A DNA stretch of 43,544 nucleotides from Oceanotoga teriensis (GTDB taxonomy: Bacteria; Thermotogota; Thermotogae; Petrotogales; Petrotogaceae). A program made the position numbers and the translations under genes. Every line of letters starts with the position of its first letter. Position 1 is the first letter of the stretch. The notes below the pieces were generated by a model, which made no database searches, was not told the DNA's origin, and was given only the letters and a program-made list of their open reading frames with translations. Positions 1-43,544 of this stretch are shown piece by piece. The DNA is taken from NCBI RefSeq assembly GCF_003148465.1, contig NZ_QGGI01000019.1:1-43544 (forward strand), given 5' to 3'.

Positions 1-1
1 A

Positions 2-88
2 ACTGCTGAAAGTGTTAATTCTAACTCTGAAAATCTCATTAAAATATCTGAAGATTTGATTCAAAAAATTAAATTATTTAAAATATAA
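2..88 (+). CDS. C-terminal end of a methyl-accepting chemotaxis protein (partial)
   Basis: The window opens inside a reading frame that ends at TAA 86-88. The 28 visible residues (TAESVNSNSENL, then a helix rich in I, K and E, ending KLFKI) look like the last heptads of the cytoplasmic coiled-coil of a chemotaxis receptor, which commonly ends in a short helix and a KF-x tail. A rho-independent terminator follows at 118, so this is the 3' end of a transcription unit. Only the tail is seen, so neither ligand nor membrane topology can be judged. A different coiled-coil protein is possible. Confidence 0.55.
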   Translation, partial: TAESVNSNSENLIKISEDLIQKIKLFKI

Positions 89-117
89 AAACAAATATTA
101 AGCATAAAAACAAAAAA

Positions 118-153
118 AGAAATCGTTATTTTTTAATACGGTTTCTTTTTTTT
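118..153 (+). terminator. Rho-independent terminator after the chemotaxis receptor
   Basis: A 9-bp stem (AGAAATCGT 118-126 with ACGGTTTCT 138-146, one T-G wobble) is followed by eight T residues. Confidence 0.85.
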
Positions 154-195
154 ATTAAAACACATTATTTTATAAAAAACTAAAAATAATATATG

Positions 196-224
196 TTTTA
201 CTAAAAAATATATTAAGCTATAAT
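196..224 (+). promoter_or_regulatory. Candidate promoter of the first PTS operon
   Basis: TTTTAC (196-201), a 17-nt spacer and a consensus TATAAT (219-224) stand 34 nt before the start codon at 259. The interval also holds a short palindrome around AAGCTT (231-240). The ribosome binding site is GGGGG at 247-251. The -35 box is weak. Confidence 0.5.
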
Positions 225-258
225 TATTTTGAAAGCTTTATAAAAAGGGGGTATATAA

Positions 259-2157
259 ATGAAAATAACACAAAGGCAATCAGATTTTTTAAAAATTCTT
301 TTAAACGATGAAAATATAAACATAAATAAAATCTCTGATCTATTGAATGTTAGCCCTCAAACGGTAAAACAAGAAATACAAGATTTAAAAAAACTTTTCA
401 TAAAATATGAAATAGAAATTTATCTAAACAATAAAAATGAAATAATACTATATGGACATGAAAATATATTAAAAATGCTAAAAGAAACAGAAGACTTAAA
501 TGAATTTGAAATAGATAATCAAATAATACTTTTAATAATATTACAAAAAAACTATTTAACTTTGCAAGATATTGCAGATGAATTATATACAAGCCGTTCA
601 CTCGTAGAAAAACATATGCAAAAAATAATTAAAAAAAATCAAAATATATATTCCAAAAGAAGACATGGAATAATATTCAAAGGCTCTACATTATTAAAAA
701 GAAATATTTTCATAAATTTATTATTTCCATATTTTTCTGGAATAAACTTTAAAAAAGAAATATCAAAATTTAATGAAATACATTTTCCAATACTAAATTA
801 TTTAAATGAAAAAACCATAAACAATACTATAAAAATAATAGAAGAAATATTAAAAATTGAAATGTACACCGATGAATCAACCAATAAAATTTTTCTCTCT
901 ATCTTACTTTTAATATATGAAAAAGAAAACAATATTCAATACATAAAAGATCCCATAATAAAAGAATATGATAAAAATTCTAAATATGAAATAATAATAA
1001 ATAATATACAGAAAATAATCAATTTAAATAAAGACGAAAAAAATTATATAATACATATTTTAGAAAATTCAAAAAAAATAGAATTAAATAATAAAGAAAA
1101 CATGATAAAAAAAATGTCACCATTAATAACAGAAATATTAGAAATAATAAAAAACACAGTTGGAATAAACCTACAAAATGATCAAATATTGATAAAAAAT
1201 TTTTCTACACATGTTTATACATCTTTAATAGAAAAAATAAAATTTCAAGAATTAATAGATGTAAAAAATACCTTTAAGGAGTTTAAACGACAATATCCAC
1301 TTGCTTATGAAATGGCGACAATATCAGCTCAATTCATAGAAAAAAAGTATAATATTTCTTTATCTCAAGAAGACATAGTATATTTCACAATACACTTTCA
1401 ATCAGCACTCGAAAGATCTAAAGAAAAAACAAGAAAAGTAAAAACTATAATAATATGCCATTATGGAATTTCAGTTTCAGAATTAATAAAATTAAAATTA
1501 AATAGATTATTTCCAGAATTACAAATAAAAAAAGTATTAACTATACAAGAATATAAAAAAATGAAAGATCAAATACAAAAAGAAAAATATGATTTCATAA
1601 TAACTACTGAAAAAATCATTGAAGAAAAAATCCCCCTAATTTATGTAACTCCAATGCTCTTAGAACAAGAATTAAACAAAATAAGAAAAGTAATAAACTG
1701 TAAAAAAATAAATAATATTCTCACGATAAAAGTATTAGAATCAAAAATAATAAACACAAATCAAAAAAATGTAAAAAACATAATAATAGAAGGCATTAAA
1801 TATTTAATAGAAAACAATTATGTAAAAAAAGAATATTTAAATTCTGTTCTCGAAAGAGAAAAAATCTCTTCAACAAATTTAAATACTATAGCTATACCCC
1901 ATGGGAATCCAAAATTTGTAAAGGAAACAAAAATGGTAATTTTAAGACTTAAAAACTCCATAATATGGAATGATTCAAAAGTAAATATAATTTTTTTATT
2001 TGCCGCTAGCGAAGAAACAGTAAAATTAAATCCTTTATTATTATCTACTTTTTATAAAAATCTATCAAAAAAAGAGATAGAAGAAAAAATACAACAAATA
2101 ATAAAATATGATGATGAAAAATTCAGAAGATATTTATCTGAAATAATAAACTATTAA
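259..2157 (+). CDS. PTS-regulated transcriptional activator (BglG/MtlR type) with HTH, PRD, EIIB-like and EIIA domains
   Basis: A 632-residue regulator expected to switch on the adjacent EIIA and EIIBC genes in response to PTS flux. From the N-terminus there are two helix-turn-helix segments (about 5-40, SDLLNVSPQTVKQEI, and 95-125), a degenerate first PRD region, and a clearer PRD at about 300-390 with candidate phosphorylatable histidines H318 (FSTHVYTS) and H379 (YFTIHFQS). An EIIB-like domain has Cys400 (IIICHYGIS) and a fructose-type EIIA domain has H548 (IAIPHGN). The layout matches MtlR/LicR-type DNA-binding activators rather than the short RNA-binding BglG antiterminators. It begins 18 nt upstream of EIIA in the same orientation, so it is probably co-transcribed with its targets. 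The sugar cannot be deduced. Confidence 0.85.
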   Translation: MKITQRQSDFLKILLNDENININKISDLLNVSPQTVKQEIQDLKKLFIKYEIEIYLNNKNEIILYGHENILKMLKETEDLNEFEIDNQIILLIILQKNYLTLQDIADELYTSRSLVEKHMQKIIKKNQNIYSKRRHGIIFKGSTLLKRNIFINLLFPYFSGINFKKEISKFNEIHFPILNYLNEKTINNTIKIIEEILKIEMYTDESTNKIFLSILLLIYEKENNIQYIKDPIIKEYDKNSKYEIIINNIQKIINLNKDEKNYIIHILENSKKIELNNKENMIKKMSPLITEILEIIKNTVGINLQNDQILIKNFSTHVYTSLIEKIKFQELIDVKNTFKEFKRQYPLAYEMATISAQFIEKKYNISLSQEDIVYFTIHFQSALERSKEKTRKVKTIIICHYGISVSELIKLKLNRLFPELQIKKVLTIQEYKKMKDQIQKEKYDFIITTEKIIEEKIPLIYVTPMLLEQELNKIRKVINCKKINNILTIKVLESKIINTNQKNVKNIIIEGIKYLIENNYVKKEYLNSVLEREKISSTNLNTIAIPHGNPKFVKETKMVILRLKNSIIWNDSKVNIIFLFAASEETVKLNPLLLSTFYKNLSKKEIEEKIQQIIKYDDEKFRRYLSEIINY

Positions 2158-2175
2158 AAATGGAGGATTAAAAAT

Positions 2176-2637
2176 ATGATAGAACAAATGCTAAAACCAG
2201 AATACATAATAAATGATGTAGAAATCCCATCAAAGACTAAAGAAGATGCCATAAAAAAAATCAGCGAAATATGCTCAGAAAAACAACCCCTAAACGAAAA
2301 AGAACTAAGTAAAAGTTTTTTAAAAAGAGAAAAAATTGACTCAACAGGCTTTGGCAATCACATTGCAATACCTCATGCAAAAATAAAAAAACTTAAATCA
2401 CCTATGATATCTATAATAAGATTCAAAGAAGAAATAAATTGGAATTCAATAGATGAAAAACCAGTAAAAGTTGCAATAGCTCTAGTAATGCCATATTCTG
2501 ATGAACAAAATATGCATTTAAAAATAATATCAAAATTTGCAAGAAATCTTGTAAATGAAGATTTTTTAAACAAATTAATAAAAGAAAAAGATAGTAAAAA
2601 ATTATATAAATACATAATAGAAAAACTGGGGGAATAA
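2176..2637 (+). CDS. PTS fructose-family EIIA component
   Basis: A 153-residue cytoplasmic phosphocarrier that takes phosphate from HPr and hands it to the EIIB domain encoded next. The fructose/mannitol-type EIIA signature GNHIAIPHAKI contains the active histidine H67. Length is normal for a stand-alone EIIA. GGAGG at 2162-2166 precedes the ATG, and the stop lies 2 nt before the EIIBC start, so translation is probably coupled. No EI or HPr gene is in the window. Confidence 0.92.
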   Translation: MIEQMLKPEYIINDVEIPSKTKEDAIKKISEICSEKQPLNEKELSKSFLKREKIDSTGFGNHIAIPHAKIKKLKSPMISIIRFKEEINWNSIDEKPVKVAIALVMPYSDEQNMHLKIISKFARNLVNEDFLNKLIKEKDSKKLYKYIIEKLGE

Positions 2638-2639
2638 AT

Positions 2640-4037
2640 ATGAAAATTATTGGAGTTACAAAATGTCCTACTGGAATAGCTCATACATATATCGCCGCTG
2701 AAAAAATCGAACAAACTGCAAAAAAATTGGGCTATGAAGTAAAAGTAGAAACACAAGGTTCTCAAGGGACAGAAAACAAATTAACTTCTGAAGAAATAAA
2801 AAATGCAGATTATGTGATAATAGCTGCCGATGTTGCAATAGATGAAAAAGAAAGATTTGATGGAAAATACATAACTGAAATATCTATAAAAAATATAATA
2901 AAAAATCCAGAAACAATAATAAAAAACTTAAAAAATTCTTCAATTCTTTATAAAGAAAAAAACACCCAAACAAATAAAGATTCAGCAAAAAACTCAAATG
3001 CCATAAAACAATTGATGAATGGTGCATCACATATGATACCATTTGTTGTTGTGGGAGGACTTTTCATAGCTTTAGCACTTGCGATTGGTGGAATTCCCAC
3101 ATCAGAAGGAATGATAATAAAATCAACTTTTTGGAACAAAGTAAATCAAATAGGAGCACTTGGTTTTGATTTAATGTACCCCATACTTGCAGGGTTTATA
3201 GCATTTTCAATATCGGGAAGAGCTTCATTAGCACCAGCAATGATATCGGCAAAAGTTGCAGTATCTCCTGAAATTCTTGGAACAGAAGCAGGAACTGGAT
3301 TTTTAGGTTGTATAGTTGTTGGATATGCTGCAGGATATCTTGTAAAATGGATGAATAGCTGGAAAGTTCCAAAAACAATTAAACCAGTAATGCCAATATT
3401 TGTAATACCTTTGCTTGGAGTAGGAATAATATCTTCGGCATTCATATTAATACTTGGAAAACCGGTAGCATGGTTAATGACAAATCTAAACATATTTTTG
3501 GGAACATTATCTGAAAACTCCTCAACTGGAATACTTCTTGGAATAATACTTGGAGCATTGGTAGCAATAGATATGGGAGGTCCTTTTAATAAAGTTGCAT
3601 TTTTATTTGGTGTTGCTTCAATAACAGAAGGAAACCCTCAAATAATGGGAGCTGTTGCCTGTGCAATACCTGTACCACCTCTAGCAATGGGACTTGCAAC
3701 CTTAATAAATAAAAATGTTTTTACAGATGAAGAAAAAGGATCTGGAATATCAGCATTATTAATGGGTTTAATAGGAATAACAGAAGGGGCTATTCCATTC
3801 GCTTCTGCAGATCCAAAAAGAGTTTTACCGAGTATAATTATTGGTAGTTCTGTAGCTTCATCGCTTGGAATGATTTTTAATATAACAGACAATGTTCCTC
3901 ATGGTGGTCCTATAGTAGGATTTCTTGGTGCAACAAATAATCTACCATTATTTTTAACATGTATTGCTATAGGTAGCTTAGTATCTGCAATGATGATAGT
4001 AATTCTAAAAAATAAAAAATTAAAAAAATTATCTTAA
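2640..4037 (+). CDS. PTS fructose-family EIIBC permease
   Basis: A 465-residue membrane protein that imports and phosphorylates a sugar. Residues 1-100 form the EIIB domain with phosphocysteine C9 in KCPTGIAHTY. After a linker of about 30 residues the EIIC domain (130-465) shows about nine hydrophobic segments and typical fructose EIIC signatures (AMISAKVAVSP, DMGGPFNKVAF, GITEGAIPF, DNVPHGGP). The whole system is split as regulator / EIIA / EIIBC, unlike single-chain FruA. There is no phosphofructokinase neighbour, so the substrate could be fructose or a related hexose derivative. Confidence 0.92.
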   Translation: MKIIGVTKCPTGIAHTYIAAEKIEQTAKKLGYEVKVETQGSQGTENKLTSEEIKNADYVIIAADVAIDEKERFDGKYITEISIKNIIKNPETIIKNLKNSSILYKEKNTQTNKDSAKNSNAIKQLMNGASHMIPFVVVGGLFIALALAIGGIPTSEGMIIKSTFWNKVNQIGALGFDLMYPILAGFIAFSISGRASLAPAMISAKVAVSPEILGTEAGTGFLGCIVVGYAAGYLVKWMNSWKVPKTIKPVMPIFVIPLLGVGIISSAFILILGKPVAWLMTNLNIFLGTLSENSSTGILLGIILGALVAIDMGGPFNKVAFLFGVASITEGNPQIMGAVACAIPVPPLAMGLATLINKNVFTDEEKGSGISALLMGLIGITEGAIPFASADPKRVLPSIIIGSSVASSLGMIFNITDNVPHGGPIVGFLGATNNLPLFLTCIAIGSLVSAMMIVILKNKKLKKLS

Positions 4038-4041
4038 ACCC

Positions 4042-4086
4042 ATACATCCAAATAGTTAAATAAAACTATTTGGATGTATTTTTATT
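4042..4086 (+). terminator. Strong terminator after EIIBC
   Basis: A perfect 16-bp stem (4042-4057 with 4064-4079) with a 6-nt loop is followed by TATTTTTATT. It starts 5 nt after the EIIBC stop and separates the PTS operon from the dipeptidase gene. Confidence 0.92.
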
Positions 4087-4128
4087 CTATAAACTTCCAT
4101 TATTTTCAATTTTATATCATTACTTAAT

Positions 4129-4156
4129 TTGTATATAAACCTCCATATAATATAAA
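4129..4156 (+). promoter_or_regulatory. Candidate promoter of the isoaspartyl dipeptidase gene
   Basis: TTGTAT (4129-4134), a 16-nt spacer and TATAAA (4151-4156), 27 nt before the ATG. An overlapping TATAAT at 4146 has poor spacing. Confidence 0.4.
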
Positions 4157-4183
4157 ATATAATTAATAAAAGGAGATGATGAA

Positions 4184-5347
4184 ATGATTCTAATTAAAAA
4201 TATAGAAGTATATGCTCCAGAAAAAATTGGAGAAAAAGACGTTTTAATAACAGGAAACAAAATATATAAAATAAGTAATGAAATATCATTAAACACAAAC
4301 TTAAAAATAAAAGTTATCGATGGAAAAAATAAAATATTAATACCTGGATTTATAGATTCACATGTACATATTTTAGGCGGTGGTGGTGAAGGTGGATATA
4401 AAACCAGAACACCTGAAATAACTCTAACAGATCTGACAAAACATGGAATAACAACGGTGATAGGTTGTCTTGGTACAGATGGAACAACAAGAACTATGAG
4501 CAATTTAATAGCAAAAGCAAAAGGTTTAAAGGAAGAAGGAATAAGTTGCTATATTTATACTGGATCTTATCAATTTCCAGTAAAAACATTAACTCAAAAT
4601 ATACAAGACGATATAATATTAATAGAAGAGATAATAGGAGTTGGAGAATTGGCATTATCGGATCATAGATCTTCGCATCCATCAATAGAAGATTTAGTCA
4701 AAGTAGCTTCACAAGCAAGAGTTGGTGGAATTCTCTCCAATAAAGCCGGAATAATAAATATTCATTTAGGAGATGGAAAAGAAAATTTTTCTAAAATACT
4801 ACAAGTTGTTGAAAATACAGAAATTCCTATAACACAATTTTTACCAACACATTGTACAAGAAACCCAAAAGTTTTTGAAGAAGCTCTAAAATATGCGAAA
4901 AAAGGTGGCTATATAGACTTTACAACGAGTACAACCCATAAATTTTTAGAAAATGGAGAAACAAAATGTTCTAAAGCTTTAAAAATAACACTTGAAAAAA
5001 ACATTCCAATAGAAAATATAACCTTTACTTCTGATGGACAGGGAAGCTTACCAAAATTCGATTCAAAAGGAAATTTTATTGGACTCGACATAGGAAAATC
5101 ATCTTCTTTATACGAAGAAGTTAAAAATGCGATAATAAAAGAAAATATTCCTATAGAAAAAGCAATAAAAGTTATAACAGAAAATCCCGCAAAAATATTA
5201 AAATTAAAAAATAAAGGAACCATAGAAGAACAAAAAGATGCCGATATAGTCATATTAGACAAAGATTTAGAAATAAATACAGTGATATCAATGGGAAAAA
5301 TAATGATAGAAAATAAAAAAATAAAAGTAAAAAACACTTTCATATAA
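4184..5347 (+). CDS. iadA: Isoaspartyl (beta-aspartyl) dipeptidase, amidohydrolase superfamily
   Basis: A cytoplasmic metallo-dipeptidase of 387 residues that cleaves isoaspartyl dipeptides left over from damaged proteins. It aligns by eye with E. coli IadA along its length: the glycine-rich HILGGGGEGG loop, TRTPE, the binuclear metal ligands H60 and H62 (DSHVHIL), H194 (IHLGDG), H223 (LPTHCTRN) and the catalytic aspartate D284 (TSDGQGS). At the position of the bridging carboxylated lysine of E. coli IadA (IGVK) this protein appears to carry Glu155 in GVGELALSDHRS. GGAG at 4172 sets the start. It is monocistronic, between its own promoter and a convergent gene. Confidence 0.9.
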   Translation: MILIKNIEVYAPEKIGEKDVLITGNKIYKISNEISLNTNLKIKVIDGKNKILIPGFIDSHVHILGGGGEGGYKTRTPEITLTDLTKHGITTVIGCLGTDGTTRTMSNLIAKAKGLKEEGISCYIYTGSYQFPVKTLTQNIQDDIILIEEIIGVGELALSDHRSSHPSIEDLVKVASQARVGGILSNKAGIINIHLGDGKENFSKILQVVENTEIPITQFLPTHCTRNPKVFEEALKYAKKGGYIDFTTSTTHKFLENGETKCSKALKITLEKNIPIENITFTSDGQGSLPKFDSKGNFIGLDIGKSSSLYEEVKNAIIKENIPIEKAIKVITENPAKILKLKNKGTIEEQKDADIVILDKDLEINTVISMGKIMIENKKIKVKNTFI

Positions 5348-5361
5348 AAAAATTAATTTAA

Positions 5362-6036
5362 CTATTTAATACCTCTTTTTTTAGCTTCCATAGATTCATT
5401 TAAATGAACTAAATTATGCCTTGTTGCTGGCATTAAAATGATACCGGCAACGTTTTTTTTACCCCAAAAATCTATCAACCAAACAGATTTTTCTGTTTCT
5501 AAAACAGCTTTTTCATCTATAATTCTTTTAAGACTATCTTCTGAAAACTTCCTCTTAAAATCTTCAAATTTTAATTTTTTAATTATATCTCTTGTTTTTT
5601 CTCCAACCAAATCTCTATATTCTTTAAGAGCAATCATATTGATTTCATTACTAAAATGGAGTATTTCTTCTTCAGACAAAGAATTACCGGTATCAGTAAT
5701 TTTAGAATTCAACCTCTCATATACACCAGAAGAAACTAAAACCTGTTGATCATTATTCACAAGTATATTCATAGTAATATCTTCTATTCTTGTAGAATGC
5801 CAAATACCATAGGCTATGGTTCTCCCTTTCTTTTGAACAGCTCTTTTAAAAGTCAACTCATCGAGATCTTTCCATAAATCATCTTCAAAAGTTTCTAAAC
5901 CTATATCGCTTATATTTGAAGAATGAACCATTGCATGAAGCTTTAAACATAAATCAATACTCTCATTAAAAAAACTCTTTTTTAATATAATACTTCTGAG
6001 ATACTTCAACTGAGCATTCCAAACTTTTCTATCCAT
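5362..6036 (-). CDS. DinB/YfiT-like four-helix-bundle protein
   Basis: A 224-residue soluble protein. Histidines in helix-like contexts (H34 and H38 in LHAMVH, H80 in WHSTRIED, H207 and H211 in RHNLVHLNE) and the C-terminal TRHNLVHL signature suggest the DinB superfamily, whose members use a three-histidine metal site. Some act as thiol-dependent transferases and many are stress-induced with unknown activity. GGGGGG just upstream is a strong ribosome binding site. It is convergent with iadA and divergent from trmB. The enzymatic role is not known. Confidence 0.6.
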   Translation of the reverse strand: MDRKVWNAQLKYLRSIILKKSFFNESIDLCLKLHAMVHSSNISDIGLETFEDDLWKDLDELTFKRAVQKKGRTIAYGIWHSTRIEDITMNILVNNDQQVLVSSGVYERLNSKITDTGNSLSEEEILHFSNEINMIALKEYRDLVGEKTRDIIKKLKFEDFKRKFSEDSLKRIIDEKAVLETEKSVWLIDFWGKKNVAGIILMPATRHNLVHLNESMEAKKRGIK

Positions 6037-6080
6037 TTTTATCCCCCCATAAAAATCATTTAATACTTTAGTATACTATA

Positions 6081-6108
6081 ATTATAACTCTAAATCTAAA
6101 AAAAACAA
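6081..6108 (-). promoter_or_regulatory. Promoter of the DinB-like gene
   Basis: On the minus strand, TTGTTT (6108-6103), a 16-nt spacer and TATAAT (6086-6081) lie 45 nt upstream of the start codon. Confidence 0.55.
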
Positions 6109-6187
6109 TATTTTTAATAAAAAACAAATTATTACTATTTAGAAGCATTTATCAACCAAAAAATGAAAATATGTATAAATTAAGAGC

Positions 6188-6217
6188 TTGCTAAATTAAT
6201 AACAAATATGGTATAAT
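6188..6217 (+). promoter_or_regulatory. Extended -10 promoter of the TrmB operon
   Basis: TTGCTA (6188-6193), 18-nt spacer, TATAAT (6212-6217) preceded by TGG, giving TGnTATAAT at 6209-6217. Confidence 0.65.
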
Positions 6218-6235
6218 AGTCACCGAAAGTAACTA
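6217..6235 (+). promoter_or_regulatory. Candidate operator overlapping the start site of trmB transcription
   Basis: A 19-bp imperfect palindrome, TAGTnAC - 5 nt - GTnACTA, starts at the last base of the -10 box and covers the predicted transcription start. This placement suits a repressor, most simply TrmB acting on its own promoter. Binding is inference. Confidence 0.4.
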
Positions 6236-6255
6236 CTAAAATAGAGGTTGATAAA

Positions 6256-7071
6256 ATGGAAAATATTTTAAACACATTAAAAATGTTCGGATTCACAGAA
6301 TATGAATCAAAAGTGTATATAACTCTTTTAAAAACGGGAAAATCATCTGGTTATGAAATAAGTAAAAATTCTTCAGTTCCAAGATCCAAAGTATATAACA
6401 TACTTGAAATTCTAATAAAAAAAGGATGTATAGTTCACACAAAAAATACAAATCCTATCTATTATGATGCAATTCCAATAAATGAATTAATAAAAAACTT
6501 AGAATACAAATACAATAAAGCTTTAGAAAATATAAGTTATGAATTAAATGAATACAACAGAAAAGTTGATATGGATAATATGTGGCATATAGAAGGGTAC
6601 GAAAATACATTTAACAAATGTAGAAATATGATACAAAACACAAAAAACGAACTTTACTTACAAATTTGGGAAGAAGATTATAAAGAAATAAAAGAAGATT
6701 TAGAAAAATTTGAAAGTAGTGGAAAAAAACTTCTATTAATATTTTATAGTAAAAACCATAATTACAAATTAAACATAAAAAATTATTACCCACATGGTTT
6801 TGAAGATGAAAAAGAAAAAGAATTCGGTGGTAGATGGATTAATATAGTATCAGATTCAAATCAAGTAATATTTGGCCATATAAAAAATACTAAAAACGCT
6901 GAAGTAATATGGACAGAAAGCAATTCTTTGATATTTCTGGCAAAAGAATATATAAAACATGATGCTTATACATTAAAAATAATAGAAAAATTTGGAAAAG
7001 TTTTAGAAGAAGAGTATCACTATTCTGATAAAGATTTTAGAAACATATTTGAAAAGTTAGAAATTAAATAG
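6256..7071 (+). CDS. TrmB-family transcriptional regulator
   Basis: 271 residues with an N-terminal winged helix-turn-helix (about 5-70; GFTEYESKVYITLLKTG and SSVPRSKVYNILEILIKKG are hallmark TrmB/IPR002831 patterns), a coiled-coil linker (75-110) and a C-terminal effector domain related to the phospholipase-D-like TrmB sensor fold. Archaeal and Thermotogota members respond to small metabolites. It precedes the TSUP permease and ornithine cyclodeaminase-like genes in the same orientation, so it probably controls them; the ligand is unknown. The start follows GAGG at 6243. It ends with TAG, evidence that UAG is a true stop in this host. Confidence 0.85.
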   Translation: MENILNTLKMFGFTEYESKVYITLLKTGKSSGYEISKNSSVPRSKVYNILEILIKKGCIVHTKNTNPIYYDAIPINELIKNLEYKYNKALENISYELNEYNRKVDMDNMWHIEGYENTFNKCRNMIQNTKNELYLQIWEEDYKEIKEDLEKFESSGKKLLLIFYSKNHNYKLNIKNYYPHGFEDEKEKEFGGRWINIVSDSNQVIFGHIKNTKNAEVIWTESNSLIFLAKEYIKHDAYTLKIIEKFGKVLEEEYHYSDKDFRNIFEKLEIK

Positions 7072-7083
7072 AGTTTCAAAAAG

Positions 7084-7172
7084 CTATACCTCAAAAAATA
7101 ATTAATAAAATTATAAATAATTCTTTGAAAGGAGGTCAATATAGTATAAAATTTTTCTTTATGGAGGTATAG
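7084..7172 (+). promoter_or_regulatory. Leader with a sequence complementary to the TSUP ribosome binding site
   Basis: CTATACCTC (7084-7092) is perfectly complementary to GAGGTATAG (7164-7172), which contains the Shine-Dalgarno sequence of the gene starting at 7177. A second GGAGGT at 7131-7136 could compete for the same anti-SD. This could be a translational switch in the transcript. No known riboswitch class is recognised. Confidence 0.35.
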
Positions 7173-7176
7173 AAGC

Positions 7177-8058
7177 ATGGTAAGCATACTTTTGATTTTG
7201 ATAGTTGTTGTTAACGGATTTTTTGGATTTATATTTTTCAAAGACTTCATAAAAAATAAAAATGAAGCATTTAAAGAAAAGGGAAATGGTTTATTCTTAT
7301 CTATTTGGTCCATAGTTTTATATTTTTTATCAACATTTGGAATATCCGATTTTGCACTTTCAACAGTTTTATACAGAAAAAGTGGATTGGTAACAGATAA
7401 AAAACTTCCAGGCACATTAAACACTCAATGCGTTATACCAGTTGCAATAATGGCATTGTCTTATATTTCTGTAATAAAAGTAGATGTTTTAACTCTAATA
7501 TTGTGTATTATTTCTCAAATGATAGGTGCTTATCTTGGCCCAAGATTTGTAGTTAAACTCTCTGAAAAAGCGATAAGAAGATTTATGAGTATAGGTCTTA
7601 TAATAGCGGCTTTTTTCATACTTGCAGGAAAATTCAATATATTACCATCTGGTGGAAATGAAACAGGATTAAGAGGTATAAAATTAATAATAGCTATGAT
7701 TTCATTATTTGTTTTTGGGGCATTAAATAATATAGGAATAGGTTCATATGCACCAACAATGGCAGTAATTTATGCACTTGGATTAAATCCTGGAATTGCT
7801 TTTCCAATAATGATGGGAGCTTGTACATTTTCTGTTCCTCTTGGAAGTATAGAATTTGTAAGACTCGGAGAATACTCAAGAAAAATAACCTTCTTCACAT
7901 CCATATTCGGAATAATAGGTGTTTTAATAGCAGTTTTTATAGTTAAAAGTCTAAACTTAGAAATGGTTCAATGGATAGTTGTAGCCGTAATACTATATAC
8001 TGCAATAAGCATGATTCTTGAAGAACTTAAAAAACCTAAGACAAAGCAAAATATATAA
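7177..8058 (+). CDS. TSUP (TauE/SafE) family membrane permease
   Basis: 293 residues with about eight hydrophobic segments in two halves, typical of the TSUP/sulfite-exporter TauE family, which moves organosulfur or small organic anions. Recognisable features are GTLNTQCVIPVAIMAL after the first cluster, QMIGAYLGPRFV, and FGALNNIGIGSYAPTMAVIYALGLNP in the second half. It lies between trmB and the ornithine cyclodeaminase-like gene (21 nt downstream) and is probably co-transcribed with both, so the substrate may be an amino- or keto-acid-like molecule. This is inference. Confidence 0.75.
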   Translation: MVSILLILIVVVNGFFGFIFFKDFIKNKNEAFKEKGNGLFLSIWSIVLYFLSTFGISDFALSTVLYRKSGLVTDKKLPGTLNTQCVIPVAIMALSYISVIKVDVLTLILCIISQMIGAYLGPRFVVKLSEKAIRRFMSIGLIIAAFFILAGKFNILPSGGNETGLRGIKLIIAMISLFVFGALNNIGIGSYAPTMAVIYALGLNPGIAFPIMMGACTFSVPLGSIEFVRLGEYSRKITFFTSIFGIIGVLIAVFIVKSLNLEMVQWIVVAVILYTAISMILEELKKPKTKQNI

Positions 8059-8079
8059 AAATTTTAATGGAGGTATTTT

Positions 8080-9036
8080 ATGATAAATATATCAAAAGAA
8101 AAAATAAAAGAAATATTTAATATGAAAGATGCAATAGAATCAAATAAAGAAGCTTTTATACTTCATTCAAAAAACGAAGGAATAATACCTTTAAGAACTA
8201 ATATAGATATACCAAAATTTAAAGGACAAAGCTTATTTATGCCAGGATATATAGAAAGCTTAGACATATCTGGAATAAAAATAGTTTCTGTATTTCCAGA
8301 AAACATAAAATTAGGGAAAAATTCAATAAACTCTACTATGATTTTATTAAGTGGTAAAACAGGAGAAGTTTTAAGTACATTAGATGGAACATATTTAACT
8401 CAAATAAGAACTGGAGCAGTAGCTGGAGCTGCAACAGAAATACTCTCAAATAAAGATTCAAAAATAGGAGCATTGTTTGGAACAGGTGGTCAAGGAGAAT
8501 GTCAATTCGAAGCCATGTTAACTGCAAGAAATCTCGAAGAAATAAGAGTATTTGATATAGATGAAGAAAGATGTAATTCATTTTGTTTAGAAATGGCAAA
8601 GAAATTTTCAATAAAAGTAAAAAGTTGCAAAACTCCAAAAGAAACTGTAGAAAATGCGGATATAATAACAACAGCAACAACATCAAAAAAACCGGTATTC
8701 GATTTTAAAGATATAAAAAAAGGTGCTCATATAAATGCCATAGGTTCATATACTCCTGAAATGCAAGAAATAGATGAAAATCTAATAAAAAATGCAGACA
8801 AAATATATTTCGATTCAAAATCAGCTGTTCTAAGCGAATCTGGAGATATAATAATCCCATTAAAAAAACATATAATATCAGAACACGACTTCAAAGGTGA
8901 TATAGGAGAAGTTTTAATTAATAAGATTGAAGGTAGAAAAAATAAAGAAGAAATAACTCTTTTTAAATCCGTAGGAATATCTATTCTAGACATAGTAATG
9001 GCAAAAAAAATATATGAAAAAACTTTAAAAAAATGA
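8080..9036 (+). CDS. Ornithine cyclodeaminase / mu-crystallin family protein
   Basis: 318 residues, usual family length. The NAD-binding Rossmann motif is GALFGTGGQGECQFEAML (about 129-146), and the family signature QIRTGAVAGAATEIL precedes it. A substrate-side region, INAIGSYTPEMQEID, lies near residue 230. Family members include ornithine cyclodeaminase, alanine dehydrogenase, lysine cyclodeaminase and imine reductases, and sequence alone does not separate them. RBS is GGAGG at 8069. It is the last gene of the TrmB-led group and is followed by a terminator. Confidence 0.82.
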   Translation: MINISKEKIKEIFNMKDAIESNKEAFILHSKNEGIIPLRTNIDIPKFKGQSLFMPGYIESLDISGIKIVSVFPENIKLGKNSINSTMILLSGKTGEVLSTLDGTYLTQIRTGAVAGAATEILSNKDSKIGALFGTGGQGECQFEAMLTARNLEEIRVFDIDEERCNSFCLEMAKKFSIKVKSCKTPKETVENADIITTATTSKKPVFDFKDIKKGAHINAIGSYTPEMQEIDENLIKNADKIYFDSKSAVLSESGDIIIPLKKHIISEHDFKGDIGEVLINKIEGRKNKEEITLFKSVGISILDIVMAKKIYEKTLKK

Positions 9037-9112
9037 GGATACCTAAAAATATTAAGAAAATGGCATCCCCAAAAAAATAATCAATCAATCATATTTTATC
9101 ATATTATTTATG

Positions 9113-9144
9113 AGAGAAGAACTTTTTTTAGTTCTTCTCTTTTT
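9113..9144 (+). terminator. Terminator after the ornithine cyclodeaminase-like gene
   Basis: An 11-bp stem (AGAGAAGAACT 9113-9123 with AGTTCTTCTCT 9130-9140), T-rich loop and a run of T residues. Confidence 0.9.
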
Positions 9145-9153
9145 ATTATTTTT

Positions 9154-9167
9154 TGTAAACGATTACA
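9154..9167 (+). promoter_or_regulatory. Upstream LacI-family operator (O1)
   Basis: TGTAAACGATTACA has half-sites TGTAA/TTACA around a central CG, like the perfect copy at 9289. It lies upstream of the promoter. Confidence 0.65.
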
Positions 9168-9221
9168 TTTTTCAATGTGATAACATGATATAACGAAAAA
9201 AATCTCTATTCACAAATAATA

Positions 9222-9230
9222 TGATATAAT
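9222..9230 (+). promoter_or_regulatory. Extended -10 promoter of the glucobiose operon
   Basis: TGATATAAT fits the extended -10 form TGnTATAAT. No convincing -35 box is seen 17 nt upstream. It lies between the two operators. Confidence 0.5.
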
Positions 9231-9288
9231 CTTATAAAATAGCTGTATTTAGAAGTTGAAAAACGATGAATTTAGAAATATAATTTTA

Positions 9289-9304
9289 TTGTAATCGATT
9301 ACAA
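9289..9304 (+). promoter_or_regulatory. Proximal LacI-family operator (O2)
   Basis: TTGTAATCGATTACAA is a perfect 16-bp palindrome with the central CG typical of LacI/GalR sites, placed just before the ribosome binding site (GAGGTG at 9307). Its centre is 136 bp from that of O1, about 13 helical turns, which would suit DNA looping by a tetramer or adjacent dimers. Confidence 0.75.
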
Positions 9305-9320
9305 AAGAGGTGTTTTCAAA

Positions 9321-10277
9321 ATGAATATAAAAGAAATAGCTAAATTGGCCAATGTATCAGTCGCAACAGTTTCAAGAGTAATAAATAATTCCAATTCTGT
9401 AAAAGAAAGTACAAAAATTAAAGTATTAAAAGTAATATCTGATCATAATTACAAACCAGATGCTATAGCAAAATCTTTAAGAAAAAAATCAACAGGTATT
9501 TATAGCATAATATTTTCGGTTAACACAGATAAAATATTTGAAGCCGATTATTCTCAAGAACTTGTACAAGGTGCTTTATCTTACTTTTCAAAACATGAAT
9601 TAAAATTAATAGTGGATACTCATGGAAATCAAAAAGATCTAATAAATTATTATAAATCTATAATAGATAGCAAAATTGTAGATGGTTTCGTAATTCTTGA
9701 TTTAAGGGAAAATGACCCAAGGATAGATTTTTTAAACTCTGAAAACTTTCCATATATAGTGATAGGAAGAAATTCAAAAAACAATTTTAATTATATAGAT
9801 TCAGACAATGAATCGGGAGCATTCACAGCAATAGAACATTTATATCAAAAAAATTGTAAAAATATACTTCACATAGCAGGAAATAAAAATAATCCCGTTG
9901 TTGATAAAAGAATTGAAGGTTCTTTAAAAGCTTCAAAACTACATAACATAAATATGGATATACTATACTCTGATTTTTCAGAAGAAAAAGCATTTGAGAT
10001 ATATTTAAAAAATAAAGAAAAATACGATGGTATGTTTTTTGAATCAGATAAAATGGCTATTAAAATTTTAAATGAAATAAAAAAACCTGAAATACCCATG
10101 ATAGGATTTGATAATATAATGCTTTCAAAATATTTTGATCTCACAACCATAAATCAAAATATTTTTGAAATTGGATATAATGCAGCCAAGAATCTTCATA
10201 AATTGTCTCAAGGACAAAAAATAAATTCTATAATAATCCCAACAGATTTAATTGAAAGGGGAAGCACTAACTTATAA
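9321..10277 (+). CDS. LacI-family transcriptional repressor
   Basis: 318 residues. The N-terminal HTH (NIKEIAKLANVSVATVSRVIN, then the hinge helix near PDAIAKSLRKKS) is canonical LacI. The remainder is a periplasmic-binding-protein-like effector domain (about 60-318; VDGFVILD, FPYIVIGR, GFDNIMLSKYFDLTTI). It is first in an operon encoding a sugar ABC importer, beta-phosphoglucomutase and a GH65 phosphorylase, so the effector is probably the imported disaccharide or a breakdown product. The two palindromes upstream suggest autoregulation. The stop is followed after 15 nt by the binding-protein gene. Confidence 0.9.
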   Translation: MNIKEIAKLANVSVATVSRVINNSNSVKESTKIKVLKVISDHNYKPDAIAKSLRKKSTGIYSIIFSVNTDKIFEADYSQELVQGALSYFSKHELKLIVDTHGNQKDLINYYKSIIDSKIVDGFVILDLRENDPRIDFLNSENFPYIVIGRNSKNNFNYIDSDNESGAFTAIEHLYQKNCKNILHIAGNKNNPVVDKRIEGSLKASKLHNINMDILYSDFSEEKAFEIYLKNKEKYDGMFFESDKMAIKILNEIKKPEIPMIGFDNIMLSKYFDLTTINQNIFEIGYNAAKNLHKLSQGQKINSIIIPTDLIERGSTNL

Positions 10278-10292
10278 GAGGAGGAACAAACA

Positions 10293-11504
10293 ATGAAAAA
10301 AATATTGGTATTATTCATACTCATTTCAATAATAACTGCATTTTCTGCGGTAGAAATAAAAATTTCTGGATGGCCTGGCAATCCAAATGAAGAAACAGCC
10401 ATGATGAAAGTAGTAGAAAATTTTAATAATACTCACAAAGATATTAAAGTTGTATGGGACCCAATTCCAGGAGACTATAAACAAACTCTTTTAACAAGAC
10501 TATCAGCAGGAACAGCTCCAGATATATTTTATATAGACATAAGTTATTTTCAAGAATTCGCAAATAAAAATGTCTTATTACCTTTAGATTTATATGTAAA
10601 AAAAGATAATTATGATATAGATGATTTTTATGAGAACTTAATAGATGGATTCACATCAAACAACAGATTATATGGAATTCCAAAAGACTTCTCAACACTT
10701 GCATTATACTACAATGAAGAAATTTTTGATAAATACGATGTTGAATATCCTACATCAAATGATACATGGCAAGACTTTTTATCAAAAGCTCAAAAATTAA
10801 AACAGAATGGATATGAAACACCTTTAGTTTTAGATGCAGACTTCAATAGAGCAATACCTTTCATAATTGGAAATGATGGAAAATTAGTAAATGATGATTT
10901 ATCAACAGCAATAACTTCTCAAAAATCTATTGAGGGAATTGAATTTTATGTTAATCTAATAAACAAATATGGAGTAGGGTTTGAACCTTCAAATGTTGGA
11001 TCTGGATGGATTGGAGAAGCAATAGCAAACTCAAAAGTAGCAATGGGAATGTCTGGTCCATGGACAAAAGGATTTATAGAAGAACAATACCCAGACATGA
11101 AAGATAAAATAAAAGTAGTAGAATTACCTGTTGGTAAAAAAAGAGCAAGTATGATATATACAGTATCATGGTCAATAAACAGACAAACAAAAAACAGACA
11201 AGAAGCTTGGGAAGTACTAAAATACCTAACAACAGAAGGGCAAAAGGTTTTTACAGAAAGAACAAGTATACTACCATCAAGAAAATCATTAGCTCAAAAT
11301 ATAAAAAATAATTCAAATAAAGTATTTTTTGATTCCGTTGAATATGGAATACCTTGGACAGTTCCAACAAAAACCGGAATATTTTCAAGAGCAAATGATC
11401 AAATAAATTCCTTATTAAAGGACCTATTCTATAATAAAATAACTATAGAAGAAGCTCAAAATATAATAAACCAAAAATATGATGAATGGAATAGTTCTAA
11501 TTAA
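10293..11504 (+). CDS. Sugar ABC transporter substrate-binding protein (family 1)
   Basis: 403 residues with a Sec signal peptide (positive MKK, hydrophobic core to about 18, cleavage after FSA) and no lipobox cysteine, as is common for Thermotogota binding proteins. The mature start VEIKISGWPGNP and later GTAPDIFYIDI, YGIPKDFSTLALYYNEEIF and MGMSGPWTKGF are family-1 (MalE-like) patterns; tryptophan-rich spots probably stack on sugar rings. GAGGAGG at 10279-10285 is the RBS. A hairpin follows the stop, probably giving this gene more mRNA than the permeases. Confidence 0.9.
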   Translation: MKKILVLFILISIITAFSAVEIKISGWPGNPNEETAMMKVVENFNNTHKDIKVVWDPIPGDYKQTLLTRLSAGTAPDIFYIDISYFQEFANKNVLLPLDLYVKKDNYDIDDFYENLIDGFTSNNRLYGIPKDFSTLALYYNEEIFDKYDVEYPTSNDTWQDFLSKAQKLKQNGYETPLVLDADFNRAIPFIIGNDGKLVNDDLSTAITSQKSIEGIEFYVNLINKYGVGFEPSNVGSGWIGEAIANSKVAMGMSGPWTKGFIEEQYPDMKDKIKVVELPVGKKRASMIYTVSWSINRQTKNRQEAWEVLKYLTTEGQKVFTERTSILPSRKSLAQNIKNNSNKVFFDSVEYGIPWTVPTKTGIFSRANDQINSLLKDLFYNKITIEEAQNIINQKYDEWNSSN

Positions 11505-11537
11505 TATAGGGGGGATAAAAAATCCCCCTTATATTTT
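11504..11537 (+). terminator. Hairpin between binding-protein and permease genes (attenuator or mRNA stabiliser)
   Basis: A 13-bp stem (11504-11516 with 11522-11534, one G-T pair, five consecutive G-C pairs) and a short T run begin at the last base of the stop codon. The permease gene starts 16 nt beyond, so termination is probably partial. It may also protect the upstream mRNA from 3' decay. Confidence 0.7.
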
Positions 11538-11552
11538 AAAAGAGGTGAAAAA

Positions 11553-12722
11553 ATGAAAAGATCTACAAAAGAAGCCATAACAGGATATATATTTTCAGCT
11601 CCAATATTATTAACAGTTATAATATTTACATTCTATCCAATAATTGCAGTGTTTTATTATAGTTTTACTAATTATCAACCATTAGAAGCTCAAAAATTCA
11701 ATAATTTAGTCAATCCTCAAGAAGCGTTAGAATTTAATACTGGATATTTTTCAGACGAATTAAATGATGTGAGTTTAGAAGAATTACAACAAAATTTTGA
11801 TATACTAACCTTTATAGAATTAGATGTTGGTGTCAATCTCGATGAAGAATCAAAAACAAGCATAAAAAAGTATTTTGATACTCAAAAATTATTAAAAGAT
11901 TTTAAAAATAAAAAATTAAATCATGAAACAAAAGTTTCAACATTTATGTCTGAATATATGCTAAAAGATTCTAATAAATTCAAAAAATACATTCCAAACT
12001 TCATAGGCTTTAAAAATTTCAAAAAAATGTTTTCAGATCCATATTTTACAATCTCTTTATTTAATGCAATATTATATGCTTTAATAGTTGTACCTGTTCA
12101 AACTATACTGGCAGTTTTACTTGCAGTTGCTGCAAATTCAAAAATAAAAGGGGTTAGTTTTTTTAAAACAACATTTTTTATACCTTCAATAACCTCTTCA
12201 GCGGCAATTTCAATGATTTTTTGGTTAATATATTCTAAACCTGGAGTATTGAATCGATTATTAACAAGTTTTTTTGGATGGGCCGGATATCAGCCAGTTG
12301 ATTGGTTAAACGAACCTAATACTGCATTATTTGCAATAATGATAATGAATATATGGACAACTGCTGGATATTTTATGATAACTTTCTTAGCGGGATTACA
12401 AGATATATCTCCATCGATATATGAAGCTGCGAAAATTGATGGTGCAAAAGATGGAAAAATTTTCTGGAAAATAACAATGCCAATGCTAAAACCCCAAATA
12501 CTTTTTGTAATGATAATGGGAACTATTGGATGTTTACAAGTATTCGACCAAATATATTTCTTGATAAAAAATATGAGAAATATAACAATCTCATATTACA
12601 TATACAAAAATGCTTTTGAATATGGAAATATGGGTTATGCCTCTGCTCTTGCAGTTATACTCTTTGGAATAATACTATTAATAACATTCATTCAAAAAAA
12701 ATTCTTTAAAGAAGAGTATTGA
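11553..12722 (+). CDS. Sugar ABC transporter permease, MalF type
   Basis: 389 residues, longer than the usual ~300 for this family. TM1 lies at about 10-35 (SAPILLTVIIFTFYPIIAVFYYSFTNY). Residues about 45-150 are an extra hydrophilic, acidic stretch, and the usual NFKKMFSDP motif resumes after it. The remaining five TM segments follow, with the EAA loop EAAKIDGAKDGKIFWKITMP that docks the ATPase. The extra loop sits where MalF has its periplasmic P2 domain. RBS is GAGGTG at 11542. The overlap or near-contact with the next gene indicates coupling. Confidence 0.9.
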   Translation: MKRSTKEAITGYIFSAPILLTVIIFTFYPIIAVFYYSFTNYQPLEAQKFNNLVNPQEALEFNTGYFSDELNDVSLEELQQNFDILTFIELDVGVNLDEESKTSIKKYFDTQKLLKDFKNKKLNHETKVSTFMSEYMLKDSNKFKKYIPNFIGFKNFKKMFSDPYFTISLFNAILYALIVVPVQTILAVLLAVAANSKIKGVSFFKTTFFIPSITSSAAISMIFWLIYSKPGVLNRLLTSFFGWAGYQPVDWLNEPNTALFAIMIMNIWTTAGYFMITFLAGLQDISPSIYEAAKIDGAKDGKIFWKITMPMLKPQILFVMIMGTIGCLQVFDQIYFLIKNMRNITISYYIYKNAFEYGNMGYASALAVILFGIILLITFIQKKFFKEEY

Positions 12723-12733
12723 GAGGTGAAAAT

Positions 12734-13624
12734 ATGAAAAATAAGTGGAAAACGGCAAGAACCATTTCATATATAATATTAATATTATATGCAATAATAT
12801 CTTTATTTCCATTCTTTTGGGCGATAATAGTATCTATGACACCCTTAACTTATACAGATGCACAAAATGTAGAGCGTGGTGTAGATATAATGCAATGGCC
12901 ACCAAAAATAGATCTTTTTAGTTCTGAACCTTCTGCCTTTGGAGCACCTTTAAGCTTTCAAAATTATTTTAAAATATTTGAAGTTGTTCCATTATATGGA
13001 AGGTGGATAATAAATACAGTACTATATGCAGTACTATTAACAATAGGAAATATAATTTTTGATACCCTTGGAGGATATGCTTTTGCAAGATTAAAATTCC
13101 CATTTAAAAATTTCTTATTCACTATGATACTTGCAACACTGATGATCCCATCACAAGTAACTATGATTCCTCAATATAATCTTATGGTCAAATTAAATCT
13201 TGTAAACACCTATCCAGGACTTGTAATACCAAAATTATCAAATATCTTTGGATTGTTTTTGATGAGACAATTTTTCTTAAGTTTTCCAAAAGAACTTGAA
13301 GAAGCCGCAAGAATAGATGGTGCTGGTATATTAAAAACATACTTTAAAATAGTACTTCCAAATTCGAAACCTGCAATAGCAGCATTGTCAATATATACAT
13401 TTTTAGGAGCATGGAATGATTTCCAATGGCCTCTAATAATAACCTCCCAAAAAGAAATGTATACATTAACAATGGGTTTAAATTTCTTTAAATCATCTTA
13501 TTATACATTTTGGCAATACCTAATGGCTGGCTCTATTTTAATGACAATACCTATGATAATAATATTTTTATCTTTTCAGAAACAATTTGTAGAAACAGGA
13601 AAGGTATCCGCAATAAAAGGCTAA
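12734..13624 (+). CDS. Sugar ABC transporter permease, MalG type
   Basis: About 296 residues and six TM segments, with EAARIDGAGILKTYFKIVLP as the ATPase-docking loop. The ATG at 12734 is chosen because GAGAGGTG at 12721-12728 is a good ribosome binding site; the in-frame TTG at 12719 lies before that site. A moderate insertion (about residues 35-75) lies in the first periplasmic loop. No ATP-binding subunit is encoded in this operon, so a shared MsmK/UgpC-like ATPase from elsewhere is expected. Confidence 0.9.
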   Translation: MKNKWKTARTISYIILILYAIISLFPFFWAIIVSMTPLTYTDAQNVERGVDIMQWPPKIDLFSSEPSAFGAPLSFQNYFKIFEVVPLYGRWIINTVLYAVLLTIGNIIFDTLGGYAFARLKFPFKNFLFTMILATLMIPSQVTMIPQYNLMVKLNLVNTYPGLVIPKLSNIFGLFLMRQFFLSFPKELEEAARIDGAGILKTYFKIVLPNSKPAIAALSIYTFLGAWNDFQWPLIITSQKEMYTLTMGLNFFKSSYYTFWQYLMAGSILMTIPMIIIFLSFQKQFVETGKVSAIKG

Positions 13625-13638
13625 AAGGAGGAAACAAA

Positions 13639-14280
13639 ATGATAAAAGCATGTATATTTGATTTAGACGGGGTAATAGTTGATACTGCAAAATATCATTA
13701 CCTCGCTTGGAAAAGACTTGCAGAAGAGTTGAATATAAACTTTAATGAAGAAGATAATGAAAGATTAAAAGGCGTTAGTCGTATGAAATCATTAGACATA
13801 ATATTAGAAATCGGAAATATTACATTAAAGGAATCAGAAAAACTAGAATTTGCAGACAAAAAAAATAAATGGTACAGAGAATATATATTAAAAATGGAAG
13901 AAACTGAAATACTTCCAGGGGTTAAAATTTTTTTAAATCAATTAAAACAAAATAATTTAAAAATAGCAATAGGGTCGGCAAGCAAAAATGCACTTACAAT
14001 ACTTCAAAGACTAAATTTGATAGATATATTCGATTCCATAATAGATGGAAATAAAGTGAGTAAAGCAAAACCCGATCCAGAAGTATTCATAAAAGCAGCA
14101 CAAGAAATGCATATCAAACCTGAAGAATGTGTCGTTTTTGAAGATTCTATAGCTGGTATACAAGCTGCAAAAATAGGACAAATGAAAACTATTGGTGTAG
14201 GAAACCATCAAACATTAAAAGAAGCCGATAAAATAATAAATGGATTCAAAAATATAGACTTAAAAATATTAGAATTTTAG
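13639..14280 (+). CDS. pgmB: Beta-phosphoglucomutase (HAD superfamily)
   Basis: 213 residues, normal length. It converts beta-glucose 1-phosphate, the product of inverting GH65 phosphorylases, to glucose 6-phosphate. HAD motif I, FDLDGVIVDT, gives nucleophile D8 and acid/base D10; the helical cap follows (residues 15-85), then motif II (IAIGSASKNA), the motif III lysine region (SKAKPDPEVF) and motif IV (VVFEDSIAGIQAAK). The ATG at 13639 follows AAAGGAGG. Placement directly before GH65 strongly supports the assignment. It stops with TAG. Confidence 0.93.
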   Translation: MIKACIFDLDGVIVDTAKYHYLAWKRLAEELNINFNEEDNERLKGVSRMKSLDIILEIGNITLKESEKLEFADKKNKWYREYILKMEETEILPGVKIFLNQLKQNNLKIAIGSASKNALTILQRLNLIDIFDSIIDGNKVSKAKPDPEVFIKAAQEMHIKPEECVVFEDSIAGIQAAKIGQMKTIGVGNHQTLKEADKIINGFKNIDLKILEF

Positions 14281-14289
14281 GAGGATACA

Positions 14290-16542
14290 ATGAACTGGGA
14301 AATACATGACAAAAAATATAATTTAAAAAATGTACAAAAATATGAAACATTATTTACCCTCGCAAATGGATATAGAGGCATAAGAGGTTATAATGAACTC
14401 TCTTCATTTGATAATAGAGGAAACTTTGTAGCTGGAATATTTGATAAATCAAATGCCCAAGTAAAAGAAATAGTAAATCTTCCAGATCCTTTAGAATTTA
14501 AAATATATTCAGAAGATGAAATAATAACTTTAGATTCAACAGAAATATTAAAATATGATAGATATCTAAACATGAAAGAAGCAACTCTAAATTTAGAAAC
14601 AGAATTAAAAACTCCAAAAGGCAAGATAATAAATATTAAATCAAAAAGATTCGTAAGCAGATTTGATGAACATTTAATGATGATAAAATATGAAATAACC
14701 CCAATAAATTTTGATGGGAAACTGACAATACAAAATACAATAAACTCTAATATAACTAATTCAAAATTCGATCCTATAAATAAATCAAAACATTATAAAA
14801 CCGATGAAATAAAAGATTTAGAAAATGGATTATATTTACAAGTCAAAACAAATGATAGTAAATCAATTATTTCTCAATGGACAGGACTTTATTCAGAAAA
14901 TATAAAAAACAGAAAATTTTATGATTTAGAAACACTCGTAGAAGAAGTATACGAAATATATGTAAAAAAAAGTAGGACTTATAAAATACAAAAAAATTGT
15001 TTAATACATACTTCAAGAAATTCTAAAACTCCAAAAAAAAATATATTAAATGATATAAAATTATATAAAAATTCAAGCTTTGAAGAAGAATTCAAAAAAC
15101 ATATAAAAGAAATGCAAAAAATATGGAAAAAAATAGATATAACAATTGATGGTGATGATAAAGCACAAACTGGTTTAAGATTTAATCTATTCCATCTGAT
15201 ATCATGTGCATATCAAAAAGATCCAACAGTCAGTATAGGTGCAAAAGGATTACATGGCGAAGGATATAAAGGCCATATATTTTGGGATACAGAAATATTT
15301 ATGTTACCATTTTTTACATATACTTATCCAGAAATTGCAAGATCTCTATTACTCTATAGATTCAACACTTTAAAAGGTGCAAAAGAAAATGCAAAAAATA
15401 ATGGTTATAATGGTGCACAATTCCCATGGGAATCAGCAGATATAGGCCTTGAAGAAACTCCAAAATGGGGAATAGACTATCTCGGTAATCCCGTAAGAAT
15501 ATGGACTGGAGATGAAGAATTTCATATAAGTTCAGATATAGCTCTTGCATATTGGCAATATTTCAAAGCAACAAATGATAAAGAGTTTATGGAAAATTAT
15601 GGATATGAAATATTTATTGAAACCACAAAATTCTGGGAATCTCGATTAACTCACAATGAGGATAAAGATTATTATGAAATAAAAAAAGTAATAGGTCCTG
15701 ACGAATTCCATGAACACGTAGACAATAATTTCTATACAAATTACCTCGCAAAATGGAATATAAAAAAATGTTGTGAAATAATAGAAAAATATAAAATAGA
15801 ATCCCCTAAAAAATACGAAGATTTGATAAAAAAGACAAACATATCAGAAAAAAACATAAACAACTGGAAAAATATTTATAAAAAAATATTTTTATCTTCA
15901 AAAAACGATATAATAGAGCAATTTGAAGGCTACTTCAATTTAAAAGATTATAAAATAAAAAAATATGATGAAAATGAAATGCCTTTATGGCCAGAAAACA
16001 TAGAATTAGACAAACTAAATCAAACACAATTAATAAAACAACCAGATGTGATAATGTTATTATTAATTTTAGGTGAAGAATTCGAAGAAGAAATAAAAAG
16101 AAAAAACTATGAATATTATGAAAAAAGAACAATGCATAAATCTTCTTTAAGTCCATCTATGTATTCAATAATGGGTTTAAAAATTGGAGATACACATAAT
16201 GCCTATAATTATTTTATAAAAACCATAATGACAGATATACAAGATAATCAAAAAAACACAGCACTTGGATTGCATGCAGCTTCTACTGGTGGTTCATGGC
16301 AAAGTATAGTTTATGGATTTGGAGGATTTTCAATAGATAAAAATAATATTCCAAATTTTAATCCATGGATACCCAAAAAATGGAAAAGCCTAAATTACAA
16401 AATTAATTGGCAAAATAATGTATTAAATATAAACATAACAGAAAATACAATAATTATAAATTCCGAAAGAGAAATTGAAATAAAAATTAAAAATAAATCG
16501 CACAAATTAAAAAAAGGTACAAATAAATTTTATTTAAATTAA
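14290..16542 (+). CDS. Glycoside hydrolase family 65 disaccharide phosphorylase (kojibiose/nigerose/trehalose/maltose type)
   Basis: A 750-residue cytoplasmic enzyme that splits an alpha-glucobiose with phosphate into beta-glucose 1-phosphate and glucose. The N-terminal beta-sandwich shows ETLFTLANGYRGIRG and FVAGIFDK. The (alpha/alpha)6 catalytic barrel carries GAKGLHGEGYKGHIFWDTEIF and the catalytic acid E472 in IGPDEFHEHVDNN. The phosphate-side region is YEKRTMHKSSLSPS followed by GLHAASTGGSWQSIVYGFGGF. A C-terminal beta domain ends the protein. Operon partners (ABC importer, pgmB) fit. The exact linkage specificity cannot be read reliably. RBS AGGAGG at 14279 overlaps the pgmB stop. Confidence 0.9.
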   Translation: MNWEIHDKKYNLKNVQKYETLFTLANGYRGIRGYNELSSFDNRGNFVAGIFDKSNAQVKEIVNLPDPLEFKIYSEDEIITLDSTEILKYDRYLNMKEATLNLETELKTPKGKIINIKSKRFVSRFDEHLMMIKYEITPINFDGKLTIQNTINSNITNSKFDPINKSKHYKTDEIKDLENGLYLQVKTNDSKSIISQWTGLYSENIKNRKFYDLETLVEEVYEIYVKKSRTYKIQKNCLIHTSRNSKTPKKNILNDIKLYKNSSFEEEFKKHIKEMQKIWKKIDITIDGDDKAQTGLRFNLFHLISCAYQKDPTVSIGAKGLHGEGYKGHIFWDTEIFMLPFFTYTYPEIARSLLLYRFNTLKGAKENAKNNGYNGAQFPWESADIGLEETPKWGIDYLGNPVRIWTGDEEFHISSDIALAYWQYFKATNDKEFMENYGYEIFIETTKFWESRLTHNEDKDYYEIKKVIGPDEFHEHVDNNFYTNYLAKWNIKKCCEIIEKYKIESPKKYEDLIKKTNISEKNINNWKNIYKKIFLSSKNDIIEQFEGYFNLKDYKIKKYDENEMPLWPENIELDKLNQTQLIKQPDVIMLLLILGEEFEEEIKRKNYEYYEKRTMHKSSLSPSMYSIMGLKIGDTHNAYNYFIKTIMTDIQDNQKNTALGLHAASTGGSWQSIVYGFGGFSIDKNNIPNFNPWIPKKWKSLNYKINWQNNVLNINITENTIIINSEREIEIKIKNKSHKLKKGTNKFYLN

Positions 16543-16609
16543 AAAATCTCCCAAATTATTATATAATATATATGAATAAAAAAACATATATTATTAGGAG
16601 GGGATTAAT

Positions 16610-17422
16610 ATGAATGAAACAACCGCAGCAATAATAAGCTGGATTGTAAGAATTGGCATAAGTTTTATAATATTTATAGTGGCAAAAATGCTTTCTGGAA
16701 TAATATATAAAACTATGCTGAAACTATCTGAAAAAAACTCAAAAATAAATCTTCAGTACAAAAAAACCATGAAAACACTTTTAGATATAGGATTATATAC
16801 ACTTGCAATCTTTATAATAGTCTCAGTTTTATTTAAAAATCTTGCACCTGTATTGGCTGGATTGGGTGCATCAAGTATAATAATAGGTTTTGCTATAAAA
16901 GAACCTTTTGAAAACTTAATATGTGGAATATTAATAATGGTAAACAAACTAATAATCGAAGGTGAAGCAGTCGAAATAAACGGAAACTCAGGTTCTATAT
17001 CAGAAATAAAATTAAATCATGTCATATTAAAAACATGGGATGGAAAATTAATAAATATACCAAGTAAATCCGTTTGGTCATCAACAGTTACACATTTCTG
17101 GCCTGAAAACATAAGAAGAAATGAAATATCTGTTGGAGTAGCTTATGATACAGATTTAAACAAAGCCATGAAAATCCTCGAAGAATCTGTAAACTCTTAT
17201 GAAAAATTATATTCAGATGATTCTCATAAACCTATGATATTATTCACTGGTTATGGTTCTTCATCAATAGACTTCATAATAAGATATTGGGCAGAAAGAG
17301 AAAACTACATAACCTCAACAACAGAAATAGCAAAAATTATAAAAACAAAATTTGATGAAAATAATATAGAAATTCCTTTCAATCAATTAGATCTTCATAT
17401 AAAAGATGGCAATATACAATAA
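16610..17422 (+). CDS. mscS: MscS-family small-conductance mechanosensitive channel
   Basis: 270 residues. Three N-terminal TM helices end in the glycine/alanine-rich pore helix (LAPVLAGLGASSIIIGFAIKEPFENLICGILIM), followed by the beta domain (GEAVEINGNSGSISEIKL, GKLINIPSKSVWSS) and the alpha/beta vestibule. Length matches E. coli MscS (286). It relieves hypo-osmotic shock, which fits a saline habitat. RBS is GGAGGGG at 16596. A TATAAT (16562) lies upstream but without a clear -35 box. Confidence 0.92.
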   Translation: MNETTAAIISWIVRIGISFIIFIVAKMLSGIIYKTMLKLSEKNSKINLQYKKTMKTLLDIGLYTLAIFIIVSVLFKNLAPVLAGLGASSIIIGFAIKEPFENLICGILIMVNKLIIEGEAVEINGNSGSISEIKLNHVILKTWDGKLINIPSKSVWSSTVTHFWPENIRRNEISVGVAYDTDLNKAMKILEESVNSYEKLYSDDSHKPMILFTGYGSSSIDFIIRYWAERENYITSTTEIAKIIKTKFDENNIEIPFNQLDLHIKDGNIQ

Positions 17423-17449
17423 TCGGAGAGTTATCTCTCCGATTATTTT
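17420..17449 (+). terminator. Terminator after mscS
   Basis: A perfect 11-bp stem (17420-17430 with 17435-17445), TTAT loop and T tail. The stem includes the mscS stop codon. Confidence 0.93.
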
Positions 17450-17468
17450 AATATTAATAATAAACACA

Positions 17469-17497
17469 TTTCTTATTAACTATAAATTTGATATAAT
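17469..17497 (+). promoter_or_regulatory. Promoter of the cobalamin-uptake operon
   Basis: TTTCTT (17469-17474), 17-nt spacer and TATAAT (17492-17497) in an extended -10 context, TGATATAAT. Confidence 0.55.
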
Positions 17498-17524
17498 AAT
17501 CTATGCATAAAAGTTAATAAACAC

Positions 17525-17732
17525 TTATTTTTGGTAAAACTATTTGTTTTTCAAATGGGGAAGCTCGGTGAAAATCCGACACAGTCCCGCTACTGTAATG
17601 GCATAAAGCCTAAGTCAGATTACCAGCCAAAAATAAACAATATTACTTATATCACGAGGATGGTATGAGTGACATTATTAATTTAATAAGATTATTTAAT
17701 GTCCCTACACCTCTTCTTGAAGGTGTTTTTTT
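17525..17732 (+). promoter_or_regulatory. Cobalamin (B12) riboswitch with terminator-type expression platform
   Basis: The conserved core is plain: GGTGAAAATCC, ACAGTCCCGCTACTGTAA (B12 box region) and AAGTCAGATTACCAGCC. A perfect 10-bp P1 closes the aptamer (17525-17534 with 17627-17636). Downstream, 17646-17673 can form the L13 hairpin used for the kissing loop. A terminator at 17707 follows and would stop transcription when B12 is bound. It precedes a btuFCD operon, matching known Thermotogota B12-salvage loci. Confidence 0.95.
17707..17732 (+). terminator. Riboswitch-controlled intrinsic terminator
   Basis: ACACCT (17707-17712) pairs with AGGTGT (17721-17726), followed by seven T residues starting at 17726. 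It lies 34 nt before the BtuF start codon. Confidence 0.8.
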
Positions 17733-17766
17733 ATTTTTATGCTAAAAATATTATGAGAGGTGTTAT

Positions 17767-18702
17767 ATGAAAAAAACTTTAAGTCTAATTTTTTGTTTAT
17801 TATTTTCAATTTTAGTATTAGCTTATGAACCAGTCACAGTCAATTTTACTCATCAAGGAAAAGATTATGAAATAACTTATACAAAATCTCCAGAACGTGC
17901 TGTAACTCTTTCACATTTCACAACAGAAATGTTTCTTGCTTTAAATCTTGAAGAAAAAATGGCCGGAACTGCATGGGCAGACAATGAAATATTACCAGAA
18001 TTAAAAACAGCCTATGACAAAATACCAATACTTTCTGATAGATACCCTTCAAAAGAAATATTCTTATCTGTAAATCCAGATTTTGTTACTGGATGGCATT
18101 CAGCTTTAACAGATAAAAATGTAGGATCAGTGGAAACACTCATTCAAATGGATATAAAACCATTAATAATAAAATCAGTAGAACCAGATGCAACATTAGA
18201 AACAGTATACGAAGACTTTATAACAATAGGAAAAATATTTGATATAGAAGATAGAGCTCAAAAACTCGTAAAAAGTATGCAAAATGAAATAAATGATGTA
18301 AGAAAAAAAGTTCCATCAAATGTAAAAAAAGTAAAAGTATTGGCATATGACTCTGGAAAAGATTCAGCCTTTGTAGTGTGTTCTGGTCTTGGTGGTTCTT
18401 TAATACAAGAAGCCGGAGGTATAAATATATTTGGTAATATACAAAAAGCATATGCAAATGTATCTTGGGAAAAAGTAGCTCAATCAAATCCAGATATAGT
18501 ATTAATAGTTGACTACGGAAGTACAACCTATGAACAAAAAGTACAATTCTTAAAAGAAAATCCTGCAACAAAAGATTTAAATGCAGTAAAAAACAATAAA
18601 TTTGTAAAAATAGGTTTAGCCGATTTATCTCCTGGAATAAGAAATATTAATGCTATAACAACTATGACAAAAGGCTTCTATCCAGAGATTTTTAAAAAAT
18701 GA
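17767..18702 (+). CDS. btuF: Cobalamin-type ABC transporter substrate-binding protein
   Basis: 311 residues. Signal peptide MKKTLSLIFCLLFSILVLA; no lipobox in the usual place. The mature protein has the two-lobe class III binding-protein pattern (RAVTLSHFTTEMFLALNLEEKMAGTA, then NPDFVTGWHSAL, a long linker helix 160-190, and NPDIVLIVDYG). It resembles FhuD/BtuF. The riboswitch upstream argues for cobalamin or cobinamide as ligand over iron chelates. Its stop overlaps the permease start (ATGA at 18699). Confidence 0.88.
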   Translation: MKKTLSLIFCLLFSILVLAYEPVTVNFTHQGKDYEITYTKSPERAVTLSHFTTEMFLALNLEEKMAGTAWADNEILPELKTAYDKIPILSDRYPSKEIFLSVNPDFVTGWHSALTDKNVGSVETLIQMDIKPLIIKSVEPDATLETVYEDFITIGKIFDIEDRAQKLVKSMQNEINDVRKKVPSNVKKVKVLAYDSGKDSAFVVCSGLGGSLIQEAGGINIFGNIQKAYANVSWEKVAQSNPDIVLIVDYGSTTYEQKVQFLKENPATKDLNAVKNNKFVKIGLADLSPGIRNINAITTMTKGFYPEIFKK

Positions 18703-19751
18703 AAATAAAAAATAGCACTTTTTTATTTTCCATAATGGCATTAATTTTAATAATCATATTATCAATAATCATAACAATAACTATAGGTCCAGTAAAAATA
18801 AATCCTTTAGATGTTTGGAAAATAATAATAAATAATACTTTTAACAAAGAGATATTTCAAATACAATGGGCAAAATCTATAGAAACAATAGTTTGGAATC
18901 TAAGACTCCCAAGAATTTTAATGGCTTTTATAACGGGAGCAACTCTTTCATTTGTTGGCGTTTTAATGCAGGCATTAACGAGAAACTCTTTAGCCAATCC
19001 TTATATTCTGGGAATATCTTCAGGGGCTTCTGCAGGAGCAGTTGCTTCTATAATACTCGGAATATTTGGTTTTTTAGGTTATTTAGGCCCCTCAATAGGG
19101 GCTTTTTTAGGGGCTATTTTATCTTCATTAATAGTTTTCAAAATAGCTCATTCTGGTTCTGGATATTCATCGAGCAAACTCGTTTTAACAGGAGTTGCAG
19201 TATCAGCCATGTTCTCATCATTGACAACTTTTATGGTATATACGGCAAAAGATTCTTCAAAATTAAGATCTGCAATGTTCTGGATGGTTGGAAGTGTTGG
19301 AGGAGCTAAATGGAATAATATTTTATTACCTTTTTTACTCTTGATAATATCTGCAACAATAATGTATATATTCAACAAAGAACTCGATGGAATACTTATA
19401 GGAGAAGATACATCAAAAACTCTTGGAATAAACACTGAATTAATAAGGAAAATAATAATAATAATAAGCACATTACTAACTGGATTTATAGTATCTTTAA
19501 CAGGAATTATTGGATTCATAGGATTGATAATACCACATATCTCAAGACAAGCTGTAGGATCTACTCATAAAAAATTAATACCATTTTCTATTCTAAGTGG
19601 AGGATTATTTTTAATATGGGCAGATACCTTCGCAAGAACTGCATTCAGTCCCGAAGAAATACCTATAGGAGTTATAACTTCATTTTTGGGTGTTCCTTTC
19701 TTTTTATATCTATTAAGAAAAAACTCCTATTCATTTGGAGGCAAAAAATGA
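18699..19751 (+). CDS. btuC: Cobalamin-type ABC transporter permease (FecCD family)
   Basis: 350 residues with about ten TM segments and family signatures: LRLPRILMAFITGATLSFVGVLMQALTRNSLANPYILGISSGASAGA near the N-terminus, the ATPase-contact region GITSELIRK-like (LGINTELIRK) and the C-terminal GLIIPHISRQAVGSTHKKLIP. The ATGA overlaps at both ends of the gene show tight translational coupling with btuF and btuD. Confidence 0.93.
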   Translation: MKIKNSTFLFSIMALILIIILSIIITITIGPVKINPLDVWKIIINNTFNKEIFQIQWAKSIETIVWNLRLPRILMAFITGATLSFVGVLMQALTRNSLANPYILGISSGASAGAVASIILGIFGFLGYLGPSIGAFLGAILSSLIVFKIAHSGSGYSSSKLVLTGVAVSAMFSSLTTFMVYTAKDSSKLRSAMFWMVGSVGGAKWNNILLPFLLLIISATIMYIFNKELDGILIGEDTSKTLGINTELIRKIIIIISTLLTGFIVSLTGIIGFIGLIIPHISRQAVGSTHKKLIPFSILSGGLFLIWADTFARTAFSPEEIPIGVITSFLGVPFFLYLLRKNSYSFGGKK

Positions 19752-20512
19752 TTAAATTAAAAATAGAAAACTTAAATTATAGTATAAACAATAAAAAAAT
19801 AATAGAAAATATAAACTTAAAAATAAAAGAAAAGAGTTTTGTAGGACTAATCGGACCAAATGGATGTGGAAAATCAACACTTTTAAAAAATATTTACAAA
19901 GTACTAACTCCAAGCAATGGAAATATATATATAGAAGAAAAAAATATAAAAAATTTACCCTCAAAAGAATTCGCAAGAATTGTCTCAGTAGTTGCTCAAA
20001 ATGATATAATTGATTTTGACTTTTCAATAAAAGATATAGTCCTCATGGGAAGATACTCTCATAAAAAATTATTTGAAAGTAATAAAAAAGAAGATGAAAA
20101 AATTGTAGATGAAGCATTAGAGATAGTTGGTTTAAAAGGCTATGAAGAAAGAAGTTTCTTCAGCTTATCTGGTGGTGAAAAACAAAGAGTTTTCATAGCA
20201 AGAGCTATAGTTCAACAAAGTGAGTTCATAATACTCGATGAACCAACAAATCATCTCGATATAAAATATCAAATTCAAATAATGAATATATTAAAATCAT
20301 TAAATAAAACAACATTTTCAGCAATACATGATATGAATTTAGCAGCATATTATTGTAATTACTTAATAATAATGAAAGATGGGAAAATTTATAATATGGG
20401 AACTCCAGAAGAAGTTTTGACAGAAAAAATGTTTAAAGAAGTTTTTGAAGTAAATGCCAAAATAAATGAAAGTGAATACACTAAAAAATTAAACATCCAT
20501 TATATCCCATGA
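19748..20512 (+). CDS. btuD: Cobalamin-type ABC transporter ATP-binding protein
   Basis: 254 residues. Walker A is GPNGCGKST, the signature is LSGGEKQRVFIARA, Walker B with its glutamate is FIILDEPTNHLD, and the H-loop is AIHDMNLAA. The ATG at 19748 overlaps the btuC stop by four bases; upstream in-frame codons read antisense-like sequence within btuC, so the shorter start is correct. With btuF and btuC it completes a B12 importer. A terminator follows at 20570. Confidence 0.93.
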   Translation: MIKLKIENLNYSINNKKIIENINLKIKEKSFVGLIGPNGCGKSTLLKNIYKVLTPSNGNIYIEEKNIKNLPSKEFARIVSVVAQNDIIDFDFSIKDIVLMGRYSHKKLFESNKKEDEKIVDEALEIVGLKGYEERSFFSLSGGEKQRVFIARAIVQQSEFIILDEPTNHLDIKYQIQIMNILKSLNKTTFSAIHDMNLAAYYCNYLIIMKDGKIYNMGTPEEVLTEKMFKEVFEVNAKINESEYTKKLNIHYIP

Positions 20513-20569
20513 GTCTTTGAATCTGCATATATCCCTCGTAAATCTGGGTACTGGAGATATTAAACAAAA

Positions 20570-20612
20570 AATGCATGGTTTCTATATCTTAGACTAACCA
20601 TGCATTATTTAT
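20570..20612. terminator. Bidirectional terminator between btuD and the convergent 204-residue gene
   Basis: A perfect 11-bp stem (20570-20580 with 20596-20606), 15-nt loop, flanked by A residues on the left and T-rich sequence on the right, so it can serve both converging genes. Confidence 0.8.
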
Positions 20613-20646
20613 AATAATTTTTGTAGTATATTCTCAAAAATATTGG

Positions 20647-21261
20647 CTACTGTTCGATATCATCTATAAAAAATACAGCATAATAATTTTCTTGTTCAAC
20701 AAAAGTCAAATGTAGACTATATTTAGTATAAAAAGTTACTTTTATATTATTTATATTAGTATCCTCAGAATTTCTCAAACAATATCTTATTGCTGCTAGA
20801 AAATCTCTATGCATTTTAATTCCATAAGGAGTATAATCATCATACACCATTTTATCTACTAATCTTTCATTCAAACCATCACTTTTTGCTTCAACCATAA
20901 AACCAAAAAGTCTATCTCTTCTATTTACAGTAAACATGACTACTTTTTTAGTTTCTTTATCTATAAAATAATAACTAAATTCATTTTCAAATTTTTCAAC
21001 ATTCTCATTACCATCATAATAAAGATTCTCCAAATGATTATAAATCTTAATATACATAGGACCATGTATAATAGTCTCTGTAGATTGATCAGTAATATCT
21101 TTGCCTGTATCTTCACTCTTATTAATAATTCCCTTTGCTTCATTGTTTCTAATCTTCTCTTCTTCATGAAAATCTATTAATGTCTTTATTAACATAGTTC
21201 CAACTACTAATATTATCATTAACATTATTATTAATACTATTTTCCTCATTTTTTTCATCAT
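20647..21261 (-). CDS. Membrane-anchored protein of unknown function
   Basis: 204 residues, not recognised. A short basic start (MMKKMRK) precedes one hydrophobic helix (about 8-28), so the rest (30-204) is probably extracytoplasmic and tethered. That domain is mixed alpha/beta with aromatic-rich strands (EFSYYFIDKETKKVVMF, YSLHLTFVEQENYYAVFF) and a central helix (IKMHRDFLAAIRYCLR). GGAGG just upstream supports the start. Its extended -10 promoter lies in the left inverted-repeat arm. It uses CAG (Q204) immediately before its TAG stop, so it follows the standard code, although readthrough of that TAG would add 13 codons to a TAA. Confidence 0.7.
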   Translation of the reverse strand: MMKKMRKIVLIIMLMIILVVGTMLIKTLIDFHEEEKIRNNEAKGIINKSEDTGKDITDQSTETIIHGPMYIKIYNHLENLYYDGNENVEKFENEFSYYFIDKETKKVVMFTVNRRDRLFGFMVEAKSDGLNERLVDKMVYDDYTPYGIKMHRDFLAAIRYCLRNSEDTNINNIKVTFYTKYSLHLTFVEQENYYAVFFIDDIEQ

Positions 21262-21294
21262 TTACCTCCACTTATTATAATATTTACTTTGTTG

Positions 21295-21303
21295 ATTATA
21301 TCA
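21295..21303 (-). promoter_or_regulatory. Extended -10 promoter in the left repeat arm
   Basis: Minus-strand TGATATAAT (21303-21295) fits TGnTATAAT. It points to the 204-residue gene whose start is 34 nt away. The -35 region (TTCTTT) is poor. Confidence 0.5.
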
Positions 21304-21311
21304 TTTTTAAT

Positions 21312-21346
21312 TTAAAAAAAGAAGATGATTTTTATTCATCTTCTTT
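21312..21346 (-). terminator. Terminator of the amber-rich phage-like frame
   Basis: An 11-bp stem (21346-21336 with 21328-21318), 7-nt loop and seven T residues on the minus strand. It starts 6 nt beyond the TAA of the amber-rich frame. Confidence 0.88.
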
Positions 21347-21352
21347 CAATTT

Positions 21353-22857
21353 TTAATCATTTATATAATAATTAATAAAATCTTCAAAATTACCCAAAAC
21401 AATATCTAACTAACCCAAAGAATTATACACAAAATGGTCAAAATGTGGTAATCCGCTGAAAGCTGTCTATCCCACTACCTAACCTGCTATGTATACTATC
21501 ATTGTGTTTACATTCATCATCACATTCCATGCTCTTCCTATATTATGGGGTATTGATGTATCTGTTATCATGTTTGGTACTACTGTTGTTATGAAACCAT
21601 CTTCATTATCATATTTTGTTATTACTTGCTATACTTCTATTTTTCCAATCATATTTGTATATCTATCCTATATATCTAAATTATCATATGGTTTTATTTT
21701 TGTATTTCCTATTATTGTTATATTTCCATCATAGTATTCTCTCATATGTTCAGATAATTTATTTGCCTATATTATTTTTGCTACCTAACTTATTCCTGCA
21801 TTATCATCATAATAATCTCTCTTTTTATTTGCATATTGGGGTATATCATTGTCTAAATACTATTTAGTACATACATATTCTTCTCCTTGTATATTTATTA
21901 TGTTTTGTGATTTACTATTGAATAGATTATACATCAGTCCATTGTTGTTGTATTTTACTTTCTTTCCATATACGTTTATTTGTGTCTATATTTTGTTTAT
22001 GTTTGTTGTTATATTGTTCTATATTATATGTAGTCTATCATTTACAAGATATGTCTTTTGGAATGGTTCTATATCTCTCATTTGTTCATTTATTTCATAT
22101 CCTTTGTATTTTAATTCATTTAAATATGTGTTTATATTTCCTATATAGTTATTTAAGTATCTTTCATGTTCTTGTTTTATTGTTTTTATTTTATTTGTGT
22201 ATTTTTCCTAATATTCTTTTATATGTTTGAATATTTCTATTTTTATTCCAAATAAATAGTTTATTATATCTATATCATAATATTTTATTAGTTGTTTATA
22301 CGTTTCTAATAATGTTATTATATTTTCTTTATAATTTTCTTTGTTTATTTCTTTTTTTGTTAGTCTATATATTATATTGTTGCATATATGGTATGTCTAT
22401 TCATAGTCTTTACTTGTGTACACTCTTTCTATTTTTTCTTTTCTTAATTTGTTTAGATGATTCTAAAATAGTCTTTCTAATTCGTACATACTTATTTCTT
22501 TTAAATTATACTTGTATTTTTCAAATTCATATTTTGTTTCATCTTCATTCACTAATAGTATATTTCCTATATTTACTTTGTCTCTGTTTGCATATAGTAT
22601 TTTTAATATGTTTGTCCTAATATTGGTTCATATGGATTATTTATTATTTCTTTTCCAGAGTAAAAGAATATATTTTTGAAGAAATTGTTCTCTTTTTCTT
22701 TTTTTTCATAGTACTAACTCGGATAGTACATGTTTGTCGCTAATTCCATGTATTCTCCTTTTTGTTTGTAGTTTTTTATATTGAATACATAGTCTTTATC
22801 TGATGTGTATGAGGTTATACATATTATATTTCCATATATTTCTATATGATTTCTAAA
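21353..22857 (-). pseudogene. Phage-like structural gene readable only with UAG as a sense codon (amber-recoded), frameshifted near its 5' end
   Basis: Under the standard code nothing long is open here. With UAG as sense, one frame runs 424 codons (22627 to 21356) to TAA 21355-21353. TAG lies at low coordinates 21410, 21467, 21479, 21629, 21668, 21767, 21785, 21860, 21986, 22019, 22208, 22397 and 22463, with no TAA or TGA. Nine CAA and no CAG are present, as if TAG had replaced CAG. The product is not low-complexity: a central helical region (KYTNKIKTIKQEHERYLN) and a C-terminal domain with KIKPYDNLDI, DGFITTVVPNMITD and TAFSGLPHFDHFVYN. The KPYD...EDGFITTVVP pattern resembles phage baseplate/virion proteins. 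A second frame, 84 codons (22857-22606, TAG at 22714), continues it upstream after a one-base shift near 22618. Family assignment is tentative; the recoding pattern is directly visible. Confidence 0.75.
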
Positions 22858-23104
22858 TTATATATTTGTTCTTAAGAATTACATAACTTATTCCTAAAGT
22901 TCTTTATTATAGAGGGATTTAATTTTTTTCTTTTTTTATTATAATTTATTCATATTATGCGGTATAATAGTATATTATTGATGATTTTTGTCCTTTTCTA
23001 TATATTAAGATTATTAGGATTTTGATTATAGTTCTCTTATTATAACTATTATAGATATTTTTGTTTTTAATATTAACTTTAACAAGGACATAATGAGGTG
23101 ATTT
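22858..23104. other. Decayed divergent intergenic region inside the inverted-repeat segment
   Basis: About 250 nt, extremely AT-rich. Its left part shows short minus-strand pieces that continue the phage-like protein in shifting frames (LGISYVILKNKYII with a TAG at 22853; SLYNKEL with another TAG further up), broken by TAA. A TATAAT at 22963 could belong to the plus-strand gene at 23105. No tRNA-like cloverleaf was seen. Confidence 0.4.
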
Positions 23105-23389
23105 ATGGATTTAATAAAACCAAGAAAAAGAGTTCTCGACTTGTCAAATATTGATATTTCAAATAAAGAATGGCTTTATTTAATCAAGAATGATACAAGA
23201 CATTCTTTGAGTATTGAAGGTATTGTTTCTAATGAAAAGCAATTGAAGGATATTATTAAAGGTAATTATGATGACGATGACGAAATTTTAAATTATTTTT
23301 CCACTGCAAAGAGCATGTATAGTTATGCTATAGAATTGTACAAAGACAAAGAATTTGTTTTGTCAAAAGCTACGTTGAGACATAAATAA
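23105..23389 (+). pseudogene. Truncated Fic-family N-terminal fragment
   Basis: 94 residues. NDTRHSLSIEGIVSNEKQLKD contains S34-x3-E38-G39, matching the inhibitory-helix motif (S/T)xxxE(G/N) of class II Fic AMP-transferases, and the following helices (EILNYFSTAKSMYSYAIEL, SKATLRH) fit the region just before the Fic core. The catalytic HPFx(D/E)GNGR motif is absent: the frame stops at TAA right after LRHK, and no frame downstream supplies it. RBS GAGGTG at 23095 is good, so the fragment could still be made. It diverges from the amber-rich frame and has no TAG codon. Confidence 0.5.
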
Positions 23390-23403
23390 AAAACGAAAAT
23401 CTT

Positions 23404-23607
23404 TTGTATAAAACAAAATTTGAAGTTAAGATTAACTTTATTACTAAAAGAACTACAAAAAAATATGATAATTCTATTTTATTGGGTATAAAAATTTCTC
23501 CAGCTTTTTATAATAAAATTTCGAATGATTATAATTTTAAAGTTATTGTTGCTAAAGATCAGAAAGATATTTTGAGATTGATTAAAATGGGTTTTACAGA
23601 GTTATGA
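23404..23607 (+). CDS. Short ORF of unknown function, possibly the tail of a broken gene
   Basis: The frame is open from 23386 and ends TGA 23605-23607, one base before the right repeat arm. A TTG at 23404 is the only candidate start inside it, without a ribosome binding site. The 67-residue product (KKYDNSILLGIKISPAFYNK, DYNFKVIVAKDQKDILRL) looks protein-like, not random, and may be the 3' end of a gene whose 5' part was lost; it is in another frame from the Fic-like fragment and does not look like a Fic core. Confidence 0.35.
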   Translation: MYKTKFEVKINFITKRTTKKYDNSILLGIKISPAFYNKISNDYNFKVIVAKDQKDILRLIKMGFTEL

Positions 23608-23608
23608 C

Positions 23609-23691
23609 AAATGATTAAAGTTTGAAAGAAGATGAATAAAAATCATCTTCTTTTTTTAAATTAAAAATGATATAATCAACAAAGTAAATAT
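23609..23691. repeat. Right arm of the 83-bp inverted repeat
   Basis: Inverted copy of 21280-21362 (81/83). On the plus strand it carries the same terminator followed by TGATATAAT (23668-23676). Here the promoter-like element points out of the segment toward the 3' end of the ABC operon, antisense to it; no plus-strand gene follows. Confidence 0.95.
23625..23657 (+). terminator. Terminator in the right repeat arm
   Basis: The 11-bp stem 23625-23635 / 23643-23653 with seven T residues, identical to the left-arm copy, here ending the plus-strand transcript of the Fic-like fragment. Confidence 0.85.
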
Positions 23692-23700
23692 AATAAATAT

Positions 23701-23751
23701 ACCTCCAAAGCAGTTTTGTAATTTTTATTAATTACGGTCTACTTTGGAGGT
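23701..23751. repeat. Long-stem hairpin between the right arm and the ABC operon
   Basis: ACCTCCAAAGCAG (23701-23713) pairs with CTACTTTGGAGGT (23739-23751) at 12 of 13 positions, enclosing an inner GTAAT/ATTAC stem (23718-23722 / 23731-23735). There is no clean T run on either strand, so it is not a textbook terminator, though it lies 22 nt past the ABC stop. It may be a small inverted-repeat remnant. Confidence 0.6.
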
Positions 23752-23772
23752 CATATCATTAACAAACAGTTT

Positions 23773-25512
23773 TTATTGCTTTATCTCCCATTCAGCACTT
23801 TCTTTTTGAAGGGAAAGCATCTTACTGTACATGCCTTTTAACTCCAGAAGTTCATCATTTGTTCCTTGTTCCACTACTTTACCATTATTAATAACAACTA
23901 TTTTATCCACATTTTCTATTGTCCTAAGTCTGTGAGCAATTATTAGAACTGTTTTTCCTTTTATAAGTTTTCCAATGGCATCTTGTATCAAAGTTTCATT
24001 TTCTGGATCTATAGATGCCGTTGCTTCATCCAAAAGGATTATAGGAGCATCTTTTAATAAGGCTCTCGCTATAGAAATTCTCTGTCTTTCACCACCAGAC
24101 AATGTATATCCATTTTCTCCGATAACAGTTTCATAACCGTTTGAAAGTTTATTAATAAATTCATCACATCTTGCAAGTTTTGCAACTCTTTCTATTTCTT
24201 GTTTTGAAGCATTCATATTTCCAACTTTTATATTATTATATATGGTATCATTAAAAAGAACCACATCTTGAAATACTATTGAAAAATTCTTTAAAAGTTC
24301 TTCAGGATCTATTGTATTTATATCAACTCCACCTATTTTTATACTTCCTTCATTTATATCCCAAAATCTTGCTATAAGTTTACTTATAGTACTTTTTCCA
24401 CATCCTGAAGGCCCTACTAAAGCTGTGACTTCACCTTGTTTTATTTCAAGATTTATTCCCTTTATAACACTTTCCTTTTCATAAGAAAAATATACATCTT
24501 CAAGATTTATATCATATGATGAAAGATTTACTGATTTTGAGCCTTTTTGAATTTCATAATTTTCTATTTCAAGCATTCTTTCAACACAACTTCTTGAATG
24601 TATAACCTCTGCAAGCATCATGAAAACACTTGATAATGGATCAAATATTCTCGAAGCAATCACCATGAATATCAAGAAAGTCATCAAATCTATTTGACCA
24701 TTCATTATAAAATAAATTCCAGTAATTATAACAGTTACAAAACCAAGTCTTAAAATTGATTGAGCTGACATTATTATTGAACCGGTAGAAAATTCTACTT
24801 TTAAAGCTTTTTTTATAGAATCATCGAGTTTTCCCTTTAATTTATCATAATAAATATCTTCAAGATTCGATCCTTTTATAACTTTTATATTATCTAATAT
24901 TTCTTGTATAGAATCATATATTTTTAATTTTGATTTAGAAACCATCTTATTATTTTTATGTTGAATATTTTTTGTAACCAAAATCATAATAACTGCGATA
25001 GGTACAAAAGCTAACAAAGCAACTGCCATTTTCCAATTAAAAAACATTAGAGATACACCTATTATTACTATACTTATCATTGCTGAAACCATTTCACCTG
25101 CTGTATGAGATAATACGTGTTCAAGCGTTGTAACATCTTCCATGAGTGTCATAGTTAAATCACTTATGTTTTTCTTTCCAAAATATGATAATGGTAATGT
25201 ACGGATCTTTTCGGCAAGATTTATTCTTGTATTGGCACTCTCTTCATAAGCAGATATATAACTCAATCTATACTTTATTTTCTCAATTATATAAAGTAGA
25301 ATAAATAGCAAAAGAGCTATACCAGAAAAGATCCAAAAATTCATAGATGATTTCTCAGTATCATTTATAAAAGGGGTTATAAATGAATTCAAAAGGTATA
25401 TTAATAATCCTACTGGTAACATAAGACTTATATTATAAATAACACCTATAAAAATAGATTGTTTTAAATTTTTATATCCTTTGTCTGAAAGGGCAAAATA
25501 ATTTTTAAGCAT
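23773..25512 (-). CDS. ABC transporter, fused permease/ATPase half (second subunit)
   Basis: About 579 residues. The N-terminal exporter-fold membrane domain has six TM helices (20-300), then an ATPase with Walker A GPSGCGKST, signature LSGGERQRISIARALL, Walker B IILLDEATASID and H-loop IAHRL. The ATG at 25512 is preferred: AAAGGTGGGG lies just upstream and overlaps the earlier in-frame GTG (25524), which therefore is part of the ribosome binding site. The gene overlaps the end of its partner by 8 nt (ATGCTTAA), as expected for a heterodimer. Control by an AraC protein recalls YbtPQ-like siderophore importers, but drug or peptide export is equally possible. Confidence 0.85.
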   Translation of the reverse strand: MLKNYFALSDKGYKNLKQSIFIGVIYNISLMLPVGLLIYLLNSFITPFINDTEKSSMNFWIFSGIALLLFILLYIIEKIKYRLSYISAYEESANTRINLAEKIRTLPLSYFGKKNISDLTMTLMEDVTTLEHVLSHTAGEMVSAMISIVIIGVSLMFFNWKMAVALLAFVPIAVIMILVTKNIQHKNNKMVSKSKLKIYDSIQEILDNIKVIKGSNLEDIYYDKLKGKLDDSIKKALKVEFSTGSIIMSAQSILRLGFVTVIITGIYFIMNGQIDLMTFLIFMVIASRIFDPLSSVFMMLAEVIHSRSCVERMLEIENYEIQKGSKSVNLSSYDINLEDVYFSYEKESVIKGINLEIKQGEVTALVGPSGCGKSTISKLIARFWDINEGSIKIGGVDINTIDPEELLKNFSIVFQDVVLFNDTIYNNIKVGNMNASKQEIERVAKLARCDEFINKLSNGYETVIGENGYTLSGGERQRISIARALLKDAPIILLDEATASIDPENETLIQDAIGKLIKGKTVLIIAHRLRTIENVDKIVVINNGKVVEQGTNDELLELKGMYSKMLSLQKESAEWEIKQ

Positions 25513-27310
25513 TATTAACCCCACCTTTAAACTTCCAATTTATGCTATTTGTAAATTCATTCCACATTCTCAAATATTTTCCCTCTTTTTGTAAAAGTTC
25601 TTCATGTTTTCCTGATTCTATTATTTCACCATCATCTACTAAATATATTTTATCTACATTTTTTATTGTTGATAATCTATGAGCAATCATTATAACTGTC
25701 TTTCCTTTTAATAATTCATCAAAAGATTGTTTAATTTTAAATTCATTTTCTGGATCTGTAAAGGCAGTAGCTTCATCAAGAATAATTATAGGAGCATTTT
25801 TCAGCAATGCTCTTGCTATAGCTATTCTTTGCATTTCTCCTCCAGAAAGATAAATCCCATCTCTGCCAATAACTGTATCAACACCATTTTCTAATTTTTC
25901 TATAATATCATTACATTGTGCTTTCTCAAGAGCTTTCATTATTTCTTGTTTAGATGCATCGAGTTTTCCATATCTAACATTTTCATAAATACTTTCTTTA
26001 AATAATCTGTTTTCTTGAAAAACAAAACTTATAATATCCATCAATTCATTCTTGGATATGTCTTTTACATCAACTCCACCTATTTTAATAGAACCTTTTT
26101 CAGGATCATAAAATCTTGTAATCAAATTAGCTATGGTAGTTTTACCTCCTCCAGAAGGTCCTACAAGTGCTATTACCTCTCCTTGTTGAATATTAAAAGA
26201 TATATTTTTTAAAGCATATTTTTCATTTTTTGAATATTTAAAAGATACATCTTCAAAGCTTATACCATAATCTTTTGGCGAAATAGATTTTTTGGAATAT
26301 TTCAAGTCATCATAATTAAGCATATTTTCTATTCTTCTTATAGATTCTTTAGTCACACTCGCATGATTTGCAATATATAATATCTTCAAAAGTGTTGTTG
26401 TTATAGCTGGCATAAAAACTATATAAAAAATAAAACTCAATATAAAAGCTTTATAATCTACTGTAAGATTATAAATTACTATTGCTGTTGGAATTATAAA
26501 GAAAAAAATACCATTTATCATAGTATTAAATAAAGAAAATGGAACTTCAAAATTTAAAGTATATTTGAGTACAAAATTTTTATAATTTATGATTGATTTA
26601 TAAAAATTTTTAAAAGAATATACTGATTGATTAAAAACTTTAACTACAGAAATACCTCTCACATATTCAACACCTGAATTATTCATTTCTTCAAGAGCAT
26701 TTTGATATAATCTATTAAACTCTTTAGTTTTTTTATCACCCATAGAAACAAATTGAAGAAAAAAACCTATTAATATAGGAATAAGACAGGCTATACCCAA
26801 TCTATAATCAAAAGATAAGATCAAAATAAGTATGGCTATTGGAATAACAAAAGATTGTGAAAGATCTGGTAATAAATGTGCTATAAATGTTTCTGTATCA
26901 GCAGTATTCTTTTCTATTATTTTTCTTAATTTACCACTGGTATTGTTTAAATGAAATCCCATATTAAAACTTTGAATTTTTTCGATAGAACTAAGAATCA
27001 TATTTTTTCTAACATTGAAAGCTGTCGTATGCGAAAGCATTAAAGCTGTAAAATATAATATAAAAGATAAAACAGTTATTCCAACTATACTCCAACCATA
27101 ATTTAAAAGTAATGAGGAATTTAATTCTCCACCAAACTTAAAAAAATCTATAAGTTCAGACATTATAAAATAAATAAATACATATGGCATCATCATAAAA
27201 ACACCTGAAATAGCCGAAAAAATCCAAGAAAGAATAAAATGTTTTTTATACTTTCCCGTATATTCATTTATTTTCCCTATTAAACTAAAATCTTTATTCA
27301 ATTCATTCAA
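25505..27310 (-). CDS. ABC transporter, fused permease/ATPase half (first subunit)
   Basis: 601 residues, six TM helices followed by an ATPase with Walker A GPSGGGKTT, signature LSGGEMQRIAIARALL, Walker B IIILDEATAFTD and H-loop IAHRLS. Both ATP sites of the predicted heterodimer keep the catalytic glutamate, so the pair is not the degenerate-site type. GGAGG precedes the ATG by 5 nt. The gene starts 14 nt after the AraC regulator stop, so the three genes form one operon. Confidence 0.87.
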   Translation of the reverse strand: MNELNKDFSLIGKINEYTGKYKKHFILSWIFSAISGVFMMMPYVFIYFIMSELIDFFKFGGELNSSLLLNYGWSIVGITVLSFILYFTALMLSHTTAFNVRKNMILSSIEKIQSFNMGFHLNNTSGKLRKIIEKNTADTETFIAHLLPDLSQSFVIPIAILILILSFDYRLGIACLIPILIGFFLQFVSMGDKKTKEFNRLYQNALEEMNNSGVEYVRGISVVKVFNQSVYSFKNFYKSIINYKNFVLKYTLNFEVPFSLFNTMINGIFFFIIPTAIVIYNLTVDYKAFILSFIFYIVFMPAITTTLLKILYIANHASVTKESIRRIENMLNYDDLKYSKKSISPKDYGISFEDVSFKYSKNEKYALKNISFNIQQGEVIALVGPSGGGKTTIANLITRFYDPEKGSIKIGGVDVKDISKNELMDIISFVFQENRLFKESIYENVRYGKLDASKQEIMKALEKAQCNDIIEKLENGVDTVIGRDGIYLSGGEMQRIAIARALLKNAPIIILDEATAFTDPENEFKIKQSFDELLKGKTVIMIAHRLSTIKNVDKIYLVDDGEIIESGKHEELLQKEGKYLRMWNEFTNSINWKFKGGVNNA

Positions 27311-27324
27311 TCCTCCTTAATTTG

Positions 27325-28302
27325 TTAAATCCCTTTTCTATAAAAACTTGGTGTAACACCATACTTTGATTTAAATGCTGCTGAAAATTTACTCGAATTT
27401 ATATATCCAAGTTTAGAAGCTATAGAACTTATATTAAACTCAGAATTTCTCAAATAATATGCAGCTTTTGTCATCTTATATTCTTTTATATATGAATATA
27501 CAGTTTGTCCATATATTTCTTTAAAAATATTTTGTATTTTATTTTCTTTAATATTAAATCTAAGAGAAAGTTCTTTTATTTTTATATGTTGCGAAAGATT
27601 TTCTGTCAAATAATCTTTTATAGATTTTATTTTTAATCTTTGTGTTTGAGGAATATAATCATTTTTCGAATAATGCAAAGTTTTTTTATTGGAAATAAAG
27701 AATAAAAGTTCTATTATCTTTAAACTAATAGATTCCATCATATTATTTTGTTTATACTTATAAATATCATCAAATATGCCTTCTACAAACTCATTTCCTC
27801 TTTCAACGAGAGTAAGATCTATTTTCTTTAAATATTTAATCAATTCAAATGTATCAATACCTAAAACTTTAAAAAAATTGTTTAAATCTTTTTCCATTCT
27901 TTTAGTGTCAAAATATACAGATATTCCTTCATATTTTCTTTCTGAAAAATATGGATTTAACACTTTATACTTCATATTATGGATCGCAAAGTCTCCAGGC
28001 CCCATAAATATGGAATAACCATTTTCAAGTTCACATTCGTATCTTCCTTTTCTACAATAATGTATGGCAAAAAAATCATCACTTCTTTTTATCTCACTTT
28101 TTATATATTCTTTATTACATAAATAATCGATAAAAAAAATTATTATTCCTGGCATCAACAAATATGGTTGTACTCTATAAATATATTCATCTTGATTCTC
28201 TTCATAAAACTTACAATAATAATCACCATCTTTTACTAAATTACTTTTATCTGTGAATATAAAATTCAAATCCATGAGATTACAAACATTTTTCTCCCTC
28301 AT
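27325..28302 (-). CDS. AraC-family transcriptional regulator
   Basis: 325 residues. The C-terminal 100 residues form the double HTH (IKELSLRFNIKENKIQNIFKEIYG, then NISSIASKLGYINSSKFSAAFKSKYGVTPSFYRKG), with the typical GYxxxSKFSxAFKxxYGxTPxxYR end. The N-terminal domain (1-210) includes FAIHYCRKGRYECELENG, a pattern seen in YbtA/PchR-type regulators that sense siderophores. Together with the ABC pair this suggests iron-chelate control, as inference. RBS is GGAGAGG. Confidence 0.88.
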   Translation of the reverse strand: MREKNVCNLMDLNFIFTDKSNLVKDGDYYCKFYEENQDEYIYRVQPYLLMPGIIIFFIDYLCNKEYIKSEIKRSDDFFAIHYCRKGRYECELENGYSIFMGPGDFAIHNMKYKVLNPYFSERKYEGISVYFDTKRMEKDLNNFFKVLGIDTFELIKYLKKIDLTLVERGNEFVEGIFDDIYKYKQNNMMESISLKIIELLFFISNKKTLHYSKNDYIPQTQRLKIKSIKDYLTENLSQHIKIKELSLRFNIKENKIQNIFKEIYGQTVYSYIKEYKMTKAAYYLRNSEFNISSIASKLGYINSSKFSAAFKSKYGVTPSFYRKGI

Positions 28303-28637
28303 AATTTAGCCTCTCCTAAAAATAGTAGTTAATTAAACTTATTACTATTTTTATAGTATCACTCAAACTAGAGTTTTTCTACTCCAAAAAATAAAAAAAA
28401 ATCCAAAACATAAAAAATAATTATTATTATCAAAAAATAACATAAGAGTTTAATTTAATTTTAATTAAACTAAAAAAACTACTCCTCACTACTCAAAACA
28501 TAAAAAAACTTATAATATCCTTTTTTATTTAAAAATTGCCTCAACTTAAAGGTATAAAATAAATCTTATTCATGTTGAATAATAATAATTAATACTTTAA
28601 AATTTAATCAAGAGATATATATATTGGAGGTGTTTTA
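28303..28637. promoter_or_regulatory. Divergent control region between AraC and the ascorbate-family PTS operon
   Basis: 335 nt with no gene. It holds an inverted repeat AATAGTA...TACTATT at 28321-28349, a 9-bp palindromic stem AGTTTAATT...AATTAAACT (28447-28471), and a 14-bp direct repeat CAAAACATAAAAAA at 28404-28417 and 28494-28507. These are candidate sites for the AraC protein or for the LicR-type regulator at 32532. No strong promoter match was found before the EIIB gene; its RBS is GGAGGTG at 28626. Confidence 0.4.
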
Positions 28638-28922
28638 ATGAGAAGAGCTTTAGTGGTATGTCGTACAGGGATGGGAAGTAGTATGATGTTAAAATTCAAA
28701 CTCGAACAAGTAATATCTCAAAATGATTTACCTTTAGAAATAGAACATGATGTTTTAAGTGCTGTAAATAATTATGATGTAGATTTTGTAATTACAATGA
28801 ATGATCTCGTTGAACAATTAGAATCAGATGGAGTAAAAGTAGTGGGCATAAACGATATTATGGACAAAGAAGAAATAAAATCAAAATTGATGAATTATTT
28901 AAAAAAATTAGAAGAATTATAA
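28638..28922 (+). CDS. PTS ascorbate-family EIIB component
   Basis: 94 residues. ALVVCRTGMGSSMMLKFKLE carries the phosphocysteine C8 in the P-loop-like CxxGxGSS motif of UlaB/SgaB-type EIIB. It accepts phosphate from the EIIA encoded at 32032 and passes it to sugar bound by the EIIC encoded next. The start follows a strong GGAGGTG, and the gene leads the operon. Confidence 0.9.
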   Translation: MRRALVVCRTGMGSSMMLKFKLEQVISQNDLPLEIEHDVLSAVNNYDVDFVITMNDLVEQLESDGVKVVGINDIMDKEEIKSKLMNYLKKLEEL

Positions 28923-28938
28923 AGTTAGGGGGATTTTT

Positions 28939-30206
28939 ATGGGATTATTGAAAGTTGTTGTTTTTGATGTATTAAGTTCAGCTCCTATTCTCGTAGGTCT
29001 TATGGCTTTAATGGGTTTACTAATTCAAAAAAAATCTGCCGTAAAAGTTATAACTGGAACTATAAAAACAATAGTTGGTTTTTAATATTTTCAAGTGGAG
29101 CAGCTCTCGGTGTAACTGCTTTAGATAGTTTTCAACAACTTTTTGCTAAAGGGTTTGGATTAACTGGAGTCTTACCTCTTGCTGAAGCTGTCACAGCACT
29201 TGCTCAAAATAAATTTGCAACTGTTGTTTCTCTTATCATGTTCATTGGATTTATTTGTAATTTACTTGTTGCGAGATTTACAAAGTTTAAATACATTTTT
29301 TTGACTGGTCAACATAATTTATATCTCGCAGCTCTTTTAACGGTTGTTTTAAAAGCACTCGGTCTTGGAAACACAATAACTATATTAATAGGCTCTATAA
29401 TACTTGGTTTTGCTGCTGCAATATTTCCAGCAATTGCCCAACCATATATGAGAAAAATAACGAAAAATGATGAAATAGCTATGGGACATTATGTAACTCT
29501 TGCATATGCTTTATCTGGTTGGATTGGTTCAAAAGTTGGAAACCCAGAACAAAGTACAGAAAAATTAAAATTACCTGGTTGGTTATCAATATTTAAAGAT
29601 TATGTAGTCTCTGTAAGTATATCAATAGGAGCTTTCTATTATATATCTGCAATTGCTGCTGGTAAAGAGGCAGTTGAAACTCTTTCAGGTGGAGTTAATT
29701 GGCTTGTATATCCAATTTTTCAAGCATTTACATTCACCGCTGCTTTATACATAATAATAACCGGAGTAAGAATGTTCTTGGGTGAAATAGTTCCAGCATT
29801 TGTTGGAATATCAGAAAAACTTATACCAAATGCAAAACCTGCATTAGACTGTCCAGTTGTTTTCCCATATGCACCTACAGCAACTGTAATAGGATTTATC
29901 TCGGCTTATATTGGTGGATTACTATGTATGGTTATATTTGCTGCAATGGGAGTAACTGTAATAATACCAGTTGCAATACCTTATTTTTTTATAGGAGCTA
30001 CTGCTGGAGTATTTGGTAATGCCACTGGTGGATGGAAAGGTGCTATAGCAGGCGGATTTGTAACTGGAATATTAATAGCTGTTGGTCCTGCATTATTATA
30101 TCCAATAATGGGTAAGATAGGACTTTCAGGTACAACATTCCCTGAAACAGATTTTGTTGCTGTTGGACTTGTTGTGTACTATTTAGGAAAATTATTCGTA
30201 AGATAA
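28939..30206 (+). pseudogene. PTS ascorbate-family EIIC (UlaA-like) with a one-base frameshift
   Basis: The start ATG 28939 (RBS GGGGGG) opens 48 codons ending APILVGLMAL...GTIKTIVGF and TAA at 29083-29085. The same protein continues in the -1 frame from 29082 (LIFSSGAALGVTALDSFQQLF) to 30206, giving about 420 residues in all, typical of UlaA. GTIKTIVGF followed by LIFSSGA matches UlaA (GTIKTIIGFMLLQAGSG) across the break. A run of five T (29079-29083) stands where six would restore the frame. The remainder has family motifs KLPGWLSIFKD and PNAKPALDCPVVFPYAPTA. It may be a sequencing error, slippage-restored or truly inactive. Confidence 0.85.
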
Positions 30207-30229
30207 AAATTTAATCGGAGGTCATTTTT

Positions 30230-31042
30230 GTGAAGTCTAATACTATAAACATAGAAGAATTAAAGAACAAATCTAAATTATACAGAAAAACTATAATAGA
30301 GATGATTTATAAAGCAAAAGTTGGTCATCCAGGTGGCTCTTTATCTTGTATAGATATACTAAATGTACTATACAACACAAGAATTGATAGATCAGAAGAA
30401 AACAAAGATAGACTTATACTTTCTAAAGGCCATGTAACTCCTGCATTATTCAGTGTTTTTATGGATTTGGGATATATAGAAAAATCTGAAATAAATACAT
30501 TCAGACAAATAAACTCAAGGCTTCAAGGCCATCCTGATAGAAATAAAATTAAAGAAATAGATGCCAATACGGGGTTATTAGGCCAAGGTCTTTCAATAGG
30601 AGTGGGAGCTGCACTTGCAAAGAAATTAAAAAATGATAATGATCATAATGTATATGTAATAATAGGTGATGGTGAAATGCATGAAGGTCAAATATGGGAA
30701 GCTCTTATGGAAGGAGCACATTATAAATTAAACAATTTAATAGTATTTCTTGACTATAATAAACTTTCATCTAAAGGAAATTGTAATGAAGTCATGAATC
30801 TTGAACCAATACATGATAGAATCAAAAGTTTTAATTGGCATATAGAAGAAATAAATGGAAATGATATCGAGGAAATCTTACAAGTACTTGAAAAAATAGA
30901 TTCAATAACAGATAAACCTAAGTTTATAATTGCAAATACGATAAAAGGAAAAGGTGTAAGTTTCATGGAAAATAATCCTAAATGGCATAGTGGTGGATTA
31001 AACGATGAACAATATAAAAAAGCTATAGAAGAATTAAATTAA
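30230..31042 (+). CDS. Transketolase, N-terminal (thiamine-diphosphate-binding) subunit
   Basis: 270 residues. It starts with GTG at 30230 after GGAGGT. Motifs include KVGHPGGSLSCID, SKGHVTPALFSVF, LQGHPDRNKI and the ThDP motif GDGEMHEGQIWEALMEG...NNLIVFLDYN. It is one half of a split transketolase whose other half follows 12 nt later. Split transketolases transfer two-carbon ketol units; located inside a PTS operon, this one probably acts on the imported sugar phosphate. Confidence 0.9.
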   Translation: MKSNTINIEELKNKSKLYRKTIIEMIYKAKVGHPGGSLSCIDILNVLYNTRIDRSEENKDRLILSKGHVTPALFSVFMDLGYIEKSEINTFRQINSRLQGHPDRNKIKEIDANTGLLGQGLSIGVGAALAKKLKNDNDHNVYVIIGDGEMHEGQIWEALMEGAHYKLNNLIVFLDYNKLSSKGNCNEVMNLEPIHDRIKSFNWHIEEINGNDIEEILQVLEKIDSITDKPKFIIANTIKGKGVSFMENNPKWHSGGLNDEQYKKAIEELN

Positions 31043-31054
31043 AGAGGTGTTTTT

Positions 31055-31999
31055 ATGAATTATAAACTTGTTTCAACAAGAGATTATATAGGAAAAGTAC
31101 TTATTGAAATGCAAAAAAAACATAAAAATTTAGTAGTAATAGATAGTGATTTAGCTTCATCTGTAAAATCGAATGAATTTGCTGAAGTTTATCCAAATAA
31201 TTTTTTTGAAATGGGAATAGCTGAACAAAGTAGTATGAGTTCTGTATGTGGCTTTGCCATGGAAGGATTTATACCTATTTATGTGAATTTTTCAATTTTT
31301 GTAACTGGAACCGTTTGGACTCAATTAAGACAAGCATGCTATTCAAATTTTAATTTCAAAATAATTGGAAGTCATCCTGGAATGGATAATGGTCCTGATG
31401 GTGCAACTCATCATGCGCTTGAAGATATTGCCTTATCAAGAGTAATTCCTAATATGACAGTATTCACTCCATCAGATATGAATGAATTAAAAGCATGTGT
31501 AGAAGAAGCATTAAAGATAAACGGTCCTGTTTATATAAGAACTCCAAGAGATACAGTTCCAATATTACATGATGAAAATTGTTCTTTTCACACTGGTAAA
31601 GCTGAAATCTTAGAAGATGATGGAAATGATATAGCTATAATATTCGAAGGAAGTTCTTCCAAAGAAGCTTATGAAGGATTTTTATCTTTAAAAGAATTGG
31701 GTTATAAAAACAAATTAATAAATATAAGAAGTATAAAACCTATAGATTCAGAATTAATAAATAAACTTTCTTCAAGAGTAAAAGGAATAGTAACAGTAGA
31801 AAATCATAATGTAAGTGGAGGATTAAATGGAGTTATTTCAGAAGAAATCGTAAAGTCTAAAAACAATATCATTGTAAAATGTGTTGGTGTAAATAATACT
31901 TTTACAGAATCAGGAAAAACATCTGATGTAAAAAAGAAATATGGTCTTTCAAGTGAAAAAGTAGTGGAAAAGGCTTTAGAAATTATCAAAGGATTATGA
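31055..31999 (+). CDS. Transketolase, C-terminal subunit
   Basis: 314 residues. The pyrimidine-binding domain shows the catalytic EMGIAEQSSMSSVCGFAMEG, with E in GIAEQ contacting the cofactor, then GPDGATHHALEDIALSR and FTPSDMNELKACVEEAL. The C-terminal domain has TVENHNVSGGLNGVISE. It pairs with the 270-residue subunit upstream. The stop overlaps the ATG at 31996 of the following frame. Confidence 0.9.
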   Translation: MNYKLVSTRDYIGKVLIEMQKKHKNLVVIDSDLASSVKSNEFAEVYPNNFFEMGIAEQSSMSSVCGFAMEGFIPIYVNFSIFVTGTVWTQLRQACYSNFNFKIIGSHPGMDNGPDGATHHALEDIALSRVIPNMTVFTPSDMNELKACVEEALKINGPVYIRTPRDTVPILHDENCSFHTGKAEILEDDGNDIAIIFEGSSSKEAYEGFLSLKELGYKNKLINIRSIKPIDSELINKLSSRVKGIVTVENHNVSGGLNGVISEEIVKSKNNIIVKCVGVNNTFTESGKTSDVKKKYGLSSEKVVEKALEIIKGL

Positions 32000-32031
32000 T
32001 GTCTGGAAAACATTATTTGGAGGCGGTATTT

Positions 32032-32469
32032 TTGAATGAAATAATTCCACTACAAAATATAAAAACAAATATAAATGCTGAAAATTGGGAACAAGCTGTA
32101 AGAATTTCAGGTGAACTTCTTTTAAAAAATAAAAGTATAAAAGAAAATTATATTTTAAAAATGATTGAAAATGTAAAAAAATATGGACCATATATAGTTA
32201 TATCACCTGGAATTGCTTTGGCTCACGCCGAATCTTCTGATGATGTTCTCAAAAATGATATTTCTATGATCATATTAAAAAATGGTGTCAAATTTGGAAA
32301 TAAAGCAAATGATCCTGTAAAAATAATAATATCATTCTCGGCTAAAGAAAGTAAATCTCATTTAAAAATTCTTTCAAAATTATCTGAAATAATGGATAAT
32401 AAAGATTTTTACAAAAAGATAACTAATATAAATAAATCGGAAGAAATTTATACTTTCATAAACAAATAG
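32032..32469 (+). CDS. PTS ascorbate-family EIIA component
   Basis: About 145 residues from a TTG start at 32032, chosen because GGAGGCGG (32019-32026) sits six bases before it and the product then begins like UlaC (NEIIPLQNIKTNINAENWEQAV). An ATG at 31996 overlapping the transketolase stop would add 12 residues and cannot be excluded. The active-site histidine is in GPYIVISPGIALAHAES, where the usual P-H is A-H. It ends with TAG. It supplies phosphate to the EIIB encoded at 28638. Confidence 0.88.
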   Translation: MNEIIPLQNIKTNINAENWEQAVRISGELLLKNKSIKENYILKMIENVKKYGPYIVISPGIALAHAESSDDVLKNDISMIILKNGVKFGNKANDPVKIIISFSAKESKSHLKILSKLSEIMDNKDFYKKITNINKSEEIYTFINK

Positions 32470-32470
32470 G

Positions 32471-32500
32471 AGAATAAGAGGATTTATATCCTCTATTCTT
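32471..32500 (+). terminator. Hairpin between EIIA and the LicR-type regulator
   Basis: AGAATAAGAGGAT (32471-32483) pairs with ATCCTCTATTCT (32488-32499) with a single bulged A, followed by TCTTTC. The weak T tail suggests partial termination. Confidence 0.6.
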
Positions 32501-32531
32501 CTTTCATCAAATTAAATGTGAGGTTTTTTAT

Positions 32532-34673
32532 ATGAATATAAAAACAAGAATTATAGATATAATGATTTTTCTTCATGATTTAAAAACACCTATAACAATA
32601 GCTGAAATATCAAAAAAATTTAATGTGAGTAAAAGAACTATAAGATATGATTTGGAAGAAATAAAAATTCTCTCAAAAAAATATGATTTTGCTCTAATAT
32701 CTAAACAAGGTGTTGGTATTTATATAAAAAATAAAAATTCATTAAATAAATTCATTAAAAATTTTGATGATAAAAATCTATCTATAGAAAAAACAGATAG
32801 AGTGTTTTTAATACTATTCAAACTATTTCAAACTTTTGAACCAATAAAAATAAACGATCTTGAAGAAATTACTAAAGTAAGCAAATCAACTATATCCAAT
32901 GATCTTGATGTAGTTGAATATTGGTTGAGGAATAAAAAAATAAATCTTATAAGAAAACAAAATTTTGGAATTTTAATCGATGGTGAAGAAAATGATATAA
33001 GACATGCTTTTACTTCTTTGATATATGAAACTGGAAAAACTGAAAAAATAATAAAACTTTTAAACAATTTAAATAAAGATTATATAAAAGAAAAATTTTT
33101 TAAAAATGATACTCTGAATTTTTTTAATGAATTAATAAATGGGATTGATATATTTGAAGTTGAATATATAATTAAAAAATACATAAAAAAATATAAATTT
33201 GATATATCATTCGATGATTATGCGAGTTTAATAATACATTTATGTTTTTCTATAAAAAGAATAAAGAATGGGAAAATAATAAAATATGAAAATTCTATGA
33301 TAAATGATTTAATAACAAAAAAAGAACTTGAAATAATAAATAAAATTTCTGATGATTCTGAAAATTTTTTTGAAATATCTATACCTCAAGAAGAAAGATT
33401 TTTTTTAGCTTTTCATCTTTTAGGTGCAAAAAAAGATATAATTCCTTTAAATAAAGATGGAGTAAATGAAGATTTTTTATTTCTTGCAAAAGAAATGTGT
33501 AAAATTGTTGATGATTATTTTAAAATAAATTTAATACATGATAATGAATTAATAAAAGGACTCGCCATACATTTGATGGCCGCAGCAAATAGAATAAAGT
33601 TTAATTTACCACTTCATAATCCATTATTACCGGAAATAAAAAACAAATATTCAGAAATATATGAAGCTTCTATTATAGCCTCAAAGATTTTTATGGCTTA
33701 TTTAAACAAAAATGTAGAAGAAAATGAAATTGGTTATATAGCTTTACATTTTGGTGCTTCAATAGAAAAAAATTACAAAAATGAAGGTAATTTTCTTAAA
33801 GTGATTTTAGTCTGTTCAAGTGGTATAGGAACAACAAATATATTAAAATCAAGGCTTTTAAATGAATTTAATAATATAAAAATAATAAATACTGTTCCAG
33901 TGAGAGAGATAAATAAATATTATAAACAAGATATTGACTTAATTTTATCTACATTTGATATACATGAAAATAATTTTCCAAATTTAAAAGTATCTCCTTT
34001 ACTTTCAAATGAAGACATATCAAAAATTCGATCTATAATTATAAAACGAAAAAATATGTTAAATATAAGAAAGAAAAATATAAGTTTCAATGAAAAAATA
34101 AGTAAAAATGATCTTTTAAAAATACTAAAGAATAATATAGATGATGAAAATACTTATATTAAAATAAAAAATATAATAAAAGAAGAAAATTATAATAAAA
34201 CTAATAATGATGAATTAACCCTTAAAAATCTTTTAAATATAAAATTAATAAAAAAAATAAATACCATAAAAGATTGGGAAGATGCCGTATTCAAATCTGG
34301 AGAATTGCTTTTAAAAGAAGAATTTATAGTAAAAGAATATATACAAAAATGTATAAAAATAATAAAAGAAAATGGTCCTTATTCTGTTATATCAAAACAT
34401 GTGGCTTTAATACATGCTTCATCAAAAGATGGAGTGTTAAAACCTGGAATTTCTATGTTGATAATAAAAAACGGAGTCAAATTTAATTCAAAAAATGACC
34501 CCGTTAAAATTGTCTTTACTTTTTGTACAAAAGATAAAAATGAAGATTTAAAAGCTATAACAGATATTTTAAAACTTTTAAATGACAAAAATTTTATAAA
34601 TCATATGATATCTTTTAAAAATACTAATGAAATATTAAAGTATATACAAAATTACGATTATACTAAAAATTAA
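32532..34673 (+). CDS. PTS-regulated activator, LicR/MtlR type (HTH, two PRDs, EIIB, EIIA)
   Basis: 713 residues. N-terminal winged HTH pair (about 15-130; AEISKKFNVSKRTIRYDLEEI and KSTISNDLDVVEYWL). Two PRDs carry the expected paired histidines (SLIIHLCFSIKRI with FFLAFHLLGAKK; GLAIHLMAAANRI with YIALHFGASIEK). An EIIB-like domain has C428 (VCSSGIGTTNILKSRLL) and an EIIA domain has H628 (HVALIHASSKDG). It lies at the end of the PTS/transketolase operon and probably activates it when EIIA/EIIB are unphosphorylated. Its TAA is shared, as TTAA, with the stop of the convergent MATE gene. Confidence 0.9.
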   Translation: MNIKTRIIDIMIFLHDLKTPITIAEISKKFNVSKRTIRYDLEEIKILSKKYDFALISKQGVGIYIKNKNSLNKFIKNFDDKNLSIEKTDRVFLILFKLFQTFEPIKINDLEEITKVSKSTISNDLDVVEYWLRNKKINLIRKQNFGILIDGEENDIRHAFTSLIYETGKTEKIIKLLNNLNKDYIKEKFFKNDTLNFFNELINGIDIFEVEYIIKKYIKKYKFDISFDDYASLIIHLCFSIKRIKNGKIIKYENSMINDLITKKELEIINKISDDSENFFEISIPQEERFFLAFHLLGAKKDIIPLNKDGVNEDFLFLAKEMCKIVDDYFKINLIHDNELIKGLAIHLMAAANRIKFNLPLHNPLLPEIKNKYSEIYEASIIASKIFMAYLNKNVEENEIGYIALHFGASIEKNYKNEGNFLKVILVCSSGIGTTNILKSRLLNEFNNIKIINTVPVREINKYYKQDIDLILSTFDIHENNFPNLKVSPLLSNEDISKIRSIIIKRKNMLNIRKKNISFNEKISKNDLLKILKNNIDDENTYIKIKNIIKEENYNKTNNDELTLKNLLNIKLIKKINTIKDWEDAVFKSGELLLKEEFIVKEYIQKCIKIIKENGPYSVISKHVALIHASSKDGVLKPGISMLIIKNGVKFNSKNDPVKIVFTFCTKDKNEDLKAITDILKLLNDKNFINHMISFKNTNEILKYIQNYDYTKN

Positions 34674-36052
34674 TCCTGATCATACACAGGAGATTTTTCA
34701 ACAACTCTTCTCTCCCATTTTCCAAAGAAAAAGAATAAAAATCCCATTATAGTAGTTAAAAAGTTACTCAAAACCATAGCATACCAAACTCCTGTAGAAC
34801 CAAGATCTGTAAAATTTTGGAATATTATTATCATAGGTATTCTGAATATCCAAAGTCTTCCCATAGAAATCATCATAGAATACAATGTATGACCAGATCC
34901 TTGAAATGTTCCATTTAAAAGATCATTCATACCTACAAGGAATAATGAAAGAGCCATTAATTTCATATACTCAGTACCTTCAATAACAGTTGGAAGATCT
35001 TGTTCTAAAGGTAAAAATATTTTTAAAGCATTTTCGGCATATATAAACAAAATAATACCCAAAGTCATAGATATAGTAAATGAATACAATGCAGCTGTTT
35101 TGAAAGCTTTTTTTACCCTATCTATTTGATCTGCACCTATATTTTGACCTATTATAGAAACTATAGCACCACCAATAGCCATTCCAGGCATAAAAACCAT
35201 AGAATTTATTCTATTAGCTACACTGTATGCAGCAAGAGTAGTATTTCCATAAGTAACTATAAAACTGTTCAATATTATAAAACCAAGAGATTCCATAGAA
35301 GTCCCTATAGTTGAGGGTAATCCTATTTTAAATATTTTAATAACCTTATCCATTCTCAATTTTAAATTACATTTTTTTATATATATACCATCTTTTTTTC
35401 TAAATAGAAGAGGATAAATTAAAATCAAAAATACTCCTTGAGAAATTACAGAAGCTATAGCCGCACCGATTATACCCATTCTAAAATTGATTATAAAAAG
35501 TGGATCAAGAATCATATTTAAAACAACACCCAAAGAACTTATTATCATAGGCGTAAGAGTATTTCCTTCTGATGTTTTAACAGAATTAAAAACCATATAA
35601 GTATAAGATACAGGTGTACTCAAAAACATTATCCTCAAATAAGTCAATGATTTATCATATAATTCTCCAGTTGCACCCATCCATCTCAAGACATATGGTG
35701 AAACAATTATACCTATAATAGTCATAACAATAGAAAAAACTATAGTGAGAGAAAATATCTGTCCAGCTATTAATCGAGCATTATCTTTATCTCTTAGTCC
35801 ATTGTATTGAGACATCAATGAAGTTCCAGCTGAAGATATTCCTATACCTATAGTTATAACAAAAAATAAAACCGGCCAAACAAATGAAGCGGCCGCCACC
35901 TCCAATGAACCAATCTTGCCTACCCAATAAGTGTCTGTCAAATTGTAAAGGGTTTGACTCAAATTTGATAATAGTAATGGAATTGCCATTTTTAAAAGGG
36001 CTTTTTTTATATCCCCATGAAGTATCATATCTCTTTTCTTTTCATAATCCAT
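34670..36052 (-). CDS. MATE-family multidrug efflux transporter
   Basis: About 460 residues and twelve TM segments. MATE hallmarks are MAIPLLLSNLSQTLYNLTDTYWVGKIG at the N-terminus, AAASFVWPVLFF, and the second-half counterpart GLPSTIGTSMESLGFIILNSFIV with AYSVANRINSMVFMPGMAIGGA. The ATG at 36052 is preferred over an in-frame start 10 codons earlier because GGATGGTG lies 7 nt before it. It exports cationic compounds by Na+ or H+ antiport. Not evidently operonic with neighbours. Confidence 0.92.
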   Translation of the reverse strand: MDYEKKRDMILHGDIKKALLKMAIPLLLSNLSQTLYNLTDTYWVGKIGSLEVAAASFVWPVLFFVITIGIGISSAGTSLMSQYNGLRDKDNARLIAGQIFSLTIVFSIVMTIIGIIVSPYVLRWMGATGELYDKSLTYLRIMFLSTPVSYTYMVFNSVKTSEGNTLTPMIISSLGVVLNMILDPLFIINFRMGIIGAAIASVISQGVFLILIYPLLFRKKDGIYIKKCNLKLRMDKVIKIFKIGLPSTIGTSMESLGFIILNSFIVTYGNTTLAAYSVANRINSMVFMPGMAIGGAIVSIIGQNIGADQIDRVKKAFKTAALYSFTISMTLGIILFIYAENALKIFLPLEQDLPTVIEGTEYMKLMALSLFLVGMNDLLNGTFQGSGHTLYSMMISMGRLWIFRIPMIIIFQNFTDLGSTGVWYAMVLSNFLTTIMGFLFFFFGKWERRVVEKSPVYDQD

Positions 36053-36128
36053 GATAATACACCATCCATATTTTGTTAGCATTCCATACTATTATATCTC
36101 ATAATATTCAATTTTTTTCATAATATTT

Positions 36129-36938
36129 TTATAAATCTAATATTTTCAAAGTGTTTTTTATCTCCTTTTTAATATCTTCACTCTCCCACTCATTTCTATA
36201 GTTTAAACATCTACATATATAATTTTTCTCACCATCTTTAAATTCTCTTCTATAATGAACATGTCCCATTATAATATACTTTATATTATTATTATCCTCG
36301 ATTATTGGCAATAGTTTATCTGTACCAAGAAAACCGTTAAAATACTTCCATAAATCATTATATTCTACTTTAAATGCAGGATGCGTTATCATATGAGTTA
36401 CAAGTATTATTTTTTTATTTTTATATTTACTTATTTGTTCTTTTAATTTTTCTATAAATTCTATGTTTTTAATTTTATCAAGTTTTCCCCATTTAATATA
36501 CTGACTATCTTTCCATGTTCTTCCCATATACATTTTCATTTCAAGTTGTTCATCAGAAAAACTATTATCTGCAAAAGAATAATCATACCATAAAACATCC
36601 CCTATAACTACATATTCTTCATTTAGTTCATAAGGATTATCACAAAGATTTCCTTCAAAGGTTTTTAATTTTTCATATATATTATATGTTTCAAGTTCTT
36701 TATTTTTTATATTCCAAAGATCATGATTACCAGGTACAAAAAGAACTTTCGATTTTGATAATTCTTCTATTTTTCTCAAAACTTCGATCGTTGTATTATA
36801 ATTCTCAGAAATATCTCCAGCTATTATGAGAACTTCTACCTCTTTTTCTTTTAAATAATCGCTTAATATTTCTTCTATTTTTTCATCTTCTTTATTACTG
36901 ATATCAACATGAATATCTGAAATTATTCCAATTTTCAT
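36129..36938 (-). CDS. Calcineurin-like metallophosphoesterase
   Basis: 269 residues. All five metal-binding blocks are visible: SDIHVD (D8, H10), AGDIS, PGNHDLW, LVTHMITHP and GHVHYRR. Together they define a binuclear phosphoesterase. The substrate is unknown; short stand-alone members act on phosphomonoesters, cyclic nucleotides or nucleotides. It lies only 3 nt from the end of oppF, so it is the promoter-distal gene of the oligopeptide operon, though a functional link is not obvious. Confidence 0.88.
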   Translation of the reverse strand: MKIGIISDIHVDISNKEDEKIEEILSDYLKEKEVEVLIIAGDISENYNTTIEVLRKIEELSKSKVLFVPGNHDLWNIKNKELETYNIYEKLKTFEGNLCDNPYELNEEYVVIGDVLWYDYSFADNSFSDEQLEMKMYMGRTWKDSQYIKWGKLDKIKNIEFIEKLKEQISKYKNKKIILVTHMITHPAFKVEYNDLWKYFNGFLGTDKLLPIIEDNNNIKYIIMGHVHYRREFKDGEKNYICRCLNYRNEWESEDIKKEIKNTLKILDL

Positions 36939-36941
36939 AAA

Positions 36942-37898
36942 TTACCTCCCAAAAAGATGACATTTTACTGTATGATTTTTTTCCAAATTTATTTCATCAG
37001 GATCATTTTTTTTACAAATATCCATAGCATAGGGACATCTCGAATAAAAATCACATCCTATATCACTATTATACTTCGGAATATCTCCTTTTATAATTAT
37101 TCTATTATTCTTTCTATTTATTTTTGGAACTGAAGATATTAAAACTTTTGTATAAGGATGAGCAGGCATTTTCATTATATTTTCTACATCCCCTGTCTCA
37201 ATTATCTTTCCCATATACATAACCGATATTCTATCGCTCAAATAACTGACTACATTCAAATCATGAGAAATAAATAAATAAGTCAAGTTATAATTACTTT
37301 GTAAATCTTTTAAAAGATTCAATATTTGTGCTTGTATTGAAACATCCAATGAAGAAACTGGTTCATCTGCAACTATTAACTTTGGATTCAATATTAAAGC
37401 ACTCAATATACTTATTCTCTGTCTTTGTCCACCAGATAATTCATGAGGATATCTTTTAAGATGTTCTTTACCAAGTCCAACATCTTCCAATCTATCATTT
37501 AAATATTCATTAGAAGTTTTATCATATATTCCATGTATTTTTAAAGGTTCTTCAAGTATCCATTTTATAGTCTTTTTGGGATTTATTGATCCTGATGAAT
37601 CTTGAAAAATCATTTGAACTTCTTTTCTATAATTTTTTAATCTTTTATTTTTTATATCATTTATTCTTTCATTTTTATATAAGATATCTCCTGAATCTTC
37701 TTTTAAAAGTCTTGTTATTATATTTCCAGTAGTTGTTTTACCGCAACCGGATTCTCCAACAAGTCCATAAACTTCTCCAGTTTTTATTTTTAAATCTACA
37801 CCCTTTAAAACATTTATTTTTTTATTTTTTTTAAATAAAGAATTATTTCTATTAATAAAACTTTTCTTCAATCCCTTTATTTCAACTATACTATCCAT
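36942..37898 (-). CDS. oppF: Oligopeptide ABC transporter ATP-binding protein
   Basis: 318 residues. Walker A GESGCGKTT, signature LSGGQRQRISIL, Walker B LIVADEPVSSLDVSIQAQ and H-loop ISHDLNVV. The C-terminal oligopeptide-family extension contains the cysteine cluster CDFYSRCPYAMDIC...VKCH, a region that binds an iron-sulfur cluster or metal in relatives. It overlaps oppD by 8 nt. Confidence 0.92.
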   Translation of the reverse strand: MDSIVEIKGLKKSFINRNNSLFKKNKKINVLKGVDLKIKTGEVYGLVGESGCGKTTTGNIITRLLKEDSGDILYKNERINDIKNKRLKNYRKEVQMIFQDSSGSINPKKTIKWILEEPLKIHGIYDKTSNEYLNDRLEDVGLGKEHLKRYPHELSGGQRQRISILSALILNPKLIVADEPVSSLDVSIQAQILNLLKDLQSNYNLTYLFISHDLNVVSYLSDRISVMYMGKIIETGDVENIMKMPAHPYTKVLISSVPKINRKNNRIIIKGDIPKYNSDIGCDFYSRCPYAMDICKKNDPDEINLEKNHTVKCHLFGR

Positions 37899-38859
37899 TA
37901 TTTATCACCTTATGACATTTCACATAATGTTCTTCATTAATCTTAAATTCTTTTGGGTTTTCAATTTTACAAATATCCATAACAAAATCACATCTATCCT
38001 TGAATGGACAACCCTCAATCTTTGAGTTTATATCAGGAACTTTTCCTTTTATATTATAAAGTTTCTTACCCCTTAAATCATCAGAAGGCAAACATTTTAA
38101 AAGTCCCTCAGTATAGGGATGTTTAGGATTATTTATTATTTCTTTTTTGCTTCCCTTTTCTATTATTTCCCCAAAATACATAACAACTACAGAATCACAT
38201 ATCTCATCTATAACGCCTATATCATGAGATACAAATAAAATAGAAGATTCCCTACTTTTATTTATATTTTTTAATAAATCTATTATTTGAGCTTGTATTG
38301 TAACATCTAATGCTGTTGTAGGTTCATCAGCTATTATTAAATCAGGTTGATTAGCAATTGCAATTGCTATGATAACTCTTTGTCTTTGTCCACCGGATAA
38401 TTCATGAGGATATTTATTATAAGAACTTTCAACATCTGGTATTCCCGTACTTTTTAATAGATTTAATGTTTCTTCTTTTAAAGTCTTTTTATCTATAATT
38501 CTATGTTGAACTATATTTTCTTCTATTTGTTTTCCTATTTTCATAAGAGGATTCAAAGATACCATTGGTTCTTGAAAGATCATAGAAATTTTTTCACCCA
38601 TCATTTTTATTCTTTCTTTATTTTTTAAAGATAATAAGTTTTTATTATCAAATATCAACTTACCAGAAGTTATTACAGCATTATCAGGTAAAAGTCCTAT
38701 TATAGAAAGAGAGGTTATGCTCTTACCACATCCCGATTCACCAACAATTCCAAGTATTTCACCTTTTTTTATTTTAAAACTTATATTTTTAACAGCCGAA
38801 CTCAAATAATTTTTATTTTTAAATCCTATTGAAATATTCTCTAAACTCAATAATTCCAT
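37891..38859 (-). CDS. oppD: Oligopeptide ABC transporter ATP-binding protein
   Basis: 322 residues. Walker A GESGCGKSI, signature LSGGQRQRVIIA, Walker B LIIADEPTTALDVTIQAQ and H-loop VSHDIGVID. C-terminal cysteines CPFKDRCDFVMDIC...VKCH match the family. It ends with TAG (37893-37891) inside the coding start of oppF, confirming that UAG terminates in this host. It starts 4 nt after oppC. Confidence 0.92.
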   Translation of the reverse strand: MELLSLENISIGFKNKNYLSSAVKNISFKIKKGEILGIVGESGCGKSITSLSIIGLLPDNAVITSGKLIFDNKNLLSLKNKERIKMMGEKISMIFQEPMVSLNPLMKIGKQIEENIVQHRIIDKKTLKEETLNLLKSTGIPDVESSYNKYPHELSGGQRQRVIIAIAIANQPDLIIADEPTTALDVTIQAQIIDLLKNINKSRESSILFVSHDIGVIDEICDSVVVMYFGEIIEKGSKKEIINNPKHPYTEGLLKCLPSDDLRGKKLYNIKGKVPDINSKIEGCPFKDRCDFVMDICKIENPKEFKINEEHYVKCHKVINNG

Positions 38860-38863
38860 AAAA

Positions 38864-39667
38864 TCACTTCTTCCTTTTGTCTTGAAGATCTCTCAATCCA
38901 TCTCCGAGAAAATTAAACCCTAAAACAGTTAAAGATATCATCAATCCTGGAGCAATAGCATACCATGGAGATATAGTTATAAATATTTGTGATTCATTAA
39001 GCATCCTACCCCAACTTGGATATGGCGGTTGAACTCCAAGTCCAAGATAACTCAAACCAGCTTCGGAAAGTATAGCACTGGAAAAACCTAATGATCCTGC
39101 AACAAGTATTGGAGAAAGTATATTTGGAAGTATATGAAAAAATATTATTCTTAAACTACCTGCACCTTTTATTTTTGCATTCTTCACATATTCAAAATTT
39201 TTATGTTGAATAACACCACTTCTTGTTATACGAGCAAAACTTGGTATAGACATAATCCCTATCGCAATTATGGTATTTTTTATTCCCACTCCAAAAATCG
39301 ATACAAACATCAAAGCGAATAATATACCAGGAAAAGCAAGCATCGCATCCATAAATCTCATAATTATTTCATCAAATATCCCACCTAAATATCCAGATAA
39401 CGCTCCTATAAAAACTCCAAATACGAGACCTATTGCAACAGATACAAATCCAACAAATAAAGCTGTTTGTGTACCAACCATTATTCTACTCAATATATCT
39501 CTACCAAAATTATCAGTTCCAAGTATATTTTCAAATGATGGTGAAGAAAATCTTTTAGTCACATTCATTTGAGTTATATCATGCGGAGTATAAAAAAAAC
39601 TCAAAACACCTATTAAAACTATAAAAGAAATTATAATTATTCCTATCATTAAATTTATATTCTTCAT
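38864..39667 (-). CDS. oppC: Oligopeptide ABC transporter permease
   Basis: 267 residues, six TM segments. The N-terminal HDITQMNVTKRFSSPS...LGTDNFGRDILSRIMVG is a typical OppC/DppC signature. The ATPase-docking region is YVKNAKIKGAGSLRIIFFHILPN. GGTGAT just upstream is the RBS. Confidence 0.93.
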   Translation of the reverse strand: MKNINLMIGIIIISFIVLIGVLSFFYTPHDITQMNVTKRFSSPSFENILGTDNFGRDILSRIMVGTQTALFVGFVSVAIGLVFGVFIGALSGYLGGIFDEIIMRFMDAMLAFPGILFALMFVSIFGVGIKNTIIAIGIMSIPSFARITRSGVIQHKNFEYVKNAKIKGAGSLRIIFFHILPNILSPILVAGSLGFSSAILSEAGLSYLGLGVQPPYPSWGRMLNESQIFITISPWYAIAPGLMISLTVLGFNFLGDGLRDLQDKRKK

Positions 39668-39675
39668 CTAATCAC

Positions 39676-40611
39676 CTATTTTGTTTTTACTCTTGGATCT
39701 ATCAACACATAGAGTATATCTATCATAAAATTTATAAAAACGACTATAAAAGCTAAATACAATACAAGTCCTTGTACTAAAGGAATATCTCTTGTTGAAA
39801 TTGCATTTATCAAAAGTCTTCCTATTCCAGGTAAAGAAAAAACTTGTTCTATAATTATGCTTCCACCAAGTATATTACCTATTATCATTCCCAAAATGGT
39901 TATAACAGGAATGAGGGCATTTCTTAAATTATGCTTCAGTAAAACTTTATTAGCCTGTATTCCTTTAGAATATGCTGTTAAAGTATAAGGTTTGTTCATT
40001 TCTTCAATAATAGTATTTTTTGTATATCTTGTTATAACAGCTATCGAAGGTATAGATATAGCTAATGAAGGTAAAAAAAGAGCTTTAAAAGCTTCAAAAG
40101 GATTTTGTGACCATGGAACATATCCTCCCGTTGAAAATATTCTAAAAATGAGACCAAACAAAAAAATAAGTATTATACCAATCCAAAAAGAAGGTATTGA
40201 CATTAAAAACTGAGTTATAAAAGATATAAAAGTTCCAATAAATTTATTATTATTCTTTGCACTTATTATTCCAAGAGGTACACCTATTAAAATTATTATT
40301 ATTATAGACATAAAAGCCATTGAAAAAGTTACTGGTACTCTATCTTTTATCATCTGTAGAACAGGTTTTTCATACCTTATAGATTTTCCAAGATCTCCTT
40401 TAAAAAGAGATTCCAGCCAGTTTATATATCTGACTGGAAATGGGGAATCAAGATCCAATTCACTCTTTAAAGCTTGAATTTGTGCCTCATCGGCATCCAT
40501 GCCTAACTTTGAAAGTATGGGGTCGCCAGGTATAATTTCAAAAACAGAAAAAGTTATAAGGGTTATGAATAATATGGTTATAATCATAGATAATATTTTT
40601 TTAAAAAACAT
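39676..40611 (-). CDS. oppB: Oligopeptide ABC transporter permease
   Basis: 311 residues, six TM segments. Typical OppB/DppB features are the N-terminal FEIIPGDPILSKLGMDADEAQ, PVRYINWLESLFKGDLGKSIRYEKPV, the docking loop AYSKGIQANKVLLKHNLRNALIPVIT and GSIIIEQVFSLPGIGRLLINAI. GAGG before the ATG overlaps the stop of the binding-protein gene. Confidence 0.93.
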   Translation of the reverse strand: MFFKKILSMIITILFITLITFSVFEIIPGDPILSKLGMDADEAQIQALKSELDLDSPFPVRYINWLESLFKGDLGKSIRYEKPVLQMIKDRVPVTFSMAFMSIIIIILIGVPLGIISAKNNNKFIGTFISFITQFLMSIPSFWIGIILIFLFGLIFRIFSTGGYVPWSQNPFEAFKALFLPSLAISIPSIAVITRYTKNTIIEEMNKPYTLTAYSKGIQANKVLLKHNLRNALIPVITILGMIIGNILGGSIIIEQVFSLPGIGRLLINAISTRDIPLVQGLVLYLAFIVVFINFMIDILYVLIDPRVKTK

Positions 40612-40620
40612 TTAAATACC

Positions 40621-42087
40621 TCATTTTTCGTAATATAATTTTGAAATATCTTGAACATACAGTGGATACATAGTATATCCTTTTATTTCTTTATAAGTCA
40701 CTACTGTAAGTTGAGGATCCATTATATAAACAGCTGCTGCATCTTCTGTTAAAATTATCTGTGCTTGCTTATAAAGTGCTGCTCTTATATCTTCATTTGT
40801 TTCAGATATAGCTTTATTTATTATTTCATCATATTCTAAGTTCTCATAATTATAAAAATTTTTTGGATAATCACTTAAATATCTTCTCAATATATCATAT
40901 GGGCTTAACTTACCTGTAAGACCTATTATCGTCATATCATAATTTCTTTTTGAATAAACTTCATCCAACCATACACCCCATTCAACCTGTTTTATTTCTA
41001 CATTAACTCCAATTTTTTTAAGTTGTTCTGCTATAACTTGAGCTGTATCTACATGAAATTTATAATTTGATGGAACTGTTATTGTAGTAGTAAATCCATC
41101 AGAGTATCCTGCATCTTTTAAAAGTTGTTTAGCCTTATTTAAATCAGTTTTATAATAATCTTCGAGTCCTTCTTCATAATATTCTTTCATTATAGGAGAC
41201 ATATTAGAACCTAGTTTAGTTCCATTACCATTTGCAACCAATTGAATTATTTCATCCTTATCAATGGCATAATTTATAGCTTGTCTCACTCTTTTATCAT
41301 CAAAAGGTTTGACTTTATTATTCATAGTCATTAGTTGTACCATATTCTGTTCACCTTTTATTACATTATATCTATCTTTTAACATTTCAGCTTGAATATC
41401 ATTTATCCTTGGATACATTCTTATATCTCCAGAAAGAAAACTCAATAAAGATGTTTGTTCATCAGGAATTATTTTAAAAACAACATTATCTATATGAGCT
41501 TTTTCTCCCCAATAATCCGCAAATTTTTTTAATACAAGTTTTTGACCTGGTACATATTCTACAAAAGAATATGGTCCTGTACCTATTGGATTATCATTCA
41601 ATAAATTAACCTTCTTAGGTACAATTGCAGCTACAAATTTAACTAAAAAATCAGAATTTCTTGTATTTAATCTGACTTTAATAGTTTGAGAATCTGGTGA
41701 ATCTATGCTTTCAACATACTTTTGAAAATCAGAAGATAAAGCAGAATCTTTATCATTACCTTTAAGTCTGTTTAAAGAATATAAAACATCTTCTACTGTT
41801 ACTATTTCACCATTATGAAACTTAATATTTTTTCTCAATTTAAAAGTATATTCTAATCCATCATCGCTTACAGTATAAGATTCAGCAACAGCCGGTATAA
41901 CTTTACCATCCGGGCTTGGTTTTAAAAGGCCTTCAAAAACATTAAACATCATTTCATATGTTCCCGAAGCTGCAGCTTTATGTGGGTCAAGAAAATCTGG
42001 ATCTTGTGGAACTCTTATAACTATATTCGATGAAAAAGAAAAAATCATTATACTCAAAACCGATATAAATAAAAATACTTTTTTCAT
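40621..42087 (-). CDS. Oligopeptide/nickel-type ABC transporter substrate-binding protein (family 5)
   Basis: About 488 residues. The ATG at 42087 gives signal peptide MKKVFLFISVLSIMIFSFSS with no lipobox cysteine; an in-frame GTG 12 nt upstream lies inside the RBS. Family-5 motifs are PDFLDPHKAAASGTYEMMFNVFEGLL, VAESYTVSDDGLEYTFKLRKNIKFHNGE and NPIGTGPYSFVEYVPGQKLVLKK. It is first in an operon with oppBCDF. Ligand may be peptides or an oligosaccharide, since Thermotogota use family-5 systems for sugars too. Confidence 0.9.
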   Translation of the reverse strand: MKKVFLFISVLSIMIFSFSSNIVIRVPQDPDFLDPHKAAASGTYEMMFNVFEGLLKPSPDGKVIPAVAESYTVSDDGLEYTFKLRKNIKFHNGEIVTVEDVLYSLNRLKGNDKDSALSSDFQKYVESIDSPDSQTIKVRLNTRNSDFLVKFVAAIVPKKVNLLNDNPIGTGPYSFVEYVPGQKLVLKKFADYWGEKAHIDNVVFKIIPDEQTSLLSFLSGDIRMYPRINDIQAEMLKDRYNVIKGEQNMVQLMTMNNKVKPFDDKRVRQAINYAIDKDEIIQLVANGNGTKLGSNMSPIMKEYYEEGLEDYYKTDLNKAKQLLKDAGYSDGFTTTITVPSNYKFHVDTAQVIAEQLKKIGVNVEIKQVEWGVWLDEVYSKRNYDMTIIGLTGKLSPYDILRRYLSDYPKNFYNYENLEYDEIINKAISETNEDIRAALYKQAQIILTEDAAAVYIMDPQLTVVTYKEIKGYTMYPLYVQDISKLYYEK

Positions 42088-42176
42088 ATCATAATCCACT
42101 CCTTTTTATTTTCAATTCATAAAAATTATATTTCTTGATTATTTTTCTTTTTTTTAGAAATATTAAATTATATAAA

Positions 42177-42210
42177 AAAAATAGACTTATCAAACGATAA
42201 GTCTATTTTT
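42177..42210. terminator. Hairpin terminator after the antiporter gene
   Basis: A perfect 11-bp stem (42181-42191 with 42196-42206) with AAAC loop, extended by A residues on the left and T residues on the right. On the minus strand it ends the antiporter transcript just upstream of the opp operon. Confidence 0.9.
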
Positions 42211-42217
42211 ATTATCT

Positions 42218-43393
42218 TTAGTCCAATAATTTATCTCCAAAATACTTTATACCAAATGCCCCTATTGGTGCTGTAAATATTATAGATAAAACTGCAACTG
42301 CGAGAATAAGCTCCCCATTTTCAACACCCATGCTCAAAGGAACAGCCCCTATAGCTGCCTGAACAGTAGCTTTAGGAATATATCCTATAATAGAAAAAAT
42401 TTTCTCTTTTCCATTCAAATCAGATCCCATTAAAGATATAAAAACACCTAAGCTTCTAAACAAAAGACCTATAGTTATCAAAGCAAGGCCTTTGAGACCT
42501 GAATTTAAAGCAACTGTCGTATTAACTTGTGCACCAACTAAAACAAATAATATTATTTCAGCAAAAACCCATATTTTTTCAAATTTCTTTGCTATTCTAT
42601 TTGCTGCATCTGGCTTTTTTTCAAGTAATATAAAACCTATAGTCATAACACCTAGAAGACTTGCAATCTGTATATAAGATTTTAAAACATCTTCGAGCGT
42701 TGTCAAAAATATAGATATGGCTATTATATATAAAACTTTTCTTGTATCTCGTATATGAAATTTCTTAAAAATACGAACAAATATAAAACCTACAACAGCC
42801 CCTATTGCAACTCCCAAAATAATTGAAATTGGAATTTCAATTATTTTTACAGGTATATTTACATTCTTTCCACCATAAAGTCCCAAAAAAGTTGAAAACA
42901 TTGTAATAGCTACAACATCATCAATAGAAGCACCTGCAAGTATCATAGTTGGAATAGCTTTCTTTTCACCTTTTCCCTTTTCAATTAATTCAAGCATAGA
43001 TGGCACTACCACCGCTGGAGAAACTGCCGCTATTATGAATCCAAGCATTCCGCCTTCTATAAAAGAAAGGCCAAATATCTTCATAGAAAAAAAGGCAATA
43101 GCAAATCCTTCAATAAGATCTGGAATAAATGCAAGTTTTGCAGATTCTTTTCCAACTTTTTTAAGCGTACTTCTCGATATTCCAAGTCCCGCTCTTAAAA
43201 GTATTATTATAAGAGCTATTTTTCTTAAATCTGTAGAAATATTCATCATCTCAGGGCTTATCCAGTCAAGCATATATGGTCCTATTAAAACTCCAAGTAT
43301 AAGCATTCCAAGTATGCCAGGAAGTTTAATTTTTTCAAATAACCATTTAAAAATCAATCCCAAAATTATTACAGTAGCTATACTAAGTGCCAT
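42218..43393 (-). CDS. Cation/proton antiporter (CPA family)
   Basis: 391 residues, about 12 TM segments. The family pattern is visible: KLPGILGMLILGVLIGP in TM2, LIIILLRAGLGISR, the ion-binding GASIDDVVAITMFS (adjacent aspartates in the fifth or sixth helix) and GFIIAAVSPAVVVPSML. It has no C-terminal TrkA-N domain. It probably exchanges Na+ or K+ for H+. GAGGGAGG precedes the ATG. A stand-alone gene. Confidence 0.88.
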   Translation of the reverse strand: MALSIATVIILGLIFKWLFEKIKLPGILGMLILGVLIGPYMLDWISPEMMNISTDLRKIALIIILLRAGLGISRSTLKKVGKESAKLAFIPDLIEGFAIAFFSMKIFGLSFIEGGMLGFIIAAVSPAVVVPSMLELIEKGKGEKKAIPTMILAGASIDDVVAITMFSTFLGLYGGKNVNIPVKIIEIPISIILGVAIGAVVGFIFVRIFKKFHIRDTRKVLYIIAISIFLTTLEDVLKSYIQIASLLGVMTIGFILLEKKPDAANRIAKKFEKIWVFAEIILFVLVGAQVNTTVALNSGLKGLALITIGLLFRSLGVFISLMGSDLNGKEKIFSIIGYIPKATVQAAIGAVPLSMGVENGELILAVAVLSIIFTAPIGAFGIKYFGDKLLD

Positions 43394-43544
43394 AAACTTT
43401 CCTCCCTCTATAAAATACGCTTAAGTGAATATTTCATGATAATTCATAGAAATTAAAAAAAACAAAAAAATATAAAAGATAATAAATAATGAAAGAAATT
43501 TTATTTATTAAAAAATTAATAAACATAAAATATGGTAGTAGTTA
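43394..43544. other. AT-rich upstream region of the antiporter, no supported gene
   Basis: About 150 nt. A plus-strand ATG at 43489 stays open to the window edge (18 codons) but lacks a ribosome binding site. Nothing else is seen. Confidence 0.3.

Follow-up and report, generated by a model that had tools for sequence, protein, structure and literature searches.

Genomic Context of the Locus

The window analyzed here, meaning the whole stretch of 43,544 nucleotides, comes from Oceanotoga teriensis, and the suggestion of an earlier sequence-only reading that it was part of a Thermotogota-like chromosome was thus correct. The host is a cultured isolate and not a metagenome bin, a heat-loving bacterium of oil reservoirs, and the O. 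teriensis DSM 24906 assembly comprises 45 contigs with an N50 of 95,346, 2,792,290 bp in total, 25.9% GC and 43 tRNAs (PMC11326445). Between ABC-transporter genes in this window lies a decayed stretch, adjoining a fic-like pseudogene, that carries on its minus strand a long reading frame interrupted by TAG codons and by no other stop (Table 1). The neighboring genes that were tested are bacterial (ABC transporters, a periplasmic binding protein and a PTS component), and the integrase, capsid, terminase and tail genes that would stand alongside in an intact prophage were not found. PHASTEST, applied to a sister strain of the species, reported no prophage (PMC11326445). An 88-bp inverted repeat brackets both the TAG-rich frame and the fic-like pseudogene; the outer contexts of its arms differ, and we do not claim a transposon on this basis. 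Neither an integrase nor an insertion sequence nor a CRISPR structure that would account for the capture of foreign DNA was seen at the locus.

Several other features were recorded in the surroundings. The fic-like gene is broken, retaining 94 N-terminal and 67 C-terminal codons with some 290 residues deleted from the middle, and a homologue of about 440 residues is still intact in another genome of this family. A palindrome, ACCTCCAAAG...CTTTGGAGGT, is a conserved repeat of MITE- or REP-like character, with copies 89-94% identical on another contig of the same genome (C3) and in two further genera belonging to the family; it had no match in Rfam. A 204-residue ORF adjoining the TAG-rich frame had no match in Pfam, and the 102 other Thermotogota genomes contained no relative of it. 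Elsewhere in the genome, three CRISPR arrays (C13:8069-8559, C6:143168-144120 and C6:152990-153879) have the repeat CTCTAACAATAACAAGAATTGTATTTAAAT in common and hold 32 distinct spacers, none of which gave a protospacer-length match to the TAG-rich frame among the matches listed.

Table 1. Positions of features at the locus, numbered along the window
Feature	Position	Strand	Remarks
Main relic piece, baseplate hub protein fragment	21464..22627	-	codons 1-388, 12 in-frame TAG
Hub-homologous stretch, ORF residues 152-377	21497..22174	-	HMM, PHROG 20474, hub fold
TAG sites within the homologous stretch	21497..22174	-	residues 203, 214, 256, 281, 287, 320, 333
Upstream piece MELATNMYYPS-TAG-YYEKK...PILGQTY	22630..22851	-	other frame, one TAG, same codon style
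End of the open frame (codons 389-424)	21356..21463	-	T-rich codon style, 13th TAG at codon 406
TAA closing the amber-rich frame	21353-21355	-	within inverted-repeat arm 1
Segment with a second genomic copy	21848..21930	-	86% identical to C11:75274-75352, TAG kept
Inverted repeat arm 1, 88 bp, 97% identity	21275..21362		terminator and promoter-like -10
Inverted repeat arm 2, 88 bp, 97% identity	23609..23696		terminator and promoter-like -10
Broken fic-like gene	23105-23607	+
Palindromic repeat	23690-23766
ORF of 204 residues	20647-21261	-

The Amber-Rich Frame and Chance Controls

The frame running from 22627 to 21356 on the minus strand has 424 codons, among them 13 in-frame TAG, and neither TAA nor TGA; our recount agrees with the figures first given for it. 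The remaining two minus-strand frames carry TAA, TAG and TGA in numbers of 43/20/10 and 18/5/22. Stop-codon statistics in shuffled sequence, proposed together with the original observation, bear it out: in 3000 first-order Markov shuffles of the region, TAA- and TGA-free runs typically contained 2-3 TAG and at most 8. The frame is also the top one of its kind in a survey of the host's own genome, which covered 880,445 bases read as stretches (about a third of the 2.79-Mb, 45-contig genome) and in which the second-ranking frame had 8 TAG in 148 codons. Other amber-rich intergenic frames that were inspected included a CRISPR array and frames of non-coding appearance. It is thus confirmed that the frame is real and far from chance, with TAG occurring throughout while TAA and TGA are avoided.

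Glutamine is encoded in this frame by nine CAA and no CAG, which had been read as a sign that UAG replaces CAG. We drop that argument, given that G-ending codons are avoided throughout the frame (GAA 30 and GAG 0; AAA 36 and AAG 4) and the glutamine counts therefore hold no independent evidence.

Codon style also helps to delimit the frame. Near codon 389 (position 21463) it turns T-rich, with T at the third position in 19 of 30 codons compared with 5-12 earlier, so the end of the frame, 13th TAG included, may be adjoining host DNA rather than phage. At the opposite end, the codon-style score of the upstream piece (21.7 bits) exceeds that of all 1000 shuffles (maximum 17.2 bits), which points to a frameshift near 22627. 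This piece showed no detectable protein homology; as a candidate hub homologue it gave a suggestive alignment, but its profile score was no better than that of shuffles, leaving codon style as its one support.

Homology to Phage Baseplate Hub Proteins

When TAG was translated as sense, the frame matched PHROG 20474 (E = 4e-13), and tblastn returned tail or baseplate proteins of Moorella phage MTATph1 and Bacillus phage vB_BauM_KLEB27-3. The KLEB27-3 match is a baseplate protein; the MTATph1 match is a large protein labelled 'endolysin,' which itself has a match in the baseplate hub protein of Acinetobacter phage ME3. An HMM built from 38 phage relatives, with the query left out, matched the frame with X placed at every TAG (E = 2.9e-27), over residues 152-377 and with seven TAG sites inside the match. 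Residues 1-150 had no significant homology to the profile of these 38 hub relatives. Relatives were gathered by alignment-led scans of IMG/VR, which gave 8 and then 42 loci, and from GTDB genomes, which gave 6; their hub genes encode for the most part 1400-3100 residues and lie on contigs of up to 264 kb. An IMG/VR scan with the single protein had found no relative, and a DNA search of phage and plasmid records with the relic found no match.

Structure prediction points in the same direction. The AlphaFold2 model has a mean pLDDT of 56 but comes close to 90 in the blocks 191-210 and 301-350, and its top Foldseek matches in PDB and BFVD are hub and tail proteins (3d37, E = 1e-6; Mu baseplate, E = 3e-5). 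Over model residues 188-361, VIA-align matched hub proteins with Z scores of 8-10. To judge from profile match and predicted fold, the relic is a piece of a contractile-tailed phage baseplate hub gene of the Mu gp44/T4 gp27 superfamily. With the phage hubs (MTATph1 CDS0032, KLEB27-3 gp035, ME3 and PHROG 20474) it has in common about 225 homologous residues of the hub domain; with the wider Mu gp44/T4 gp27/VgrG superfamily (1wru, 1k28, 3d37, 3cdd) residues 188-361 share a predicted fold at a sequence identity of merely about 10%. The hub genes of MTATph1, KLEB27-3 and ME3 are intact standard-code genes of at least about 2000 residues, whereas the relic is a fragment in which TAG appears as sense. 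The amber-rich frame is thus a relic, a fragment of a gene of about 2000 residues, frameshifted near 22627. Neither a full-length hub gene nor a tail module is present, the locus being truncated and no adjoining phage genes having been found; it holds a hub-gene fragment and no working hub.

In the profile alignment, phage homology continues straight through the TAG sites. This upholds the main proposal of the sequence-only reading, that the frame is a relic of a phage reading UAG as sense. The host itself uses TAG as a stop (it terminates 3 of the 26 genes in the window), and its 43 tRNAs and tmRNA include none with a CUA anticodon, so the amber-rich frame is unreadable in this host and yields no protein product today.

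A Second Relic on Another Contig

A second relic was found on contig C11 (75274-75352), where an 83-bp piece of intergenic DNA, adjoining a terminator and inside host sequence, is 86% identical to window positions 21848-21930 of the first relic (E = 1.4e-18). Read in codons, the copies run AAA TAG TAC TTA GAT AAT and AAA TAG TAT TTA GAC AAT, with the TAG in common. Five of their eight substitutions are synonymous (neutral P = 0.005-0.04, varying with transition bias), which suggests that the two sequences drew apart while still functional in phages and entered the chromosome by separate captures; further differences are a frameshift, the loss of one codon and a change of CAA to TAA. It may even be that at least two related UAG-recoded large myoviruses infected this oil-reservoir Thermotogota lineage and left independent hub-gene fragments, a proposal that we hold tentatively and with slightly more doubt than confidence. 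If true, it would place recoding well beyond animal guts, in a phylum of thermophiles from which few phages are known.

Other candidate traces were set aside. DNA matches of 68-80% on C13 and at other loci reflect low-complexity AT-rich similarity. Recoded phage fragments scattered across the genome were also considered; with hub-neighborhood phage proteins as bait, only the relic in the window was recovered from 880 kb. No copy of the relic was detected in 102 other Thermotogota genomes, in which the weak matches fall in another part of the profile.

The Meaning of UAG in the Source Phage

At the seven aligned TAG columns of the hub profile, relatives carry mostly polar or small residues. Summed log-odds over these columns rank A, N, T, S, K and then Q, which is sixth of 20 at -0.5 bits and within 3.3 bits of the top residue, while Leu, Trp, Pro and Ile lie at about -10 to -12 bits. 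The columns thus tolerate glutamine, as far as such an alignment can tell, without singling it out, and the expectation that homologues would have Q at most of the sites was not borne out. Of the original assignment of UAG to glutamine (code 15), what stands is compatibility at the seven columns, which slightly favor A, N, T, S and K over Q. Glutamine is still the likeliest, if unproven, meaning, and we prefer it because code-15 phages are a precedent, the CAA and CAG counts aside: where suppressor tRNAs of UAG-recoded phages have been typed, they are mostly glutamine tRNAs (PMC10879173). All the relatives (41 new loci of the second IMG/VR scan, the first 8 and the 6 genome loci) are distant and use the standard code, and a comparison of TAG-bearing DNA patterns of the relic with IMG/VR found nothing. 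Given that every relative found uses the standard code, the source phage is unsampled.

Origin of the Relic and Alternative Explanations

We consider it very probable that the relic is a fragment of a hub gene from a UAG-recoded (code-15-type) large myovirus of a Thermotogota host, captured and now decaying. A large contractile-tailed phage would have infected an ancestor of this Oceanotoga, having reassigned UAG, most likely to glutamine, by means of its own CUA suppressor tRNA. By analogy with known recoded phages, the suppressor would act late in infection, during expression of structural genes including the hub (PMC10879173; PMC13037316). About 1.4 kb of phage DNA would then have been captured into the chromosome between ABC-transporter genes, lost its upstream reading frame, and come to lie silent and decaying in the host.

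Among the alternatives, UAG may have been sense in the source phage with a meaning other than glutamine (e.g., Lys, Asn, Ser, Thr, Ala or Tyr). This is unlikely in our view: A, N, T, S and K do score slightly above Q and Tyr lies 2.3 bits below it, but the comparison covers just seven distant columns, with which glutamine is compatible and in which Leu, Trp, Pro and Ile are clearly disfavored, and the typed suppressors cited above are mostly for glutamine. Much less probable still is an assembly chimera that joined foreign phage DNA into the contig. The 45-contig draft and the single copy of the piece would allow for one, but the relic sits in the interior of a 43.5-kb contig, some 21 kb away from each end, and a diverged second piece is found on another contig within host sequence.

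We give each of the remaining explanations next to no credence. An ordinary standard-code phage gene could have acquired its TAG codons by mutation after capture (CAG or AAG to TAG), as a frameshifted and truncated relic is expected to gain stops; neutral decay in this AT-rich sequence, however, gives rise to TAG much less often than to TAA and TGA, against an observed 13 versus 0 and 0, the protein profile is still recognizable, and one TAG is common to the second relic. It is hardly credible that this is a living Oceanotoga gene expressed by programmed amber readthrough. A terminator does follow the frame, which is still fairly intact, but TAG is a stop in a host that has no CUA tRNA, the upstream part is out of frame, the frame covers only a fragment of a hub gene, and the other 102 Thermotogota genomes have no copy. 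As for an artefact of chance or of antisense reading in an AT-rich genome, amber-only frames elsewhere do reach 8 TAG; 13 in 424 codons is nevertheless an outlier, and what the minus strand encodes resembles phage proteins in sequence and in predicted fold, so that the odds of such an artefact are vanishingly small.

Relation to Known Recoded Phages

Code-15 phages (UAG = Gln) include the crAss-like phages, Lak megaphages, phAss-1 and others of animal guts. The recoded myovirus proposed as the source would resemble them in having a structural gene with many in-frame TAG and no TAA or TGA, in a host that uses the standard code. It would differ from the gut phages in its gene family, the hub of MTATph1-, KLEB27-3- and ME3-type large myoviruses, in its Thermotogota host and in its oil-reservoir habitat; here about 1.4 kb survives as a relic, with neither a suppressor tRNA nor a genome-wide code visible. 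Recoded phages are known chiefly from animal guts. A large survey of jumbo phages put the recoded share at 5.75-8.75% for rumen, pig and human gut and at 0-0.65% elsewhere (PMC13037316). In the literature searched, the coverage of which was incomplete, there was no UAG-recoded phage in Thermotogota. UAG-recoded phages are a known kind, and it is the host phylum and habitat that look new.

Such a fossil, in a thermophile that is in culture and uses the standard code, would extend UAG recoding to further hosts and another habitat, link it to a host with a name and supply sequence bait for the living phage. Ordinary gene-calling and prophage-finding programs will probably overlook amber-only fossils. 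The case also shows that amber-only frames in bacterial genomes can be read as fossils of recoded phages.
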